NCBI GenBank assembly: GCA_002050365.1
Contig: MWYZ01000085.1
Span: 62,001 to 126,000, forward strand
DNA: 64,000 nucleotides
Direction of reading: 5' to 3'
From: Acidobacteria bacterium 28-1
GTDB taxonomy: Bacteria > Acidobacteriota > Blastocatellia > Pyrinomonadales > Pyrinomonadaceae
Shown: one piece after another, positions 1-64,000 of the stretch
Layout: every line of letters starts with the position of its first letter
Position numbering within the stretch: position 1 is the stretch's first letter
Position numbers and translations under genes: made by a program
The notes under the pieces: generated by a model
What the model saw: only the letters and a program-made list of their open reading frames with translations
What the model was told of the DNA's origin: nothing
The model's database searches: none

Positions 1-266
1 ATAAAAATTCCATAAATAATTTTCGTGAAAAGTGATTTTATTAAGATATTAGCATTTTTTCTCCTAGATTTTCTTAATAAGAAAAGATGAAAAAGGTAAT
101 GAGCAAACTCACTGGTTAGATTAACTTCTATAGAAAATTTTGAAAAAGGCAGGAAAAAACTTTAGAAGCGAACGGTTTGAATTAACCGTTTGATATTTAT
201 ATTTTTACGCAGTTTGACATAAAAAGCAGTGCATTTTTTAATTTTGCTAAATATTAATTTTAAGTT

Positions 267-881
267 TTAATAACTCAAGAATTTTTTCGTTTTTTCGGTG
301 ATTTTATCAGCCTCAGACATTAAATTGCTGACAACTGCAACCGAGTCTGCGCCCATTTGTAAAACTTTCCGAAAATTTTCGAAAGTTATGCCGCCGATAG
401 CAACAAGCGGAAAATCTCCGACTGCTTCGCGCACCTTTTTTACATCCTCTATTCCGACCACGCTTTCGGGATTTTCCTTTGTTCGAGTCACAAAAACGGG
501 ACCGATTGCTAAATAATCAATTGGAAGTCGGGCGGCACGGACGGCTTGTTCGAGATTGTGGGTTGAGAATCCGATGATTGCTTTTTTGCCTAAAATTTTT
601 CTCGCGTGTTCGGGCGGCAAATCATCTTGTCCGAGATGAACGCCGTCAGCTTTTAATGCTAAAGCAATGTCTACGCGGTCATTGATGATGATTTTTACTT
701 TGTGCTGTCTGGCTAGTTTCAACGCTTCTTTTGCGAATTCATAAAAATCTTTTGGTGAAGCATATTTTTCACGCAATTGGATAATTTCCGCGCCGCCTTC
801 GATGAGCTTTTTGACTTGCTCGGCGTGCGAGAGTTTGGCAATTCGCGTATCGGTGATTGGGTAGATTTTCGGAAGGAACAT
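267..881 (-). CDS. thiE: Thiamine-phosphate synthase ThiE
   Basis: Cytoplasmic TIM-barrel enzyme that joins the thiazole phosphate and HMP-PP to make thiamine phosphate. The 204 aa are full family length. Visible family motifs are QLREK near residue 35, INDRVD near 66, GVHLGQDD near 80, GFSTH near 104, the GPVF-x-TRTK phosphate loop near 127, and AIGGI near 161. It is the last gene of a leftward queA - acetyltransferase - thiE row, separated from the gene before it by a 61-bp hairpin repeat. No other thiamine gene is in view and no TPP riboswitch was seen upstream. Confidence 0.95.
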   Translation of the reverse strand: MFLPKIYPITDTRIAKLSHAEQVKKLIEGGAEIIQLREKYASPKDFYEFAKEALKLARQHKVKIIINDRVDIALALKADGVHLGQDDLPPEHARKILGKKAIIGFSTHNLEQAVRAARLPIDYLAIGPVFVTRTKENPESVVGIEDVKKVREAVGDFPLVAIGGITFENFRKVLQMGADSVAVVSNLMSEADKITEKTKKFLSY

Positions 882-888
882 TTGATTT

Positions 889-949
889 AATGGATAATGG
901 ATAATTGATAATTGAAAAACTATTCATTATCAATTATCTATTATCCATT
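889..949. repeat. Intergenic hairpin, GGATAAT-type arms
   Basis: Two 27-nt inverted arms (889-915 and 923-949) separated by 7 nt match at all but about three positions. They are built from AT-rich 6-7 nt units such as GGATAAT and TGATAAT. The hairpin fills the gap between thiE and the acetyltransferase and overlaps the last two bases of the latter. It could attenuate transcription into thiE or stabilise an mRNA end. It resembles the other repeat hairpins of this window in architecture but not in sequence. Confidence 0.8.
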
Positions 950-1478
950 ATAAAGATTTGACCATCAAAAAACCGTCTTCGCCGTTGTTGTAATAGCCGA
1001 CGAGTCTTTGAACCGTTGCGTAGCCAAACTCGCGGTAGAGATTTTGGGCGGGCAAATTACTAACGCGAACTTCGAGCATTACAGTATTGATATTACGTTT
1101 TCGTAAGGCTTCTTCCGTATGGCGCAGAAGTTTGTTCGCCAAGCCGCGCCGCCGGTGTTCGGGCGCAACTCCGATGGTCGTAATATGCCCCGTGCCGTCC
1201 ATGTTAGTCATTATAAAAACAAACGCAACTATTTGCTCGCTCGGCGTAACAATACGATAACTTAAGGTCTTCGGCTCGTTCAAAAGATAGGAAAAAGTGT
1301 ATTTCGTATAATTTTCGCCCGACTTGAAACAACGCAGATTCAATTTCAAAACTTCCTTGAGATGTTTGTCGGTCAGCGGACGGATTTCATAACGGGTGAG
1401 CGGCGCAGACACAATTATTTCCGGCTCAAAGATAGTCGTCGGCACGAAGAAATTACGGATTGATTGGAAAACTGCCAT
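948..1478 (-). CDS. GNAT N-acetyltransferase, RimI-like
   Basis: A 176-aa GNAT-fold acetyltransferase, probably acting on a protein N-terminus as RimI does on ribosomal protein S18. The acetyl-CoA loop is visible as VAPEHRRRGLANKLL (about residues 102-116), followed by LEVRVSNLPAQNLYREFGY (about 134-152), the classic RimI substrate and CoA end. Residues 1-25 precede the domain and look variable. It lies between queA and thiE on the same strand. RimI itself is usually about 150 aa, so the exact substrate is uncertain. Confidence 0.85.
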   Translation of the reverse strand: MAVFQSIRNFFVPTTIFEPEIIVSAPLTRYEIRPLTDKHLKEVLKLNLRCFKSGENYTKYTFSYLLNEPKTLSYRIVTPSEQIVAFVFIMTNMDGTGHITTIGVAPEHRRRGLANKLLRHTEEALRKRNINTVMLEVRVSNLPAQNLYREFGYATVQRLVGYYNNGEDGFLMVKSL

Positions 1479-1487
1479 AAATCAGTT

Positions 1488-1565
1488 GGCAGTCGTCAGT
1501 TGGCAGTCGGCAGAAAAAGCGCAGAGATTTGCCGATTTACTGACTACTGACCACTGACTACTGCC
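1488..1565. repeat. Intergenic hairpin of CAGT-type heptamers
   Basis: Imperfect inverted repeat with arms 1488-1513 and 1540-1565 (about 22 of 26 positions pair), made of 6-7 nt units such as GGCAGTC and ACTGACT. It fills the gap between queA and the acetyltransferase. The same unit family recurs at 10561, 24021 and 27531. Confidence 0.8.
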
Positions 1566-1568
1566 TAA

Positions 1569-2600
1569 TTAAATAATTAGCATACAGTCACCGTAACTGT
1601 AAAAACGATAGCGTGACCGAACCGCGTGTTTGTATGCTTTGATTGTTAAATTATAACCCGCAAAAGTCGAAACTAAAACCAAAAGCGAAGATTGCGGGAG
1701 ATGAAAATTGGTTAACAGACCGCCTACAATTTTGAATTTATAACCGGGCGTTACAGTTAAATCAGCTAGATTATTTTCCGCTTGAACCGTTCCGTCTTCA
1801 CCAATCGAAGATTCCAAAGCTCGCGTCGTCGTTGTGCCAACGGCGATAATCCGTTTTTTTTCGGCTTTCGCTCCGTTCAAAATTTGTGCGGTTTCACGGG
1901 AAATTTCGCATCTCTCCGGCAACACGCGATGCTCGGACAAATCCGAGACGCGCACGGGCTCAAACGTTCCGTAGCCGACGTGCAAAGTTATTTCCACGAT
2001 TGTTACGCCGAGATTTTTGATTTCCGATAAAATCTTCGGCGTGAAATGAAGCCCGGCAGTCGGCGCGGCGATTGCTCCGCGTTGTTTGGCGAAAACAGTT
2101 TGATAACGATTTTTATCGTCGCCTGAAACCGCGTCGTCGCGCTTGATATACGGCGGCAGAGGCGTTTGCCCGATTTCTTCTAAAATTGAGTCAAAATTTC
2201 TATCAGCTTCGAAACGCATAATTACGCGTCCATCAACTGTTTTTTCTAAAACTTCACCTGATAAATTCTCCCCAAACAAAATCTTTTTACCGACGGTTAA
2301 TCTGCGCGCCGGACGTGCCAGCGTTTCCCAAGTCTGATTTTCAAATTCTCGAACGAGGAAAATTTCAATCTTCGCGCCCGTTTCGCTCGTTCCGAAAAGT
2401 CGCGCGGGAAATACTTTCGTGTTATTTAAAACGATTACATCATCTTTTTTCAAAAACTGCGGGAAATCATAAAAGTGTTTATCTCGTAAATTTTCAGATA
2501 ATCGATTTACTATTAACATCCGAGAGTTTTCGCGCTTTTCCAGAGGATTTTGTGCGATAAGTTCTTCAGGCAGTTCGTAATCAAATTCGGAAATTAGCAT
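1569..2600 (-). CDS. queA: tRNA ribosyltransferase-isomerase QueA
   Basis: S-adenosylmethionine:tRNA ribosyltransferase-isomerase. It transfers and isomerises the ribosyl part of SAM onto 7-aminomethyl-7-deazaguanine in tRNA, giving epoxyqueuosine. The 343 aa are normal length. Family motifs are FDYELPEELIAQ-P at the N-terminus, VLNNTKVFPARL near 58-69, PLPPYIKR near 146, TAGLHFT near 181, HVGYGTF near 207, and the C-terminal TNFHLPQSSLL near 298. The final 15 or so residues after the family core are unusual. It is the first gene of the leftward row. Confidence 0.95.
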   Translation of the reverse strand: MLISEFDYELPEELIAQNPLEKRENSRMLIVNRLSENLRDKHFYDFPQFLKKDDVIVLNNTKVFPARLFGTSETGAKIEIFLVREFENQTWETLARPARRLTVGKKILFGENLSGEVLEKTVDGRVIMRFEADRNFDSILEEIGQTPLPPYIKRDDAVSGDDKNRYQTVFAKQRGAIAAPTAGLHFTPKILSEIKNLGVTIVEITLHVGYGTFEPVRVSDLSEHRVLPERCEISRETAQILNGAKAEKKRIIAVGTTTTRALESSIGEDGTVQAENNLADLTVTPGYKFKIVGGLLTNFHLPQSSLLVLVSTFAGYNLTIKAYKHAVRSRYRFYSYGDCMLII

Positions 2601-3013
2601 AGAATAAATTTAGTCTAATACACTTTCGTTTAATTACTTATGTTGTCTAAGCAGGTTACCTAAAATAAATCTACGACATTAAAATGTCGTAAATCCATAC
2701 AATATTACCGTGCACCGAAAGATATACATTGCACTCAAGAATCAATTAAACTTTGTAATAAAGAACTTTTTCGTTAGTGGAATACTTGTTGCTGTAATTA
2801 AAAAAACCTGTTATCAAAACAATACATTTTTTAGATTATGCGGGAGAATTATCAAAATTGAGATTCGGAAGAAAAAGCGGTAGAATTTAACCGATAAATC
2901 TTCGCTCGGCGAAAATGTAGAAATTTTGGCAGTGTTTGTTTGCTGGCAGACTGAACGTAAACCAAATGCTCGTTAAAAATAACAAATAAATAAACTAATA
3001 TAAATAAAAAGGG
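2601..3013. other. Intergenic region with 20-bp palindrome
   Basis: 413 bp between divergent genes with no convincing coding sequence. It holds a hyphenated palindrome (TACGACATT, 2 nt, AATGTCGTA; 2672-2691) that could be an operator or small hairpin. The last 60 bp before 3014 are A-rich and end in AAGGGGTG, a good ribosome binding site for the next gene. Confidence 0.5.
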
Positions 3014-3778
3014 GTGAAAATCATGGGAGATAATAAACAAAATTCAGAAACTGGAAAAATGGATTCAATGAAAGATTCGATGAAAGATTCAACGATGGAT
3101 TTAACGAAGGACTCAATGAAGGACTCAATGAAAGATTTAACGAAGGAAAATAGAATAAATCCAAGCATCGGTGTTGCTTCAACGAGACAAGCGAAAGAAG
3201 ACATTTCTGCTCCGAAGAAAACGGAAAACAGTCAAACCGAATCGTTAACAGATAACATTGTTTCTCAAGTTGGAAGTGCTTTACAGGGCGACACGAGCGC
3301 GATAAAAGATACATTCGGTCAAGCCAAAGAATCGACCGGAAAAGTTGCGACGCAGGCTCTCGGACAAGTTAAAGACAAGGCTGCATCTGTAATTGATGAG
3401 CAAAAAACTAATATAGCGACGGGTTTAACCAGCGTTGCCGACGGCATTCGGCAAGTAGGCGAAAATTTGGGGAAAGACGATCAAAACCAAGTTGCCGCAT
3501 TTGCGGGAAAATACAGTGAGAATCTGGCTGGACAGGTCGAGAAGTTTTCAAATTATATAAACCAAAAAGAGATTAAAGATCTCGCCCGCGATGTCGAACA
3601 ATTTGCCCGTCGCAATCCGGCTCTTTTTATCGGCGGTGCTTTAGCTCTTGGAATACTGGCGGCGAGATTCTTGAAAAGTTCGGGTTCGTCGAACCAAAAT
3701 TCGAGGCGGCGTTCAGGAAATAATCGTTCGGAAACAAAGGATAATCGTTCGGAAAATTCTTCGATGAGCAGAATTTAA
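3014..3778 (+). CDS. Membrane-anchored protein with MKDS repeats
   Basis: 254 aa, not a family I can name. Residues 17-45 are a degenerate tandem repeat of a four-residue unit (MKDS, MKDL, LTKD, TMDL), matched by a 12-nt repeat in the DNA. Residues 80-180 are predicted helical and rich in Ala, Gln and Lys, resembling LEA- or YtxH-like stress proteins. One hydrophobic segment (about 203-222, NPALFIGGALALGILAARFL) is followed by a basic Ser/Asn tail. The NP-hydrophobic anchor resembles the C-terminal anchor of DUF883/YqjD-type proteins, which fits the DUF1469 and DUF3618 genes that follow. Function unknown; probably an envelope or stress protein. Confidence 0.75.
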   Translation: MKIMGDNKQNSETGKMDSMKDSMKDSTMDLTKDSMKDSMKDLTKENRINPSIGVASTRQAKEDISAPKKTENSQTESLTDNIVSQVGSALQGDTSAIKDTFGQAKESTGKVATQALGQVKDKAASVIDEQKTNIATGLTSVADGIRQVGENLGKDDQNQVAAFAGKYSENLAGQVEKFSNYINQKEIKDLARDVEQFARRNPALFIGGALALGILAARFLKSSGSSNQNSRRRSGNNRSETKDNRSENSSMSRI

Positions 3779-3825
3779 TTGGCAAGGATAATCTAATAAC
3801 GACTTGGGGAAGGAGAAAATAACGT

Positions 3826-4257
3826 ATGGCACAACAACAAATCGTTAAAGAAGAACGCTCTCTAGGCGATTTATTTTCAGAACTTGCCACTGAAACCAGC
3901 ACACTTGTCCGACAGGAAGTCGCGTTAGCGCAAACTGAATTGACGCAAAAGGCAACCAGCGTCGGTAAAAACGTCGGATTTTTGGTGGTCGGCGGCGCGG
4001 TTGGTTACACGGCATTGTTCGTTATTTTGGCGGCGGTGGTTATCGGTTTGACACAGCTTATTTCGTATCTGTCAGGGTGGCAGATTATCACGTCGGCTTG
4101 GATTGCGGCGGCAGTCGTCGGCTTGATTGTCGGCATAGTTGCTTACGTGTTAATTACGAACGCGCTCGCTAAACTTAAAAATACGGAATTAACACCGAAT
4201 CAAACAGTTGAAACATTGAAGGAGGATGCAGAATGGCTGAAAAATCAAGTGAGCTAA
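3826..4257 (+). CDS. DUF1469 / holin-superfamily membrane protein
   Basis: 143 aa of the DUF1469 (YqjE-like, holin-X superfamily) family. An amphipathic N-terminal helix, about residues 10-45 with the family pattern LxxETSTLVRQEVALAQTEL, is followed by two transmembrane helices (about 52-78 and 86-112) and a soluble tail. It sits between the repeat protein and the DUF3618 gene. Its stop overlaps the start of the latter by 25 nt, so translation is probably coupled. The molecular role of the family is not known; it is often linked with DUF3618 and DUF883 proteins. Confidence 0.85.
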   Translation: MAQQQIVKEERSLGDLFSELATETSTLVRQEVALAQTELTQKATSVGKNVGFLVVGGAVGYTALFVILAAVVIGLTQLISYLSGWQIITSAWIAAAVVGLIVGIVAYVLITNALAKLKNTELTPNQTVETLKEDAEWLKNQVS

Positions 4258-5429
4258 ATGACCTAAACGAATTGGACGCAGATTCGACTGCAATAACTAA
4301 GAGGCGCGATTCCTCGTTGGAAGAACACTCGGGTTCTCTCTCATTAGAGGATACGAAAACGCTCGATGTCAAAACGGATACGGAGGACGCAACCGCCGAA
4401 ACCGAGCAGATTCGTGGACAAATTGAAGAAACGCGCCGCGGAATGGGCGAAACGATTGACGCGATTCAGGAGAGATTGAGTTTTTCAAACATTTCCGAAC
4501 AAGTAAAAGACCAAGTGTCTGAGCAAATTGGCAGCGCGGTGCATTCGGTCAAAGACGCGGCGATGGAAAAAGTGGGAGATTTTATGCAAGTATTTAATAA
4601 GGGAATAAAAGACATTGGAAAATCGGATGTTGTTAAAACGGCAAAGGAAAATCCGATGATATTGAGCCTTGTCGGATTAGGAGTCGGTGCGCTTTTGGTG
4701 AACAGTTTGATGGGCAAGAGGAAAAAGCGTTCGTCTTACCGTTACGATTACAGATACAATTCTGACGACGATGCTGACGACGTTAGATACAGTAGCGATT
4801 ACAGACGGGAGCTGAAGTCGGGCAGATCAAATAAATCAACTTTTGAAACGACTAGCGGTAAATCTGGTGGCGAAGAGAATTCCATTCGTGGCTATGTTTC
4901 GAGTGCTTCTGCTACACCGCCGCCACCACCGCCGCCGAAACCAAGTGCGGCAAATTCCGTTTATGACAGTGTTTCGAGCGCCGCCGGAACTGCTTATGAA
5001 GGCGTGTCGGGTGTTGCGGCAACAGCGTATGAAGGCGTATCAAGTGCGGCAGGCGCGGCTTATGAAGGTGTCGGCAGTGCCGCGAGCAAAACTTATGAAG
5101 GTGTCGGTAACGCCGCCGGTTTTGCTTATGATAAAGCGGGTGATTTAGGCGGGCAAGTTAAGGAAAGCTACGATTATTACATCGAAGAAAATCCGTTGGC
5201 AGTCGGCGCAGTCGCTTTAGCGGTCGGTGCGGCACTCGGTTTTGCGATTCCTTTGACGGAAGCGGAAAACGAATATATGGGTGAAATGCGCGATAATTTC
5301 TTTGAGAAAGCGCAGGCGACCGCACAAGACGCAATCGGTACGGTTAAACAAATGGCGGGTGATGCACAAAAGACGATTGTTGAAGAAGTTAAAAACAAAG
5401 TTGACGAAGCAAAAAATCAAAGCGCTTAA
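4233..5429 (+). CDS. DUF3618 protein with YEGV repeats
   Basis: 398 aa. The DUF3618 signature (IRGQIEETRRGMGETIDAIQ) spans about residues 59-78. A first hydrophobic segment follows near 140-155 (NPMILSLVGLGVGALLVNSL). A Tyr/Asp-rich linker, a proline run (PPPPPPP, near 229) and about six 12-residue repeats around AAxxAYEGVxS (245-305) come next. A second NP-type hydrophobic anchor (315-335) and a helical tail end the protein. The start at 4233 is set by GGAGG at 4221-4225. It overlaps the DUF1469 gene by 25 nt. Probably a bitopic envelope protein; no enzymatic motif is seen. Confidence 0.85.
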   Translation: MAEKSSELNDLNELDADSTAITKRRDSSLEEHSGSLSLEDTKTLDVKTDTEDATAETEQIRGQIEETRRGMGETIDAIQERLSFSNISEQVKDQVSEQIGSAVHSVKDAAMEKVGDFMQVFNKGIKDIGKSDVVKTAKENPMILSLVGLGVGALLVNSLMGKRKKRSSYRYDYRYNSDDDADDVRYSSDYRRELKSGRSNKSTFETTSGKSGGEENSIRGYVSSASATPPPPPPPKPSAANSVYDSVSSAAGTAYEGVSGVAATAYEGVSSAAGAAYEGVGSAASKTYEGVGNAAGFAYDKAGDLGGQVKESYDYYIEENPLAVGAVALAVGAALGFAIPLTEAENEYMGEMRDNFFEKAQATAQDAIGTVKQMAGDAQKTIVEEVKNKVDEAKNQSA

Positions 5430-5449
5430 TAAAAAGCTAAGTAAGAAAT

Positions 5450-5523
5450 AAGTCGCCGATTGACTTAAAACTCGCAGATAGTAATTTTATTAAATCTGTC
5501 TGTTAGAAATCAATCGGCGACTT
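5450..5523. terminator. Bidirectional terminator-like stem, long loop
   Basis: Perfect 14-bp inverted repeat (AAGTCGCCGATTGA at 5450-5463 and its complement at 5510-5523) with a 46-nt loop that can form its own small AGAT/ATCT stem. It is followed by TTGTTTT on the plus strand. It lies between the convergent DUF3618 and serS genes and could end both transcripts. Confidence 0.75.
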
Positions 5524-5531
5524 GTTTTGAT

Positions 5532-6815
5532 TTAACCGATTTTCTCTAAGCCGTTCATGTACGATTGAAGAATTTCGGGAATTTGAATAGAACCGTCAGC
5601 TTGCTGATAATTTTCTAAAATTGCAATCCAAGTTCTTCCGACCGCCAGACCCGAACCGTTAAGCGTGTGAACAAATTCGAGTTTCGCGCCGCCCGCCCGC
5701 CGAAAACGTAAATTCATTCTTCTGGCTTGAAAATCTTCGCAGTTAGAGCAGGAAGAAATCTCTCGGAAAGTGTTTTGCGACGGAAGCCAAACTTCAATAT
5801 CGTAAGTTTTCGCCGCACCAAAACCCATATCGCCGGTTGATAAAACTACCGTTCGATAGGGCAATCCTAAAAGCTGCAAAATCCGCTCGGCGTTCTCGGT
5901 CAATTTTTCGTGTTCGTCATTTGAATTCTCCGGCAAAGATAACTTCACCAATTCGACTTTTTCAAATTGATGCTGCCGAATCAAACCGCGCGTATCTTTT
6001 CCATAACTGCCAGCTTCGGAGCGAAAACAAGGCGAGTAAGCCGCAAAGCATTTCGGCAAATCCTTCGCGTCCAAAATTTCGTCGGCGTGATAATTCGTTA
6101 CGGGAACTTCCGCCGTCGGAATCAACGCCAAGCCGCGTTCATCTTTCAGGTGAAATAAATCATCTTCGAATTTCGGAAGTTGATTCGTGCCGAAAAGCGT
6201 TTTTCGATTGACGATAAACGGCGGCAGAGTTTCCGTGTAGCCGTGTTCGGTCGTGTGAATGTCGAGCATAAAATTCACTAATGCGCGTTCTAACCTCGCG
6301 CCCGCGCCGTTCAGAATCGCAAAACGCGAGCCGGTAATTTTCGTCGCTCTTTCCAAATCTAAAATTCCTAATGCTTCGCCCAAATCAACGTGGTCCTTCG
6401 GCTCAAAATCGAACTCTTTCGGCGTTCCCCAACGGCGGACTTCCGAGTTTGCCGATTCATCCGCGCCGACGGGAACATTCGTTTGCGGAACGTTCGGCAG
6501 ATGCGACAGTAAATCATTCATTTCGGCTTCGACTTTTTTTCGCTGATGTTCAAGTTCGTTTTGCTTATCTTTCAAATCCGCGACTTCCGCTTTTTTCGCG
6601 TCGGCTTCATCTTTTTTACCTGTCTGCACAAGAGCGCCGATTTCTTTGCTCGAATGGTTGCGCTGTTGATTTATCGCATCGGATTCACCGATTACGCGGC
6701 GGCGCGTCGTGTCTAATTGAACAAACTTTTCTAAGCTATCAATTGGAAAATTTCGATTTTGCAAAGCGGCTTTTACCGCGTCTAAATTTTCTCTAACAAA
6801 ATGTAAATCAAGCAT
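5532..6815 (-). CDS. serS: Seryl-tRNA synthetase
   Basis: Class II aminoacyl-tRNA synthetase that charges tRNA-Ser, and normally also tRNA-Sec before its conversion by SelA. The latter matters here because the window encodes SelB and a probable selenoprotein. The 427 aa are normal length. Residues 1-105 form the antiparallel coiled-coil arm that holds the tRNA extra arm. Class II motif 2 is visible as [22 protein letters not shown] (about 265-286) and motif 3 as [16 protein letters not shown] near 392. The gene stands alone, convergent with the DUF3618 gene. Confidence 0.97.
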
Positions 6816-6925
6816 TTCTGTAAAATATCCTCGTTTATAAACTTTATAAATTAAATTCCATTATCAACTCAAATTAAAATGGCGGTCAAAGACCGCCGTA
6901 ACTGCCCCCGAAAAAAACTTTATAA

Positions 6926-7969
6926 TTACGGGCAAGGCGAACCCAGAGCGTAGGTGCATTTTTGACTCCAGAGAAATGACGGACTGCTCTGCGTATTGAT
7001 AACGGGTGAATCGGTTGACTCAAGCGGCGAAATCGGTCGAACGCCGAAGATTCCGCGCCATCTGCCCATATACGCGTCAACGCCGAACGCAATGTTTTTA
7101 GCCGTCTGATTTCCGCTGAAAGTATAATCGGAAATGGCGTGAAGTCTGCGCCAAACGCCCCAAGCATCGTAGGCATCAAGTGCCGCCTCGGTTTGTCCCA
7201 AACTGTTCGTTACCGGAACGCCGTGTCCTGCGCCGAGCGAACAATATGTTTTAGACTGGCGGATAACCTGCCATTTTCGTTCGGTAATTTGCGGCAATTT
7301 ATTCCAGATGTCGTTTTGCGAAATCAGATGTTCGTTGGTCGCATCATCCCAATAAACCTGCACAATCATTTTCGTGCTTGCCGGAATTTGTTCGAGATTC
7401 GTTCCCCAGTTATACCAAGCCGCCATCACAAACAAAAACAAACCGTCGTTTCCCCAACCTTGCGCCGCGCCGCGCCGCGCCATATCTGGTAATGCGCCCG
7501 CGCCGTAAGAATGTCCGGCAAAACCGATTCTTGTCGTGTCCATAATGTTTCCGAGTTGTTGAACCGCCTTTTGAAAACCGTCCCAAAGCTGGTTATAGCG
7601 CGTGGCGTGGGTCGCAAATATACTCGAACTATACGGCGAAAAAACGACGATGTAGCCGTTGCTGGCAAGTTGGCGCATCAAAGTTTCATAAAATTGATAG
7701 TTAGTTCCGCCAAAGCCATGCGCGAAAAACACAACCGGAACTTTATTTTGCGCGGTCGCATTGCTCGGCACGAAAACTGAAATCGGGTCAATCAAACTGG
7801 CATTTGTAATAGACAGGCGCGTAACCGTAAATTGCCCGAAACCGCCGTAGTCGCCGGAAAGCGGAAGCGTCGTCGTTTTCAATCCGGTGCATTGAGCGAC
7901 TTGCGCCCGAACGGTCGAAGCATTTAAGGAAAGAATCGCCAGAATCAAGATGAGTAATATTTTTTTCAT
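6926..7969 (-). CDS. Secreted alpha/beta hydrolase, lipase/cutinase-like
   Basis: 347 aa with a clear signal peptide (MKKILLILILAILSLNASTVRAQ). It has an alpha/beta-hydrolase core of the chlorophyllase / polyester-hydrolase-like group. The oxyanion region is VVFFAHGFGGTNYQFYE (about 80-96) and the nucleophile elbow is GHSYGAG, with Ser near residue 153. The catalytic His is probably in the GAGHGVP segment near 255. Several Cys near the ends (for example YCSLG and the C-terminal CTYALGSPCP) could form disulfides, fitting export. The substrate cannot be told from sequence. It is monocistronic, convergent with nothing and divergent from galU. Confidence 0.8.
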   Translation of the reverse strand: MKKILLILILAILSLNASTVRAQVAQCTGLKTTTLPLSGDYGGFGQFTVTRLSITNASLIDPISVFVPSNATAQNKVPVVFFAHGFGGTNYQFYETLMRQLASNGYIVVFSPYSSSIFATHATRYNQLWDGFQKAVQQLGNIMDTTRIGFAGHSYGAGALPDMARRGAAQGWGNDGLFLFVMAAWYNWGTNLEQIPASTKMIVQVYWDDATNEHLISQNDIWNKLPQITERKWQVIRQSKTYCSLGAGHGVPVTNSLGQTEAALDAYDAWGVWRRLHAISDYTFSGNQTAKNIAFGVDAYMGRWRGIFGVRPISPLESTDSPVINTQSSPSFLWSQKCTYALGSPCP

Positions 7970-8118
7970 TTCGGTATCTCTTTTTAGTTTTATACGTTAA
8001 ACGATAAGCTAAAGTCTGTTTATCGAAGATTTGTTTCTCAGCCGGTTTTCACCTAAGATTTTAACTTCGTTCGGTAAATGACCGGCGAAGCATAAAACAA
8101 TAATTTAACAGTATTTAT

Positions 8119-8991
8119 ATGAAACAAAAAATTCGCAAAGCCGTTTTTCCCGCCGCCGGTTTGGGAACGAGATTTCTACCCGCGACTAAAGCCTCGCCGA
8201 AAGAGATGCTTCCGCTCGTGGACAAGCCGCTTATTCAATACGGTGTTGAAGAAGCCGTCGCTTCCGGCATCGAATCAATTTTGATTATCACGGGACGCGA
8301 CAAAGCGGCGATTGAAGACCATTTCGACATTTCGTTTGAACTCGAACACGTTCTCAAAGAGCGCGGGAAACAAGAAGCGTTTGAACAAGTCCGCCACATT
8401 TCAGAGATTGCCAACATCAGCTATATTCGTCAAAAACAAGCTCTCGGACTCGGACACGCGATTTATCAAGCGAGGGATTTCGTCGGCGACGAACCGTTCG
8501 CCGTGATACTGCCGGACGATGTAATGGACGCGGAAACGCCGGCGTTAAAGCAATTAATAGAAGTTTATGAAAAATACGACGCCCCTGTGATGGCGACGAT
8601 GCGAATCGCGGGCGAAGCGATTTCGCGCTTCGGCGTGATTGACGCGGTTGAGGTTGAATCGAATGTTTTTAAAATCCGCGATGTTGTAGAAAAACCGAAG
8701 TTTGAAAATGCGCCGTCGGATATGGCGGTTATCGGGCGTTATATTTTTACGCCGGAACTTTTCAACGCCATCGAGCAGACGAAACCGGGCGCAGGCGGCG
8801 AGATTCAAGTGGCGGACGCGATACGAATTTTATTAGAAAAAAATCGTCCGTATTATGCAGTCAAACTCGACGGCGTGCGCCACGATGCCGGCGATAAACT
8901 CGGTTTTCTTATTGCAACGGTTGAATTTGCTTTGAAGCGCGAAGATTTGGGTGCGGATTTTCGGGATTATTTGAAGACGCTGAAATTGTAA
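8119..8991 (+). CDS. galU: UTP-glucose-1-phosphate uridylyltransferase
   Basis: Makes UDP-glucose from UTP and glucose 1-phosphate for envelope polysaccharides. The 290 aa are typical of bacterial GalU. The nucleotide-binding signature AAGLGTRFLPATKASPKEML lies at about 13-32. Other GalU motifs are the LGLGHAI segment near 113, the LPDDV segment near 133, VVEKP near 192, and the GRYIFTPELF segment near 209. Start ATG at 8119 gives the standard N-terminus. A long hairpin repeat follows the stop. Confidence 0.96.
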   Translation: MKQKIRKAVFPAAGLGTRFLPATKASPKEMLPLVDKPLIQYGVEEAVASGIESILIITGRDKAAIEDHFDISFELEHVLKERGKQEAFEQVRHISEIANISYIRQKQALGLGHAIYQARDFVGDEPFAVILPDDVMDAETPALKQLIEVYEKYDAPVMATMRIAGEAISRFGVIDAVEVESNVFKIRDVVEKPKFENAPSDMAVIGRYIFTPELFNAIEQTKPGAGGEIQVADAIRILLEKNRPYYAVKLDGVRHDAGDKLGFLIATVEFALKREDLGADFRDYLKTLKL

Positions 8992-9046
8992 AAGAAGTCA
9001 GAAATCAGAAACGAGAAGACAGAATTTAGAAATCAAGCAAGAAAAA

Positions 9047-9162
9047 AAGTAAATTTTCAAAAGTAAAAAGTAAAAAGGCAAAAGTTAAAAATTCGCTTAG
9101 GTGAGTGAAGATGATAATTGGTAATCACCTTTCTTTACTTTCTACTTTTGAAAATTTACTTT
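9047..9162. repeat. Long hairpin with AAAGTAAA-type arms
   Basis: Arms of 26 nt (9047-9072 and 9137-9162) pair with a single mismatch. They are rich in AAAGTAAAAAG-like units and enclose a 64-nt loop. It lies between galU and the DUF4149 gene. It is a sister of the hairpins at 34939-35053 and 45771-45835, and may act as a transcript 3' end. Confidence 0.8.
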
Positions 9163-9199
9163 CACCTTTTTACTTTATAGAATTCTTGTTTCAAGCATT

Positions 9200-9688
9200 A
9201 TGAGTTTGCTTTCGGACTTCCGAATTTTATTATTAGGTTTGTGGTTGGGCGCAGCGTGTTTTTTTAGCTTTGCGGTCCCGCCGAGCGTGTTTATCGTTCT
9301 GCCTTCCCGGGAATTGGCTGGCGCGGTGGTCAATCGAACTTTAACGATTATCAATTACAGCGGTCTGATTATCGGGCTGATTTTACTGGCGAGTTCTTAC
9401 GTTTCGCGGCGAAATGTCAATCGCGTTCGGCTCTGGTTCGAACAAGGCTTGCTGCTCTTATTGACCGCCGCGTGCGCGTTAGGACAATTCGTTATTGGCG
9501 CACGGCTTCACAATCTACGCGAACAAATCGGGCGACCGATTGATGAAGTGGCAATTGACGACCCGTTGCGCTTGGCGTTTAATAATTTGCACGGCTATTC
9601 GGTAACGGTTTTGAGCGCGGCGATGATTGCCGCCGTGATTGCTTTTTTTCTACTTGCCGGACGCGCAAGAAATTCTGAAAATCTGTAA
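9200..9688 (+). CDS. DUF4149 (TMEM205-like) membrane protein
   Basis: 162 aa with four predicted transmembrane helices (about 8-30, 45-65, 80-98 and 132-155). The N-terminal pattern GLWLGAACFFSFAVPPSVF is the hallmark of the DUF4149/TMEM205-like family. A charged loop (99-128) separates helices 3 and 4. It ends 9 bp before the GrdB-like gene and is probably co-transcribed with it. The function of the family in bacteria is not established. Confidence 0.8.
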   Translation: MSLLSDFRILLLGLWLGAACFFSFAVPPSVFIVLPSRELAGAVVNRTLTIINYSGLIIGLILLASSYVSRRNVNRVRLWFEQGLLLLLTAACALGQFVIGARLHNLREQIGRPIDEVAIDDPLRLAFNNLHGYSVTVLSAAMIAAVIAFFLLAGRARNSENL

Positions 9689-9697
9689 AATAAACAA

Positions 9698-10561
9698 ATG
9701 TTAAATACAATCAGAGAAAATATCGAGCGTAAATTAGGCATCACCAACCGCGCAGTGCCGACGCGCGAAGCATTTTTAATTGAAAACATCGGCAAAATAT
9801 CAGGACGTTATCGCGGTTGGCGAGCGAACGAAAATTTAACGAATTATCCGTTCGTCGAAAATACCTACGCGCCTTTTACGCCAATGCGCCGCGCACTTCC
9901 AATGCTCAATCTGGCGTTGATTTCATCGGCAGGTGCTTATATTGACGGTACAACGCCGTTCGATACGGAAGCGCGAGACGGCGACGCGAGTTTTCGGGAA
10001 ATTCCGATTGAAGTCGAAGCGGAAGATTTGCTTTACGCGGCTCGCGGCTACGACGCGAGCGCCGTTCGAGAGGATAGAAACGCGCAAATTCCGGTCGAAC
10101 GTCTGCTCGAATATCAGGCGAACGGCGTGATTGGACAACTCAATAATGTGTGGTGGAGCTTAAACGGCTATATTCCGAATGCGCGATTGATTGCCGAAGA
10201 ACTTGCGCCGAAAATTGCCGAACGAGTGGCGCGTTACGAAGTGCAAGCCGCGCTTTTAATTCCAGCGTCGCGTTTGTGTCATCAGACTTTGGGAATTGTG
10301 GCGCGTGCGCTTGAGATGGCGAATGTTCCGACGATGATGCTTTCGATTGACCGCGCAATGACCGATTTGGTGCGTCCGCCGCGCACAGCTTATTATGCGG
10401 GCGAATTCGGCGCGGTTGCCGGGAAACCGAATTGGAAAGAATATCAACTGCGCGTGTTGGACGAATCTCTGCGCTGGATTGAAACTTTCGACCAGCCGGG
10501 CGCGAGACGCCTTGCCGTCAAACTCGAAACCGAAGTCGAACAAGAACGCGGAGAAAATTAG
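9698..10561 (+). CDS. GrdB-like reductase-family protein lacking Sec/Cys
   Basis: 287 aa related to the glycine/sarcosine/betaine/D-proline reductase selenoprotein B family. It shows the family blocks LALISSAGAYIDG (about 72-84), GDASFREIP (91-99) and GYDASAVREDRNAQIPVERL (near 121-140). In relatives the redox site is a Sec/Cys-x-x-Cys motif. Here that block reads PASRLCHQT (about 189-197): Ser (TCG) sits at the first position and only the second Cys remains. It is therefore unlikely to do the classical selenol chemistry. Many aerobes carry such diverged relatives with unknown roles. It follows the DUF4149 gene directly. Confidence 0.7.
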   Translation: MLNTIRENIERKLGITNRAVPTREAFLIENIGKISGRYRGWRANENLTNYPFVENTYAPFTPMRRALPMLNLALISSAGAYIDGTTPFDTEARDGDASFREIPIEVEAEDLLYAARGYDASAVREDRNAQIPVERLLEYQANGVIGQLNNVWWSLNGYIPNARLIAEELAPKIAERVARYEVQAALLIPASRLCHQTLGIVARALEMANVPTMMLSIDRAMTDLVRPPRTAYYAGEFGAVAGKPNWKEYQLRVLDESLRWIETFDQPGARRLAVKLETEVEQERGEN

Positions 10562-10662
10562 TAGGCAGACGGCAGCGGCAGTAGGCAGTGATTGAGCATA
10601 AGCATAATCGCACATTTTGATTTACATTTGAAAACTGCCAACTGCCGCTGCCGTCTGCCTAC
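10561..10662. repeat. Intergenic hairpin, GGCAG-type heptamers
   Basis: Perfect 22-bp inverted arms (10561-10582 and 10641-10662) made of units such as GTAGGCAG, GACGGCA and GCGGCAG. They enclose about 58 nt. The left arm begins inside the stop codon of the GrdB-like gene, and the glpD start lies 18 nt after the right arm. Same repeat family as 24021-24150. Confidence 0.9.
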
Positions 10663-10679
10663 TGCTTCTGCCTACTGAA

Positions 10680-12242
10680 ATGATTCGTGCGGAAATGCTC
10701 AATCGCGTTCGGACGCGCGAAAAGGTTTGGGATTTTATTATCATCGGCGGCGGCGCGACGGGTGTTGGTTGCGCGGTTGACGCGGCTTCGCGCGGTTTTG
10801 ACGTTCTGCTGCTTGAACAAAGTGATTTCGGCAAAGGGACTTCCAGCCGCTCGACCAAACTCATTCACGGCGGCGTGCGCTACCTCGCAAGCGGCAATCT
10901 TTCGCTTGTCAGGGAAGCGTTGAAAGAACGCCACACGCTTCAAAAAAACGCCGCGCATCTCGTCAAAAATCAATCTTTCATCGTTCCGTGTTACAGCCTT
11001 TGGCAAAAATCCTTCTACGGTGCGGGTTTGAAAATCTACAATTTTCTGTCGGGCAAATACGGATTCGGCAAATCTAAAATTCTCTCGAAAAAAGAAACGC
11101 TCAAACGGCTTCCAAACGTCAAGTTTCAAAATTTGCGCGGCAGCGTTTTATATTTCGACGGACAATTTGACGACGCGCGGCTGTTGATTAATTTAGTGAA
11201 AACCGCCGCCGAGCAGGGCGCGACCGTTTTAAATTACACAAAAGTTTTCGAGTTGACCAAACGCGAAAATAAAGTTGACGGCGTAAGATTTCAAAATACG
11301 GAAACGGGCGAAGAGTTAACGGCACAAGCAAAAATCGTCATCAACGCGACGGGCGCGTTTTGTGATGCGGTTCGCAGGCTATCCAACGAAAAGGAAGAAA
11401 AAATAATCGCGCTGAGTCAAGGCATTCATCTTGTTTTTGATAAAAAATTTCTGCCGTCGAAAAACGCCGTGATGATTCCGAAAACTAGCGACGGGCGAGT
11501 TTTATTTGTCATTCCTTGGCAAGGAAAAACTTTGATTGGCACAACCGACACGCCAATTGAGAATGCCGAATTAGAACCAAAACCACTCGAATCGGAAATT
11601 GAATTTATTCTTTCAACGGCTGAGGAATACTTAAAAGAACCGCCGAAACGCGAAGACATTTTGAGTGTTTTCGTCGGCATTCGTCCGCTCGTCAAATCTG
11701 CGAAAACGAAAAACACCGCCGCACTTTCACGCGACCACACAATCGAAATTAACGACGCAAATTTGCTGACAGTTACAGGCGGAAAATGGACGACTTACCG
11801 GCGAATGGCGGAAGATGCGGTTAATCAAGCGATTGCTAAAACCGATTTGCCGAGAAAACCTTGCGTTACAAAAAATTTGAAAATTCACGGTTTTTGTGAA
11901 GGTTCGGAACGGTTCAGCGATTTAGCGATTTACGGCGCAGACGCGGAAAAGATTCAGAAATTGATGGAGGAAAATTCGAATTTAGCCGAAAAACTGCACG
12001 AAGATTTGCCGTATCGGGCGGCGGAAATTGTTTGGGCGGTTCGTTTTGAGATGGCGCAAACGCTTGAAGACATTTTGGCGCGGCGAACCCGTGTTTTGTT
12101 TTTGGACGCAAAAGCGGCAATCGAAATCGCGCCGCACGTTGCAGAAATTATGGCGGCGGAATTGGGAAAAGATGAAATTTGGATTGACGGGCAAATCGAG
12201 AACTTTATCGAAATTGCTAAAAACTATATGAATGAATACTAA
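10680..12242 (+). CDS. glpD: FAD-dependent glycerol-3-phosphate dehydrogenase
   Basis: Membrane-associated flavoenzyme that oxidises sn-glycerol 3-phosphate to dihydroxyacetone phosphate and passes electrons to quinones. The 520 aa are normal length. The FAD Rossmann motif GGGATGVGCAVDAASRG is at about 22-38. It is followed by the GlpD signature TSSRSTKLIHGGVRYL (58-73), an IIGTTDTP-like loop near 280 and TVTGGKWTTYRRMAE near 360. The C-terminal 130 residues are the GlpD cap domain. No glpK or glpF is adjacent. Confidence 0.95.
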   Translation: MIRAEMLNRVRTREKVWDFIIIGGGATGVGCAVDAASRGFDVLLLEQSDFGKGTSSRSTKLIHGGVRYLASGNLSLVREALKERHTLQKNAAHLVKNQSFIVPCYSLWQKSFYGAGLKIYNFLSGKYGFGKSKILSKKETLKRLPNVKFQNLRGSVLYFDGQFDDARLLINLVKTAAEQGATVLNYTKVFELTKRENKVDGVRFQNTETGEELTAQAKIVINATGAFCDAVRRLSNEKEEKIIALSQGIHLVFDKKFLPSKNAVMIPKTSDGRVLFVIPWQGKTLIGTTDTPIENAELEPKPLESEIEFILSTAEEYLKEPPKREDILSVFVGIRPLVKSAKTKNTAALSRDHTIEINDANLLTVTGGKWTTYRRMAEDAVNQAIAKTDLPRKPCVTKNLKIHGFCEGSERFSDLAIYGADAEKIQKLMEENSNLAEKLHEDLPYRAAEIVWAVRFEMAQTLEDILARRTRVLFLDAKAAIEIAPHVAEIMAAELGKDEIWIDGQIENFIEIAKNYMNEY

Positions 12243-12266
12243 AAAGTTAACACAAAGAAGTTTCTT

Positions 12267-12405
12267 AGTCGGGAGCGCAGGCATCTTGCCTGCATTGAGC
12301 GCAACAGCGCAAAAAAGATTCCAATAGAAATCAATCTGAACGTATAGAAAAATTTTAGATTGCCTGACAGCAATCTTGGCAGGCAAGATGCCTGCGCTCC
12401 CGACT
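12267..12405. repeat. Hairpin repeat with GCAGGCATCTTGCCTGC core
   Basis: Perfect 27-nt inverted arms (12267-12293 and 12379-12405) beginning AGTCGGGAGCGCAGG. Each arm holds a nested palindrome, GCAGGCATCTTGCCTGC or its complement. They enclose an 85-nt middle. The repeat lies between the convergent glpD and glycosyltransferase genes. A second copy is at 21369-21501. Confidence 0.9.
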
Positions 12406-12460
12406 GCTAGTTGACTTTTTATTAAACTGATTTTTCTTTTTTAGTGTTAATTCATACAAA

Positions 12461-13228
12461 CTATTTCTTTGACCGAAGCAGTTGAAGCGTTGCCAATCGC
12501 ATAAAACGTGGATTGAGAATTAAATATCTTTTCCACAATCGGCGCGGCTCTTGCGTCAATCTAAATAACCATTCAAGCCCTAATCGTCCCAACCATTCGG
12601 GCGATTCACGCACGTTGCCCGCGAAAAAATCGAACGACGCGCCGACACCGAGCATCACCGCCGTCAATTTACCTTTATGCGCCGACATCCAATTTTCCTG
12701 TTTCGGACAGCCCAAACCCATAAATAGAATATCGGGCTTTTTCTCATTGATTTCAGCTATGACCGCTGCGTCTTCTTCTTCGGTCAAAGGACGAAACGGC
12801 GGCGAAAAAGCATAGACGATTTTCAATTTCGGATAATCTTTTTTCGCCCGTTCGAGAATTGCGTCAATCACGATTTGCTTGCCGCCGTAAAACCCAACGG
12901 TCAAATTATTTTTCTCGGCGTAAGCGCAAAGCATAATCATCAAGTCGTTCGCACGCACGCGAGCGGCTTGTTTTTCGCCCTGTAGTTTCTGCATCCAGAC
13001 GAGCGGCATTCCGTCGGGAATTATCAAATCCGCTGCATTTACCTTCACCGCGTATTCAGGATTATCAAAAGATTCCATCGTCATGTGGACGGTTGAAAAA
13101 CAAACGTAACCGCCGCGCCCGCGCCTCACAAGTTCGGCGACGCGCTGAATCGCCGAATCGTGATTGCAGACATTGACTTGCAAACTGACAACTTTCACGC
13201 GCTCGTTTTTTACGGGCTGATTACTCAT
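12461..13228 (-). CDS. WecG/TagA/CpsF family glycosyltransferase
   Basis: 255 aa from the ATG at 13228. Family GT26 enzymes add ManNAc-type sugars to lipid-linked carriers in polysaccharide or teichoic acid assembly. Motifs are GGYVCFSTVHMTMES (about 38-52), NAADLIIPDGMPLVW (64-78), GFYGG near 118, and the strongly conserved GLGCPKQENWM (about 173-183) with GVGASFDFFAG (194-204). The start overlaps the preceding esterase gene by 8 nt, indicating a two-gene operon. Confidence 0.92.
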   Translation of the reverse strand: MSNQPVKNERVKVVSLQVNVCNHDSAIQRVAELVRRGRGGYVCFSTVHMTMESFDNPEYAVKVNAADLIIPDGMPLVWMQKLQGEKQAARVRANDLMIMLCAYAEKNNLTVGFYGGKQIVIDAILERAKKDYPKLKIVYAFSPPFRPLTEEEDAAVIAEINEKKPDILFMGLGCPKQENWMSAHKGKLTAVMLGVGASFDFFAGNVRESPEWLGRLGLEWLFRLTQEPRRLWKRYLILNPRFMRLATLQLLRSKK

Positions 13229-14234
13229 TTTCAAAATTCTGTGAAATCAATTCGAGCGAACGATTCTGACGATAGCCGATGTTGAAATGTCCGTCGTCAA
13301 ATTCTTCCGTTAAGAAAGGAATGTCAAACTCTTTCAATTGTTTACATAAAATCTTCGCACCTAAATCGAGCGCAAATTCGTCGCGCGTTCCCGCGTCGAT
13401 AAATAATAACTTTAAAGATTTCAATTTTTCCACAGACTTTTCCACAAGTCTTACGGGGTCGTGTTCGAGCCATCTCGCCCAAACGTCCCAACGAATTTCG
13501 CCCGTTTCCAAATCGAACGGCAAATCGAAACCGAGTTCCGCCGTTTTGTTCGGCGCGTAACACGCGCTCATTCCAATGGTGTTAAGAGCGGCGAAATCGT
13601 CTTTGCCTTTTCGCTCCGTTTCGCGCCAGAATTTTTCGATTAACGCTTTCGGGTCGCCTTTGATAGCGCGGAAACCTTCGGCGATTCCGGGAAAATAACA
13701 AAACTCGAAATAAGCGTCGCCGCTAGTCGAACACGCCAAACCGAATTTATCGGCGTGACGCATCGCCATTATCAATGCGCCGTAACCGCCTGAAGATTTA
13801 CCCATCACGGCGCGGGAATTTTTATCTCGATTCGTGCGGAAATTACCGTCTACAAATTCGATGATTTCCTGCGTCAAATAATCTTCGTAATCGCCCGTCG
13901 CGCTCGAATTGATATACTGTGAGCCGCCGTAATATGTGAAACAATCAGGCAGCACGGCAATCATCGGTTTGATTGTTCCGCCTGAAATTAGTTTATCCAT
14001 TCGCTCCGCTAAATTCGGCGCGAAAGCGTTGTCGTTGAGAAACATTTTGCCGCGTCCCGTAAAACCCGTTAGGCAATAAACGACGGGAAATTTTTTATTG
14101 CTCGTCTCATAATCGGGCGGGAGATAAACGTATAAATCTCTGACGTGCTTATCGCCGAGCGGATTGCCCTTCAAAATCTGGCTTTCGTGCTGCAAAACTT
14201 TGATAGTTCCTTGCGTTTGGTTTTCGGTAGTCAT
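13221..14234 (-). CDS. Esterase, S-formylglutathione hydrolase-like
   Basis: 337 aa from the ATG at 14234; the frame stays open to a TTG at 14279, but that would crowd the divergent DUF2721 start. It is an alpha/beta-hydrolase of the esterase D / enterochelin-esterase group, without a signal peptide. The nucleophile elbow reads VMGKSSGGYGAL with Ser near residue 147, and the oxyanion strand is YLPPDYETSNKKFPVVYCLTG near 37-57. The His of the triad is probably in DDGHFN near 308. It lies upstream of, and overlaps, the glycosyltransferase gene. The substrate is not evident. Confidence 0.85.
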   Translation of the reverse strand: MTTENQTQGTIKVLQHESQILKGNPLGDKHVRDLYVYLPPDYETSNKKFPVVYCLTGFTGRGKMFLNDNAFAPNLAERMDKLISGGTIKPMIAVLPDCFTYYGGSQYINSSATGDYEDYLTQEIIEFVDGNFRTNRDKNSRAVMGKSSGGYGALIMAMRHADKFGLACSTSGDAYFEFCYFPGIAEGFRAIKGDPKALIEKFWRETERKGKDDFAALNTIGMSACYAPNKTAELGFDLPFDLETGEIRWDVWARWLEHDPVRLVEKSVEKLKSLKLLFIDAGTRDEFALDLGAKILCKQLKEFDIPFLTEEFDDGHFNIGYRQNRSLELISQNFENE

Positions 14235-14286
14235 ACCATTAGATTTTTGACGGAAGACGCAGTAAGCGTCAAGTTTCAAACCGATT

Positions 14287-14904
14287 ATGCAAACCGATGT
14301 TATTTCTTTAAATCCGAATGCGCTTCAGATAACCATCGAATTTCTGACGGCGATGATTACGCCCGCGCTGCTTATTTCGGCGACGGGTTCGTTGGTCCTT
14401 TCGACTTCAACCAGGCTCGGTCGCGTGGTTGACCGCGTGCGCGATTTGGAACAGAGGCTTGCCGAATTAATTACGACCGAAGACAAAACGAGCATTCCGC
14501 TTTACGACAAACGACTCGAAGTTATCGTCAATCTCCTCGACAAAGTAACGAGCCGTTCGCGGATTTTGCAGCGGGCGATGGGCGCGTTTTACTATGGTTT
14601 GTGTCTTTTTATTATGACGAGCGTAGCCATTGGGTTGGTCGGAATCATCGGCGTTTATCGTCTTATTCCAATTCCAATCGGAATAATCGGCATTTTGTTT
14701 TTGTTTTACGGCAGTATTTTGATGCTCCGCGAAACTCGTATGGCAACTGCTACCGTCAATGCCGAAATGGATTTTACTTGGGAAATTGCGCGAACGGTTG
14801 CGCCGGAAAATATTATCAACAAATACCAACACAATGCTTTTGGAAGAGGAAAAATCAGAGCCAAAATTCACGAAACTTTTAGCGGCGGGCGAACTTCGAA
14901 ATAG
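14287..14904 (+). CDS. DUF2721 membrane protein
   Basis: 205 aa of the DUF2721 family. The conserved N-terminal segment FLTAMITPALLISATGSLVL (about 15-34) is a membrane helix, followed by the basic motif STSTRLGRVVDRVRDLE. Two more membrane helices lie at about 105-125 and 128-148. It is divergent from the esterase gene. Its last 71 nt overlap the radical SAM gene, so the two are probably translationally coupled. Function unknown. Confidence 0.8.
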   Translation: MQTDVISLNPNALQITIEFLTAMITPALLISATGSLVLSTSTRLGRVVDRVRDLEQRLAELITTEDKTSIPLYDKRLEVIVNLLDKVTSRSRILQRAMGAFYYGLCLFIMTSVAIGLVGIIGVYRLIPIPIGIIGILFLFYGSILMLRETRMATATVNAEMDFTWEIARTVAPENIINKYQHNAFGRGKIRAKIHETFSGGRTSK

Positions 14905-15862
14905 AGTCGAAGCGTTAGAGAAACTGCTCGAAAGCTGTTCAATTTGCCCGAAAAATTGCGGCAACAATCGTCTAAAAGACGAAATCGCCGCTTGTTATTC
15001 AGGCAGACTTCCGATTGTTTCGAGCTACACGGCGCATTTCGGCGAAGAACCTTGTTTGTCCGGCACACACGGCACGGGCAATATATTTTTCGGCAACTGC
15101 AATCTGCGCTGCGTCTATTGCCAAAACTTTCAAATCTCGCAAACTTGGAAAACACAGAAGAAAAATGAAATCACGCACGAACGGCTGGCGGAAATGATGT
15201 TAGAGTTACAGGCGAAAGGTTGTCATAACATTGGATTTGTCAGCCCGACGCATTTTGTTCCGCAAATGGCGCGAGCGATTTTGATTGCCGCCGAAAAAGG
15301 TTTGCGCCTGCCGATTGTTTATAACACGAACGCTTATGATTCGGTTGAAATTTTAAGGCTGCTCGACGGAATCGTTGACGTTTATCTGCCCGATTTGAAA
15401 TATGCCGACGACGAAGCAGGTTTTGAGTATTCAAAAGTGCGCGGCTATAAAACTTTCGCACGTGAAGCGATAAAGGAAATGTTTCGGCAAACCAGCGACG
15501 AACTCATTTTCGACGAAAACGGGTTATTGCAAAAAGGTTTGGTCATTCGTCTGCTCGTTCTGCCGAATGATTTAGCGGGAATTGAAGAAAACTTACGCTG
15601 GATAAAAGAAGAACTTTCGCCAAAAGTGGCGATTTCATTAATGGCGCAGTATTACGCGACCAACAAAGCCGCGACCGATTCGCGTTACATTTTATTATCG
15701 CGTCGAATTAGCGAAAGAGAATGGTTTAACGCCGTTTCGCTTTTAGAAGAATTGAATTTTGAAATGGGTTTTATGCAGGAATACGAATCGGCTTCGCATT
15801 ATTATCGCCCCGATTTTACGGACGCGGAAAAGCCGTTCAAAGATATTCGGGATTTTCAATAG
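14834..15862 (+). CDS. Radical SAM protein, PflX-like (COG1313)
   Basis: 342 aa from the ATG at 14834 (an upstream ATG at 14759 lies deep in the DUF2721 gene). The 4Fe-4S motif CNLRCVYCQN is at about 83-92. It is preceded by a Cys-rich block CSICPKNCGNN (about 33-43) and PCLSGTHGTGNIFFGN, which together define the COG1313 PflX-like family of pyruvate-formate-lyase-activating-enzyme relatives. No glycyl-radical enzyme is nearby, so the substrate is unknown. It stops 22 nt before the restriction-modification island. Confidence 0.85.
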   Translation: MLLEEEKSEPKFTKLLAAGELRNRVEALEKLLESCSICPKNCGNNRLKDEIAACYSGRLPIVSSYTAHFGEEPCLSGTHGTGNIFFGNCNLRCVYCQNFQISQTWKTQKKNEITHERLAEMMLELQAKGCHNIGFVSPTHFVPQMARAILIAAEKGLRLPIVYNTNAYDSVEILRLLDGIVDVYLPDLKYADDEAGFEYSKVRGYKTFAREAIKEMFRQTSDELIFDENGLLQKGLVIRLLVLPNDLAGIEENLRWIKEELSPKVAISLMAQYYATNKAATDSRYILLSRRISEREWFNAVSLLEELNFEMGFMQEYESASHYYRPDFTDAEKPFKDIRDFQ

Positions 15863-15884
15863 TTTTCTAAAATTAAACAAAGAA

Positions 15885-16823
15885 ATGAAACCTTTTCTAA
15901 AATGGGCTGGCGGAAAAACACAATTGATTGCCGAAATCGAACGAAACCTTCCACCGTTGGTTTTGTCCGGTAAATTCACTTATGTCGAACCGTTTGTTGG
16001 AAGCGGCGCGGTTTTATTTTGGTTAATAAAGAAATTTCTGAATATGGATAAAGCTATTATCAATGATGTTAATTCAGATTTAATAAATACATATAAAACA
16101 ATAAAATCAAAACCAAAAAATTTAATTTCAATTCTTAAGGAATTTCAAAACGAATATCACGGTTTGCTAAACAAAGAAGAACAAAAGAAAGAATACTATT
16201 ATCAAAAACGAGATTTATACAACAGCAGAAATACCGACAAAATCACTCAAGCGGCTTTATTTGTCTTCCTAAATCGAACTTGCTTTAACGGATTGTATCG
16301 CGTCAATCGAAGCAATTTATTTAATGTTCCAATGGGAAGCTACAAGTTGCCAATGATTTGCGACGAACAAAATATTTTAGCTGTCAGCAACGCACTACAA
16401 AATGTAGAAATTCTCAACAGCGATTTTGAGAAAACTTTGCCTTATGCAAGCGAAAACTCTTTTTTCTATCTCGACCCGCCATATAAACCTTTGAGCGTAA
16501 CTTCGAGTTTTAATTCTTATGCGAAAAATGAGTTTGATGATAATGAGCAAATTAGATTAAAAGATTTCTGCGTTGACCTTCACGCACGCGGAAGTAAATG
16601 GCTACTGAGCAATTCAGATGTTCAGCAGGATGATTTCTTCCATAGAATTTACGAGAGTTTTAATATTAAACAAGTAAAAGCAAAAAGAGTTATTAATTCA
16701 AAGCCGGAAAAAAGAGGTGAGTTGGACGAACTTTTGATAACTAATTATAAATTGAACGAGTTTCATTTAGCTGGAAACACACAACAGAAATTATGGAACG
16801 AGCAGACGCGATTAAACGGATAA
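15885..16823 (+). CDS. Dam-type adenine-N6 DNA methyltransferase
   Basis: 312 aa from the ATG at 15885; the frame is open further upstream but the canonical N-terminus starts here. It is an alpha-class adenine methylase of the DpnM/Dam type. Motif X is FLKWAGGK (4-11), motif I VEPFVGSGAV (34-43), and motif IV DPPY (197-200). The family commonly modifies GATC, which is the likely target. The last 31 nt overlap the MutH-like nuclease gene. The DNA is clearly AT-richer than the housekeeping genes beside it, suggesting transfer of the whole island. Confidence 0.9.
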   Translation: MKPFLKWAGGKTQLIAEIERNLPPLVLSGKFTYVEPFVGSGAVLFWLIKKFLNMDKAIINDVNSDLINTYKTIKSKPKNLISILKEFQNEYHGLLNKEEQKKEYYYQKRDLYNSRNTDKITQAALFVFLNRTCFNGLYRVNRSNLFNVPMGSYKLPMICDEQNILAVSNALQNVEILNSDFEKTLPYASENSFFYLDPPYKPLSVTSSFNSYAKNEFDDNEQIRLKDFCVDLHARGSKWLLSNSDVQQDDFFHRIYESFNIKQVKAKRVINSKPEKRGELDELLITNYKLNEFHLAGNTQQKLWNEQTRLNG

Positions 16824-17416
16824 CGCAGCTTGTTGGCAAAGATTTGCGACCAATGGCTGATGAGTTAGAAATAACTGTTTGGAAAGGCGATAAGAAAAAC
16901 AAGGGTTGGGTTGGTCATGTAATTGAACGGTATTTAGGGCTTCCTATTAATTCGTCCCAATCTCCGAATTTTGGAAGCTGGGAGTTAAAAGTTATCCCGT
17001 TAAAAAGAAATGCCAAAGGTCAGTTAGTAGTTAAAGAAACAATGGCAATAACTATGATTGATCCCTATAACGTCGCTCGCACACCATTTGAAGAAAGCCA
17101 TTTGCTCGCCAAAATGAGAAAAGCTGTTATTGTTGCTCGCGTTTTTGAAAGTCAAGTTGAAGCAAGTTCTTTGCTTCATTCTGTAACTGATTTTGATTTA
17201 GGTGATAGCGAAATTTACGAACAGGTAAAAGCAGATTACGAGTTGGTCAGAGATGCAATCAGCACAAAAGGATTTAGTTCTCTTACAGGTAGCATGGGCG
17301 TGTTAGTCCAGCCTCGAACGAAAGGACCTGGTCATGGCTCAACTTCACGAGCCTTTTATGCAAGAACGAAATTTGTGGCTGAAATTATCAAGGACGCGAT
17401 TAAAAAAGTCGAATAA
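16793..17416 (+). CDS. MutH/Sau3AI-type restriction endonuclease
   Basis: 207 aa with the MutH/Sau3AI fold signature. GDKKNKGWVGHVIERYLGL (about 32-50) is followed by the active-site strand PNFGSWELKVIPLK (58-71) and KETMAITMIDP (about 82-92). Glu64 and Lys66 supply the E-x-K pair. The acidic residue expected in PD-(D/E)xK enzymes just before them is Asn59 here. Paired with Dam and DpnA-like methylases it is the probable GATC endonuclease of a type II system. Chromosomal MutH would not sit between two methylases. The gene overlaps the Dam-type gene by 31 nt. Confidence 0.85.
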   Translation: MERADAIKRITQLVGKDLRPMADELEITVWKGDKKNKGWVGHVIERYLGLPINSSQSPNFGSWELKVIPLKRNAKGQLVVKETMAITMIDPYNVARTPFEESHLLAKMRKAVIVARVFESQVEASSLLHSVTDFDLGDSEIYEQVKADYELVRDAISTKGFSSLTGSMGVLVQPRTKGPGHGSTSRAFYARTKFVAEIIKDAIKKVE

Positions 17417-17433
17417 ATACACTTTCAAAAATT

Positions 17434-17646
17434 TCACATTTTCATTAATTCAGAAATACTAATCTCAAAATTCTTCGCTAAAACCTCGATGTTCAGGAGT
17501 GACGGATTCCGCTCGCCTCGCTCAATCATTCCAATATAGTTTTTATGCAAGCCTGAAATATCGGCAAGTTGTTGCTGTGTCAAATTTCTTTCCGTTCGCA
17601 ATTCCCTGACTCTTTTACCGAATTTTTTTAAAATAGAATCTTCCAT
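17434..17646 (-). CDS. XRE-family controller (C) protein
   Basis: 70 aa from the ATG at 17646 (an in-frame GTG at 17664 is possible). It is a single HTH domain, RVRELRTERNLTQQQLADIS followed by KNYIGMIERGERNPSLLNIEVLA, typical of C proteins that time expression of restriction and modification genes. It is transcribed toward the nuclease gene and divergent from the small gene at 17717. The 70-bp gap between the divergent starts carries a palindrome (17661-17673) that could be its operator. Confidence 0.85.
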   Translation of the reverse strand: MEDSILKKFGKRVRELRTERNLTQQQLADISGLHKNYIGMIERGERNPSLLNIEVLAKNFEISISELMKM

Positions 17647-17660
17647 TATGCTTTCAAAAG

Positions 17661-17673
17661 ACACTTATTGTGT
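17661..17673. promoter_or_regulatory. Candidate C-protein operator
   Basis: Hyphenated palindrome ACAC-TTATT-GTGT in the short divergent gap between the controller gene and the gene at 17717, overlapping a TAAAAT sequence (17676-17681) that could be a -10 element for the rightward promoter. Position and symmetry are as expected of a C-box. The assignment is inference only. Confidence 0.4.
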
Positions 17674-17716
17674 GTTAAAATTTATTTCAAATTCATCTCG
17701 AAAAGGAAATAAACTT

Positions 17717-17956
17717 ATGCAACAGAATGTTTTTATAGTAGAGAAAGATTCAATCAATTTAAACTTAACCAAAGAAGAAAATATTTTAATCGAAAGAAAT
17801 TATCTCGTGAATTTTATGAGAATGTGCGCTGATAATTTTGACATACGGAAAGAGAAACTTTATATTCCCGACGGCTGTGAGAAATACGGCTTTGCCGAAG
17901 GCAAACACAATATCGGACAAATGATGCGCTTTTTTGCCGATATGCTTGAAGATTGA
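17717..17956 (+). CDS. Hypothetical protein in R-M island
   Basis: 79 aa from the ATG at 17717, preceded by AAAGGAAA. No family recognised. Acidic and Asn/Met-rich with two Cys (near residues 38 and 54). The C-terminal half (GFAEGKHNIGQMMRFFADMLED) is predicted helical. It is the first gene rightward of the controller and leads a run of three closely spaced genes ending in the DpnA-like methylase. An accessory or regulatory role in the restriction system is possible but unsupported. Confidence 0.6.
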   Translation: MQQNVFIVEKDSINLNLTKEENILIERNYLVNFMRMCADNFDIRKEKLYIPDGCEKYGFAEGKHNIGQMMRFFADMLED

Positions 17957-17970
17957 GAAAAGAGGCAACT

Positions 17971-18273
17971 ATGAAAACAAAAACACTTGCCAGAAAAGCA
18001 AATTCAAGACCAATTTGTGTTTTTCTTAAACCTTGTGTTGAAAAGCAGGACTTAAATTATTTTGAACAGTTCACGGGAACGCCGGAACAAATTTTGAATC
18101 GTTCAATGGAAATAATTCACGGTTTGAAAACAATCTTTAAAAATGCTGATTTCTCGGTAAAAATAGAAAATACAAACTTAACTCAATCACTTTATCTCGA
18201 CTCTGATATTTTGTTTGACGAAAACTTTAATGAAATTGGAAGCGTTGAAGATTACATTTATTTTCAGAAATGA
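17971..18273 (+). CDS. Hypothetical protein in R-M island
   Basis: 100 aa from the ATG at 17971, with GAGG 6 nt upstream. No family recognised. The N-terminus is basic (KTKTLARKANSRP), with two Cys near residues 16 and 22. The C-terminal half is acidic and probably forms an alpha-beta fold. Its stop overlaps the start of the DpnA-like methylase in an ATGA, so the two are translationally coupled. Confidence 0.6.
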   Translation: MKTKTLARKANSRPICVFLKPCVEKQDLNYFEQFTGTPEQILNRSMEIIHGLKTIFKNADFSVKIENTNLTQSLYLDSDILFDENFNEIGSVEDYIYFQK

Positions 18274-19127
18274 CACCTTACTTTAAATCTGACGATAAAA
18301 ATTTCACCTTGCTTCGCGGCGATTCAATCGAACTTTTGCCGCTGTTTGAGCATAAGTTCGACATGGTTTTCGCCGACCCACCTTACTTTCTTTCAAACAA
18401 TGGACTGACAATAAAAAACGGCAAAGTTTCGAGTGTTAATAAAGGCAAATGGGACGAATCGCCTGGAATTCATCAAATAAATGAATTCAACTTAAAATGG
18501 CTTTCGTTTGTCAGCGACAAGATGAACGACAACGCGACGATTTGGATAAGTGGAACAATGCACAATATTTTTTCGATTGGACAAATGTTGACGCTTTTAA
18601 ATTTTAAGATTCTCAATGTCATCACCTGGCAAAAAACAAATCCGCCGCCGAGTTGGGCAAAGCGTTCATTTACACATTCAACCGAACAAATCATTTGGGC
18701 GCGAAAATCTGAAAAAGCTCCGCATTATTATAATTACGATTTTATGTATAAAATCAATGGCGACCAACAGATGAAAGACGTTTGGACGCTTCCGGCAATT
18801 CAAAAGTGGGAAAAAACTTGCGGAAAACATCCGACACAAAAACCGCTTTCAGTTTTAACGCGCATAATTTTAGCTTCAACAAAACCGAATGCTTGGATTT
18901 TAGACCCGTTTACAGGAGGAAGCACGACAGGCATTGCAGGCAATTTATTAAACAGAAGATTTTTAGGGATTGATTTAGAAGAAGAATATTTACAGCTTAG
19001 TAAAAAACGAAAAATAGAAATTGAAAATCCCTTGACACAAAAACAGTTTCGGGAAAGTATAAACGGCTTTAAAGATAAAAATGAATTATCATATTTTTTA
19101 CAAAATGAATCTCGACAAACAAATTGA
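18270..19127 (+). CDS. DpnA-like beta-class DNA methyltransferase
   Basis: 285 aa. Motif IV DPPYFLSNNG (36-45) precedes the SAM-binding motif DPFTGGSTTG (212-221), the order of beta-class methylases. KHPTQKP (186-192) is the typical pre-motif. The sequence resembles the second methylase of DpnII/MboI-type systems (DpnA, M.MboIB), which can methylate single-stranded GATC DNA. With the Dam-type enzyme, this would protect incoming or newly replicated DNA. It is the last gene of the island and overlaps the preceding gene by 4 nt. Confidence 0.9.
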   Translation: MTPYFKSDDKNFTLLRGDSIELLPLFEHKFDMVFADPPYFLSNNGLTIKNGKVSSVNKGKWDESPGIHQINEFNLKWLSFVSDKMNDNATIWISGTMHNIFSIGQMLTLLNFKILNVITWQKTNPPPSWAKRSFTHSTEQIIWARKSEKAPHYYNYDFMYKINGDQQMKDVWTLPAIQKWEKTCGKHPTQKPLSVLTRIILASTKPNAWILDPFTGGSTTGIAGNLLNRRFLGIDLEEEYLQLSKKRKIEIENPLTQKQFRESINGFKDKNELSYFLQNESRQTN

Positions 19128-19223
19128 GTAAAATACTAAAAATCGGTGATAAATCTCCAAATTTCAGCGATTTGAAAAATCTGTGTAAGGGTATTCGTGA
19201 TTTCCAGTGATTAAGAAAATAAA

Positions 19224-20243
19224 ATGAAAAAAATAACGCTTATTTTCGTTTTGTTACTTTCATTTTCTCAAACGATTTCGGCGCAGGAAAAAGCGTCGTT
19301 GCCGGAAATTGACCGCATTCGCATCGCCGAAGCCTTTCGAATCGGTGAAAAAATCAGTGATAAAGTTTGGAAAGGTTGGAGCAGTGCGCCGTGGGCTTTG
19401 CTTTTGGTGACGCCGAAAGATGAATTTCTGATTCGTCATCGAAAACCGTCGGGTGATTTTCGATTAATCGGTTACGATTCGCTGCTCAAAAGCGATGTTT
19501 ACACTCGCCCGCGAAAATTATCGCCAAAACTGTTAGCCACTTTTCCGGCGGCGGGCGACGCAACGCCCGTTATTGTCGTTGGACAAGCGGAAAATACAGA
19601 CGCAAAAACTTCTACGCCGTGGGTTTTTGTCGTTTTGCACGAGCATTTTCATCAGCTTCAATATTCGCAGCCCGATTATTACGCCGATGTTGAAAAGTTG
19701 AACCTTTCGGGCGGCGACCGGACAGGAATGTGGATGATTAACTATCAATTTCCTTACAGCCAAAAAGAGGTCGGCGACCAATTCGGTTCGTTAAGCAAAT
19801 TATTAGTTGAAACTTACAACGCTAAAAATAAATCTCAACGAAGCAAGAAACTGAATGAATATCTGAGCGAGCGCAAAAAGTTTGAATCAATCTTAAAAAC
19901 AGATGACCGTCGTTATTTGTCGTTTCAATTGTGGCAGGAAGGAATTGCCCGCTATGTTCAATATAAAACGGCTCAAACTGCCGCTAAAAAATATAAGCCA
20001 AGCAAAGAATTTCGAGCCTTAAAAGATTTCACGCCTATTGATAAAGAGGCAGATAATTTGCTGCGTTTAACTTTCAACGAATTAAAAGAAGTTAATCTGT
20101 CAAAATCTCAACGAATCGCGTTTTATCCGTTCGGCGCGATTGAAGGACTTTTGTTAGATAAAGTTAATCCAAACTGGAAAAAAAGGTATTTAGCGGATAA
20201 GTTTAGTTTAGACGATTATTTCCGAAATGAGGTAAACGAATGA
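19224..20243 (+). CDS. Putative secreted zinc metallopeptidase (gluzincin-like)
   Basis: 339 aa with a signal peptide (MKKITLIFVLLLSFSQTISAQ). No named family comes to mind, but the sequence holds a zincin motif HEHFH (139-143) preceded by hydrophobic WVFVVL. About 95 residues later comes WQEGIARYVQ (238-247). HExxH followed by a distant E-G-x-A-R-Y is the pattern of gluzincins, in which that Glu is the third zinc ligand. This suggests a periplasmic or secreted metalloprotease; activity is inferred. The stop overlaps the peroxiredoxin start (ATGA), so they are co-transcribed. Confidence 0.65.
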   Translation: MKKITLIFVLLLSFSQTISAQEKASLPEIDRIRIAEAFRIGEKISDKVWKGWSSAPWALLLVTPKDEFLIRHRKPSGDFRLIGYDSLLKSDVYTRPRKLSPKLLATFPAAGDATPVIVVGQAENTDAKTSTPWVFVVLHEHFHQLQYSQPDYYADVEKLNLSGGDRTGMWMINYQFPYSQKEVGDQFGSLSKLLVETYNAKNKSQRSKKLNEYLSERKKFESILKTDDRRYLSFQLWQEGIARYVQYKTAQTAAKKYKPSKEFRALKDFTPIDKEADNLLRLTFNELKEVNLSKSQRIAFYPFGAIEGLLLDKVNPNWKKRYLADKFSLDDYFRNEVNE

Positions 20244-20695
20244 GAATTGGTGAAAACGCGCCAGATTTTACGTTGAAAGACGGTGACGGAAACGATTGGA
20301 AACTATCCGAACGGCGCGGAAAAACGGTTGTTCTGCTTTTCTATCCGGGCGATAACACGCCGGTTTGCACAAAACAGATGTGTTCCGTCAGAGATAATTG
20401 GGAAGATTACGCGAAAACCGGCGCGGAAGTCGTCGGCATTTCGACCGATTCCGCCGCATCGCACAAAGATTTTTCCCAGAAATATGATTTGCCGCTGACG
20501 CTTTTGTCTGACGAAAAGGGCGAAGTCGTCGAAAAATTCAACGTCAAATCTTGGCTTCCCGGACGCTCGGCGCGGGCGGTCGTCGTTGTTGATAAAAACG
20601 GCGTTGTTCGACATCATCAAGTTCAATCGTTGAGCGTGTTTCGCCCGAAAGACGATGAAGTTTTGAAGGCAATCGGGCAAGCAAACGCCGCATAA
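20240..20695 (+). CDS. Peroxiredoxin, Bcp/PrxQ type
   Basis: 151-aa thiol peroxidase of the AhpC/TSA fold that reduces peroxides. The active site is YPGDNTPVCTKQMC, with peroxidatic Cys43 and the close resolving Cys48, spaced as in atypical two-Cys Bcp/PrxQ enzymes. Length is normal. It overlaps the putative metallopeptidase gene by 4 nt. Confidence 0.93.
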   Translation: MRIGENAPDFTLKDGDGNDWKLSERRGKTVVLLFYPGDNTPVCTKQMCSVRDNWEDYAKTGAEVVGISTDSAASHKDFSQKYDLPLTLLSDEKGEVVEKFNVKSWLPGRSARAVVVVDKNGVVRHHQVQSLSVFRPKDDEVLKAIGQANAA

Positions 20696-20744
20696 CCACA
20701 ATTGGTTTTATTGCCGAAATTTTTTAACAAACCGCCAAAATATA

Positions 20745-21005
20745 CTAATCTCCGACGTAAGGCGCGGTGCCGGTGTCAACAATATTCCAAACTGCGGATT
20801 CGGGTATATAGAAAGGCTTTTTGGTGATGCAGATTTTTAAAGTTTCTTTCTGTTCGTCGTAGGTCGCGCTGAGTTTAATTCCGTAAGGTCCTTCGACTTC
20901 AACATCATCGCCTTCGGGAACTATTATTCCTTCATCGGCTAAATCCTCACGCAGATTGAGAAGTTCATCTCTCGTTATTCCGCCATACTGTTTGCATTCG
21001 GGCAT
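20745..21005 (-). CDS. Hypothetical acidic small protein
   Basis: 86 aa, acidic, not recognised. An N-terminal helical segment (ITRDELLNLREDLADEGII) precedes a strand-rich part (DVEVEGPYGIKLSATYDEQKETLKICIT). No signal peptide or membrane segment. Good codon use and a ribosome binding site (AGGAG in the 21006-21020 leader, read on the minus strand) support it as a gene. It is convergent with the peroxiredoxin gene. Confidence 0.65.
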   Translation of the reverse strand: MPECKQYGGITRDELLNLREDLADEGIIVPEGDDVEVEGPYGIKLSATYDEQKETLKICITKKPFYIPESAVWNIVDTGTAPYVGD

Positions 21006-21054
21006 AGAAATCTCCTTACTGTCATTAATCTAAAATTGTTTTTGATTGTAACCG

Positions 21055-21082
21055 AAAATAAAAAAGCAGCCAAAAAGGCTGC
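21055..21082 (-). terminator. Intrinsic terminator (minus strand)
   Basis: Read on the minus strand: GCAGCC, a TTTTT loop, GGCTGC, then TTTTTTATTTTC. A 6-bp GC-rich stem directly followed by a T-tract is a textbook intrinsic terminator. It ends the small membrane-protein ORF at 21114-21260 and separates it from the gene at 20745. Confidence 0.8.
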
Positions 21083-21113
21083 CGATTAAATTCAAATTTT
21101 AGTCGAGAATTTG

Positions 21114-21260
21114 TTACTCAAACCAATCGCTTCGATACGCTATCCACCAACTTAAAAACAAAATCGGAATTGTACAAACAATTCCCCAAAGGAGCGGCAA
21201 AATTACATCTGCTAACAAACCCAAAAACATAAAGGAAATCCAAAACACTTTACGCTGCAT
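21114..21260 (-). CDS. Small membrane protein, 48 aa
   Basis: ORF of 48 codons with ATG at 21260 and TAA at 21114-21116. Apart from short charged ends it is almost entirely hydrophobic, with two possible transmembrane helices (about 5-20 and 21-40; WISFMFLGLLADVILPLLWG and onward) and a Trp/Tyr/Arg C-terminal end (WWIAYRSDWFE). GGTGA lies a short distance upstream, and an intrinsic terminator follows 30 nt after the stop. No family recognised. Confidence 0.6.
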   Translation of the reverse strand: MQRKVFWISFMFLGLLADVILPLLWGIVCTIPILFLSWWIAYRSDWFE

Positions 21261-21368
21261 AATTCATCACCATCGTCCGTCAAGCATTATGACATATCGG
21301 ATTTCTTTCGCCTAACATTTCTTTTCGCCAAGAAAAGTTTGTTTTAGGACTTTCTCAAAAAGGATTTT

Positions 21369-21501
21369 AGTCGGGAACGCAGGCATCTTGCCTGCATAGC
21401 GTTCGACAGAACGCTCAAAAGTTTCGCCGGTGTTCAAGTCTTTGATAATCGGCAGCTTTTATTCGCGCTTGATGGCAGGCATCTTGCCTGCATTCCCGAC
21501 T
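21369..21501. repeat. Second GCAGGCATCTTGCCTGC hairpin repeat
   Basis: Near-perfect inverted arms (21369-21395 and 21475-21501), beginning AGTCGGGAACGCAGG and ending TTCCCGACT. It is the same element as at 12267-12405 with a few substitutions and a different middle. Each arm again carries the nested GCAGGCATCTTGCCTGC palindrome. It lies alone in a roughly 340-bp gap before the YggX-like gene. Confidence 0.9.
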
Positions 21502-21598
21502 AAATCTTTTTTCAGTTTTTAATAAATTGAGAAAGTCCTGTTTGTTTATGATATTCTAAACCGAAAGAGAGTCTAAATATTATAAGTGAGGTTTCAAG

Positions 21599-21895
21599 AT
21601 GGCTTTATTTTCAAACGATAAATTCAAATGCGCCCGTTGCGGACAGAAAAACGCGCCGCTCGGTTACGCGCCGATTCCGACCGAACTCGGACAGCAAATC
21701 GGCGCCGAGATGTGTCAGGACTGCTGGAAAGAATGGCTGCAAAAACAAAAGCAGCTTATTAATCATTTCGGAATTGATATTTCAAATCCGGATTCGCACC
21801 AGTTTTTGTTCGACCAGATGAAGATTTTCTTTTATGACGAAGGAGTTGAACTCACGCAGATTGACACCTCAAAAGAAGGTTCGGTTAATTGGTAA
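21599..21895 (+). CDS. YggX-like protein with four-Cys N-terminus
   Basis: 98 aa. The C-terminal two thirds fit the Fe(2+)-trafficking YggX family pattern: PTELGQQIG (27-35), then W-KEWLQKQKQLINHFG (43-58) and a later L-x-x-QM-x-x-F segment. Added to this are Cys11-x-x-Cys14 and Cys39-x-x-Cys42, a likely zinc or iron site not present in the enterobacterial protein, which has a single N-terminal Cys. GTGAGG precedes the start. Role in iron-sulfur protection or repair is inferred from the family. Confidence 0.7.
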   Translation: MALFSNDKFKCARCGQKNAPLGYAPIPTELGQQIGAEMCQDCWKEWLQKQKQLINHFGIDISNPDSHQFLFDQMKIFFYDEGVELTQIDTSKEGSVNW

Positions 21896-22052
21896 AGAAA
21901 GCAAAAAATAGAAAATGTTCCAGAAGCGAGCGGCGCGGAAATGGTCGCTCGCTTTTCTTTGGGAATACAATCAATCTGAAACCGCATCTTAAATTCGGGC
22001 GAATGTAGTAATAGGAAATTGGCGAATCTCTGTTGAAATCTGAGGAAAAACG

Positions 22053-24023
22053 ATGCAACGAATTTTTAACGTTTTAATTTTTTTATTTACAACCGCGATT
22101 CTTAGCGGCAATTCATTCGGAATGAACGATTTCAAGAAACAAGCAAAGGTGCGTGCGCCGGAACTGGCGGGCGGAAAAAGCTGGCTAAACACCGAAAAAC
22201 CGCTTTCAATCGCCGGGCTAAAGGGCAAAGTTGTTCTGCTCGATTTTTGGACTTACGGTTGTATCAACTGCATCCATATCATTCCCGATTTGAAAAAACT
22301 CGAAGAAAAATATCCGAACAATCTGGTCGTCATCGGCGTTCATTCGGCGAAGTTCGACAACGAGAAAGATACAGAAAACATTCGCAATATCGTCCTTCGA
22401 TACGGCATCGAACATCCGGTTGTCAACGACGCGGATTTCAAAATCTGGGACGCCTACGCAATCAAGGGATGGCCGGGTTTAGTCGTGATTGACCCCAATG
22501 GATACGTTATCAAAACGCTTTTCGGCGAAGGACATTTTCAGGAAATTGACCAAACAATTTCTGAAACGGTTGCCGAATTTCGCAAAAAAGGACAGCTTAA
22601 CGAACAGTCGTTAAAATTTGCGTTGGAGAGGGCGAAAATCGGCGATTTGCCGCTCGCGTTTCCGGGAAAAGTTTTGGCTGATGAAAAATCGAAACGGCTT
22701 TTTATCTCCGATTCAAACCACAATCGAATTGTCGTAACCGATTTTAACGGAAAATTATTGGAGGTAATCGGAAGCGGTCAAGCGGCGAAAACCGACGGCG
22801 ATTTTGCCAGCGCAGGTTTTAATCGTCCTCAAGGAATAGCTGCCGACGGCGATAATTTGTATGTTGCCGACACGGAAAATCATCTGATTCGGCGCGTTGA
22901 TTTAAAAACAAAAAAGGTTGAAACAATCGGTGGAACAGGCAATCTCGAAGGATTCGACGGCACCGGCGGCGATGCTTTGAAAACGGCGTTGCGTTCGCCT
23001 TGGGATTTAACGCTCGTCGGCAAAATGCTTTACGTTGCGATGGCTGGTTCGCATCAGATTTGGCGAATGGATTTGGAGAAAAATCTGCTTGAGCCGTATG
23101 CGGGAACGCGGGCAGAAGCCAGAATTGACGGGAAAATTGACGAAGCGGCATTCTCGCAGCCTTCGGGCATCGTATCGGACGGCAAAAAACTTTGGGTTGC
23201 CGACAGCGAAGCGAACATTATCCGCGAGATTGATTTCGCTAAAGAAGAAGTGGAAACGCTGGTCGGCGGCGATTTATTTCAGTTCGGCGATAAGGACGGG
23301 ATGGGCGACGACGTGCTTTTGCAGCATCCACTCGGCGTTGCGCTCTACGACGGGAAAGTTTTGATTGCCGACACTTATAATCACAAGATTAAAATTCTCG
23401 ACCCCGAAGCGAAAACCGTCAAAACTTTTCTCGGCACGGGAAAATCAGGACAAACCGACAGCGCGAGCGCGACGTTTTACGAGCCTGCCGGATTATCAAT
23501 TGCCGACGGTAAACTCTTCGTCGCCGACACGAATAATCAAGCGATTCGCGTTGTGGATTTGAAAACGAAAGCGGTTTCGACTTTGAAAATCGAAGGCTTA
23601 GCTCCGCCTGTGCAAACGGAAATCGGAAGTTCGCCATCCGCCGCGAAGGAAATAAAACTTGAAACAAAAGACGTAGCGGCAAATTCCGACAACTCGCTGA
23701 TTTTAAATATCAGTCTGCCGAAAGATTTTCATTTAAATCCGAACGCGCCGCAGAGATTTGAGGTTTTGACCGGCGACGGACAGAATATAAAAATTACCAA
23801 TCCGACACAAAAATTTAAAACGCTTCCCGTCGTTGTGCCGTTTTCAGCCCTGCAAAAAGGCGCGGCAAATTTGAAAGCGAAATTGACCGTTTATTATTGC
23901 CGCGAAGACAACACGGGCGTTTGTTTGATAAAAAGGCTGGCTTGGAATGTGCCGCTGAATGTCGTGGCGGATAAAAGGGCGGCGCGGAAAGTAGAAATTT
24001 CGGCAAATGTCTCGGAACAGTAG
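22053..24023 (+). CDS. Secreted thioredoxin-like / NHL-repeat protein (NHLRC2-like)
   Basis: 656 aa. Signal peptide (about 1-23), then a TlpA-like thioredoxin domain with active site WTYGCINC (Cys70, Cys73; about 35-180). A six-bladed NHL propeller follows (about 205-510), with recurrent LYVADTxNHxIRxxD-type blades. A C-terminal beta domain (about 540-640) contains YYCREDNTGVC. The same domain order occurs in animal NHLRC2. The enzyme probably acts on disulfides in the periplasm; its substrate is unknown. The gene stands alone and is followed by a perfect 30-bp inverted repeat. Confidence 0.88.
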   Translation: MQRIFNVLIFLFTTAILSGNSFGMNDFKKQAKVRAPELAGGKSWLNTEKPLSIAGLKGKVVLLDFWTYGCINCIHIIPDLKKLEEKYPNNLVVIGVHSAKFDNEKDTENIRNIVLRYGIEHPVVNDADFKIWDAYAIKGWPGLVVIDPNGYVIKTLFGEGHFQEIDQTISETVAEFRKKGQLNEQSLKFALERAKIGDLPLAFPGKVLADEKSKRLFISDSNHNRIVVTDFNGKLLEVIGSGQAAKTDGDFASAGFNRPQGIAADGDNLYVADTENHLIRRVDLKTKKVETIGGTGNLEGFDGTGGDALKTALRSPWDLTLVGKMLYVAMAGSHQIWRMDLEKNLLEPYAGTRAEARIDGKIDEAAFSQPSGIVSDGKKLWVADSEANIIREIDFAKEEVETLVGGDLFQFGDKDGMGDDVLLQHPLGVALYDGKVLIADTYNHKIKILDPEAKTVKTFLGTGKSGQTDSASATFYEPAGLSIADGKLFVADTNNQAIRVVDLKTKAVSTLKIEGLAPPVQTEIGSSPSAAKEIKLETKDVAANSDNSLILNISLPKDFHLNPNAPQRFEVLTGDGQNIKITNPTQKFKTLPVVVPFSALQKGAANLKAKLTVYYCREDNTGVCLIKRLAWNVPLNVVADKRAARKVEISANVSEQ

Positions 24024-24150
24024 GCAGAAGGCAGTAGCAGTATGCAGTTAGAAGACAGACGAATCGTGTGTAAATCGAAAATTTTGAGTTCAAAAATTTT
24101 TAATTAATCATTTAAACTTTTAACTGCATACTGCTACTGCCTTCTGCCTA
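24021..24150. repeat. Intergenic hairpin, perfect 30-bp arms
   Basis: Arms 24021-24050 and 24121-24150 are perfect inverted copies over 30 nt, built from TAGGCAG, AAGGCAG, TAGCAG and TATGCAG units. They enclose a 70-nt middle. It lies between two convergent genes and its left arm begins inside the stop codon of the NHLRC2-like gene. Same family as 10561-10662. Confidence 0.92.
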
Positions 24151-24155
24151 CTCTT

Positions 24156-25943
24156 CTAAAGTTGCCAAAATATCGGAACTAAAATAATCGCTGCGATAAA
24201 AGCGACAATCGTTAAAATTGTGCCGACTTTGACGAAATCCATAAACCGATAGCGTCCGGGCGTATAAACCAAAACGCAAGCCGGCTCGAGCGGCGTGATG
24301 AATGAAAACGACGCGGCGAAGGTTATTGCAACCGCGAAAGTGCGCGGATTAAGACCCAGCGCGACGGCGGTTTGCACGGCGACGGGCAGAACGACCAGCG
24401 CGGCGGCTTGATTAGACATCGGCTGCGTCAAAGCGACGGTTAAGGCGAAGAATCCGGCAAGCACGGCAGTCGAGCCGTATTGCTGGAAATAAGTAACAAT
24501 CAAGCCCGCCAAGTATTTATCCGTGCCGGTTTTTTCCATCGCTATTCCGAAACTCATCATACAGGCAATCAAAACCAGCAGACGAAAATCAATCAGCGAA
24601 TAAAGTTCAGTGTGGCGGACGGTCCTTGTCGCCAGAAGAAGCAAAACACCTAAAAGGACGGCGATGGCGAGCGGAACTTCAAAACCCGTCACGATTTTTG
24701 AAAGCGAAAGTGCGAGAAAAAGTCCGAAGGCGGCAATCGCCCAACCGCGTTTCGCCGTTCGCATACTGCCCGCCGAAACATCTTCGAGCAGAAGCATTTC
24801 GCCCTGGACGACAAACGGCTCGATAAGGCGACGATTGCCCTGCACGAGCAGAACATCGCCGAATCGTAAACGCACGCTGCTGATTTTATCGAGAAATTTT
24901 TCGCCGTGCCGATTAATCGCCAGCACGGTCAAATCATAACTTTGGCGGAAATTGGCGGATTTTAAGGTTCGCCCGACGAGGCTCGAATCGCGCATTACCA
25001 TTACTTCGAGCAGTTCGACATCGCCGCTTTCCAAATCGCGGTCGTTAAGTTTGAAATCGGCGCGTATTTCGAGTCCGGCTTCTGATTTGACATTTAAAAT
25101 GTCGGCAAGTTTGCCTTCGACAATCAGTAAGTCGCCTTCTTCAATCGGTTCATTCGGACTTGGCGCGATTTTCTGTTCTTCGCCGCGAATAATCCCCAGC
25201 ACGGTTAAATCGAGTTCGAGATTGATATTTGCTTCGCCGAGCGTTTGACCAATCAGATGCGACGAAGGCAAAACCAAAACTTCCGAAACATATTCACGAA
25301 TCGAATACTGTTCGGTCAGAGATTCTTCGCCGCCGCGATTCGGAAGAAGTTTTCTGCCGACAAAAAGCATATAAATCAAACCGACGGCAACCGTAATAAT
25401 TCCGACTGGCGTTAGCTCGAACATCGAATACGGCTGCATTCCGTAACGCTGCATCGCGCCGCTGACGGCTAAATTAGTTGAAGTTCCGATGAGCGTACAG
25501 CTGCCGCCCAAAATTGCGCCGAAGGCAAGCGGCATCAGCAGTTTTGACGGCGAAATTTTCGCGCGATGGGCTAAACCCAAAACGACCGGCAGAAACATCG
25601 CGGTCGTCGTCGTATTTTTCAAAACCGAGGCGCAGATTGCCGCGACCGCCATTATTAAAGCCGTAAGAAGAAATTCGTTGCTGCCGGAAATCCGGTAAAG
25701 TCTGCGTCCGATTAAATCGACAATGCCGGTTTTGACGAGTCCGCCGGTTAATACGAAAAGTCCGCCGATGGTGATGATGATGTTATCGCCGAAACCTGAC
25801 AACCCTTCCTGAATGGTTAAAACATTTGTCATCACCAAACCGATGACAAGAAGAATACCGACTACGTCAACGGGAATTTTCTCGGACGCAAACAACACGA
25901 CGGCAACTAGAAGTAAAATTAAAGTAATTGCGATAGGCGACAT
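24156..25943 (-). CDS. SLC13/DASS-type permease with two TrkA-C domains
   Basis: 595 aa. Two halves of membrane helices (about 1-195 and 395-590) flank two cytoplasmic TrkA-C (RCK_C) domains (about 215-300 and 305-385). The hairpin loop motif GSCTLIGTSTNLAVSG (about 146-161) and its second-half counterpart TQPMSNQAAALVVLPVAV (near 510-527) are the substrate and sodium sites of the divalent-anion symporter family. Such RCK-containing members are commonly annotated as sulfate, citrate or dicarboxylate transporters; the substrate is not determinable here. Confidence 0.9.
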   Translation of the reverse strand: MSPIAITLILLLVAVVLFASEKIPVDVVGILLVIGLVMTNVLTIQEGLSGFGDNIIITIGGLFVLTGGLVKTGIVDLIGRRLYRISGSNEFLLTALIMAVAAICASVLKNTTTTAMFLPVVLGLAHRAKISPSKLLMPLAFGAILGGSCTLIGTSTNLAVSGAMQRYGMQPYSMFELTPVGIITVAVGLIYMLFVGRKLLPNRGGEESLTEQYSIREYVSEVLVLPSSHLIGQTLGEANINLELDLTVLGIIRGEEQKIAPSPNEPIEEGDLLIVEGKLADILNVKSEAGLEIRADFKLNDRDLESGDVELLEVMVMRDSSLVGRTLKSANFRQSYDLTVLAINRHGEKFLDKISSVRLRFGDVLLVQGNRRLIEPFVVQGEMLLLEDVSAGSMRTAKRGWAIAAFGLFLALSLSKIVTGFEVPLAIAVLLGVLLLLATRTVRHTELYSLIDFRLLVLIACMMSFGIAMEKTGTDKYLAGLIVTYFQQYGSTAVLAGFFALTVALTQPMSNQAAALVVLPVAVQTAVALGLNPRTFAVAITFAASFSFITPLEPACVLVYTPGRYRFMDFVKVGTILTIVAFIAAIILVPIFWQL

Positions 25944-26062
25944 TTGGCTGAATAATACAGAAGTTTTTTAAATTTGAAAAGAAAATTTTCAAATTTCGGA
26001 CAGGTTAAATTTTACACGGAGAAATTTGACTATGTTATACTTTCGTTTAATTATTTTTAAAT

Positions 26063-26413
26063 ATGAATCAAGAAAATTGTTTATTCTGCAAGATTGTTGC
26101 GGGTGAAATCCCGTCGGATTTAGTTTATGAAGATGATGTCTGCGTGGCGTTTAACGATATTAGTCCGCAAGCCCCGACTCACATTCTCATTGTTCCGCGC
26201 GAGCATATCGCATCGCTCGATAAAGCGCGAAACAAACATCTGGAAACGCTCGGCTATATGCATTTGATTGCGGCGGAAATTGCCCGCGAAGAAAATTTCG
26301 CCGAAGCCGGTTATCGCACGGTTATCAACACTAACGGCGACGGCGGGCAGACGGTTTTTCATCTGCATCTTCACTTGCTCGGCGGTCGTCCTTTTGTTTT
26401 TCCGCCCGGCTAA
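26063..26413 (+). CDS. HIT family hydrolase (HinT-like)
   Basis: 116-aa histidine-triad protein. The N-terminus NCLFCKIVAGEIPSDLVYED and the catalytic HLHLHLLGG (about 99-107) are typical of HinT purine-nucleoside phosphoramidases. It lacks the longer C-terminal tail of some relatives but is full family length. The upstream gap contains an A/T-rich TATACT hexamer that might be a -10 element. Confidence 0.93.
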   Translation: MNQENCLFCKIVAGEIPSDLVYEDDVCVAFNDISPQAPTHILIVPREHIASLDKARNKHLETLGYMHLIAAEIAREENFAEAGYRTVINTNGDGGQTVFHLHLHLLGGRPFVFPPG

Positions 26414-26488
26414 AAATTTAACTAAAAATCCGACCAACAAAATTAAAGTTTTTTGCTTCATAAGTCTTTGACTTCTGAATTAAGCATT

Positions 26489-27382
26489 ATGAAAAAAGTT
26501 TTTATATTTTTGTTTTTAACCACGCTCGTGTTTTTTCAAACGAACTGCACAACCAATACGACGGCGGAAAACTCAAATCAAGCGAATGCTAATTTAGAAT
26601 TGACGGCGACGGCGGAGACCAACCAAGCAAACACTAACGTCAAACCCGCTGAAACGCCGCTTCCGACATTTACGAATGCGGACGAAGCGTTGGCGGAAGG
26701 TAAAAAATTACTCGACGCGCTCGAAACTGAAAAAGCGGTTGAAGCACTTTTTCAAGCTGTCAAACTCAATCCGGATCTAGCCGAAGCGCATTTCAATCTC
26801 GGCATCGCTTATTCGCTTATCGAAAAAGAAGAAGAGGAAACGGCAATTACCCAAATCGAGGCAACTCCGACTCCAAAGCCGACTAGAAAAGGCAAAAAAA
26901 ATGCCGCGCCCGTGAGAACGAAAAATTCCGAAAAGGCGTTCGATAATGCGGTCAAAGCATACAAAAAAATCATAGCGAAAAACAAGCTGGACGACGCGGC
27001 GCATTTCAATCTCGGACGCGCTTACAACAAACTTAACGAAGACCAAGACGCGATGAAAGCCTTGCGCGAAGCCGTCAAACTCAAACCGGACGATGCCGAA
27101 TATCAAATCGAATACGGAGTGATTTTGATGAAACTCGCCCAGTATCAAGAAGCCGTCGCCGCTTTGAAAAAAGCCGTCAGCCTTGATGATTCTAATCTGC
27201 AGGCTCAAGAATTGCTCGAAAAAGCCGAAGCCGGACGCAAACGTATAGATTTCGGCATCAAACCGAAATTGCCGCCGCCAGTTCAACAAGAACCAATCAA
27301 ACCGCGTGAAAATCCGAAACCACGCGAAACTCCTAAACCCAAAGAAGAGTCGACGCCCGAAAAGAAAAATGCGAACCAATAA
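26489..27382 (+). CDS. TPR-repeat protein, exported
   Basis: 297 aa from the ATG at 26489. A hydrophobic export signal ends in FFQTNC; the Cys could be lipidated, although the residues before it are not a classical lipobox. Residues 60-110 and 150-235 hold at least three TPR units (for example AEAHFNLGIAYSLIEKEEEE, AAHFNLGRAYNKLNEDQDAM). A Pro/Thr/Lys-rich insert separates them. The C-terminus is a Pro-Lys-Glu-rich unstructured tail. Probably a periplasmic scaffold; no partner is evident. Confidence 0.8.
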   Translation: MKKVFIFLFLTTLVFFQTNCTTNTTAENSNQANANLELTATAETNQANTNVKPAETPLPTFTNADEALAEGKKLLDALETEKAVEALFQAVKLNPDLAEAHFNLGIAYSLIEKEEEETAITQIEATPTPKPTRKGKKNAAPVRTKNSEKAFDNAVKAYKKIIAKNKLDDAAHFNLGRAYNKLNEDQDAMKALREAVKLKPDDAEYQIEYGVILMKLAQYQEAVAALKKAVSLDDSNLQAQELLEKAEAGRKRIDFGIKPKLPPPVQQEPIKPRENPKPRETPKPKEESTPEKKNANQ

Positions 27383-27530
27383 ATTAGAGCAGAAAATTTG
27401 ATAATTTTTGACTTACCAATTCAAATATCTTTCTGCGTCTAAAACACACACATCTGTTTTGCTTTGTATCAACTTGACATCAATTATAAAAGCCGAGAGT
27501 CTAATGTTGTAAGTTCAAAACCAGAAAATT

Positions 27531-27571
27531 CAATTGTCCACTGACAACTGATAACTGACAACCGACAATTG
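27531..27571. repeat. Tandem AACTGAC-type heptamers in a hairpin
   Basis: Five to six tandem heptamers of the AACTGAC/AACTGAT/AACCGAC type, bounded by CAATTGTC (27531-27538) and its complement GACAATTG (27564-27571). It lies directly before the sigma54-activator start. It belongs to the same short-unit repeat style as 1488 and 51650. Confidence 0.75.
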
Positions 27572-27576
27572 TTGAT

Positions 27577-29700
27577 ATGAAAATAGAAATCGAAAGCCCG
27601 CCGACGTTTCCGCTCGAACGCAAAATTAAAATGCATGAAGCGCGGGAAGCGATTATTGACCGTTTAGCCCGTGATTTGCCGACAAATATTGACCTTGAAC
27701 GGTTTTTGAATGTTGTCGTATCGGAAATCGGGCGAATGATGCAGGCTGACCGCTGCGACGTTCTTCAATTGACTTCGGCGAGCGAGCTTCGTATCAGCCA
27801 CGAATGGCGGGCTTCGGAAGACATTCCTTCGAGTGAAGGCACGACAATACCGTTCGACGCGCAAAAACTTTCCGAACGCTTTGACATTACAAAACCAATT
27901 CGCCTCAACGACACTTCAAAAACGAAAGACGCGACGGTTAAATTTTTTACCAAAGCATTGGAAACCCGTTCGCTGCTCGTCGTGCCGATTATTTTGAGCG
28001 GAAGAGTTTTGGGACTTCTCGGACTTCACGATACGAAGTCGCCGCGCGAATGGCTCGACGAAGAAGTTGTATTTCTGGAATCAATCGCCCGCCAACTCGC
28101 CATCGGTTATCAATACACAAGCCTTTACGTCGCGCAGGAACAGGACTCGAAACGCACCAACGCGCTGTTGGAAATTGCTAACATTTTGAATTCGCATTCG
28201 GATTTCGGCGAAGTTTCGTCCAAAGTTTTGGAACGCGCCATCAAACTCGTCGGCGCGGATTACGGCGCACTCGGCGTGATTGACCAGACGGGCAAAAAAA
28301 TCTCGCTCGTCGCGTTCAAATCCGCGCCCGATGTCGAACCGAATGCAGTTTTACAGATGATTCAGGAACACAACCAATCGCTCGACATCGAACCATTTCC
28401 TGCGCTCGGCGATATTTTGCGCGAGGGAAAAACTCTGCGGCTGGTTGATAAACAATTGCCGTTTGCGATTCGGCTGATTTTCAATTCGCAGCTCGGAGGG
28501 AAAGCAGCGCTCGTGTCGCCCGTGCGCGTCGGCGGTCAAGCGTTCGGACTTTTGGGCTTCGTTTGGAGTGAAGAACGCGAAAACGGTTTTGAAGACCACG
28601 AAGTTGCGCTTGCTGAAGGAATTTCGGACCAAATCGGCACGGCTCTGGAGCGCGACCAATTGAGCGCGGAAATAATGCGCCTCAAAAGCGAATTACACGA
28701 ACGATACACGAGCGAAATTATCGGGCAAGCCGCGCCGATTCGCCGCGCCGTCGAACTCGCTCTGACCGTTGCCGACACAAACACAACCGTTTTGATTCAA
28801 GGCGAATCGGGAACGGGAAAGGAATTGCTGGCGAATCTGATTCACTACAATTCGGGACGCGAAAACAAGCCGTATATTAAATTAAACTGTGGAGCGATTC
28901 CCGAAACTCTGCTTGAGAGCGAACTTTTCGGACACGAAAAAGGCGCGTTCACCGATGCGCGTTCGCAACGGCAGGGACGTTTTGAAGAAGCCGACGGCGG
29001 AACTTTATTTCTCGACGAAATCGGCGAAATGTCGCTTTCGGCGCAAGTGAATTTATTGCGCGTTTTGCAGGACGGTGAATTTACGCGCGTCGGCGGCAAG
29101 GAGATTATAAAAACCGATGCGCGGGTGATTGCCGCGTCAAATATAAACTTGGAGGAAGCAATTGAAACGGGAACTTTCCGTAAAGATTTGTTTTATCGTT
29201 TGTCGGTCTTCCCGATTGTCGTGCCGCCGCTTCGTGAGCGTCCCGAAGATGTTCACCTGCTCGTGTTTCATTTTCTCGAACTTTATAAACAAAAAAATAA
29301 ACGCTTCGTGGCGGGAATTTCCAAGGAAGCTCTGCGGGCTTTGGTCAATCACGAATGGAACGGCAATGTGCGGGAACTTGAAAACGCGATTGAACGCGCC
29401 GTCATTATTGCGTCGGGCAGACAAATCGAACTCGACGATTTGCCGGAAGCGATTAGCAAACGAGCGTTTGAAGCGTTTGCACAAGCCCGGCAGGAACGGC
29501 TTCGCGCCGCCAGCGAAGGCAGTTCAATCGGCATCGAAATCGAACTGCCCGCCGCGATGGACGAAGTTGAAAAACAAGTTATCGAAGCGACGCTCGATTA
29601 CGCGAGCGGCGACAAATCACGCGCCTCGCGGCTTTTGAACATCGGCAGAAAAACGCTCTACCGAAAATTGGAACAATACAAAACAACCGGAAAAGGTTAA
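27577..29700 (+). CDS. Sigma54-dependent activator with GAF sensors
   Basis: 707 aa. Two GAF domains (about 35-185 and 200-355) precede an AAA+ domain (375-610) and a C-terminal Fis-type HTH (about 665-705). Walker A is GESGTGKE (near 409) and Walker B TLFLDEIGEM. The sigma54-contact loop reads GAFTDA rather than the usual GAFTGA. There is no phosphorylated receiver, so activity is probably gated by a ligand or redox signal at the GAF domains. The target promoters are not evident in the window. It lies upstream of the VWFA gene. Confidence 0.92.
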   Translation: MKIEIESPPTFPLERKIKMHEAREAIIDRLARDLPTNIDLERFLNVVVSEIGRMMQADRCDVLQLTSASELRISHEWRASEDIPSSEGTTIPFDAQKLSERFDITKPIRLNDTSKTKDATVKFFTKALETRSLLVVPIILSGRVLGLLGLHDTKSPREWLDEEVVFLESIARQLAIGYQYTSLYVAQEQDSKRTNALLEIANILNSHSDFGEVSSKVLERAIKLVGADYGALGVIDQTGKKISLVAFKSAPDVEPNAVLQMIQEHNQSLDIEPFPALGDILREGKTLRLVDKQLPFAIRLIFNSQLGGKAALVSPVRVGGQAFGLLGFVWSEERENGFEDHEVALAEGISDQIGTALERDQLSAEIMRLKSELHERYTSEIIGQAAPIRRAVELALTVADTNTTVLIQGESGTGKELLANLIHYNSGRENKPYIKLNCGAIPETLLESELFGHEKGAFTDARSQRQGRFEEADGGTLFLDEIGEMSLSAQVNLLRVLQDGEFTRVGGKEIIKTDARVIAASNINLEEAIETGTFRKDLFYRLSVFPIVVPPLRERPEDVHLLVFHFLELYKQKNKRFVAGISKEALRALVNHEWNGNVRELENAIERAVIIASGRQIELDDLPEAISKRAFEAFAQARQERLRAASEGSSIGIEIELPAAMDEVEKQVIEATLDYASGDKSRASRLLNIGRKTLYRKLEQYKTTGKG

Positions 29701-29819
29701 ATTGAATCGTAGAAAACATAATCGGTGAAGATTGATGATGTTTCCGCAGGAAAGCATTGGTTCTTCCGTTACAATCAAAAATTCTTTATTAAATTCATTT
29801 AAGTTTAGGAGATGCTTGT

Positions 29820-32030
29820 ATGAAAAGACTATTTTTTACTTTGTTTGTTGCCCTTGTATTTTCGCTTTCTATTTTTGCCCAAACTCCGCGACCGTCTGCC
29901 ACGCCGTTGGTCGAAGAAGACAATGACGTGGTGAAAATTTCGACCGCTCTAATTCAACTCGACGTAGTGGTTACGGACAAAAACGGCAAACTCGTGACCG
30001 ATTTGAAGCCGGAAGATTTTGAGGTGACGGAAAACGGCGAGCGACAGCCGATAACCGCTCTGTCTTATTTCGCCGGTCAGAAAAATGCGGTGGCGGACGG
30101 AAGTTTAACCAATCTTAACTCGACGATTGGCGCGTCGCCGACCGTCGGCGATGTGCGGCGAACCGTCGCCGTCGTCGTTGACGACGCGGGCTTGTCGGCG
30201 CAGAGCATTGTTCTGGTCAAAAGGGAGTTGGTCAAATTTATCAGCGAGCAAGTTCAACCGAACGATTTGGTGGCGATTATCAAAACCAGTGGCAGCGTCG
30301 GCATTTTGCAGCAATTTACGACCGATAAAAGAAAATTATTGAGTATTATTGAAAATCTGCTATACCGCCCATTAACCAGCGTCGGCTTAAGCCCGTTCGA
30401 GACGATCGGCATAACCTTCGCGGAACAAATTGCCGGCAACAATAACGGCAACGGCGGCGAACTAAGCCAGGTAGGGAAAACTATCTCCGAGCGAAAAAAC
30501 ACTGTCGAATCGCTTGCCGATATTAACCGGAATCTGCAAGTGACGGCTGGTTCGCTGGGCGTTTTGAATACGACCATCAGCGCGATGCGCCAACTGCCCG
30601 GACGCAAATCCGTTTTGTATGTCGCTGAGGGCGTGTATTCGCTTTTCAGCAATACGGTTAATAACAGCCTTCGCGCCGACTCGAACATTCCATCGAATTC
30701 GTCGTTGATTTTCTCGGACATTGATAAACTCAGAGAAGATCTGCGCGGCATTACGGAGATTGCCAATCGCGCGACGATTGCCATTTACACGCTCGACCCG
30801 CGCGGCACGCTGCCAGTTAATTTTTCGGCTGCCGAACAGATGCGCGGCGGGATGACCGAGCGCGAAAGCGGCGTGCGAAACGACAGCAGTTTGATTGCCA
30901 GAAGCAACACACTGAAAATTTCGCAGCAGGGGCTGAAGTTTTTGGCGGAGGAAACGAGCGGCAAAGCGTTTATCAACACGAACGATTTCGGAAAGAGCAT
31001 GCGAGAAACGCTGGATTCGCAAAACGGTTATTACCTGCTCGCCTACCAACCGACCGCCGAAACTTTTGACGCTGACAAACGGCGTTTCAATAAACTGTCC
31101 GTCAAAGTCAACCGCCCGAACGTCAACGTCAGTTACCGCAGCGGATTTTTTAACGTCGCCGAAGAAAGCCGCGAAAAAAGTAAAGCCACGCCGGAAGAGA
31201 CTTTCTTCCAAAAGATATTTTCCCCGTATAAATTAACGGATGTAAATTTGCGGATGACTTCAATTTTCGCGGCGGACGAGCAGATTTCAACCATCCGCAG
31301 CTTCGTCAACATCGAAACGGGCAATCTGAAATTTGCCGACGGTGCGAACGGAAACAAAACGGCGCAATTCGACCTTATCGCCGTGAACTTTAATGCCGAC
31401 GGAATCCCGGTTGCAACCGTCAGCAAGACTTTCGATATTAACGCTTCCCCGCAAAGATACGAAAAATTATTGACCGAGGGTATCGCTTATAATTTGACTT
31501 TCACCACCAGAGCGAAAGGCGCGCAGAATATCAAAGTATCGGTCAGAGACCGCAGCACACAGAAAATCGGCACGGTTTCGCAAACGGTCGAGATTCCGAA
31601 TTTCGATAAAGATTCGATTGGCTTGTCGGGACTTTTACTGCAAAATTTTACCGCCGCCGAATGGCAAAATATCCAGAGCGGCAAAGCTCCGGCTGACGCG
31701 GCAAGCCGGATGCAGACGGACACGGCGCGGCGGCAATTCAAAAAAGGAACGGTTCTATCGTTCAATTACGCGGTTTATGCCGCGCCGTCACTGCGTTCGA
31801 AATCACAGGCGCAATTCACCGTGTTTAAAGACGGCAAGGAAGTTTTCAAAGGTTCGCCCGAAGAATTAAACATCGCTCCGACCGGCAAAATGCAGCGCGT
31901 CAATCGCGGCGGCGCGTTTCTTCTGGGAACGGATATGGCGGCGGGACGCTACGTTCTGCAAATCTCGGTCGGCGGCGATGCCGTCAAGGAAGCGGAGATT
32001 CACCAGATTGATTTTGAACTGGTGAATTAG
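29820..32030 (+). CDS. Secreted VWFA-domain protein, acidobacterial family
   Basis: 736 aa with a signal peptide (about 1-20) and AGGAG before the start. Residues 40-80 carry the conserved VVVTDKNGKLVTDLKPEDFEV pattern of the acidobacterial VWFA-related family (TIGR03436). A VWFA domain (about 115-345) with VVDDAGLS in place of a strict MIDAS DxSxS and a beta-rich C-terminal region (about 450-730) follow. The family is greatly expanded in Acidobacteriota, and this is one of the best lineage clues in the window. Function unknown. Confidence 0.88.
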   Translation: MKRLFFTLFVALVFSLSIFAQTPRPSATPLVEEDNDVVKISTALIQLDVVVTDKNGKLVTDLKPEDFEVTENGERQPITALSYFAGQKNAVADGSLTNLNSTIGASPTVGDVRRTVAVVVDDAGLSAQSIVLVKRELVKFISEQVQPNDLVAIIKTSGSVGILQQFTTDKRKLLSIIENLLYRPLTSVGLSPFETIGITFAEQIAGNNNGNGGELSQVGKTISERKNTVESLADINRNLQVTAGSLGVLNTTISAMRQLPGRKSVLYVAEGVYSLFSNTVNNSLRADSNIPSNSSLIFSDIDKLREDLRGITEIANRATIAIYTLDPRGTLPVNFSAAEQMRGGMTERESGVRNDSSLIARSNTLKISQQGLKFLAEETSGKAFINTNDFGKSMRETLDSQNGYYLLAYQPTAETFDADKRRFNKLSVKVNRPNVNVSYRSGFFNVAEESREKSKATPEETFFQKIFSPYKLTDVNLRMTSIFAADEQISTIRSFVNIETGNLKFADGANGNKTAQFDLIAVNFNADGIPVATVSKTFDINASPQRYEKLLTEGIAYNLTFTTRAKGAQNIKVSVRDRSTQKIGTVSQTVEIPNFDKDSIGLSGLLLQNFTAAEWQNIQSGKAPADAASRMQTDTARRQFKKGTVLSFNYAVYAAPSLRSKSQAQFTVFKDGKEVFKGSPEELNIAPTGKMQRVNRGGAFLLGTDMAAGRYVLQISVGGDAVKEAEIHQIDFELVN

Positions 32031-32234
32031 TAAAAATCCAGTTTCGTGGTTAAAAAACATAAAGAAAAATTGATAGGGGTTAAAGGGATAAGCAGAGATA
32101 AAAGAATTATAGGATTTTGTTTTTATATATCTGTTCATCCTCTAAATCTCTGTCAATTTTTTTCTTCCTTGTCAATTCTTAAAAAACTTCGCGTCTTTGC
32201 GGCGCGGCGGCTTTCTAGTTAAACTTTTTCTGTT

Positions 32235-34154
32235 TTGGATATAATCGTCGGCACCGCCGGACACATTGACCACGGGAAAACCGCGCTCGTTAAAGCCTTG
32301 ACGGGCGTTGATGCCGACCGTCTGCCTGAAGAGAAAAAGCGCGGCATCACCATTGACATCGGTTTCGCCGAACTAGATTTGGGCGCGGTGCGGATTGGGT
32401 TCGTTGACGTTCCCGGACACGAAAGATTCGTCAAAAATATGCTCGCCGGAGCAAGCGGAATTGACCTCGTTGCGCTCGTCGTCGCGGCGGATGCGGGCGT
32501 GATGCCGCAGACGCGCGAGCATTTTGAAATCTGCCGCCTGCTAGAAATAAAAAGCGGTTTGATTGTGCTGACGAAAATTGATTTAGTTGACGAAGAATTG
32601 CTCGAACTCGTCCGCCTCGAAGCGGCGGAACTCGTCGAAAACTCTTTTCTGGAAAATGCGCCGGTGATTGCCGCGAGCGCGAAAACCGACGCGGGCATCG
32701 CGGAATTGAAAGAAACTCTTAAAAAACTCGCGCTCGAAATTCCCGCTCGAAAAAACGAAACCGTTAGCTTTCTGCCGATTGACAGAAGTTTTTCCGTCAA
32801 AGGCTTCGGCGCGGTAGCAACAGGAACTTTAGTTTCGGGCAAAATCAACGAAGCCGACGAATTAGACGTTCTACCGCTCGGAAGAGCGGTTCGCGTGCGC
32901 GGTTTGCAAACGCACGGAAAGTCAGCTAAAACCATTCGCGCCGGACAGCGGGCGGCGGTTAATCTCGGCGGCATCGAACACGCAGAAATCGAGCGGGGAA
33001 TGGTTTTGGCGGAAAAGGCTGTTTTACGTTCGACGCAGATTTTCGACGCGCAAATCGAAGTTTTGAAAGATGCCAAAAAAAGTTTGAAAACGCGCCAGAG
33101 AGTTCGCGTTCACATCGGCACGATTGAAGCGTTGGCGCGTGTGCAAATTATTAACGAACAAAATGAAATTGCGCCGGGCGAAAGAGATTTTGTGCAGCTG
33201 CGACTTGAAACACCGATTGTCTGCGTTCCTAATGAAAGATTTATTATCCGCAGTTACTCGCCGCAAATCACGATTGCCGGCGGACGCGTTTTAGATAATT
33301 CAGCCCAAAAGCATCGTCGGCGAGACGCGGAAACTGTTAAAAAACAGCTTGAAAAATTAATTGAAGCCGAAAACGACAAGGCAAAGCAAACAAAATTGCG
33401 ACTTGAGGCGGCAGTCGAACACGGCTTAACTTTCGCCGATTTGCAGGCGCTAACCGGTTGGCGCAGAGAAATTCTAAAAAAAGCAATCGCCGAAAACGTC
33501 GAGAACAAAGCGATTATCGAAGCCGAAAGTTTTTTCGTCGCGCGAACGCCGTTTGAAAATCTGAAGGCAAAAACTTTTACGGCAATCGAAAATTTTCACC
33601 GCCAAGAACCGCTCGCCAAAGGAATGCTGCAGGCAACTTTGCGCGAAAAAATCTTTGCTCATTTTCCCGCAGAAATTTTCAAAGCCGTTCTTTCAAATTT
33701 AGAACGAGAAAACAAAATTGCGACGGAAAAGGATGTTGTCAAACTTGCCGCACATAATCTCGATTTGTCGAGCGAGGAAAAACTTTTGCGCGAAACGCTG
33801 CAAAAAATTTACCGGACGGCAAAATTGGAAGTTCCGAAACTCGAAGACGCTTTAACCGAAGCCATCAAAAACACAAAATCGGATAAAAATCACGCCCGAA
33901 AAATTTTCCAACTGCTTTTAAATTCAGGCGAACTTGTAAAAATTACCGACGAATTTTACTTCCCAAAGACGGAAATCGAACGCTTGATTCTGAAAATTCA
34001 GGAATCTGCGGCGAAAACGGATGACCGTTTGATTGACGTTTCAGTATTCAAAACAATCGCAGGCGTCTCGCGCAAATACGCGATTCCGCTACTCGAATAC
34101 TTTGACCGCGAAAAAATCACGAGACGCGCGGGCGATAAGCGTCTGATTTTGTGA
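32235..34154 (+). CDS. selB: Selenocysteine-specific elongation factor SelB
   Basis: 639 aa. It delivers Sec-tRNA to UGA codons marked by a SECIS hairpin. G-domain motifs are GHIDHGKT (9-16), DVPGHERF (near 60) and TKID (near 115). Domains II and III lie at about 175-350, and the SelB-specific C-terminal winged helices (about 390-639) that bind SECIS are present. The canonical N-terminus begins at a TTG (32235); no ATG fits. No selA, selC or selD is within view. Its relevance is direct: the gene at 43417-44013 has an in-frame TGA at a catalytic Cys position. Confidence 0.94.
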
Positions 34155-34231
34155 GAATTTATCTCGAGCATTGCACAAAAATTTAGGGGTCAAGTTCTTT
34201 CTAATCTGTGTTAATCTGTGGCTGAAAACGT

Positions 34232-34930
34232 ATGAGAAAATTTCTAACGGCAAAATGGCACGATTTAATAATGGCGAACTACGAAATTGAGCCGTCGCTT
34301 GTGGAAAATTTTGTTCCGAAAGGGGTTGAACTGGATTTTCACGAAGGAAAATGTTTTGTCAGCCTTGTCGCGTTTATGTTTCTCAACACGCGCGTTCTGG
34401 GCTTTCCCATGCCGTTTCATATTAATTTTGAAGAAGTAAATCTGCGCTTTTACGTTAAGCGCGAAACCGCCGAAGAAATCAAGCGCGGCGTTGTATTCGT
34501 CAAAGAAATCGTACCGCGTTTTGCGATTGCGACCGTCGCGCGACTCTTTTATGGAGAGCCTTACGAGGCTTGGCGAATGAGCCATACGAGAGCAGAAAAC
34601 GAAATAAGTTATGCTTGGTGGAAAGCTGATTTTACGAATCGAATAAAAATTGAAATCGGCGGAAATTTGGGCGTTCCCGATGAAAATTCGCACGGCGAAT
34701 TTATCATCGAACATTATTGGGGCTACACAAAGCGCAACACGAATCGAACCGACGAATACAAAGTCGAACATCCGAAATGGGAACTTTTTGCGGCTGATGA
34801 TTATGAGATAAAAATGGATTTCGGAAAACTATACGGTACGAAATTCGCCTTTTTGAATGAAACAAAACCTTATTCAATTTTTATGGCGAAAGGCTCTGAA
34901 GTGGCGGTTTATAAAGGAGCAAGGATTTAA
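34232..34930 (+). CDS. YqjF-like DUF2071 protein
   Basis: 232 aa of the DUF2071 (YqjF-like) family. The N-terminal pattern FLTAKWHDLIMANYEI followed by LVENFVP is diagnostic, and FLNTRVLGFPMPFHINFEEVNLRFYV is the conserved core. No signal peptide. The family fold resembles acetoacetate decarboxylase-like proteins, but no function is settled. It follows selB after 77 bp containing a GTTAATCTGTGGCTGAAAA-type dispersed repeat. Confidence 0.85.
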   Translation: MRKFLTAKWHDLIMANYEIEPSLVENFVPKGVELDFHEGKCFVSLVAFMFLNTRVLGFPMPFHINFEEVNLRFYVKRETAEEIKRGVVFVKEIVPRFAIATVARLFYGEPYEAWRMSHTRAENEISYAWWKADFTNRIKIEIGGNLGVPDENSHGEFIIEHYWGYTKRNTNRTDEYKVEHPKWELFAADDYEIKMDFGKLYGTKFAFLNETKPYSIFMAKGSEVAVYKGARI

Positions 34931-34938
34931 AGTAAAAA

Positions 34939-35053
34939 GTAAAAAGGTAAAAGTAAAAAGTGAAGAAGAATAGTTCACAATTCAACTTTTTCTTTTTATT
35001 CGATTTTTTTCATCACTTGTTTCACATTTGCCTTTTTACTTTTACCTTTTTAC
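34939..35053. repeat. Hairpin with GTAAAAAGG-type arms
   Basis: Perfect 22-bp inverted arms (34939-34960 and 35032-35053) of GTAAAAAGG/GTAAAAG units around a 71-nt middle. It fills the gap between the DUF2071 gene and folA. The right arm ends 9 nt before the folA ATG, so it could mask or set translation of folA. Confidence 0.88.
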
Positions 35054-35062
35054 TTTTCAAAT

Positions 35063-35545
35063 ATGACAATCATCGGCATCGTCGCCATCGCACAAAATTT
35101 CGCCATCGGCAAAGACGGCAAACTGCCGTGGCACTATTCAGAGGATTTAAAATTTTTCAAGGAAACGACTTCAAATCACGCCGTCGTGATGGGTTTTCAA
35201 ACTTGGCAATCCGTCGGAAAACCTTTGCCGAAACGCTTGAACGTCGTTCTTTCTCGTTCCGAAACGCTTGAAAATCAAAAAGGAGTTTTGCTTTTGCGAA
35301 GCAAAGAAGAAGTTCTCGAATTGTCAAAATACTTAAACTGCGATTTATTCATCATCGGCGGCGCGAAAACTTACGAGAATTTTCTCGATGCAATTGACCA
35401 ATGGATTGTCACGGAAGTGCCGGAAACGGTTCGGGACGCAGATACTTTTATGCCGCGAAATTTTTTAGACGAATTTGAATTGAAAGAAATAAAAGAACTA
35501 GATGGCGGTTTGCGCGTCAGATTTTTTGAGAGAAAATTAATTTAG
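35063..35545 (+). CDS. folA: Dihydrofolate reductase
   Basis: 160-aa NADPH-dependent enzyme that reduces dihydrofolate to tetrahydrofolate. Motifs are IVAIAQNFAIGKDGKLPWHYSEDL (about 5-28), the GFQTWQSVGKPLPKR nucleotide segment (about 46-60), and IIGGAKTYENFL (near 98). Length is normal. thyA is not adjacent. Confidence 0.95.
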   Translation: MTIIGIVAIAQNFAIGKDGKLPWHYSEDLKFFKETTSNHAVVMGFQTWQSVGKPLPKRLNVVLSRSETLENQKGVLLLRSKEEVLELSKYLNCDLFIIGGAKTYENFLDAIDQWIVTEVPETVRDADTFMPRNFLDEFELKEIKELDGGLRVRFFERKLI

Positions 35546-35582
35546 TGTAGAATCTTTCCAAAAACCAAAAGGAGCGAAATCT

Positions 35583-35885
35583 ATGTTGGGAAATAAAACT
35601 TCAGACGAATGGGTTGAAGAGTATTCGCAAAGCCATCGGCATCCAATAAATAAGTTAACGCACAAAATCGGAATTCCAATGATTGCGCTTTCCTTGCCGC
35701 TTTTTCTCGTTGCGATTATCGTTGAAGGCTTTTGGATTTTCCCGCTCGCGCTGTTTGTCGTCGGATGGATTCTGCAATTTGTCGGACATTATTTTGAAGG
35801 CAAACCGCCTGAATTTTTCAGAGATTGGCGTTTTTTGTTTGTCGGCTTGCGCTGGTGGCTGAAAAAGACTTTCGGAAAACAGTAA
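35583..35885 (+). CDS. DUF962 / Mpo1-like membrane protein
   Basis: 100 aa. The N-terminal motif WVEEYSQSHRHPINKLTHKIGIP (about 10-32) and HYFEGKPP (near 75) match the DUF962/Mpo1 family. Two hydrophobic segments lie at about 32-50 and 52-70. Yeast Mpo1 is a dioxygenase acting on 2-hydroxy fatty acids; the conserved His residues are present. AAGGAG precedes the start. Confidence 0.88.
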   Translation: MLGNKTSDEWVEEYSQSHRHPINKLTHKIGIPMIALSLPLFLVAIIVEGFWIFPLALFVVGWILQFVGHYFEGKPPEFFRDWRFLFVGLRWWLKKTFGKQ

Positions 35886-35896
35886 TTTTTGGATTT

Positions 35897-36724
35897 TCAC
35901 TCTTCGATAATGGCGAGACTGACGACAAATTCGCCGTCGTTGCCGTCGGGCGCGTTATCGTTGATGCAGAATTCAAGCCGTCCGCGCTCGTCGGGCGCGT
36001 TTTGCCAAATGCCCGACGCTTTTTTGTTTGCCACCGCTGAAATTTTCGAGTATTTTCCGTCGGCGTAACGTGTCCGCATAAGGAGCGCACCCGCGGGGAA
36101 TTCCGGGAAAAGTCGGCGCGTTTGATATTTTTTGTCGGCAACGCCTTCGGGCGAAACGTCTTTTTTGATTTCCCCCAAATTTACGCTGCCTACCGCCAGC
36201 AAAACGAATTTCTCGTTCGGGACGACATCAAGATTTGAAAGCTGCCAGTTTTTATCGGCTTTAACATTGAAAACGCCCTGCGCAGTCGGTTTCGCCGGCG
36301 GCGTAAAATTCGGCTCGGGCGCAGTTGTTTCTTCGGTTTCAGGCGTTTCGACAGAAGTGTTTGACGAACCAACATCTGCCGCTTTTTTCGGCGTTGGAGA
36401 CGGTTTTCGAGTTGACGTAATCACCGGTGTCGGCGTTATAACCGAAACGTTATTTTGCCTGATTCTTCTCGCCAAATACAAAGTTGTGATGAATCCGAGC
36501 AACAACAGAATCAAAAGCGAAGCCAAGCCGCCGAATATCCAAAAAAATTGCCGGCTTTTCTTTTTCGGCAGTACAACAGTCGCTTCGCTTCGCCCTGTAG
36601 CCGGAAGAATTTCGGTTTTGGCGGCGGAAAGCGGATTGCCGACCAACTGTATTCCGCATTCAAGGCAAAAATTCATTGTCGAATCGTTTTCATAACCGCA
36701 ATTTTGACATTTTTTAACGCTCAT
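35897..36724 (-). CDS. Zinc-ribbon membrane protein with lectin-like tail
   Basis: 275 aa. The N-terminal zinc ribbon CQNCGYENDSTMNFCLECG (6-24) has four Cys. A linker is followed by one membrane helix (about 58-84), a Pro/Thr-rich spacer (95-145) and an extracytoplasmic beta-rich domain (about 150-275) with two paired repeats. The domain order suggests a cytoplasmic metal-binding head and an exported domain. No specific family recognised. Convergent with the DUF962 gene, which ends 11 bp away. Confidence 0.75.
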   Translation of the reverse strand: MSVKKCQNCGYENDSTMNFCLECGIQLVGNPLSAAKTEILPATGRSEATVVLPKKKSRQFFWIFGGLASLLILLLLGFITTLYLARRIRQNNVSVITPTPVITSTRKPSPTPKKAADVGSSNTSVETPETEETTAPEPNFTPPAKPTAQGVFNVKADKNWQLSNLDVVPNEKFVLLAVGSVNLGEIKKDVSPEGVADKKYQTRRLFPEFPAGALLMRTRYADGKYSKISAVANKKASGIWQNAPDERGRLEFCINDNAPDGNDGEFVVSLAIIEE

Positions 36725-36834
36725 CTAACCTCTCGAATAATTTACCACGTTTCAAATACCGAGGAAAAATTATCAAACTTTTATTCGAAAGGTTTTCATT
36801 AAAACAATTTTTGCATTAAACTTGTCGGCAAACT

Positions 36835-38337
36835 TTGAAAAGTGAAATAAAAAATACATTCGTTTTGGCTTTGGACATCGGCACGTCGAGCGTTCGCGCC
36901 GCGCTTTATGATTTTGCGGGAAACGTTCTGCCCGCAACGATGGTTAAACACGAGCGTCGGCTGACCCAAACCGATGACGGCGGCGCAGAGATTGACGCTC
37001 TCGAAGCATTCGCACAAATCGAACGAGCGATTGACGACGTTCTAACAAAGTCAGAAAACCAAGCAGGCGAAATTTTGTATGTCGCGGCGGCGGCGTTTTG
37101 GCACACTTTGGTCGGCATTGACGAAAAAGGAAGACCGACGACGAAAGTTTTCGGTTGGGCAGACACGCGCAGCCGCCGGTATGTTTCCGTTTTGCGCGAT
37201 GAATTTAATGAGTCGGCGATTCACAATCGCACGGGTTGCCGCTTTCATTCGAGTTACTGGACGGCGAAATTGTTGTGGTTGAAAGAAGAACAAAAACAGA
37301 TTTTTAAGCAGACGGCAAAATGGCTTTCGTTTAGCGATTATATTGCGCTGAAACTTTTCGGCACAGCAAAAACAAGCGTTTCGATGGCATCGGGAACGGG
37401 AATTTTCGACATTCGCCGGAACGATTGGGATGAGAAACTACTCAAATTTTTAAAAATCAAATCGGAAAATCTGCCCGACATCGCGGCGGAAGATGCACAG
37501 ACTTTTCAGCTAAATGCAAAATACGCCAAGCGTTGGGCGAAACTGAAAAACGCCGAATGGTTTCCGGCAATCGGCGACGGCGCGGCAAACAACATCGGCG
37601 CGGGCTGCGTCGAAAAATCAAAAGCCGCGTTGATGATTGGAACTTCCGGCGCGATGCGCGTCGCTTATCAAGGCGATGCGCCAAAAAAAATTCCAAGCGG
37701 TTTGTGGTGTTACCGAATTGATAGACGGAAAATTTTAATCGGCGGCGCATTGTCCGACGGCGGCGGGCTTTACCAATGGCTGAAAGATAATTTTCGTCTG
37801 AAAAATGACGATGACCAAACCGAAGCGGAAATCGAACGACGCAACGCGGACGGACACGGTTTGACATTTCTCCCGTTTCTGGCGGGCGAACGAAGCACCG
37901 GTTATCACGAATCGGCACACGGCGCAATTTTGGGTCTTCATTCTTCGACCGATACGATTGACATTACCCGCGCCGCGCTCGAAGCAGTCGCCTATCGTTT
38001 CGCAGAAATCTATGACCAATTAAATGACATTTGCAAAATTCGTGAAATCATTGCTTCGGGCGGCGCACTGCGCGAATCGCCTGTTTGGACGCAAATCATT
38101 TGCGACGTCCTGGCGCAAAATATGTCTCTGCCGGACGTGCGCGAAGCCTCTTCACGCGGCGCGGTTCTGCTGGCGCTCGAGACAATTGGCAAAATAAAAA
38201 GCATTGATAATATTGCCACGCCGAAGGGTCGGGAATTTAAGTTTGATAAAAAGCGAAATGCGATTTACAAAAAAGCGCATGAGAGACACGAGAAATTTTA
38301 TAAACTACTATATGCAAATGACGCTGACAAATTTTGA
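36835..38337 (+). CDS. FGGY-family carbohydrate kinase, gluconokinase-like
   Basis: 500 aa with the FGGY kinase fold. The phosphate-1 loop LDIGTSSVRAALYD lies near residues 13-26. The second-domain signature is MIGTSGAMR (about 265-273), and the C-terminal adenine site is IIASGGALRESPVW (near 404). The GTSSxRAALYD and the HxLVGID-like blocks suggest gluconate kinase more than xylulokinase or glycerol kinase. With transketolase about 1.2 kb downstream a link to the pentose phosphate pathway is plausible. The start is a TTG with no clear ribosome binding site. Confidence 0.85.
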   Translation: MKSEIKNTFVLALDIGTSSVRAALYDFAGNVLPATMVKHERRLTQTDDGGAEIDALEAFAQIERAIDDVLTKSENQAGEILYVAAAAFWHTLVGIDEKGRPTTKVFGWADTRSRRYVSVLRDEFNESAIHNRTGCRFHSSYWTAKLLWLKEEQKQIFKQTAKWLSFSDYIALKLFGTAKTSVSMASGTGIFDIRRNDWDEKLLKFLKIKSENLPDIAAEDAQTFQLNAKYAKRWAKLKNAEWFPAIGDGAANNIGAGCVEKSKAALMIGTSGAMRVAYQGDAPKKIPSGLWCYRIDRRKILIGGALSDGGGLYQWLKDNFRLKNDDDQTEAEIERRNADGHGLTFLPFLAGERSTGYHESAHGAILGLHSSTDTIDITRAALEAVAYRFAEIYDQLNDICKIREIIASGGALRESPVWTQIICDVLAQNMSLPDVREASSRGAVLLALETIGKIKSIDNIATPKGREFKFDKKRNAIYKKAHERHEKFYKLLYANDADKF

Positions 38338-38764
38338 AAGCGATGTCGAACGGAAAATTGTTGAGCGCGGCTTGGATTATTACCGAAGCGGCGACGTTAA
38401 AAAACTCGAAAAAGTCAGCGAAAACGAGTTCAGCGCAGTGGTTTTCGGCAGCGAAAAATACGGCGTTTACGTCAAACTAAACGGCGAAGCGGTTGTCGAA
38501 CACGATTGCAATTGCCCATACGATTGGGGCAACATTTGCAAACACAGAGTTGCCGTTTTCTACGCGATTCGCAGCGGAAATTTCAGCGACACGGGCGACA
38601 AGCTAAATTCTCTCCTTGAAAACTTACACAATTCGGCGTTGCGAAGATTCGTTTCAAACTTACTCAAAAAAGACCGCCGTTTCAGACAGGAATTTTTACG
38701 CGAGTTTGACGAAGATTTTGAGGAAGATGACGAAGAAAACGAATTTGACGAGGATTATTATTAA
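38312..38764 (+). CDS. SWIM zinc-finger protein
   Basis: 150 aa from the ATG at 38312 (38318 also possible). The SWIM motif C-N-C-P with ICKH (CNCPYDWGNICKH, about 62-74) is present. The N-terminal FESDVERKIVERGLDYYRSGDV is typical of this family. A long acidic tail (FDEDFEEDDEENEFDEDYY) closes the protein. It overlaps the kinase gene by 26 nt. Probably binds nucleic acid or protein. Confidence 0.8.
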   Translation: MQMTLTNFESDVERKIVERGLDYYRSGDVKKLEKVSENEFSAVVFGSEKYGVYVKLNGEAVVEHDCNCPYDWGNICKHRVAVFYAIRSGNFSDTGDKLNSLLENLHNSALRRFVSNLLKKDRRFRQEFLREFDEDFEEDDEENEFDEDYY

Positions 38765-38881
38765 AAAGTTATGAAACAAATAAATTTCACCGCGATTCTG
38801 ATTTTTGCATTTTGTTTCGCGGCTTTCTAAAGCTACTTGTTTTGTCTGTTAAAAGAAAGGAGAAAAAAGAAAATTGATTTA

Positions 38882-38914
38882 GACCAACTTTGCATCAACA
38901 CTATCGAAATTTGT
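38882..38914 (+). pseudogene. Relic of transketolase 5' end
   Basis: 33 nt that copy the start of tkt (39540-39573): the first 14 nt are identical, the next eleven have two substitutions, and the rest matches after a one-base gap. Its reading DQLCINTI is the same as tkt residues 11-18. The relic sits just before the MazEF-like pair, which ends just before the intact tkt. It has lost the frame after the gap. Confidence 0.75.
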
Positions 38915-38933
38915 TTTGTGTTAAAATTAAGTT

Positions 38934-39155
38934 ATGAAAACAATTGCAATAAAAGTCCCTAATGAGATTTTAGGCTTTCTTGGCTCGGTGTCGAAAGAGC
39001 AGGAAAAATTTGTCCTGGAGGCAATCAAGGAAAAAGTCAACCGTGAGAAAAAGCGTGATTTAAAGACGCTTCTCGTCGAAGGCTATCAAGCGACATCAGC
39101 GGAAGATTTGGAAATTACGAAAGAATTTGAAACTGCCGATTTGGAAAATTTATGA
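38934..39155 (+). CDS. Antitoxin of MazEF-like pair
   Basis: 73 aa. An N-terminal strand (KTIAIKVPNEILGFL) and an amphipathic helix suggest a ribbon-helix-helix-like or MazE-type DNA-binding antitoxin. The acidic C-terminal tail ([18 protein letters not shown]) would wrap the toxin. It overlaps the MazF-like gene by 4 nt (ATGA). A poorly conserved family; called by partnership. Confidence 0.75.
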   Translation: MKTIAIKVPNEILGFLGSVSKEQEKFVLEAIKEKVNREKKRDLKTLLVEGYQATSAEDLEITKEFETADLENL

Positions 39156-39499
39156 GCCGAATCTTGAAAGGCGAAATCTATCTCGCTGATTTGAACCCGA
39201 CTGTCGGCAGCGAAATCGCAAAAACTCGTCCAGTGTTGATTGTTTCCAACGACATTAATAACCAATACCCCGCTACCGTCACAATCGTGCCGATAACTTC
39301 CACGACCGAAAAAATTTATCCGTTTGAAGTTTTTCTGCTGAAAGGCGAAGGAAATCTGACAAGCGATTCAAAAGCCAAGGCAAATCAAATCAGAACAATT
39401 GATAAGTTGAGATTGAGAAAGCTGTTTGGCAAAATCAACGAAGAAACATTAAAGGAAATCGAAAAAGCAATTTTGATTCATCTTGAAATCGAAATCTAA
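39152..39499 (+). CDS. MazF/PemK-type endoribonuclease toxin
   Basis: 115 aa of the MazF/PemK fold. Motifs are [28 protein letters not shown] (about 7-34) and [10 protein letters not shown] (about 42-51), with [10 protein letters not shown] near 82. These toxins cut mRNA at short sequences. It forms a toxin-antitoxin module with the upstream gene and lies 10 bp before transketolase. Confidence 0.9.
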
Positions 39500-39509
39500 A
39501 CTTATAAAT

Positions 39510-41534
39510 ATGACTGCGCCAAAAACACAACAAAATATTGACCAACTTTGCATTAACACCATCCGAACTTTGTCTTTAGACGCTGTGCAGAAAGCCGAAT
39601 CGGGACATCCGGGCTTGCCGCTTGGAATGGCTCCGACGGCTTATGTTCTGTGGACGAAGTTTATGCGCTACAACCCGAAAAATCCGAAGTGGTTTAACCG
39701 CGATAGATTTTTATTGAGTGCCGGACACGGATCGATGCTGCTGTATTCGCTGCTCCATTTGACGGGTTATGATTTGCCGATAAGCGAACTGAAACGCTTT
39801 CGCCAACTTCATTCGGAAACGCCCGGACATCCCGAAAATTTTATGACCAAAGGCGTGGAAATCACGACCGGACCGCTTGGGCAAGGTTTTGCTAACGGCG
39901 TGGGAATGGCAATGGCGCAAGAACATCTGGCGGCGAAATTTAATCAAAAAGGCTTTCCGATTATTGACCATCACATATACTGCATCTGCTCAGACGGCGA
40001 TCTGATGGAAGGCGTGTCTTATGAATCAGCATCGCTCGCGGGACATCTCAAACTCAAAAATCTGATTTATTTCTACGACGACAACAGTATTACGATTGAC
40101 GGCTCGACCGATTTGGCTTTTAGCGAAGATGTTACCAAGCGGTTTGAATCGTGCGGCTGGCACGTTTTAGTCGTTGATGATGGCAACGATTTGAAGGCAA
40201 TCGAAAAAGCGATTAAAGACGCGCACCGAATCAAAGACAAGCCGAAATTGATTCGCGTGAAAACAATTATCGGCTTCGGAATGCCGAAAGCGGGAACGTC
40301 GAAAGCGCACTCGGACGCGCCCGGAGAAGAAGCCGTCAAAGAAACAAAACGCAATCTCGGCTGGGATGAAAACAAACATTTTTACGTCCCGAAGGAAGCG
40401 TCAGCGCATTTTAGAGAAGCGATAAAACGTGGTGCAAAACTAGAAAAAGATTGGGAAGCGTTGGTTGTAAAATACGAGAAAACACACGGTGATTTGGGCA
40501 AGACTTTGCAGGAAACCCGAAAGAATAAACTGCCCGCTGGCTGGGAAAAATCTCTGCCGAAATTCGATGATGTTGAGGCAAAAGCGACCCGCGCTTATTC
40601 GGGCGAAGTCATCAACGCGATTGCCGACGCTGTGCCGCAACTTATCGGCGGCTCTGCCGACCTCGCGCCGTCGAACAACACGACGATAAAAAACTCACAC
40701 GATTTCGAGGCTGGAAAATATGACGGGCGCAACATTCATTTCGGCATCCGCGAACACGCGATGGGCGCGACGATGAACGGAATGTCTCTTTACGGCAGCG
40801 TGATTCCGTTCGGCGGTACGTTTCAGACTTTCAGCGATTATATGCGCCCTGCGATTCGTCTCGCTGCATTGTCGGGTGTGCAGACGATTTTCGTATTCAC
40901 GCACGATTCAATCGGTCTCGGCGAAGACGGTCCGACGCACCAATCAGTCGAACACCTCGCCGCGCTCCGCGCCATTCCAAAACTCGCCGTCATTCGCCCG
41001 TGTGACGCGCACGAAACTCGCGAAGCGTGGCGGGCGGCTCTTGAAAGAGACAACGCGCCGACAGCTTTTGCATTTTCGCGCCAAAAAGTCGCTTTAATTG
41101 ACCGCAAAAAATTCGCCGACGCCAAAGGCTTGCACAAAGGCGCATACATTCTAGCCGAAGCCGAAGACAAACAAGGCAAAGCGTCCACGCCGAAATTGAT
41201 TATTGTTGCGACCGGCTCGGAAGTTGGTCTTGCAATGCAGGCGCGCGAACAATTAAACGCCAGCGGAATGCCGACGCGCGTCGTTTCGATGCCGTGCTGG
41301 GAATTTTTCGACGAGCAAACCACGAAATACAAAGAATCCGTCTTTCCCTCAAGCGTCAAAGCGCGCCTGGCAATCGAAGCGGGCGTATCCCTAGGCTGGT
41401 CAAAATATGTCGGCGACGCAGGCGATACGCTGACAGTTGACCGCTTCGGCGCAAGCGCGCCTGGCGAAGATGTTTTCAAAGAGTTCGGTTTTACGGTTGA
41501 GAATGTCGTCAAGAAAGCGAAAAAGTTGGTTTGA
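39510..41534 (+). CDS. tkt: Transketolase
   Basis: 674 aa from the ATG at 39510. ThDP-dependent enzyme of the pentose phosphate pathway that moves two-carbon units between sugars. The ThDP/Mg site is [20 protein letters not shown] (about 148-167, sequence SDGDLMEG). N-terminal [17 protein letters not shown] (about 32-48), the [11 protein letters not shown] segment (near 411) and the [14 protein letters not shown] loop (near 463) are all present. Length is normal. It is bracketed by two toxin-antitoxin pairs. Confidence 0.97.
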
Positions 41535-41566
41535 TTTTGTGGTAAAATCACGATTGAGGTGAAGTT

Positions 41567-41809
41567 ATGCAAACCGATGTTGCCGAAGCAATTTTTGATA
41601 TTGTAAAAGTCTTGCCGAAAACCCAACAGGAGAAAGTTTTAGATTTTGTCAGCGAATTACAGGCTGAAGAAGAAACGAGTTTGGAATTTCTTTTTCGGAA
41701 AATCGAAGAACGCGGTCAAAACATTCCCGACGAAGTTTGGGAAGAAATTCCGTCCGACGGTTCAATCAATCACGACCATTATCTTTACGGTGCGAAAAAA
41801 CGGAAATGA
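41567..41809 (+). CDS. Antitoxin of PIN module (DUF2281-like)
   Basis: 80 aa, acidic, helical. The pattern IVKVLPKTQQEKVLDFVSEL is typical of DUF2281-like antitoxins paired with PIN toxins. GAGGTGAAG precedes the start. Overlaps the PIN gene by an ATGA. Confidence 0.75.
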   Translation: MQTDVAEAIFDIVKVLPKTQQEKVLDFVSELQAEEETSLEFLFRKIEERGQNIPDEVWEEIPSDGSINHDHYLYGAKKRK

Positions 41810-42213
41810 AAATCATTTTTGTTGACACGCACTATTTGATTGCAATTATTAATCGGCTTGACCAATGGCATCAATCCGCAGTTTTGGTTATCAGCAAACT
41901 CGGCAAGGCTAAATTAGTTGTAACGGAAAGCGTTTTCGTCGAAACGCTCAACTACTTCGCGGAATTTCGCCACGAAGCGAAACAACATGCCGCCGAAACG
42001 ATTGAAAGTTTTTCCGCAAATATCAACGTCGAAGTCATCGAACAAACATCAGAACTCTTTCGTGAAGGAATGAAACTTTATAAATCGCGCCTCGACAAAG
42101 GCTACAGTTTAACCGATTGCATTTCGATAAACGTCTGCCGCGAACTCAGCATCACGGAAATTCTCACGCACGACCATCATTTTGAGCAGGAAGGTTTTAA
42201 AATTTTGTTGTAA
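41806..42213 (+). CDS. PIN-domain ribonuclease toxin
   Basis: 135 aa. PIN (VapC-like) fold with acidic metal ligands in FVDTHYLIAIIN (Asp near 6), ESVFVETLNY (Glu near 44), SLTDCISINV (Asp near 104) and LTHDHHFE (Asp near 123). These residues bind Mg and cut RNA. Translationally coupled to the upstream antitoxin. Confidence 0.88.
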   Translation: MKIIFVDTHYLIAIINRLDQWHQSAVLVISKLGKAKLVVTESVFVETLNYFAEFRHEAKQHAAETIESFSANINVEVIEQTSELFREGMKLYKSRLDKGYSLTDCISINVCRELSITEILTHDHHFEQEGFKILL

Positions 42214-42231
42214 ATTTTTGAGGAAAACAAT

Positions 42232-42840
42232 TTAGTGCTGAATTCTTAGCGAAGGTGAATAATCGTCTTTTATAACATCATCTTCAATGACAAAAGTTTC
42301 TGAAATAATTGCTGTGTTCCAAGCGTTGCCGCTGCTGACATCTCTAAAAACTAGGAATCTTGCTTGGTCGCCTTTTCTAAACGTATCTCTTGCGCCTGTC
42401 GCTTCCGGGCTGACAACTTGAATAGACTCAATCGGTAAAATCCATTTTGAAACTATGTGATTTCCGCCACCGTGTGTCAGCATCGGCTGGCAGTATTCTT
42501 CTGATTCAATTGCAAAAATTGTTTCCCAAGAATTTGCTGAAGAATTCCATTTTTGCAAACCGTAAGGATAATCAGTTTCATCACTAAGCGTGTCACTGAC
42601 GTAATCGCATGCGACGAACTTTACAGGCAAAATAGAAAAGTTTGTAAATTGTCCTGAATACATTTGGGTTTGTCCTGGAATTCCGATATAACCGTATTCG
42701 CTTTTTACATCAATGTGAAATCCGTATGAAAAATAATGTCCGTAATTGTAATGATGGATTTGCTCTATTGGTATAAGAAGACAAAGAAATATTATTAAGC
42801 TGACAAAAATCAATCTTGCTTTTTTAGAAAACTTTTTCAT
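42232..42840 (-). CDS. Exported hypothetical protein
   Basis: 202 aa. An N-terminal hydrophobic anchor (about 9-24, RLIFVSLIIFLCLLIPIEQI) is followed by a beta-rich extracytoplasmic region. Three Cys (near 99, 138 and elsewhere) could form a disulfide. No family recognised. It is convergent with the PIN gene and ends 18 bp from it. Confidence 0.6.
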   Translation of the reverse strand: MKKFSKKARLIFVSLIIFLCLLIPIEQIHHYNYGHYFSYGFHIDVKSEYGYIGIPGQTQMYSGQFTNFSILPVKFVACDYVSDTLSDETDYPYGLQKWNSSANSWETIFAIESEEYCQPMLTHGGGNHIVSKWILPIESIQVVSPEATGARDTFRKGDQARFLVFRDVSSGNAWNTAIISETFVIEDDVIKDDYSPSLRIQH

Positions 42841-42903
42841 AATTAGATTATTGTCTGAAAGTTATCATTTTATTCGATAAAAAAGAAGATTAAACTGAAC
42901 ATT

Positions 42904-43401
42904 ATGACGACAAAAGAAATTCTACTTGAACAATTTACTGCTTGTTACGACGAAAACGGTTGGTTTGTCGCGCTGAAAAATGCGGTGAATAATCTAACGG
43001 CTGAACAGGCGATTTGGAAAACGGAAAATCTCGATAATTCGATTTGGGGGATTTTGAGCCATCTGAATTTTTATAACGAAGCATATTTAAAGCGTTTCAA
43101 AGGCATAACGGTTGATTATTCAGACACCGAAAACAGCGAGACTTTTGCTCGTACGGACACGGTTTCGGAGGAGGCGTGGCAGGCGGAAATTGAAAAGTTT
43201 GATTCGATAATGACCGAATGGCGAAGTTTGCTTGAAGCCGCTGAAAGCGGCAAATTTGACGAAGCGGTTTCCGCAACAAACCGATCGGCTTGGAGTTCGT
43301 TAATCGCACACGCCAACGCTCACAACGCGCATCACGGCGGGCAAATCGTCGTCTTGAGAAAACTGCAAGGAAGTTGGGATACTAAAGAAGGCGTTTCTTA
43401 A
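42904..43401 (+). CDS. DinB-like metal-dependent protein
   Basis: 165 aa with a DinB-like four-helix fold. Metal-binding His residues are visible as LSHLNFYNEAYL (His near 50) and AHNAHHGGQIVVLR (near 142-155). Such proteins include thiol-dependent enzymes and DNA-damage-induced proteins. The family is large and the role here is open. Convergent with the DsbA-like selenoprotein gene. Confidence 0.8.
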   Translation: MTTKEILLEQFTACYDENGWFVALKNAVNNLTAEQAIWKTENLDNSIWGILSHLNFYNEAYLKRFKGITVDYSDTENSETFARTDTVSEEAWQAEIEKFDSIMTEWRSLLEAAESGKFDEAVSATNRSAWSSLIAHANAHNAHHGGQIVVLRKLQGSWDTKEGVS

Positions 43402-43416
43402 TTTAAATCAACAAAT

Positions 43417-44013
43417 TTAGATTGCTCCGGCTCGTTCGACCAACATTTTGAGATTTTCAAAAGGCTGAACGCCGCTCAATGCAAATTTTCGATTCGCCAC
43501 AAACGCCGGAACGCCGCTCAATCCTAATTTTTCAGCTTCGCGTTCGTCTGTGATGATGCTCTTTTCAAATTCTCTGCTTTCGAGCGCACGGCGTAAGGAA
43601 TCAATTTCCAAATCTAATTTTGAAGCGAGAGAAACCAGGACTTCTATTTCACCGACGTTTTCGCCGCGTTCAAAAAAGGCGCGGAAAATCGCGGCGTTCA
43701 TCGCTTCAAATTTCCCCTGCGTTCGCGTCCAGTGCGCCGCTTCGTGCGCGAGGCGCGAGCGCGGTTGGAGGGGCGGAAGTTTCATCGTGATGCCCATATT
43801 TTTCGCCATCGGATAAACCGAACTGTTCCAGACGCGCAGGAGATATTCACCGTCGGGCGGCAACGTCGGAACAGGGTCAGGGCGTAGTTCAAATGTCCGC
43901 CAGATGATTTCGATGTTCGATTCCGAATTGACCAATTCGGTTACGGCAGGTTCTGCCAGCCAGCAGAACGGTCAGACGTAATCCGAAAAAATTTCGATGG
44001 TTACTTTTTCCAT
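43417..44013 (-). CDS. DsbA/FrnE-like oxidoreductase, probable selenoprotein
   Basis: 198 codons from ATG 44013 to the stop at 43417-43419, with an in-frame TGA (codon 14, 43972-43974). Reading the TGA as Sec gives FSDYV-U-PFC-WLAEP, the FrnE-type thioredoxin active site with Sec14 and Cys17 in place of CPFC. The frame continues through the DsbA helical insert to the cis-Pro loop GVPAFV (Pro169) and ends SGVQPFENL. AAGGAGAAGT directly precedes the ATG, so the ribosome starts before the TGA. Ordinary calling would begin at the TTG at 43935 and lose the active site. selB (32235) is in the same window. The alternative is a nonsense mutation of TGC, but it would have to hit precisely the catalytic Cys. 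Confidence 0.88.
43923..43971 (-). promoter_or_regulatory. Candidate bacterial SECIS hairpins after the TGA
   Basis: Two perfect 7-bp hairpins follow the TGA. The first, 2 nt after it (43950-43969), is GTTCTGC, loop TGGCTG, GCAGAAC. The second (43923-43940) is CCGAATT, loop GGTC, AATTCGG. GGUC is the loop of the E. coli formate-dehydrogenase SECIS. The first hairpin lies closer than the usual UGA-loop distance and the second slightly farther (38 nt). Which one SelB uses, or whether they stack, cannot be told from sequence. Confidence 0.6.
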
Positions 44014-44085
44014 ACTTCTCCTTTTTCGCTCATTTACCATTTATTTTATCTAAATGCAATCAAATCTTTTGTCGTGTGTCAGACA

Positions 44086-45297
44086 TTAATTTATACTTTC
44101 GTGCAACCGGCGAATTGCTTTTCGCAATTTGCCGACCGTATCTTTTTCGGGCGGCGTGTCGGCGGGCAAAAGGATGTTTGTATTAAAAACGAGAATCGAA
44201 GCCGTGCGTTTTTTCGGGTTAAATTCGATGTAGCTGATAAATCCGTTTTGGTCGCCGCCGTGTCCGAAAAATGTTTCGCCGCCGCGCCGGTCGAGAAAGA
44301 AAATCAAACCGATGTCGGTTGTAAATCCCGCATTTCCGTTTGCGTCCAGCGGCGCGGAGATTGTCGGCTGAAACATTTCTTCGAGCGACGAACGTTTTAA
44401 AACGCCGTCGTAAATTTCCTTTTTGCTCGCGTCACCGATAAGAAAATTCAGATATTTAATCATATCCGGCAGCGGCGAGTTCAAACCGCTGTTTGAAACC
44501 GTGATGCCGGAATTTGCGTCGAAACGTCCGGTCGTTCGTTTGCCATTTTCGATGTAATAGCTATGTGAACGATATTTTAGAAGATGATAAGGTGTTGTGT
44601 CGAAATAGCTGCGATACATTTCGAGCGGCTTTAAAATATTCTTGTCAACATAAACTTCATAATCGTCGAGCGTCAGACGCTCGATAATTTGTCCGAGAAA
44701 AACAATTCCCAAGTTTGAATAACTGAACTTGCTGCCCGGCTTAAACAGAATCTCCGTGAATGGAAGCATTGCTTCAACTTGCGAATATTTCTGTGGTTCA
44801 AACGGTTGCCAGTCTTTGCCGTTTTTGTATGGAAATGTACTTCCGCGAAAACCCGCCGAGTGATTCATCAATTGCCGAATCGTGATTTCGCTCATTTTCC
44901 CGAAAGGATTGTGAACCGCTTCGAGTTCGGGCAGATATTTCACAATCGGGTCGTCGAGGTTCAGCAAACCGCGGTCGCGCATCTGCATAATTGCAATGCC
45001 GGTAAAAGGTTTCGTGTTCGATGCCCAATGATAAATTGTGTTTTCATTAACCGCTTGATTTTTTTCGAGATTCGCCGCGCCGTGATATTCCTGCGCGAGA
45101 ATTTTGTTATCTTTGAGAAAAACAAAACTGCTTCCGACGATTTCCGATTGCGTCAACTCCTGTTCATAAAGGGCTTTAAATTTTTTATAAGTCTCATCGA
45201 AATCGTCGTTTTTTGAAATATTTTGCGCGTTCATCGCCGTTAAGAATAGTTCGAAAAAAATTATAATTGAAAAAATCAGGCAGTTTCTTATTTTCAT
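44086..45297 (-). CDS. Secreted serine hydrolase, class C beta-lactamase family
   Basis: 403 aa with a signal peptide (to about residue 24). Penicillin-binding fold: catalytic S-x-x-K is SNTK (near 91-94, in HWASNTKPFTG), Y-x-N is YSN (in KFSYSNLGI near 194), and the third motif is HGGD (near 350). Typical of esterase/DD-peptidase relatives rather than resistance enzymes. Substrate unknown. Monocistronic. Confidence 0.88.
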   Translation of the reverse strand: MKIRNCLIFSIIIFFELFLTAMNAQNISKNDDFDETYKKFKALYEQELTQSEIVGSSFVFLKDNKILAQEYHGAANLEKNQAVNENTIYHWASNTKPFTGIAIMQMRDRGLLNLDDPIVKYLPELEAVHNPFGKMSEITIRQLMNHSAGFRGSTFPYKNGKDWQPFEPQKYSQVEAMLPFTEILFKPGSKFSYSNLGIVFLGQIIERLTLDDYEVYVDKNILKPLEMYRSYFDTTPYHLLKYRSHSYYIENGKRTTGRFDANSGITVSNSGLNSPLPDMIKYLNFLIGDASKKEIYDGVLKRSSLEEMFQPTISAPLDANGNAGFTTDIGLIFFLDRRGGETFFGHGGDQNGFISYIEFNPKKRTASILVFNTNILLPADTPPEKDTVGKLRKAIRRLHESIN

Positions 45298-45355
45298 AAA
45301 ATTTATTCTAGCTTAAAATGCTTCTGAAAACAGCAACCAAATTTAACCGCAACAT

Positions 45356-45754
45356 ATGTCATACGCGCATCTGATTTTCGGCGTTATTGTCTTTATCATT
45401 TTTTTGATAACGGGAAAATTTATGCGCCTGGATTTTCCCGACAAGGAAATTATTCCGCAAGATTTCAGATTGCTGATGCGCTCGCGGCATATTTACATTT
45501 TGTTTTCGAGCTTTATCCACATTCTGCTCGGAGTTTATTTACAAGTCGAAACGCGGATTTGGCGAAAAACGCTGCAACTGTTCGGCTCAACATTATTGAT
45601 AGCGGGAAGCATTCTCTTAATTTGGGCGTTTGTTTATGAAACTTACACGACGAAGACGTTTTCCGAAGCGAGCCGTTGGGGGATTTATTTGAGTTTGGGC
45701 GGGACGATTTTGCATCTCGTCGGCGGATTTAAAGTGAAAAAGGGAAAAAGTTGA
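45356..45754 (+). CDS. Hypothetical membrane protein
   Basis: 132 aa with four hydrophobic segments (about 5-20, 45-65, 75-92 and 108-126). The C-terminus KVKKGKS runs into a hairpin repeat, so the last residues are repeat-derived. No family recognised. Divergent from the serine hydrolase. Confidence 0.7.
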   Translation: MSYAHLIFGVIVFIIFLITGKFMRLDFPDKEIIPQDFRLLMRSRHIYILFSSFIHILLGVYLQVETRIWRKTLQLFGSTLLIAGSILLIWAFVYETYTTKTFSEASRWGIYLSLGGTILHLVGGFKVKKGKS

Positions 45755-45770
45755 AAAGTGAAAAGGGGAA

Positions 45771-45835
45771 AAAGTTGAAAAGGGAAAAAGTTAGCCACTA
45801 TTTCTTGGCAGCAAACTTTTTCCCTTTTCAACTTT
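45771..45835. repeat. Hairpin with AAAGTTGAAAAGGG-type arms
   Basis: Perfect 22-bp inverted arms (45771-45792 and 45814-45835), with further degenerate units (GGGAAAAAGTTGAAAAG) back to about 45736 inside the preceding CDS end. It is a likely bidirectional terminator between convergent genes and is related to the hairpins at 9047 and 34939. Confidence 0.88.
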
Positions 45836-45853
45836 TTCCCTCTTTCCCTTTGA

Positions 45854-46999
45854 TTAGGCAACGCCGAGTTCTTCCGATGCCATTTGCGTTCCTTTGACGC
45901 GCGATTCGATTTTTTGGAAAGCGACATCTCTGGCAACATCGGGCGAGCCGTGCTTCGGTTTGACGTCAATGCTGAACGGCGAAAATCCGCAGTCGTCGGT
46001 CGAGCCGAGCCGTTCGACGGGAATGTATTTAGCGGCGGTCACAAGGTCGTCGCGCACTTGCTCGGGCGTTTCAACCGTCGGATTGAGCGGGTCAATGACG
46101 CCGATAAAGCAAACTTGCGGAACTCCGTTCGCGTCGTCGCGGCTGTGTTCGCCGCACAATTTATAAACGTATTCTTTGTCTTTTTCGCTGGCGAGTTGAA
46201 TGAGAAAATATCCGGCGTTCATTTTGAACATACTCGGCAGCATATCGGCGTAATCTACCTCATCGCTATGAGTCGAATCGCAGTCGCCGCCCGGACAGGT
46301 ATGAATGCCGATGTTCTTGCGCTCTTCGGGAGAGAATCGGTCAATCACGCGGTTGTTGAGTTCGACGAAAGAGTCGAGCATCTTGCGTCCCGTCCATGGA
46401 TTTCGCGGGTCGTTTTTGCACGCCAGTCTGCCTTCGGTGAAATCAATCGAAACGCGCTCGGCTCCGGCTTCAAAACATTGGCGAATATCCTTTTCGCATT
46501 CGTTGACCAAATCTTTCAGAAACTGCTCGCGCGAATAGCCTTCGATTTCGCCGTCAAGCGGATAAAGCAGAGAAAGCATCGAAGGCGCGATTACAGCTTG
46601 TTTCAAAGGTTTGTGAGCTATCTTCACGGCTTCCTTCAAATAATCCGCCGCATAAGTTTTATACTTGAACGGTCCGCCCGTCAGACGCGGCAGTTGACGA
46701 TGATGTCCATCGGTAAAAATGGCGAAATATTGCCCGTCGCCCGCCAGATTATCGGCGAGTCCGGTTCCCGCTAAAGTATCCGCGAGCGGATAAGTTGCAA
46801 AACTCGACGCGCGTTGTTCGCCGTCAGAGATAATCGGTGCGCCCGTCGCTTCCATTCGTTCGATGGAATCGCGGCAAGCCTCGTCCTGCACGACTTTTAA
46901 TTCTTCCTGCGTAATGCGCCCGGCATCGTAATCGGCAATCGCCGCTTGCAGTTTTGCCGGTCGCGGCAGCGAGCCGACATTCTCGGTTGGTATTGGCAT
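45854..46999 (-). CDS. Cobalamin-independent methionine synthase-like protein
   Basis: 381 aa, corresponding to the C-terminal catalytic half of MetE. N-terminal VGSLPRP is typical of the short MetE-like group. The zinc-site region is IHTCPGGDCDSTHSDEVDY (near 232-250), and the second ligand block is STDDCGFSPF (near 335). Such short proteins use methyl donors other than the long MetE form, or act in other methyl transfers; the natural partner is unknown. No riboswitch was recognised upstream. Confidence 0.85.
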   Translation of the reverse strand: MPIPTENVGSLPRPAKLQAAIADYDAGRITQEELKVVQDEACRDSIERMEATGAPIISDGEQRASSFATYPLADTLAGTGLADNLAGDGQYFAIFTDGHHRQLPRLTGGPFKYKTYAADYLKEAVKIAHKPLKQAVIAPSMLSLLYPLDGEIEGYSREQFLKDLVNECEKDIRQCFEAGAERVSIDFTEGRLACKNDPRNPWTGRKMLDSFVELNNRVIDRFSPEERKNIGIHTCPGGDCDSTHSDEVDYADMLPSMFKMNAGYFLIQLASEKDKEYVYKLCGEHSRDDANGVPQVCFIGVIDPLNPTVETPEQVRDDLVTAAKYIPVERLGSTDDCGFSPFSIDVKPKHGSPDVARDVAFQKIESRVKGTQMASEELGVA

Positions 47000-47313
47000 T
47001 TTTTATTCTCCTGAAATCTTATTGATTGTTTTGACGCGAATCATTTGCCGGATTTTCATTTTATCGATTACAAAGGGTAAGGAATCAGCGATACAATTGC
47101 TTGCTCTCGCTCGTCAAATGCCTTCGTCCGAAAAAGTCTGCACAAAGCGGATAAACTTTTGCGCCGCCGACAATTTTTGTTTAAAGCAGAAATTACTTAA
47201 AATCGGTAATGAATTCGATAGAAGCTATTCTGCGCTTGCCGGAAAGCAATTGTCAAATTACTTTTCAAGCGGAAATGCAAATTTTCTCAAAGTTGTATGA
47301 TGATAAAGAACGT
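47000..47313. other. Intergenic region before response regulator
   Basis: 314 bp between divergent genes. An open frame of 92 codons (47022-47300) has unlikely composition and no ribosome binding site; I do not call it. No convincing promoter or RNA structure stands out. Confidence 0.5.
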
Positions 47314-47943
47314 ATGAAAACACCGATTCGCATTTTAATCGTCGAAAATCAAACGCTCACAAGAGTCGGCATTGAGACGATTTTGAAGGAACAAAAAGAT
47401 ATTGAAATTGTCGGCGAAGCGAAGACGAGCGCGGACGGTTTTCGATTATTCGAGCAGATGAAACCCGACGTGACGATTCTCGGTTTGCATCTGCCCAATT
47501 CGTGCGCTGTCGACGAAATCGAAAATTATCTTAAGGAAAACGAGCGGGCGAAAATCATCGTTTTAGCTGACCACGCGGGCGATGCGGAAATATCCCGTTC
47601 GCTTAAAAACGGCGCTTTCGGCTACGTTTGCCAAGATGTTTCCGCAATTGATTTGGTTAAGGCGATTCGCACGGTTCACGCGGGCAAAAAATATCTGCAA
47701 ACAGAGGTCGCCAACGTTCTTAACGAAAACTTCGGGCAGGAAGAACTCACCAAAACTGAACGAAAAGTCTTGCAGACGATTGTCGCGGGAAAAGCAAACA
47801 AGGAAATCGCCTTCGATTTGAATGTCAGCGAAAATACGGTTAAAACTCACGTTAAAAATATCTTTGGAAAACTCGGAGTTTCTGATAGAACTTCCGCAGC
47901 AACTTTGGCTATAAAACGCGGCTTGGTGCGAGTTGACGTCTAG
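47314..47943 (+). CDS. LuxR-type regulator with degenerate receiver
   Basis: 209 aa from the ATG at 47314. A receiver-like domain (about 5-125) and a LuxR HTH (about 146-205, LTKTERKVLQTIVAGKANKE and NVSENTVKTHVKNIFGKLGV) are clear. Every phosphorylation residue is altered: the acidic pair is Glu11-Asn12, the phospho-Asp position is Gly57 (TILGLHLP), the Thr position is Ala85 and the conserved Lys is Gln107. It is therefore a pseudo-receiver, probably controlled by something other than phosphorylation. No histidine kinase is adjacent. Confidence 0.88.
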   Translation: MKTPIRILIVENQTLTRVGIETILKEQKDIEIVGEAKTSADGFRLFEQMKPDVTILGLHLPNSCAVDEIENYLKENERAKIIVLADHAGDAEISRSLKNGAFGYVCQDVSAIDLVKAIRTVHAGKKYLQTEVANVLNENFGQEELTKTERKVLQTIVAGKANKEIAFDLNVSENTVKTHVKNIFGKLGVSDRTSAATLAIKRGLVRVDV

Positions 47944-47984
47944 TTCTGAATTCCGCTTTATGCAGTTTTCATCAAATTACAAAG

Positions 47985-47998
47985 CACGCTTTAGCGTG
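47985..47998. repeat. Short palindrome before pirin pseudogene
   Basis: CACGCTTTAGCGTG, a 6-bp stem with a 2-nt loop, between the LuxR regulator and the pirin relic. Similar small GC hairpins are common at transcript ends. Confidence 0.45.
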
Positions 47999-48115
47999 AA
48001 TTTAAAATAGCTATCACCCGAAATGGTGAGAAAGACATCACCACGATTGATGATTGCAAACGGCGGATTTCCTTATATTCTATAAATGTTTTTTAAGAAC
48101 AAGGAGTAAAAATAA

Positions 48116-48818
48116 ATGATAAACATCAGACGAAGCGGCGAGCGTGGCGGCGGAAATTACGGCTGGCTCGACACGAAATATACATTTTCATTTAACAATT
48201 ATCACGACCCGCGATTTATGGGTTTTCGCAATCTGCGCGTGATAAACGAAGATTGGGTTGAAGCGAATCAGGGTTTCGGAACACACGGACACTCTGATAT
48301 GGAAATTATCACTTTTGTAATGAGCGGCGAACTCGCGCATAAGGACAGCAGCGGCGGAAGCGAGGTTCTGCGCCCGCACGAAGTTCAACGAATGACTGCC
48401 GGAACGGGAATTCGGCACAGCGAATTTAATCCGTCGAAAACTGAGAAAGTTCATCTTTATCAGATATAGATTTTGCCGGAAGCCAACGGTTTAGAGCCGA
48501 GTTATGAGCAAACTTTTTTCGCGCCCGAAGCCAAAAAAGGGAAACTCAAACTCGTCGCCTCGCGCGGCGGAGCCGACGGTTCGGTAAAAATTAATCAAGA
48601 CGTAGCCGTCTATAGCTCAATTTTGGCAAACGGCGAAGCGGTTTCGCACCAGCTCAAAGAAAATCGTCACGCCTGGCTGCAAGTCTTCAAAGGTTCACTC
48701 GATTTAAACGGACAAAACCTTAAAGCAGAGCGACGGAGCGGCGATTAGCGATGAAGAAATTTTAGAGATAAAATCGCTCGAAGACGAAACGGAATTTTTG
48801 TTGTTCGATTTAAACTAA
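48116..48818 (+). pseudogene. Pirin-family protein, two inactivating lesions
   Basis: Pirin/YhaK-type cupin gene broken twice. The N-terminal frame has the GFGTHGHSDMEIITFVMSGE metal site but ends at TAG (48467-48469), exactly where relatives have Trp in YQIW-ILPE; TGG to TAG is one base. The same frame continues as ILPEANGLEPSYEQTFF. Near 48732 one extra base breaks the frame, after which the family C-terminus (ISDEEILEIKSLEDETEFLLFDLN) is readable in another frame to TAA at 48816-48818. Pirins are iron cupins; this copy is probably not functional. AAGGAG still precedes the start, so the decay is recent, or the lesions are sequencing errors. Confidence 0.8.
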
Positions 48819-48842
48819 TCAAACAGAAGGTTGAAGTCAGAG

Positions 48843-48885
48843 AAAAATGTGCCTAAACTTAGCTAAACTTTTTAGGCGCATTTTT
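48843..48885 (+). terminator. Intrinsic terminator after pirin relic
   Basis: 15-bp stem (48843-48857 with 48871-48885, one G-T wobble), 13-nt loop, followed by TTTTTCTTTTTTTC on the plus strand. It ends the pirin transcription unit just before purK. Confidence 0.85.
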
Positions 48886-48906
48886 CTTTTTTTCTTTTTT
48901 CTCTTT

Positions 48907-50043
48907 ATGAAGCAGATTTTGCCAAACTCGACGGTCGGCGTTTTCGGAAGCGGACAACTCGGACGGATGTTCGCCATCGAAGCGAGAAAAATGGGCTACC
49001 GCGTGCATACTTTTTCGCCCGCCTCCGATACGCCGACCGGACAAGTTGCCGACTTTGAAACCGTCGCTGAATACGAAGATTTGAATCAGGTGAAACGCTT
49101 TGCTCAAAATGTTGATGTCGTAACATTTGAGTTTGAAAATGTGCCGTCGAAAACCGTTGAAGCGGCTTCACAATTTGTTTCCGTTCATCCGCGGGGCGAA
49201 GTTCTACACATCGCGCAAAACCGTCTGCGTGAAAAGAATTTTCTATCACAAAAGAATTTTCCCATCACGCCTTACCGGCACATAAAAACTTTAGAAGATT
49301 TACAAACTACCGTTCAGGAGTTCGGCTTTCCGTCAATTTTGAAAACAGCCGGTTTCGGCTACGACGGCAAAGGTCAAGCGAAAATCAAATCTCTGCATGA
49401 TTGCGAAACAGCTTTCGAGCAAATCAAAGGTAACGAAGCGGTTTTGGAAGCGTTCGTAGATTTTGAAAAAGAAGTTTCCGTCGTGGGCGCGAGAGACGAA
49501 CAAGGAAATTTCGCGCACTACGGTGTGATTGAAAATGCTCACGCCAATCATATTTTAGACTGCTCGTTTGCGCCCGCCTATTTATCCGAGAAAATACAAA
49601 AAGAAGCGGTTGAAATAGCTCACGGCGTTTTGGACGCACTTGAAGTGGTCGGCGTGATGACGGTTGAATTTTTTCTGACGAAAGACGAAAAACTTCTTGT
49701 CAACGAACTCGCGCCGCGCCCGCATAATTCCGGACACCTGACGATTGACGCTTGCGCGACGAATCAATTTGAACAGCAGCTACGCGCCGTTTGCGGTTTG
49801 CCATTTGGCTCGACCGAATTTTACAAATCTGCGGCAATGGCAAATCTTTTAGGAGATTTATGGAAAAACGGTGAGCCGAATTGGGCGAAAGCGCTGGAAA
49901 ATCAGAACGTCAAACTTCATCTTTACGGCAAGCAGGAAGCACGTTGCGGACGAAAAATGGGACATCTGACAACATTGGCTGCCACGGCGGAAAGTGCCGT
50001 TGAGATTATCAAAAAGTCACGAAACAAACTCAAACAAAAATAA
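48907..50043 (+). CDS. purK: N5-carboxyaminoimidazole ribonucleotide synthase
   Basis: 378 aa from the ATG at 48907 (the ATG at 48847 lies in the terminator stem). ATP-grasp enzyme that carboxylates AIR to N5-CAIR in purine synthesis. It begins VGVFGSGQLGRMFAIEARKMGY, with ATP-grasp glycine-rich GFGYDGKGQ (near 156-164) and metal ligands in VNELAPRPHNSGH (near 265-277). Length is normal. purE is not adjacent. Confidence 0.95.
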   Translation: MKQILPNSTVGVFGSGQLGRMFAIEARKMGYRVHTFSPASDTPTGQVADFETVAEYEDLNQVKRFAQNVDVVTFEFENVPSKTVEAASQFVSVHPRGEVLHIAQNRLREKNFLSQKNFPITPYRHIKTLEDLQTTVQEFGFPSILKTAGFGYDGKGQAKIKSLHDCETAFEQIKGNEAVLEAFVDFEKEVSVVGARDEQGNFAHYGVIENAHANHILDCSFAPAYLSEKIQKEAVEIAHGVLDALEVVGVMTVEFFLTKDEKLLVNELAPRPHNSGHLTIDACATNQFEQQLRAVCGLPFGSTEFYKSAAMANLLGDLWKNGEPNWAKALENQNVKLHLYGKQEARCGRKMGHLTTLAATAESAVEIIKKSRNKLKQK

Positions 50044-50268
50044 GGTAATGTCTTAATGTGAGTTGCTGGAAATATTTGTTTTTGACGATTATAAAAGTTG
50101 GTTTGTAATTGTCACATAAGTCAGCAAAGTGATTGGATTATGAGATTTTGATTATGAGACGACTTATGATACAAAACACCGCAGAGTATTACGAATTATT
50201 GGATTTTAATTATTATTTTTATCCGTGAAAAAGTGTTTCAAAAAGGGGCGTTTTTGACACTATCAAAA

Positions 50269-50302
50269 AAGGATGAGCCTGAATTAATTCAGGCTCATCC
50301 TT
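50269..50302. terminator. Perfect 34-bp palindrome
   Basis: AAGGATGAGCCTGAA followed by its complement with a TTAA centre, perfectly self-complementary over 34 bp, flanked by AAAA on the left and TCCTTTAG on the right. It lies 30 bp after the stop of the leftward FG-GAP gene and can end that transcript. A perfect palindrome of this length is also a possible binding or nicking site. Confidence 0.75.
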
Positions 50303-50332
50303 CCTTTAGTAACCAAAGTAATTGAAATTATT

Positions 50333-51337
50333 TTACCGAACAAAAATATTTGGTACCGGGATGTCTGTTGATAAACCAAACTTCTCGGCTCGAAAACCTT
50401 TGCTTGACTGTTGGAGATACCATACTCCGTTCGATGGTCTGAATACTGCTACATCTGTTTTCCCGTCTCCATCATAATCGCCCGGCGTCGGCTTATCTGC
50501 GGATATACCGAATTGAATCGAGTTGATAGATTTATCGAGGCTCGAAATCCGATACCAATAGCCGTTTGACGGACGGAAAACTGCTAAATCTGCTTTGCCA
50601 TCACCGTCGTAATCACCCGGCACGACTTTATCGGTTGCAAGTCCGAAATACTCGATTCTGATAGCATTGTTTGAACTTTGTAAAATATACCAAATGCCAA
50701 CCTGACTACTGCCAAAGTAAGAGTCGTCTCGATAAACGGCTAAATCGGCTTTCCCGTCGCCATCGTAATCAGCCGGAACTGTTTTGTCAACATTGAGTCC
50801 CCATTGTCTAATGACTACAGAATTGGTTGAACTTTGCTCAATCCTGAAATAACCGGGTGATGGGGCGGCGTCACTTGAATCATAAAACGCAAAATCAGTC
50901 TTTCCGTCGCCATCATAATCGGCAGGCATCGGTGTAGCTAAGCTAAGTTCATTTCGTCCAAATTGTCTGGTAAGAACAGTATTATCCGAGCTTCTGAGAA
51001 TATACCAAGTGTTGGCAGTTTGAAAAACACAAAAACAAGCATCAAGACGCTTAACAGCCAAATCGGTTTTTCCATCGCCATCGTAATCGCCCGGCACAGG
51101 TTTGTCGCCGGATTGTCCCCATTTAACGAACGAAAAGCCGCCGGAGCTTTTCGAGATATACCAGTAACCGTCCGATGGGCGAAAAACTGAAATGTCAGTT
51201 TTGCCGTCGCCGTCAAAATCCGCAACCGGATTTTGATTTGTTGCCGATACCCCACTAGTGGCGAGAAAACCGAGCAGGATACTAGAAAACATCAATAACA
51301 ACCGGCTGCTATTAAATCTGTGAATTTGATTGTTCAT
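50333..51337 (-). CDS. Secreted FG-GAP/VCBS-like repeat protein
   Basis: 334 aa with a signal peptide (to about 33, ending SGVSA). The rest is six to seven repeats of about 45 residues of the type DYDGDGKTDLAVFRPSxGxWY, each with a calcium-binding DxDGDGKxD loop. This is a beta-propeller or related surface fold. The gene is flanked by similar hairpin sequences (50223-50260 and 51464-51501). Probably extracellular; function unknown. Confidence 0.88.
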   Translation of the reverse strand: MNNQIHRFNSSRLLLMFSSILLGFLATSGVSATNQNPVADFDGDGKTDISVFRPSDGYWYISKSSGGFSFVKWGQSGDKPVPGDYDGDGKTDLAVKRLDACFCVFQTANTWYILRSSDNTVLTRQFGRNELSLATPMPADYDGDGKTDFAFYDSSDAAPSPGYFRIEQSSTNSVVIRQWGLNVDKTVPADYDGDGKADLAVYRDDSYFGSSQVGIWYILQSSNNAIRIEYFGLATDKVVPGDYDGDGKADLAVFRPSNGYWYRISSLDKSINSIQFGISADKPTPGDYDGDGKTDVAVFRPSNGVWYLQQSSKGFRAEKFGLSTDIPVPNIFVR

Positions 51338-51706
51338 AATTTAAATTTCTCCTACCTTTACATACACCTAATCTTGGAGAAAAGCAATTTAATTTTGACT
51401 TACACACGAAATGTCGATTTCACTTCTAGTAAAACCTAGTGACGAGGCAATGAAGTTTTCAATCCGTGACAAACAGTTTCAAAAAGGGTCGTTTTTAAGA
51501 CAAAAACAAGTGTACAGCAACCCAAATTAGAACACTACCAAAAACAAAAATCTCGATTGTAAATTTCACTCGTAAGTTATAGTTTGGTTGGTAATGTTTC
51601 AAATTATAAAACGACTAATTTTTAAGATAAAATTCTTTCGGAATAGCTGATAGTTGATAGCTGATAACTGATAGATTTTTTCGATGCCGGCGTTATCAGC
51701 TATTAG

Positions 51707-51859
51707 TTCTACTTTGTCAGATTAAAAAACAAATAAAATATTTGCCGCTGATTTTCGCCGATGACGCGGATAAATCAAATAAAAATCGGCGAAATCGGCG
51801 TTAATCCGCCACTTAATTTCATCTTTTTCAAAGTTTCAAGTTAATCTGACAAAGTAGAA
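51707..51859. mobile_element. MITE-like element, 19-bp terminal repeats
   Basis: Perfect 19-bp terminal inverted repeats, TTCTACTTTGTCAGATTAA at 51707-51725 and its complement at 51841-51859; three more outer bases include two matches. The 115-bp interior has no coding potential and contains ATCGGCG/CGCCGAT palindromes. Size and structure are those of a non-autonomous transposon. No target duplication is certain, and no related transposase is in the window. Confidence 0.55.
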
Positions 51860-51936
51860 TTAGTTATGAGACGACTTATGACACAAACCAGTGTGAAATA
51901 AGCAGGTAAGCAAAAGTAGTTGTCGGATAATAAAAG

Positions 51937-52001
51937 TTTAGAGTGACGCCTTGAGGCGTGATTCCGGCGGCGTTTATCACGGCTGAAGCCGTCACTCTAA
52001 A
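51937..52001. repeat. Nested inverted repeat, TTTAGAGTGACG arms
   Basis: 12-bp arms TTTAGAGTGACG and its complement, with an inner CGTGAT/ATCACG stem and flanking TAATAAAAG/CTTTTTATTA. A 65-bp compact structure in the accessory stretch, not seen elsewhere in the window. Confidence 0.7.
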
Positions 52002-52104
52002 CGCCGGAAAACTTTTTATTACGTGCTTATTAATGGATTTTGGGGTTTAATTGAATGATTCTAAAAGGCAAAACCTGTCTCAAAGACGGGCGTTTTTGAG
52101 ACTC

Positions 52105-52251
52105 TTATTTATTAGCTTGAAGTATATAACGCCAGTTTTCGTGTCCCTCGTAATATCCCAATTTACTTCCTAAACAATAAACAATATCCTCACCACCATT
52201 TATAAGGGAAAGAATTTCTTCAAGACTTCCTGTTTTTCCGTTTATGGGGTT
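52105..52251 (-). pseudogene. Coding remnant in frame after YfhO stop
   Basis: Immediately after the TAA of the YfhO gene the same frame stays open for 48 codons: NPINGKTGSLEEILSLINGG, followed by a part ending HENWRYILQANK and a stop. Composition is protein-like (Gly, Leu, Trp, Tyr), unlike a random frame. It has no start codon or ribosome binding site. It is most simply the C-terminal remnant of another gene or of a longer ancestor of the YfhO gene. No family recognised. Confidence 0.45.
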
Positions 52252-54624
52252 TTAACCAAAGTCTTTAATCGCATCTAAATTCGGCGTTGCTATTTCCTTT
52301 AGCCTTTTATTATTTCTTAATATTTTTTCATACAAAGAAACAATGATAATAACCCCCAAAAGTCCCCAACTTAAGACTATCAGATATGGAAAGATAATTG
52401 GACGATAAACAAAACGCACTGTATTATGCCCAGCAGATATTTCTATTGCTCGGAAGATAAAATTCCCACCGTATAGACCGGTTGGCTGGTTGTTAACGTC
52501 AACTTTCCACATTCGTGACCAACGGTCGGTTACCAGCAACCAGCCGTCTGAAGGAGATTCAGTCTCAAAAATGAATTCTTCGGGCGTATATTTAATTAAA
52601 TTAATATTTAGTTGTTTGAGAGGCGGCAAATTCTCTAAATCAATTTGCTTATTTTGTGAAAGCTGATCGGAAATAATGTTGGAATTAAACTTTCTGTGTG
52701 TCATATCTTGCGGCGAATGAACGACTAAAGGCGCAACGCCAAGTTCGGATGTTCGTTGAGCAAATCTTAAAAAGTTTTCCATTGTAGGAGGTACTTGGGC
52801 AACCTGGGTAGAAAACCAAATTCTATTAGAATTGATTGCCATATTCTTAAGTACAGGATTTTTTACCATTTCGACTTGGAAATTATTAACTTGTGGATTG
52901 TAAGAATTGAAAACCGGGATTTTTTTAAACATTTGATCGTTATTCAAATTTGTACAAGGTGATTGCGATTCAGAAAAACAAGCACTTTCTTCTCTCAATA
53001 AACCTGTTTTTGTTAAATCTAAGTTGGATGAATGGTTTTGATCCAAGTTCTGCCACCTTTGAACTAAGGCAGGGTCATCGGTAGCGATAAATGAACTAGA
53101 CAGCCGATAAACACAAAAAGCATCAAAGACAGCTAAAAATATTATAAAAAGTGGAATAATGTTCCAAGTTTTGTTAAGTTTCCTCAAATAAGGAATAAGA
53201 CAAATTCCGCCCCAGATAACAAAAAGATGGACGTAAGCTAAACGTGTCTTCCCGCTGACTGTAGTCAAAGAATTAATAAAAGTTATAAAAATAAGGATTG
53301 CGCTTACAGCCAATATTTGGGCACTTGTTTTAAGACGCTCCCATGTGATATTTGAGCCGTGTGGAAGCATAATGGTTAAATCACGTATCCCAAGTAAGGC
53401 AAGGATTGTAATTGAAAAAAGATAATACGCACGGAAAATTGATGAATGTCTAAAATATCGGGTTGGATATACCAAATCATATAGCCATGCTCGGGAAGGA
53501 AAGACGTTACTAATTGAGCAGGCTAGTGCCAGCAAAGCCAAAAATAATAGAAACCACCGCCACTTATCTTTGGATCCATTGATTAAAGAAAATAGAGCTA
53601 GTACAGAGATAATTCCGCCGACATAGATACTTGTCATCGAAACATCAGTCCCAACCCAGAGATTGCTGTTATGTAGCTTCTGCACCGGAATATAGGGACT
53701 GGCAAATGAAGAGATAGCTCCGAGATGTAAAGGGTTTTCTACAATAATCGCTTCTTTGCTTAAAGTTTCAGTTCGAGTTGTGGTACCGACATTTTCATAT
53801 AAAAAAGAAAAATAGGTCGGGCTGAGAACCAAGACTCCTACAATTAAACTTAGCGATAAAGAAATGAAAACAAAGCGAAAGTAGGAGCGATTTGACATAG
53901 TACCGTTATTAATATGAGATTCACCTTCAATATCAATTTTATTTTTGTAAATTAATCTGCCGATTGCCCAAACTCCGCAGTAAAGAACAGTCAAAACAGT
54001 GAAGCCGGGATATCCTGACAAGGCGGATAATCCCCACAAAGCACCTGCTTGTAAAGCTGGCATTAAACGTTTGTAGATTAAAGCGACATCTAATCGCCAG
54101 ATAATTATAGGTAGAAAAGAAAACCCAACTAACCAAGAAATGTGTTCGGCATTAGTTATATAAATTCCGCAAAAAAGAAAACCTAAAGAGATTACAGCAC
54201 TTCCGTATGCCGGGGCTTTGACGTGTTTACCCAAAAATATTATACCCAAGCCTCCCAGCCACCATATGAATAACCAGTAGAAGCGAAATCCAAGTGTAGT
54301 ACCACCGAATAGAAAACCGATAATGACATTTAGCGGAGATAATGAACCAATTTGAGGATCTCCTGAAATCGGCGTTCCTCCATCTGTCAGAGGATCCCAA
54401 AGTGCTAATTTTCCGGATCTTGCATAATCTGCGACAAGCGTTTGATAGGCAACGAATTGTCCGTCGGAATCCCAAATACTAACAACAGTTCCGCGAACCA
54501 AATTGATATTTATAAGTAGAAAAATGAAAGTAAAAAAAAGAATCGCGAGAAGAAATTCATTTTGTTTTGCTACCTTATAAATAGAATAGGGAGAAAGAGG
54601 ATGGATAAGGTTTAAAAGTGACAT
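52252..54624 (-). CDS. YfhO-family polytopic membrane protein
   Basis: 790 aa of the bacterial YfhO family (GT-C-like, lipoteichoic-acid or polyprenyl-sugar glycosylation). About twelve transmembrane helices lie between residues 25 and 500; a conserved extracytoplasmic loop AxxLPxGxxP-like segment sits near 75-95 (WDPLTDGGTPISGDPQIG). The long extracytoplasmic C-terminal part (500-750) is followed by one more helix at about 752-770. Codon use looks AT-richer than in housekeeping genes. It stands alone in the accessory stretch. Confidence 0.85.
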   Translation of the reverse strand: MSLLNLIHPLSPYSIYKVAKQNEFLLAILFFTFIFLLININLVRGTVVSIWDSDGQFVAYQTLVADYARSGKLALWDPLTDGGTPISGDPQIGSLSPLNVIIGFLFGGTTLGFRFYWLFIWWLGGLGIIFLGKHVKAPAYGSAVISLGFLFCGIYITNAEHISWLVGFSFLPIIIWRLDVALIYKRLMPALQAGALWGLSALSGYPGFTVLTVLYCGVWAIGRLIYKNKIDIEGESHINNGTMSNRSYFRFVFISLSLSLIVGVLVLSPTYFSFLYENVGTTTRTETLSKEAIIVENPLHLGAISSFASPYIPVQKLHNSNLWVGTDVSMTSIYVGGIISVLALFSLINGSKDKWRWFLLFLALLALACSISNVFPSRAWLYDLVYPTRYFRHSSIFRAYYLFSITILALLGIRDLTIMLPHGSNITWERLKTSAQILAVSAILIFITFINSLTTVSGKTRLAYVHLFVIWGGICLIPYLRKLNKTWNIIPLFIIFLAVFDAFCVYRLSSSFIATDDPALVQRWQNLDQNHSSNLDLTKTGLLREESACFSESQSPCTNLNNDQMFKKIPVFNSYNPQVNNFQVEMVKNPVLKNMAINSNRIWFSTQVAQVPPTMENFLRFAQRTSELGVAPLVVHSPQDMTHRKFNSNIISDQLSQNKQIDLENLPPLKQLNINLIKYTPEEFIFETESPSDGWLLVTDRWSRMWKVDVNNQPTGLYGGNFIFRAIEISAGHNTVRFVYRPIIFPYLIVLSWGLLGVIIIVSLYEKILRNNKRLKEIATPNLDAIKDFG

Positions 54625-54773
54625 ATAAGGGATCCTGTTAAATAATTTGTGTAAATGAGCTGTTGTTGAAACTGCCGCTCGGCAGTCGCAACTTTCGTAG
54701 TAAACTTATAAAATTACCGCGTAACCAAACTTTATTTTCTCAGTCTTAATAATTTTGCCCCTTTTGAATTTCG

Positions 54774-55122
54774 TCATTGTGCCTTGATAAACGGTATCGG
54801 CGTTGTGTCGTCAAACTCCGGGTCAATTTCTTCTCCCGCCGTTCCGCGAAACTCGTAACTCATACCGCTGACCGAACGAGTCTTAAAATAAACTTTCTTG
54901 CTGATAACTTCAACTTTCTCGAAAGTAAGCCTTATACCAACTTGCGTAACTGATTAAAGTTTAAGTATAACTCCACCAATGATAACCCGTTAGTGATTTT
55001 ACGGCTTCCGGTTTTGTCCTAATTTTTTGACATCAGGCGACTACTTTTTCTTCTAACTCTTGAATATCCTCTGGTCGCTGATTGGCAATGCCTTCTTTGA
55101 CTCCCGACACCACCGTTTGGTT
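54774..55122 (-). pseudogene. Decayed coding fragments
   Basis: The minus strand contains at least two protein-like pieces without starts. One ends at TGA 54774-54776 and reads VEVISKKVYFKTRSVSGMSY and FDDTTPIPFIKAQ; another, near 55025-55120, reads VKEGIANQRPEDIQELEEKVVA. A third piece (GLSLVELYLNFNQLRKLV) lies between them. Several stops interrupt them. I cannot assign a family; a degraded gene or insertion is likely. Confidence 0.45.
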
Positions 55123-55506
55123 TTAGAATTTTTTCGCTAGCCAAACTCCCGCTAAAATTCCGGCGAATCCAACCAAAACGCTCAGACTAAAATAAAGAAA
55201 AGCGATTGCAAAATATCTCTCACGAACGAGGTCGAAAATTTCCAGCTCGAAAGTTGAAAACGTCGTGAACGCTCCCAAAAATCCAACCAAAACCGCTAAG
55301 CGCAAATTGCCGTTCGTCGTAAATTTATCGGTCAGCAAAACGAGCAGGAAACCGATGAGAAAAGAACCGGTGATGTTAATAAAAAACGTCGGGAAGGGAA
55401 ATTTTTCAAATAAATTGGCGAGCGGCGAAATGGTTATCAAATAACGCGCCGTCGCTCCCGCCGCGCCGCCGATTGCCACCGACAAGATTTTTGCAAAGGT
55501 TTCCAC
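55123..55506 (-). CDS. crcB: Fluoride exporter CrcB/Fluc
   Basis: 127 aa with four transmembrane helices. Fluc signatures are GGAAGATARY (12-21), FPFPTFFINITGSFLIGF (about 37-54) and GFLGAFTTFSTFELE (about 95-109). Forms antiparallel dimers that export fluoride. No fluoride riboswitch was recognised in the short gap upstream. Divergent from the methyltransferase gene. Confidence 0.95.
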   Translation of the reverse strand: METFAKILSVAIGGAAGATARYLITISPLANLFEKFPFPTFFINITGSFLIGFLLVLLTDKFTTNGNLRLAVLVGFLGAFTTFSTFELEIFDLVRERYFAIAFLYFSLSVLVGFAGILAGVWLAKKF

Positions 55507-55596
55507 ACGTTATTTTATACATTTAATTTGACGCAAAATAAACGAACCGTGAAAATTCGCTTGACCTTTGCGCTCGGTTTACGCCTATTCTTGATT

Positions 55597-56343
55597 ATGT
55601 TCAAAACACGCAGTTACCAACTTGAACGAATTGACACGGGCGATTATACCGAGCAGGAATACGAACAGTTTTTGCGCGAGATTCGACTCGTTAATCGGTT
55701 TGCGGGTGATAATCAGGCGTTGCGAAAAACTCTTCTTCGTGAAATTGAACAGGCGAATTTGCAAAGTTTTTCCGTTTTAGATGTCGGCGCAGGTTCAGGC
55801 GAATTGCTTCGGACGATTGCCAAATTTGCGCGGCGACAAAACCGCCAATCAAAACTTTTCGGTTTAGAACTGAACGTGCGTTCCGCTGAGGCGATTGTTG
55901 AAGAATCAAAAAACTTTGCGGAAATTTCTGCTGTTCGCGGCGATGCTTTGCAACTTCCATTCGCCGACGACTCTTTCGATTACACGATTTGCTCTTTGTT
56001 CACACATCATTTTACGGACGAAAACGTCGTGTGGATTTTAGAGGAAATGAGCCGCGTTTCGCGCCGCAAAACTTTTGTCATTGACCTTCATCGGCATCGC
56101 TGGGCTTATTTCTTTTATAAGTTTTTTTGCGCCGGTTTTCGGATTAGTCGGCTGGTTCGTGAAGACGGCTCGCTTTCCATTTTAAGAAGTTTTAAGCCGA
56201 ACGAGCTGGAAAATTTCGGACGCGAAGCGCGCCTCAAACAAATTTCGGTGAAAAGACATTTTCCGTTTCGGCTGGTTTTAGAAGGCGAAAAAATAGTTAG
56301 CCACGAACAAACACGAAAGAACACGAAAATAAATCCAATTTAA
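55597..56343 (+). CDS. Class I SAM-dependent methyltransferase
   Basis: 248 aa from the ATG at 55597 (a TTG at 55528 would add 23 residues). Motif I is VLDVGAGSGELLRTI (about 56-70); post-I acid is in FGLELNVRSAE (about 86-96). LPFADDSFDYTICSLFTHHF (near 122-141) is the ubiE/COQ5-like segment. The last residues (SHEQTRKNTKINPI) are encoded by an inverted repeat. Substrate unknown, perhaps a quinone or lipid. Convergent with the Nudix-MBL gene. Confidence 0.85.
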   Translation: MFKTRSYQLERIDTGDYTEQEYEQFLREIRLVNRFAGDNQALRKTLLREIEQANLQSFSVLDVGAGSGELLRTIAKFARRQNRQSKLFGLELNVRSAEAIVEESKNFAEISAVRGDALQLPFADDSFDYTICSLFTHHFTDENVVWILEEMSRVSRRKTFVIDLHRHRWAYFFYKFFCAGFRISRLVREDGSLSILRSFKPNELENFGREARLKQISVKRHFPFRLVLEGEKIVSHEQTRKNTKINPI

Positions 56344-56400
56344 ATTTTTTGCTCTTTTGGTTTCTCCTTTCGTGTCTTGCGCGTGTTTGTTCGTGGCTAA
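56297..56400. repeat. Inverted repeat, TTAGCCACGAACAAACACG arms
   Basis: Perfect 19-nt outer arms (56297-56315, 56382-56400) plus inner AACACGAAA/TTTCGTGT pairing. The left arm encodes the last residues of the methyltransferase; the right arm supplies the TAG stop of the convergent Nudix-MBL gene. Both neighbouring 3' ends are therefore made of repeat DNA. Confidence 0.88.
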
Positions 56401-57992
56401 AGTATTTCCTCTTCGTACAGTTTTTCCAGATGCGCCGCGACTGATTTTTCCGCGAGTTCATAAAGCGCGGGCGAGATGTCCGTATAAACTTGTTCGACAA
56501 TTTCACGCGGAGTTTTCGCGCCGTTTTCAAACGCTTCTAAAACTTGTCCCTCGCGTTCGAGCCGATGCGCGATGTAACCTTCAATCTTGCCTTTCGCGTC
56601 GGAAACAGCCGCACCGTGCGAGCCGCACAAGAAACGCAGATTCGGCAGATTTTTCATCGTTTCAAGCGAATTTAAATAATCTTTCATATTGCCTTCGGGC
56701 GGAGCAATGACGACCGAACCCGAACCGACGACGTTATCGCCCGACAATAGAAAACCGAATTCCGCATCGTAAAATGCTAGTAGTCCGCGTGCGTGTCCGG
56801 GCGTGTGCATGGTCTGTAATTGAAAGTCTGCGCCATTTTCATCCTGCAATTCGAACGCTTCGCCGCCCGCGATAAACTTTTGAAATTCGACTTTGCCCGC
56901 CAAACTTTCCGCCGTCAAACGGTGCGCGGCAATCGGAATTTCCAAACCGAATTTGGCTTGTAGATGTTTTTGTAAAATCAATTCGCCGCCCGTATGGTCG
57001 CGGTGCAGATGCGTCGTGATAATCGCTTGGCAGGCAAAACCCTTTTCGATGAACGAATCAACGAGCGCGTGCAAAGCATTTTGTTCCGATTCGTCCGTTG
57101 AAGCCGCATCAACGACGACGAACTTTTTGCGCCCGATGATAAAACAATTCGTGTGTGTGGCGGGCGGCAGCGTTTCTGTTTTCAAAGGGAAACAAACGAC
57201 GCGCGGATTAAGTTCCATATAATGAATATGTCCATCTGCGGCTTGCGAATTTTCAAGCAATTTTTCACCGCAGAGACGCAGAGACGCAAAGTTTTTCAAT
57301 AGAAATTCAGAAGAGATTTGTTGAGTTTTTTGTGAATCATTATTTGATGAACTTTTTGTGTCTTTCTCTGCGTCTCTGCGTCTCTGCGGTGAAAACTCTC
57401 CCAAAGTTTTCAGCGACAGCAAAACCGGTGGCGCGATTAAAACTTTTGAATTTTTCCATTCGTTCAAAGCGTTGATTGGTCGGATGAATTCGACGTTTTG
57501 CAATTCTGAAATCGCCGCATAAGGTTTTTGTCTCGGCGGACAGACGGCGAGAAAAAATCTGGTTTTAAAGCGCACGGACGAAAACTTCGGTGTCGTCCAA
57601 AAGCCCGTGTAGAAAAAATCCGCCGCATCAATCCATAAATTCCAATGTTCGAGAATTTCGGCGAAAGTCATTCGATTTGAAATTAAATCGTCGTGCAGCG
57701 AAACGCGTTGACCTTTCGTTAATCGCTCACCGCCTCTGACCAAGAGAACTCCGACTTCTTCAAACGCTTCGCGCACGGCGCAGACGATAAAGCGGGCGAG
57801 TTCCTCAGCGTCCGTGCAATTTTTTATTTTGACGAGCTGGTCGGATGCTTCGAGTTTGCCGCCAGGGAAAGCGTGATAGCCGCCGAGAAAAGCCAATTGC
57901 GGATTTCTCTGCGCCCATAAAACTTTATCGCCTGCGTGATTTAGCAAAATGACGGCGGCTGCGTCTCTCGGAATGGCTGATTTTTGATTCAC
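56397..57992 (-). CDS. Nudix hydrolase / metallo-beta-lactamase fusion
   Basis: 531 aa. Residues 8-190 are a NUDT19-like Nudix domain with AFPGGKLEASDQ and REAFEEVGVLL, the two parts of a Nudix box split by an insert. Residues about 260-500 are a metallo-beta-lactamase domain of the LACTB2/glyoxalase-II type with THLHRDHTGGE (near 323), HTPGHARGL and SGDN. The linker (about 200-244) is encoded by a 134-bp palindromic repeat and includes SPQRRRDAEKD and FASLRLCGEK. Probably hydrolyses nucleotide or acyl-CoA diphosphates and an ester or thioester; the fusion suggests one pathway. Confidence 0.85.
   Translation of the reverse strand: MNQKSAIPRDAAAVILLNHAGDKVLWAQRNPQLAFLGGYHAFPGGKLEASDQLVKIKNCTDAEELARFIVCAVREAFEEVGVLLVRGGERLTKGQRVSLHDDLISNRMTFAEILEHWNLWIDAADFFYTGFWTTPKFSSVRFKTRFFLAVCPPRQKPYAAISELQNVEFIRPINALNEWKNSKVLIAPPVLLSLKTLGEFSPQRRRDAEKDTKSSSNNDSQKTQQISSEFLLKNFASLRLCGEKLLENSQAADGHIHYMELNPRVVCFPLKTETLPPATHTNCFIIGRKKFVVVDAASTDESEQNALHALVDSFIEKGFACQAIITTHLHRDHTGGELILQKHLQAKFGLEIPIAAHRLTAESLAGKVEFQKFIAGGEAFELQDENGADFQLQTMHTPGHARGLLAFYDAEFGFLLSGDNVVGSGSVVIAPPEGNMKDYLNSLETMKNLPNLRFLCGSHGAAVSDAKGKIEGYIAHRLEREGQVLEAFENGAKTPREIVEQVYTDISPALYELAEKSVAAHLEKLYEEEIL
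57262..57395. repeat. Palindromic element inside a coding sequence
   Basis: Perfect 27-nt inverted arms (57262-57288, 57369-57395), ACCGCAGAGACGCAGAGACG-type, enclosing 80 nt. It lies wholly inside the Nudix-MBL reading frame and leaves it open, encoding a linker rich in Arg, Ser and Gln. Its GCAGAGACGC units resemble repeats scattered between genes in many bacteria. Insertion into the interdomain linker explains why it is tolerated. Confidence 0.92.
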
Positions 57993-58080
57993 GAATTTAT
58001 TTTAATGCAAATTGGTGAAAAAAGAATTTAATTTTGTGATAATCTTTCAATCAAACAAATACATTTTGGGAGAAACTCGC

Positions 58081-58854
58081 GTGGCGAAAACTATCAAAGA
58101 ATTATTCGATTTGTCGGGAAAAGTGGCAATCGTAACGGGCGGCTCGCGCGGCATCGGCAAAGAGATGGCGGAAGGTTTGGCGGAAGCCGGAGCGTCATTG
58201 ATGCTCTGCGCCAGACGCGAAGAATGGCTCAGCGAAACACTAGAAGAATTTCGCGGCAAAGGTTTTCGCGTTGAAGGAAAAGTCGCCGACGTTTCCAAAG
58301 CTGAAGACGTGCAAGCGGTGGTTAACGAAACGATAAACGTTTTCGGCAAAGTTGATGTTCTCGTCAACAACGCCGGCATTTCTTGGGGCGCGATGCCGGA
58401 AGAAATGTCGCTTGCTCAGTGGCAAAAAGTTTTAGACGTAAATTTAACCGGCTGTTTTTTATTCGCGCAAATCGTCGGGCGCGAGATGCTGAAAAATAAT
58501 AGCGGGTCAATTATTAATATCGCTTCAATTGCCGGTTTGAAATCTTCGGCAAACGGACCATTTTACGCCGGTTACGCGGCGAGCAAAGCCGGACTTATCG
58601 GTCTAACCAGAGAACTGGCAGCGAGTTGGGGACGCAAGGGAATCCGCGTCAATGCAATTGCGCCCGGCTTTTTTCATTCGCGTCTTGCCGACAAGGTGAT
58701 TGATATTTATGAGCGTTCGATTCAAGAGAACAATGTGATTCCGCGCATCGGCGAAGAAGGCGAATTAAAAGGCGCGGCGGTTTTTCTCGCCTCTGACGCT
58801 TCGAGTTACATCACCGGACAAACAATCGTCGTTGACGGCGGAATGACTGTTTGA
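58081..58854 (+). CDS. SDR-family oxidoreductase
   Basis: 257 aa from the GTG at 58081 with GGGAG 8 nt upstream. Classical short-chain dehydrogenase: TGGSRGIG (near 20-27), NNAG (near 98), catalytic Ser near 150, and YAASK (Tyr near 163, Lys near 167). It ends in [18 protein letters not shown], typical of FabG-like enzymes. Followed at 81 bp by the acyl-CoA ligase; a lipid role is plausible. Confidence 0.92.
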
Positions 58855-58859
58855 TTTTG

Positions 58860-58890
58860 GATTTTAGATTTTGGATTTTGGATTTTTCGT
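58860..58890. repeat. Tandem GATTTTG heptamers
   Basis: Four to five tandem copies of GATTTTG/GATTTTA in the gap between the SDR and the acyl-CoA ligase. Short microsatellite; possibly variable in copy number. Confidence 0.7.
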
Positions 58891-58934
58891 GTAAATTTTT
58901 GTTTACGTGAAACGAAACGGATAAAATTAAGTTT

Positions 58935-60533
58935 ATGGCAGACTCCGCAACAACGCTTAATCTAGCTTCGATTATCGAACATCACGCGCGGCTCACGCCT
59001 GACAAAGAAGCGATTATTTGGAACGAAATGCGCTTCAGTTACGGACAACTGAACGAACTGTCGAATCGTGTGGCAAATGCTTTGGTTGAGATGAACATCG
59101 GACACGGTGATAAAGTCGCGCTCTCGTGTCCGAATCTACCTTTTTTCCCGATTGTCTATTACGCCATTATGAAAGTTGGTGCGGCGGTTGTGCCTCTGAA
59201 TGTTTTATTCAAGCCGCGCGAGATTGCTTACCATTTAACCGATTCGGACGCGAAAGCCGTTTTTGCGTTTGAAGGCACAAACGAACTCTTCCTCGCGCAA
59301 ACCGTCAAAGAAGGTTTTGACCGGGTTGAAACCTGCGAAAATTTCGTCGTGATGACGAATGACCCGCTCGCGTCTTCGCCGATTGACGGCGCGAAAACTT
59401 TAACTGAAATCACGGCGGATAAATCAGAATCGTTTGAAACTTTTCCGACCGCGCCGAGCGATACTTGCGCAATTCTTTACACATCGGGAACGACCGGGCA
59501 GCCGAAGGGCGCGGAACTGACTCACTTAAATTTGATGACGAATGTGACGACGAGTTATGCGCTTCATCTGCCGGTTTTAGATTTTACCGACGGCATTCAG
59601 AAAACCTGTTTGATAACTTTGCCGCTTTTTCATACGACCGGACAAACCGTTCAGATGAACGTCAATCTTTATGCGGGAAATCGCGTTGTTTTGCTTGCGC
59701 GTTTTGAGCCGCAAGCGACGCTCGAAGCGATGGAAAAAGAGCGCGTAAATTTTTGGGTCGGCGTGCCGACGATGTATTGGGCGCTGCTTCGCTATGCGGA
59801 AGAAAACAATTTCGATACTTCGCGCGTCGCCAAACATATTAAAGTTGTAACTTCCGGCGGTGCGCCGATGCCGGTCGAAGTGATGAAGGATTTCGAGAAA
59901 AAATTCGGTGTCAGCGTCCAGGAAGGTTACGGACTTTCGGAAACTTCACCGCTCGCTACATTTAATCAATTTGAAAAACCTTCAAAACCCGGAACAGTCG
60001 GACAGCCGATTTTTGGTGTCGAAGTAAAATGCTTTGACGAAAATGACGAGGAAGTAAAACCGGGCGAGCGCGGCGAGGTCGTCATTCGCGGCTCGAACGT
60101 GATGAAAGGTTATTATAAACGCCCCGAAGCGACCGCCGAAGCGTTTCGCAATGGTTGGTTTCATTCCGGCGACATCGGAATTTTCGACGACGAAGGTTAC
60201 CTGTCAATCGTTGACCGCAAAAAAGATATGATTCTGCGCGGCGGCTACAACATTTACCCGCGCGAACTCGAAGAAGTGATGATGACGCACGAAGCCGTGT
60301 CGCTCGTCGCGGTCGTCGGCGTTCCCGACGACCGTTTGGGCGAAGAGGTAAAAGCGTTTGTCGTGTTGAAACAAGGCGCGGAATTGACTAAAGAAGATTT
60401 CACAGATTGGTGCAAGCAGCAATTTGCATCGAACAAGTATCCGCGTTACATCGAATTCCGAGATGAATTGCCGATTGGCGGAACGGGAAAGATTTTAAAG
60501 CGTGCATTACGCGAAATGGTTAACGGTCAATAA
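58935..60533 (+). CDS. Long-chain acyl-CoA synthetase (AMP-binding)
   Basis: 532 aa of the ANL superfamily. It activates a fatty acid to acyl-AMP and acyl-CoA. The P-loop is YTSGTTGQPKGAELTH (about 179-194). Also present are the A5 motif GYGLSETSPLATFNQ (about 332-346), the A7 motif FHSGDIGIFDDEGYLSIVDRKKDMI (about 412-436), and the catalytic Lys in GGTGKILKRAL (near 516-526). Located downstream of the SDR gene. Confidence 0.93.
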   Translation: MADSATTLNLASIIEHHARLTPDKEAIIWNEMRFSYGQLNELSNRVANALVEMNIGHGDKVALSCPNLPFFPIVYYAIMKVGAAVVPLNVLFKPREIAYHLTDSDAKAVFAFEGTNELFLAQTVKEGFDRVETCENFVVMTNDPLASSPIDGAKTLTEITADKSESFETFPTAPSDTCAILYTSGTTGQPKGAELTHLNLMTNVTTSYALHLPVLDFTDGIQKTCLITLPLFHTTGQTVQMNVNLYAGNRVVLLARFEPQATLEAMEKERVNFWVGVPTMYWALLRYAEENNFDTSRVAKHIKVVTSGGAPMPVEVMKDFEKKFGVSVQEGYGLSETSPLATFNQFEKPSKPGTVGQPIFGVEVKCFDENDEEVKPGERGEVVIRGSNVMKGYYKRPEATAEAFRNGWFHSGDIGIFDDEGYLSIVDRKKDMILRGGYNIYPRELEEVMMTHEAVSLVAVVGVPDDRLGEEVKAFVVLKQGAELTKEDFTDWCKQQFASNKYPRYIEFRDELPIGGTGKILKRALREMVNGQ

Positions 60534-60738
60534 AATAGAACCTATTACTTTCGGAGAAATCTAATTTTTTTTTATACTCTCTTGCCTGAACAATTAAATT
60601 TCCAAAAAAATTGTCATAAAAAACGCAGCGACGGGGTTTTACTCTTGAAACCTTTAAGCGCAGGTTGCGTTGCAAATAAAACCTTCGGTCAGTGAATTGT
60701 CCGACTTACTTTCTCAAATTAATAAGGGAGTCGTTAGA

Positions 60739-63282
60739 ATGAAGAATTTATTTTTTGTGTTCGTGCTGTTTTTGGCTTGTTCAACATTTGTTTTTGCCCA
60801 AACCGCAAACTCACCGGCGAAAACCGGCGAAACCGTTCAACCGTCGTCGAGTCCGTCGCCCGCCGTGCCGCAACCGCAAACCGAGCCGAACACCGCTATT
60901 ATCGAAACCAGCGTCGAGCCGACCAATGTTGCACCGCGCTATATGGCGAAAAATGCGCCTGCTCGCATTCCGCGTTTTGAATCTGCGCCGGTGATAGATG
61001 GGCAGTTGAACGATGAAGTATGGCGTAACGCCGCTGTCTTCGGCGAGTTTTTGCAAACGCAGCCGGGCGACAATGTTCAACCTTCGCATCCGACCGAAGC
61101 GATGATCGGTTATGACGCGAAAAATCTTTATATTGCCTTTCGCGTCAAGCAAGACCGCGACAAAATTCGGGCGACCGTCACGCGGCGCGATAACATTTTT
61201 AACGACGATTACATCGGCGTTTTTCTCGATACTTTTAACGACCAGCGACAGGCTTACGTTTTATTTTTTAATCCGCTCGGCATTCAAGCCGACGGCACTT
61301 TAACCGAAGGACGCGGCGAGGACTACAGCGTTGATTTGGTGATGGAATCGAAAGGCGTTTTGACCGAAGACGGTTACATCATCGAAGCGGCGATTCCATT
61401 TAAATCCTTGCGCTACGAAGCGGGCAAAAATAAAAATTGGGGCATTCACATTTTCCGGCGCGTCAAATACAACAACAACGAACTCGATTCGTGGATGCGA
61501 ATTGAACGCAATCGCTCCGGCTCGCTTAACCAAGCCGGAGCAATTACCGGACTTGAAGACATTTCTACGACGCGCCAGCTTGAAATCAATCCGAGCTTTA
61601 CAGTATCCGAATCAGGCAGACGCAGCCGGTTTACTTTTAATCAAGACCCGTCTGGGCGTTTTATCAATGATGGCATCAAAGCCGAATTCGGAATGACCGC
61701 CAAATTTAGTTTGACTCCGACGATTACGCTCGATTTTGCTTATAATCCAGATTTCGCGCAGGTCGAAGCCGACGCGCCCGTCACTTCCGCTAATCAGCGT
61801 TTCCCGATTTTCTTTGCCGAAAAACGCCCGTTCTTTTTGGAGCGAATTGATATTTTCAACACGCGAATGAATGTTGTCAACACACGCGCCATTGTTGACC
61901 CGGACATCGCTTTGAAATTGACTGGCAGGCGCGGCAAAAATACGTTCGGCGTGCTTTACGCTTCCGACAACGCGCCCGGTAATTATTCGCTTGATGAGCG
62001 CGAGAGTTTATTCAATTGCCGGCAGAGACGGCTGACCAATCCAAGCCTCGTCTGCGGCATCGAGCGTTTCGTTGACCAAAACGCCGACATCGGCATCATT
62101 CGCCTGAAACGCGACATCGGCACACAGCATAATCTCGGATTTTTCGCCACGACATATAATTTCACCGAACGCCACAACAACACTGCCGGGTTTGACGGGC
62201 GATTTCGCTTGAGTCCGAAAACGGTCGCCGAATTTCAAATTCTCGGAACGCATTCACGACGGTTCTTTTACGACCCGGATTTAGACCGCAGTTTATATCG
62301 CACTGGCAACGGTTTCGGTTATTCGTATTCGTTTGAGCGTTCCGACCGCAATCTTTTTATAAATTTGAACGGCGTGGGCAGAACGCGAGATTACCGCGCC
62401 GATGTCGGCTTTACGCCGCGCGTTGACACCAATCAGCATCGTTCGTTTATTCAATATCAAACCGACCGCGATACCAAAAAGAAAATTATCTTCAAACGGC
62501 TGAATAATGACAGCGTCATTAGTTTTGATTGGCGTGGACGCTCGCAAAATTGGCAATCAAATACTCAGGGAATGCTCGGACTGCAACGCCAAACTTTTGT
62601 CGGCGCAGGAGTTGAATTCGGATATGAGCGCGTGTTCGAATCGGAATTCGGCGCAAACCGTACGGCATTTCGGCGCGGCGCATTTTTCGGCGAGGACAGC
62701 GAACGTTCGGCGCAGCGGAAAGAACTTTATGGTTTTATCGAAACTTCGCCGAATAAAAAGATTTTCGCTTTTGTCGTCGTCAGCCATAGTTGGGGACAAC
62801 TCGATTACGATTTGGGTGCGGGACCGGATTTTCCGCGTGTCAGCCGGGCGGCTCTTCTGAATCCGAATAATCCGTTTGATCCGGGCGCGGGCAACCAGTT
62901 TTATATCGAATCAACTCTTCGCTACCAGCCGACTTCCGTTTGGCAGGTTCAATTAAACTACAATAAGGTGCGCCTCGTCAGAAACGATACGGGCAAAACG
63001 GCGTTTGACGATAACATTTTTTCCCTGCGCTCGACGTATCAATTCACGCGCGACATTTTCGCCCGCTTGCGCCTCGATTATTCGACCTTAAGCTCGCGCC
63101 TGCGCCCGCAACTCGTTTTCGGCTGGACACCGAGTCCCGGCACGGCTCTCTACGCCGGTTACAACGACGATTTGAATTACAACGGCTTCAACCCGTTCAA
63201 CGGACAATTCGAGCCGGGTTTTCGCGGCAACGGGCGGACATTTTTTATCAAAGCCTCGTATCTTTTTAGGAAAAGTTTTTAG
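60739..63282 (+). CDS. CBM9 / DUF5916 outer-membrane protein
   Basis: 847 aa from the ATG at 60739, with AAGGGAG upstream. A signal peptide (about 1-20) and a Pro/Ser-rich segment (25-65) precede a carbohydrate-binding family 9-like domain (about 72-250, PVIDGQLNDEVWRNA through AAIPFKSLRY). A DUF5916 beta-barrel region (about 265-847) then ends in ASYLFRKSF, with the aromatic end typical of outer-membrane barrels. Probably binds or imports sugars or peptides at the cell surface. Common in Acidobacteriota and Bacteroidota. Confidence 0.88.
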   Translation: MKNLFFVFVLFLACSTFVFAQTANSPAKTGETVQPSSSPSPAVPQPQTEPNTAIIETSVEPTNVAPRYMAKNAPARIPRFESAPVIDGQLNDEVWRNAAVFGEFLQTQPGDNVQPSHPTEAMIGYDAKNLYIAFRVKQDRDKIRATVTRRDNIFNDDYIGVFLDTFNDQRQAYVLFFNPLGIQADGTLTEGRGEDYSVDLVMESKGVLTEDGYIIEAAIPFKSLRYEAGKNKNWGIHIFRRVKYNNNELDSWMRIERNRSGSLNQAGAITGLEDISTTRQLEINPSFTVSESGRRSRFTFNQDPSGRFINDGIKAEFGMTAKFSLTPTITLDFAYNPDFAQVEADAPVTSANQRFPIFFAEKRPFFLERIDIFNTRMNVVNTRAIVDPDIALKLTGRRGKNTFGVLYASDNAPGNYSLDERESLFNCRQRRLTNPSLVCGIERFVDQNADIGIIRLKRDIGTQHNLGFFATTYNFTERHNNTAGFDGRFRLSPKTVAEFQILGTHSRRFFYDPDLDRSLYRTGNGFGYSYSFERSDRNLFINLNGVGRTRDYRADVGFTPRVDTNQHRSFIQYQTDRDTKKKIIFKRLNNDSVISFDWRGRSQNWQSNTQGMLGLQRQTFVGAGVEFGYERVFESEFGANRTAFRRGAFFGEDSERSAQRKELYGFIETSPNKKIFAFVVVSHSWGQLDYDLGAGPDFPRVSRAALLNPNNPFDPGAGNQFYIESTLRYQPTSVWQVQLNYNKVRLVRNDTGKTAFDDNIFSLRSTYQFTRDIFARLRLDYSTLSSRLRPQLVFGWTPSPGTALYAGYNDDLNYNGFNPFNGQFEPGFRGNGRTFFIKASYLFRKSF

Positions 63283-64000
63283 ACAAAAAGCTTTCCACGG
63301 GCGAGCTATTGCCGTGAAAGGTAGAGTGAATTTTTCTTCTTCCTTCAAATCTGGCACAATTTTGTTATATTCCAGCCTTAAAATAATCTAACATCTATAT
63401 CTTTTCGACATTAGTGTTTATCTAAGCGGTATCATTTTCCTTTGTTTTAATAAATTGAGGAAAAACGAAAATCTCCTTTCCGGCGACGACATCCCAAACC
63501 TTTAGCGGCGATTGCAGAACATCATAGCCAGTAACGATTTTCGTTCCGTTGGGAGGGAAAGCTACCATATTCACCTAACTATTATGTCCGACATATTCAC
63601 GAATCATTTTGATCAGAAAGAAAACGATAATTTCATAAATCAGCAAATTAGTTCAATATTTAAGTTATTAGCAGGTTTTCAAAAATTTTCAAGGTATAAT
63701 GCGTGAGGTGAGTTGTTGACTAATTAAGGAGCAACGCTCGGCGTAACGCTGCACGCTTTCCACGGACAATATAGGTAATATGCGACTGGGTCGAAAATTT
63801 TCTAATTTAATTAAGGAAGCTATATCAATAACAGTCAAAAAGGCTAAAACAATTACTTTAGCCTTTTTAACTGTCTATTTAATTGCTGGGACGATTGTCC
63901 CGTGGCTATTTAGCTCGGTATGCAAAGGTAAATACGTTGCTGTCTTTTTGATTAGGTTACTCATTCTTTAGACAGCTCTCAATAAGCAGATATTATTGAT
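63283..64000. other. Gene-poor window end with possible small genes
   Basis: 718 bp with no secure gene. CTTTCCACGG/CCGTGAAAGG at 63292-63320 can pair as a weak hairpin after the DUF5916 gene. GCTTTCCACGG recurs near 63750. A 40-codon ORF from 63584 (MSDIFTNHFDQKENDNFINQ and onward to 63706) is possible but unsupported. The frame at 63780-63971 overlaps a strong terminator and is not called. The right end may hold a small RNA (see the findings). Confidence 0.4.
63837..63868 (+). terminator. Intrinsic terminator
   Basis: Perfect 12-bp stem, AAAAAGGCTAAA with TTTAGCCTTTTT, 8-nt loop ACAATTAC, ending in the T-run of the stem. It ends a transcript starting somewhere after about 63700 in DNA with no clear gene. 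Confidence 0.75.

Follow-up and report, generated by a model that had tools for sequence, protein, structure and literature searches.

A six-gene cassette at positions 15885-19127 of the window (the whole 64,000-nt stretch of DNA that was analysed) is very likely a horizontally acquired, mobile type II restriction-modification (RM) system for GATC. Its genes, in the order dam-R-C-U1-U2-dpnA, encode a Dam-type methyltransferase (M1), a MutH/Sau3AI-type nuclease (R), a control-type regulator (C), two small proteins (U1 and U2) and a DpnA-type methyltransferase (M2), i.e., all six parts that an earlier sequence-only reading had named. We document the gene content, homology, fold, contact residues, R-methylase linkage and empty-site insertion, and we infer the site, cleavage, methyl-sensitivity, the action of M2 on single strands, the regulation and what U1 and U2 do. 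The R family is linked to GATC-type methylases and the cassette lies at an empty site; a common GATC specificity of its nuclease and methylases is predicted.

The cassette is AT-rich (35.3% GC vs 44.6% for the window) and as compact as that reading had described, with two overlaps (31 nt for M1/R, 4 nt for U2/M2) and two short gaps (17 nt for R-C, 14 nt for U1-U2). It lies just after a radical-SAM (rSAM) gene, again as anticipated: the rSAM stop is at 15862, and the M1 ATG starts 22 nt downstream. Five same-genus contigs extend past rSAM, none with an RM gene, and in three of them rSAM and AhpC directly adjoin. This empty site in relatives supports a recent insertion of the cassette.

M1 (15885..16823, + strand, 312 aa) is a Dam/DpnM-type (alpha, D12) N6-adenine methyltransferase, predicted to recognise GATC. 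It scores 303 bits against the NCBIfam dam model TIGR00571 (cut-off 115), it also matches Pfam D12, and its closest PDB match is DpnM (2dpm, E 2.3e-53). Its loop FNGLYRVN..FNVP resembles plasmid DpnII-type Dams, and its DPPY motif is at 197. M2 (18270..19127, + strand, 285 aa) is a DpnA-type (beta) N6-adenine methyltransferase, also with a predicted GATC target, that matches Pfam N6_N4_Mtase (173.8 bits) and has DPPY at 36. It is 51.4% identical to the second methylase of the Lactococcus plasmid pSRQ700 and 54.4% identical to a methylase on a Staphylococcus plasmid, both of which sit within dam-methylase-nuclease cassettes. Single-strand methylation is known for S. pneumoniae DpnA (PMC3573125), and by analogy M2 is possibly active on single strands.

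R (16793..17416, + strand) is a single-domain protein of 207 aa from the MutH/Sau3AI family. It exceeds the Pfam MutH cut-off (47.9 bits vs 23) and falls well below those of the NCBIfam models for Sau3AI (63.8 bits, equivalog cut-off 300) and MutH (61.5 bits, cut-off 243). A PDB search matched it to MutH (E 4.4e-9) and Sau3AI (E 7.1e-6), and a Sau3AI profile match gave E 9.2e-14. The structure model has a mean pLDDT of 89.8, with only 67 in block 51-60, which holds Asn59, and it aligns with MutH-DNA at Z 20.3 (rmsd 2.6, 197 residues aligned) and with the Sau3AI N-domain at Z 19.0. These matches support the fold that had been proposed for the nuclease. That it is not DpnB/MboI-like also held: a tblastn search of the window with three DpnII/MboI-type nucleases as queries found no such gene (best E 0.73).

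R keeps the known GATC-contact residues of MutH. MutH E56, E77, K79, K116, R184, K186, F211 and Y212 correspond to R E45, E64, K66, K107, R175, K177, F188 and Y189, which are invariant in 54/54 rows, and MutH K48 corresponds to K37 in an alignment read by eye. The catalytic Asp70-Glu77-Lys79 of MutH, however, becomes Asn59-Glu64-Lys66, with Asn59 (motif PNFGSWELK) at the position of Asp70. Asn occupies this position in R and its RM-linked clade, in 78 of 81 aligned rows, a conservation that is biased upward because the alignment holds the best 80 of 235 relatives; Asp occurs in two RM-linked relatives (L027 and L032). This conserved Asp-to-Asn change is the surprising part of the system. In MutH, K48A, R184A and Y212S abolish activity and D70A is nuclease-dead (PMC10940147), so R with its Asn59 could have low activity, nick DNA or be inactive. 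Ala85 of R stands in place of MutH Phe94, and since MutH F94A cleaves all methylation states (PMC10940147), the methyl-sensitivity of R is not assured.

C (17434..17646, - strand) is an HTH_3 control-type regulator of 70 aa from the ATG at 17646, or 76 aa if the GTG at 17664 is used. It matches HTH_3 at 1.2e-16 and its best PADLOC matches are 'control protein' models (Control_protein 2.1e-19), in agreement with its earlier labelling as a C protein. It is encoded on the strand opposite to M1, R, U1, U2 and M2, and the six genes are therefore not a single operon. In the divergent C/U1 intergenic region (17647..17716), the sequence itself shows an inverted repeat of short arms, ACAC-TTATT-GTGT (17661-17673), which is a candidate C operator. 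A repeat search listed no strong palindrome in this region, and promoter-like matches are hardly more frequent there than after shuffling (15 vs 9.2).

U1 (17717..17956, + strand, 79 aa) and U2 (17971..18273, + strand, 100 aa) are open reading frames with likely starts at 17717 and 17971. The pattern IPDGCE-x-x-GF-x-EG...F-x-ADMLE in U1 recurs in proteins encoded by the Psychrobacter plasmids pYP14d and pA17P1, and no other plasmid record yielded a relative of U1. Both relatives are ~60 nt behind a rep gene, and the one in pA17P1 does not touch dam; we therefore rejected a role for U1 based on linkage, and U1 may instead belong to the replicon. U2 had no match in Pfam, NCBIfam or PHROGs and no relatives in plasmids, and a relationship to ZorB was rejected because it consisted of a single PADLOC match (E 2.6e-4 over 53 residues). 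Among 396 genomes of the phylum, U1 and U2 were found in their own genome only, and in viral contigs their patterns were matched with none confirmed.

Relatives of R were found in 235 genome-contig stretches. In the best 80 of these 235 loci, a GATC-type methylase (beta/DpnA-type or Dam) lies within 2 kb of R in 79, the partner being DpnA-type/beta in 63 and Dam in 18, with both in two. No relatives were found in plasmids at 1e-5, and phages yielded one record (38%). A quick tree of R, in which SH-aLRT is the sole support measure and MutH sits on a very long branch, does not resolve the window's R. In a tree of the Dam sequences collected during the analysis, the linked nuclease differs among close relatives, being MutH-type in some and DpnII-type in others, with five changes, four of them forced by well-supported branches (locus L014 is labelled DpnII-type there, though it also has a MutH-type nuclease). 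Both kinds of nuclease also occur together in one locus, which, with the mixture among close Dam relatives, indicates nuclease exchange and suggests that such cassettes swap their cutting gene. A broader history is a tentative idea that we rate as rather improbable: MutH-type restriction nucleases would be a class with an Asn-rebuilt active site that has changed partners many times (Dam, Dam plus beta-prime or DpnA), replacing DpnII-type nucleases in place, and the solitary Asp branch of the window's family, which lost its methylase neighbours while Dam is encoded at other places in the genome, may act as an independently evolved MutH.

GATC is scarce in the host, with 123 sites observed vs 1049 expected in 277 kb (0.12). 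We rejected this as proof of specificity because other palindromes are also avoided (GGCC 0.01, CATG 0.15, GTAC 0.26), as is GATC in five same-genus genomes that lack R (0.07-0.40), so this system cannot be its sole cause. When locus classes are compared, without correction for relatedness, GATC ranks as the most strongly avoided four-base palindrome among 16 at R genes linked to Dam (median obs/exp 0.26 over 12 loci), is only mildly avoided at DpnA-linked loci (0.76, third of 16 motifs) and does not rank so at solitary R relatives (10 loci, 0.93). GATC is the lowest motif in G027 (DpnA and R; 0.10), and G043 (a solitary R relative) shows no avoidance.

In the proposed RM system, M1 would methylate GATC adenines in double-stranded host DNA, and M2 would be a second GATC methylase that, by analogy with DpnA, protects incoming single-stranded DNA. 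R would bind unmethylated GATC through the MutH contact residues and, having a single domain, would cut by dimerising transiently or by taking one strand at a time, as its relative MvaI does as a monomer. The U1-U2-M2 operon, from which C diverges, is probably balanced by C against M1-R.

The active-site change allows another interpretation, in which R is nuclease-dead and the cassette serves methylation, with R merely binding GATC, e.g., to regulate or to compete with other GATC nucleases. The prevalence of Asn where MutH D70A is dead fits such a protein, as does a related protist protein that was non-toxic in E. coli (PMC8099122). However, 57-71% identity is kept across many phyla, which is unlikely for a decaying enzyme, and E45, E64, K66 and the mapped contact residues do not vary in the 54 rows. 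Asp is present in two RM-linked members, and GATC is avoided around Dam-linked loci, so we consider a dead nuclease unlikely.

It is very improbable that M2 methylates a different motif (e.g., GANTC like CcrM) and has a separate function joined to the cassette by chance. Its closest PDB match is CcrM (E 1.3e-51), but those matches include no S. pneumoniae DpnA structure, and the CcrM NCBIfam model matches at 204 bits, far under its cut-off of 830. Identity to a CcrM-like protein is 37%, lower than to the two DpnA-type plasmid proteins, which leads us to reject a CcrM-like GANTC methylase and to retain the DpnA-type assignment of the sequence-only reading. Moreover, U2 and M2 overlap, the R-M2 neighbourhood recurs in other loci, and GANTC avoidance in the host is slight (0.86). 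That M1 and R act together in methyl-directed mismatch repair, as Dam and MutH do in E. coli, with no restriction, is hardly credible, even though the best fold match of R is MutH and a Dam gene adjoins it. The host's MutL (one MutL_C match) carries DQHVAHER, an endonuclease-type motif expected where MutH is not used, and R is missing from all eight other same-genus genomes searched. R is also AT-rich and at an empty site, and its neighbours include a C-type regulator and DpnA, which belong to RM systems.

If the RM interpretation is right, GATC restriction systems are modular, with unrelated nucleases of one target interchanging beside the same methylases, and this provides a natural test of what binds a nuclease to its methylases. 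The conserved Asn for a catalytic Asp would be an added working variant among PD-(D/E)XK active sites, and in Pyrinomonadaceae the solitary Asp branch would allow one to study how restriction enzymes could evolve into repair enzymes.

Our search of the open-access literature, which is no proof of absence, found no paper on a system with Dam, DpnA and a MutH nuclease. DpnII/LlaDCHI/MboI-type systems have the same methylase pair (plasmid copies, including pSRQ700, are 39-42% identical to M1 and 47-54% to M2), but they use a DpnII/MboI-type nuclease in the order dam-dpnA-R. The Psychrobacter plasmids pYP14d and pA17P1 hold the two best plasmid Dam matches for M1 (~52%), with a DpnII-type nuclease and no DpnA-type gene annotated alongside. 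Sau3AI shares its nuclease family and fold with R but has two domains (4pxg chain, 509 aa), and it is blocked by C-methylation (PMC4390886), whereas both window methylases are adenine-type and C5-methylase Pfam models matched none of the six cassette proteins. E. coli MutH shares the full-length fold and contact residues, and R differs from it in Asn59, Ala85 and methylase linkage, in a host whose MutL has its own endonuclease-type motif. Kat-MutH, from a katablepharid mitochondrial genome, likewise pairs a MutH-type nuclease with a methylase predicted for GATC, but that methylase is a cytosine (C5) enzyme, and its authors found no activity and no toxicity in E. coli (PMC8099122).

A further close counterpart is L075, a Bacteroidales contig with Dam-MutH-DpnA in the same order and overlapping (M1 60%, R 64%, and 72% over 74 aa for an M2 fragment cut by the contig end). 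A class-wide search around it matched R in 14 of 395 genomes (best in L075's own genome, next 42% identical) and found no further dam-MutH-DpnA cassettes. L075 means that the combination is not unique, although its R and M2 genes follow one another without C, U1 or U2.

The cassette is real and recurrent, and most likely a GATC restriction-modification (RM) system in which a DpnII methylase pair is combined with a MutH-type nuclease; the kind is known, the arrangement new. Its first gene, M1 (Dam/DpnM-type methylase, 15885-16823), starts 22 nt past the stop of a radical-SAM gene at 15862 and overlaps by 31 nt the MutH/Sau3AI-family nuclease gene, R (16793-17416). The control-type regulator gene, C (17434-17646), is on the minus strand, convergent with R and divergent from U1 (17717-17956), a small gene with no assigned function. 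A second such gene, U2 (17971-18273), overlaps by 4 nt the DpnA-type methylase gene, M2 (18270-19127), where the cassette ends. The sequence-only reading had described an AT-rich insertion 22 nt after the radical-SAM stop, and these coordinates, the M1/R and U2/M2 overlaps and the GC content (35.3% in the cassette vs 44.6% in the window) bear it out.

The host draft genome is 4.15 Mb, and the window lies within its contig C29. The radical-SAM gene occurs in seven of nine same-genus genomes searched, the host's own included, and R was not found in any of the other eight. M1, R and M2 are missing from all five same-genus contigs that extend past the radical-SAM gene, so the window has acquired the cassette at this site. 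In three of these five, AhpC (window 20240-20695) adjoins the radical-SAM gene, at 398 nt (L120), within 10 nt (L123) or at 822 nt (L124); the stretches fetched past radical-SAM in the other two (L121, L122) hold neither AhpC nor RM genes. Gene X (window 19224-20243), which has no Pfam match and shares 4 nt with the start of AhpC, is not present between radical-SAM and AhpC in L120, L123 or L124; genome G010 has a partial match to it (53%) at another place.

The methylase pair had also been read correctly. M1 belongs to the Dam family (303 bits in a profile search, cut-off 115), with DpnM as top PDB match; its nearest relatives among the Dams sampled are those of L075, a Bacteroidales contig with Dam-MutH-DpnA (60%), and of two Psychrobacter plasmids (~52%). 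CcrM ranks first for M2 in a PDB search, but direct comparison places M2 closer to the DpnA-type methylases of cassettes from Staphylococcus (54%) and Lactococcus (51%) than to a CcrM-like protein (37%). PMC3573125 describes S. pneumoniae DpnA as methylating single-stranded DNA and shielding incoming DNA during transformation.

U1 matched two of 72,556 plasmid records, both from Psychrobacter and the same two that give M1's two best plasmid matches. It is directly 5' of dam and a DpnII-type nuclease gene in pYP14d, and after repM, on the strand opposite to dam, in pA17P1. Because U1 follows a rep gene in both plasmids, it may equally well be linked to the replicon. No U2 relatives were found in the collections searched. 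A promoter-like, near-consensus sigma-70-like TTGACA-17-TATATT (17838-17866) lies inside U1, upstream of U2-M2.

R relatives are encoded in 235 genome-contig stretches, four viral-contig loci and one phage record, with none in plasmid records. The best 80 of the 235, from many phyla, were kept, which biases conservation upward. A DpnA-type/beta methylase lies within 2 kb of R in 63 of the 80 (62 without Dam in range, and L075 with Dam). Of these 63, L048, L057 and L078 have methylases 39-42% like references, and L055 is broken. Dam lies within 2 kb in 17, or 18 with L014, where it is just beyond; L047, with R at a contig end, has neither nearby. Among the Dam loci, 5 have Dam alone and 11 an additional distant beta-prime methylase. 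These 11 (L015, L016, L018, L028, L029, L038, L040, L042, L043, L052, L069) carry Dam, a MutH-type nuclease and a beta-prime methylase 60-74% like the L028 copy, and several have an unknown gene of ~110-200 aa between Dam and nuclease. On the R tree, the Dam and DpnA labels need 10 changes each; starred branches make 3 of the Dam changes and 4 of the DpnA changes unavoidable.

Three lines suggest that nucleases have been exchanged next to Dam. The Dam tree (37 rows; neighbour MutH-type in 18, DpnII-type in 10) needs 5 nuclease-type changes, 4 of them forced by starred branches, and groups the window and L075 (MutH-type) with the two Psychrobacter Dams (DpnII-type) at support 97/92. In L103 (Fusobacterium), Dam is accompanied by a DpnII-type nuclease and by a beta-prime methylase that is 53% like the L028 copy, which has Dam and a MutH-type R as neighbours. 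On the Omnitrophota contig L014 (836-4555), a first Dam, a DpnII-type nuclease, the remnant of a second Dam (72% identical to the first in DNA), DpnA and a MutH-type R stand in a row, an order that looks like recombination between two cassettes, one inserted into the other, and a merger of two GATC systems.

GATC observed/expected is 0.12 in the host sample and 0.07-0.40 in five genomes of the genus that lack R. Each of these five has Dam-family matches (over cut-off in three), so other GATC systems may cause the avoidance. Genus-wide, GGCC (0.00-0.16), GATC, CATG and GTAC are strongly avoided in genomes with and without the cassette. Among loci of at least 6 kb, median GATC ratios are 0.26 for Dam-linked loci (n=12), 0.76 for DpnA-linked loci (n=54) and 0.93 for solitary R relatives (n=10), with Mann-Whitney p values, which ignore relatedness, of 4e-4, 2e-3 and 4e-4. 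CTAG and GGCC fall below GATC in DpnA-linked loci. The class medians fit GATC targeting, strongest in Dam-linked systems, without proving it.

Ten solitary R relatives (L213-L222; 51-59%) come from Pyrinomonadaceae-family genomes (G112, G043, G092, G118, G100, G116, G117, G115, G088, G020). They form one clade inside the RM-linked R tree, all have Asp at the MutH Asp70 position, GATC is unavoided around them (0.84-1.02), and no reference GATC-type methylase lies within the 10-20 kb fetched; eight of the ten genomes have a Dam-family gene over cut-off elsewhere. They are possibly a domesticated MutH-like enzyme. A Dam and MutH role in mismatch repair seems unlikely in the window's host, because its MutL contains DQHVAHER, a motif of the kind seen in MutL proteins with endonuclease activity of their own.

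For the restriction-modification system, we infer GATC specificity, cutting by R and regulation of the cassette by C. M1 would shield host DNA, and M2 would be a further safeguard, perhaps for single strands as they enter. R would cut unmarked GATC, either by dimerising on the DNA or by cutting one strand after the other, the latter as PMC4081073 reports for MvaI, and C would tune U1-U2-M2.

The proposed MutH/Sau3AI-type nuclease is supported by structure comparison. The R model, predicted from a 54-row alignment (mean pLDDT 89.8), matches DNA-bound MutH at Z 20.3 (rmsd 2.6, 197 residues), the Sau3AI N-domain at Z 19.0, and MvaI/BcnI at Z 7.2-7.7, which the comparison tool graded uncertain. 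Aligned with E. coli MutH, E56, E77, K79 and K116 correspond to R E45, E64, K66 and K107, and R184, K186, F211 and Y212 to R175, K177, F188 and Y189, all kept in 54/54 rows; the printed alignment also pairs K48 with K37 and F94 with Ala85. MutH Asp70 corresponds to Asn59 in 54/54 rows, and a wider alignment of 81 rows has Asn here in 78, Asp in L027 and L032, and a gap in L040, whose frame is broken. The Asn-x4-Glu-x-Lys of R has a spacing two residues shorter than MutH's, and low local confidence (block 51-60, pLDDT 67) bars a firm statement on geometry near residue 59. PMC10940147 reports that D70A makes MutH nuclease-dead, that K48A, R184A and Y212S abolish its activity, and that F94A reportedly nicks every methylation state. 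As judged from this residue mapping, the site-contact residues are common to E. coli MutH and R, and the metal-binding Asp70 of MutH is replaced in R by Asn59.

Follow-up and report, generated by a model that had tools for sequence, protein, structure and literature searches.

An acidobacterial FrnE-like gene with an in-frame TGA at its catalytic cysteine position: a probable UPFC selenoprotein

What can a stop codon mean when it falls exactly where a DsbA-fold oxidoreductase should have its catalytic cysteine? The question is raised by a gene on a 64-kb stretch of DNA (hereafter "the window") from a 4.1-Mb draft genome (90.9% complete, 109 contigs) of a member of the Pyrinomonadaceae, in the phylum Acidobacteriota. 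As far as sequence can tell, this is very probably a genuine selenoprotein gene, in which UGA14 would be translated as selenocysteine (Sec) through SelA, SelB, SelC, SelD and a SECIS element, the predicted product being a cytoplasmic FrnE-like oxidoreductase with a UPFC active site.

An earlier, sequence-only reading had placed the gene at 43417-44013, which is right; the strand, which it left unstated, is the minus strand. The ATG start occupies 44013-44011, with AAAAAGGAGAAGT directly 5' of it, and opens a run of 13 codons in all up to the TGA, after which come 184 sense codons and a TAA at 43419-43417. The features on which the argument turns are the following:

43417-44013, minus strand: coding sequence of a FrnE-like DsbA-family candidate selenoprotein, 198 residues with predicted Sec14 and Cys17 (read-through translation, PF01323, FrnE structures)
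44018-44024, minus strand: Shine-Dalgarno-like AAGGAGA 5' of the ATG (sequence)
43972-43974, minus strand: in-frame TGA, codon 14, putatively read as Sec (sequence; TGA or a Cys codon there in 33 of 33 homologues)
43929-43974, minus strand: putative bacterial SECIS, lower stem UGACC.UUC / GAA.GGUCA plus apical hairpin (pair probabilities, sister gene L017, family-level test)
32235-34154, plus strand: selB, selenocysteine-specific elongation factor (TIGR00475, 1.4e-116, 390.5 bits against a cut-off of 242; SelB winged-helix domains)

The ATG with its AAGGAGA and the single TGA at codon 14 are thus as first described. With TGA rendered as U, the N-terminus reads MEKVTIEIFSDYVUPFCWLAEP..., the immediate context of the codon being MEKVTIEIFSDYV-U-PFCWLAEP, and C17 is the only cysteine of the 198-residue product. 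Standard ORF calling recovers at this locus only a TTG-started ORF of 172 residues (43935-43417), whose start lies 26 codons inside the gene and which has neither strand 1 nor the active site; the truncation reported earlier is real. Since TGA is the normal stop of 6 of the 26 window genes inspected, there is no general change of the genetic code.

The read-through protein belongs without difficulty to the DSBA family. PF01323 is matched at E=6.5e-35 (121 bits against a cut-off of 25.6) over residues 5-189, corresponding to model positions 1-187 of 191, and the best matches among solved structures are the Deinococcus FrnE entries 5cnw and 5cp1 (E=5e-25, residues 2-188). SCO1869 (3gl5) is also matched over most of the protein (E=5e-15), while entries named DsbA rank behind both, at 3e-5. 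In the alignment the TGA occupies precisely the column of the leading Cys of CPxC, and U/C14, P15, C17, V168 and P169 are invariant among 19 aligned homologues, V168-P169 being the conserved VP of the cis-Pro loop. The proposal that the TGA occupies the catalytic Cys column, with the rest of the fold and the cis-Pro loop following in frame, is borne out by this alignment and by the nearly full-length Pfam match. By inspection no export signal is evident, the N-terminus beginning straight at strand 1. An AlphaFold model built from four sequences reached a pLDDT of 51, too poor for use. No NCBIfam model matches the protein above its cut-off, and, the called ORF being devoid of the active site, routine annotation would miss the protein or truncate it. 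Identity with the Rcas_1661 (seleno)lipoprotein family NF041057 was considered and rejected (33.1 bits against a cut-off of 190): that DsbG-like family, whose model spans 247 positions, also comprises thioredoxin-like UxxC selenoproteins, but it is a different one. Two further genes of the genome (G000:C34:7380-7832 and G000:C20:73179-73583) score above the cut-off for a DSBA domain, and both are free of internal stops.

Does the cell have the means to read UGA as Sec? The selB gene lies about 9.3 kb from the selenoprotein gene, in agreement with the SelB that had been noticed about 10 kb away. No tRNA was found in the 64-kb window by ARAGORN and no match by an Rfam scan, and selC was therefore sought across the whole genome, where it scores 70.3 bits against a cut-off of 47 and is called by ARAGORN as tRNA-SeC with anticodon UCA. 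The same genome encodes selA (555.8 bits against a cut-off of 267.9) and selD (355.7 bits). The absence of selA, selC and selD had been named beforehand as the result that would tell against a selenoprotein; all three are present. SelD appears to be a selenoprotein itself (L011:1491-2427, G000:C23:2112-3038): its gene has one in-frame TGA, in SCAGUVAKL, which is the classical Sec site of SelD, and the TGA is likewise found in the SelD of most near relatives. Among the Sec-bearing relatives tested, selA and selB exceed their cut-offs in nearly all, the exception being genome G101, with no selA match over the cut-off and a partial selB.

Another gene of the window, pirin-like and located at 48116-48469 (plus strand), has an in-frame stop in HLYQI*ILPE, after which the frame goes on for about 90 codons. 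Recoding was considered for this gene too and dismissed, the stop being TAG; the site presumably corresponds to a Trp of pirins. Either a nonsense mutation or an error of assembly accounts for this TAG, which is not a Sec codon.

The homologues offer a much wider view of codon 14. The set comprises 33 genes, drawn from 116 related genomes and from 396 genomes of the phylum that were searched with a profile. Within the 116 related genomes, three genus members (84, 82 and 80% identity) have the gene with a single TGA, as do several family- and class-level genomes, and two family members have TGC instead; the phylum-wide search contributed 10 more Sec and 4 more Cys homologues. Altogether, TGA stands at codon 14 in 24 of the 33 and TGC or TGT in the other 9, always in the same column, and P-x-C follows the U or C in every one of them. 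The phylum also has another, more remote clade of DSBA selenoproteins (L060-L065 and L069; UPWC, all with TGA), with a different hairpin, of the CUCAGUA-CCGUG-CGUAUUGAG type.

Could the TGA simply be a sequencing or assembly error in an ordinary Cys-type FrnE gene? The genome is indeed a draft in 109 contigs, and two near relatives have TGC at this codon, but TGA recurs in 23 further homologues, taken from separate assemblies, the three genus members at 80-84% included, and the Sec machinery of the genome is complete. Genomes obtained independently, at genus, family, class and phylum level, show the identical TGA; a sequencing error is thereby ruled out, and we give this explanation practically no credence.

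A real stop, marking either a decaying pseudogene or a restart at the TTG 26 codons in, would fit the 172-residue ORF of standard calling. Among genus members, pN is 0.00-0.05 over the 13 codons upstream of the TGA, with zero amino-acid changes in L018, and dN/dS is about 0.15-0.20 downstream of it (in L017, dS 0.57 and dN 0.10). Purifying selection is strong on both sides of the TGA, the part preceding it is almost constant in protein, and no other lesion was found in the gene. Moreover, the truncated form would be deprived of strand 1 and the CxxC, which constitute the catalytic core of the family. Genuine termination at codon 14 is accordingly most improbable, and what the homologues favour is that UGA14 is a sense codon, presumably for Sec.

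A bacterial UGA destined for Sec is expected to be followed by a hairpin, and the published bacterial SECIS model specifies a small apical loop 16-37 nt downstream of the UGA, with a G in its first two positions (PMC13188914). Most sister genes have such a hairpin, for example GGUUGGC-GGA-GCCAGCC, and its loop starts 17 nt past the UGA, within the published model. The stretch is at the same time part of a conserved coding sequence, for which reason 1000 synonymous-codon versions of every gene served for comparison. The hairpin is more stable than the encoded protein demands (negative z) in 23 of the 24 Sec genes, with a mean z of -1.53 (Wilcoxon p 1.8e-7, a value that ignores shared ancestry); the mean over the 9 Cys genes is 0.03, and the two groups differ at p 8e-5, relatedness being again ignored in this value. 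The same tendency is seen within one genus, where L034 (Sec) has a z of -2.1 and L033 (Cys) one of -0.5. Covariation counted on a fixed SECIS alignment with no gaps gave no usable information, because the stem register shifts between subclades. At the level of the family, a SECIS-like hairpin is shown. The complete structure forms in the fold of the sister gene L017. In the window copy, the bases of the lower stem pair with probabilities of 0.83-1.0, the homologous apical stem, which is interrupted by a U.U mismatch and by a C.A pair left open, lies only 0.3 kcal/mol above the minimum-energy fold, and the apical loop, CAGAA, begins 16 nt past the UGA with its G third, not in the first two positions. 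Its z values (+0.23 for the local hairpin, -0.62 for the 48-nt region) are among the weakest SECIS signals of the set, so for this copy the data are only consistent with a SECIS: the fold is possible, the signal weak and not beyond chance.

This weak signal is what could be invoked for a read-through of the UGA as some other residue (Cys, Trp or similar), with no selenium involved; nothing specific speaks for it. Against such a reading, TGA is the normal stop of neighbouring genes, the genome encodes tRNA-Sec(UCA), SelA, SelB and SelD, and the alternative codons of the relatives at this very site are those of Cys, as with other selenoproteins. We regard selenium-free read-through as highly improbable. 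The earlier proposal that Sec14 takes the place of the catalytic Cys, on the other hand, has gained from each line of evidence: the Cys-column alignment, the presence of selA, selC and selD, the independent conservation of the TGA, and the family-level SECIS. We infer from these sequence data that selenium is actually inserted at codon 14.

How would such an enzyme work? UGA14 would be decoded as Sec by the cell's own SelA/SelB/SelC/SelD, directed by the SECIS hairpin just downstream. Sec14 would then be the N-terminal residue that attacks the substrate disulfide, presumably making the enzyme more reactive, and Cys17 would resolve the mixed bond, leaving a Se-S bond that, by analogy with FrnE, may be reduced by the thioredoxin system or by low-molecular thiols. 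By the same analogy, its job may be to reduce or isomerise disulfides under oxidative or thiol stress. The most likely function, judging from the closest characterized relative, is that of a cytoplasmic thiol/selenol-disulfide oxidoreductase working like FrnE. Deinococcus radiodurans FrnE (DR_0659; 5cnw, 5cp1) is described as a disulfide reductase/isomerase of the cytoplasm that has a part in tolerating cadmium and diamide (PMC8945050); like the window protein, it belongs by sequence to the DsbA subfamily concerned and has no evident export signal, but its active site is CPWC (with Cys) where the window protein has UPFC (with Sec). It also has a C-terminal CX4C, thought to regenerate the enzyme (PMC8945050). 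This motif is absent from the window protein, C17 being its sole cysteine, so that the nature of its reductant is a guess. The FrnE proteins of S. roseofulvus and D. maricopensis are also without CX4C (PMC8945050), and the motif is therefore not defining for the FrnE subfamily.

The missing regenerating motif also leaves some room for a true selenoprotein with another role, such as the reduction of peroxides or organic hydroperoxides, or the detoxification of electrophiles or metals. Non-Dsb enzymes do exist among DSBA-fold proteins, and mutants of D. radiodurans FrnE are sensitive to cadmium and diamide (PMC8945050). We nevertheless hold such a role to be unlikely, if well worth keeping in mind: the [U/C]PxC of thiol-disulfide oxidoreductases is kept in 24 of 24 Sec and 9 of 9 Cys homologues, and the 19 that were aligned all have the cis-Pro loop.

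The described selenoproteins with which the FrnE-like window protein is best compared belong to COG2761, which we take to be the FrnE group. A Sargasso Sea study of 2005 reported DsbA-like UxxC selenoproteins of this COG (PMC1088965), which have since been counted in genomes (2006, PMC1794560), named "DsbA 1" in the GOS survey (PMC2398784) and listed in a 2026 review as "DsbA-like protein form 1", with PF01323 and UxxC (PMC13188914). They share with the window protein the PF01323 domain, a UxxC with Sec first, a predicted SECIS just downstream and widespread Cys homologues; on the surveys' own COG/Pfam assignment, the two are of the same subfamily. The surveys found them in marine metagenomes and, in genomes, mainly in Deltaproteobacteria and Clostridia, whereas the window gene is acidobacterial. 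SCO1869, a putative DsbA oxidoreductase, has the DsbA/FrnE-type fold in common with it, but is of the Cys type and more distant. UxxC DsbA-like selenoproteins having been described since 2005, the window gene is a well-supported further example of a described type. No literature account of a Sec-rich acidobacterial clade was found, and this clade seems to be the only little-described part.

On a tree of the 33 proteins, which has no firm root, five Sec/Cys changes are needed, at least four of them forced by well-supported branches. Around the window gene Sec is the commoner state, and the Cys forms are nested inside, in genomes that still hold selA and selB. Close orthologues differ in this way: L023 and L024 (TGC) from L016-L022 (TGA), and L033 (TGT) from L034 (TGA). 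All of them keep selA and selB, so that switching between Sec and Cys has occurred with the Sec trait maintained. It is conceivable, although we advance it only tentatively, that the FrnE-like clade of the Acidobacteriota was ancestrally Sec-based and that Cys is secondary, acquired repeatedly (four to five switches) while the Sec machinery was kept. If true, the usual picture, that of rare Sec variants inside a Cys family, would here be turned round. With the window gene, a selenoprotein family documented chiefly by marine surveys acquires an acidobacterial branch, and Sec/Cys pairs such as L034 and L033, within one genus, may serve to test both what a DsbA-fold enzyme gains from selenium and how a SECIS degenerates once Sec has given way to Cys.
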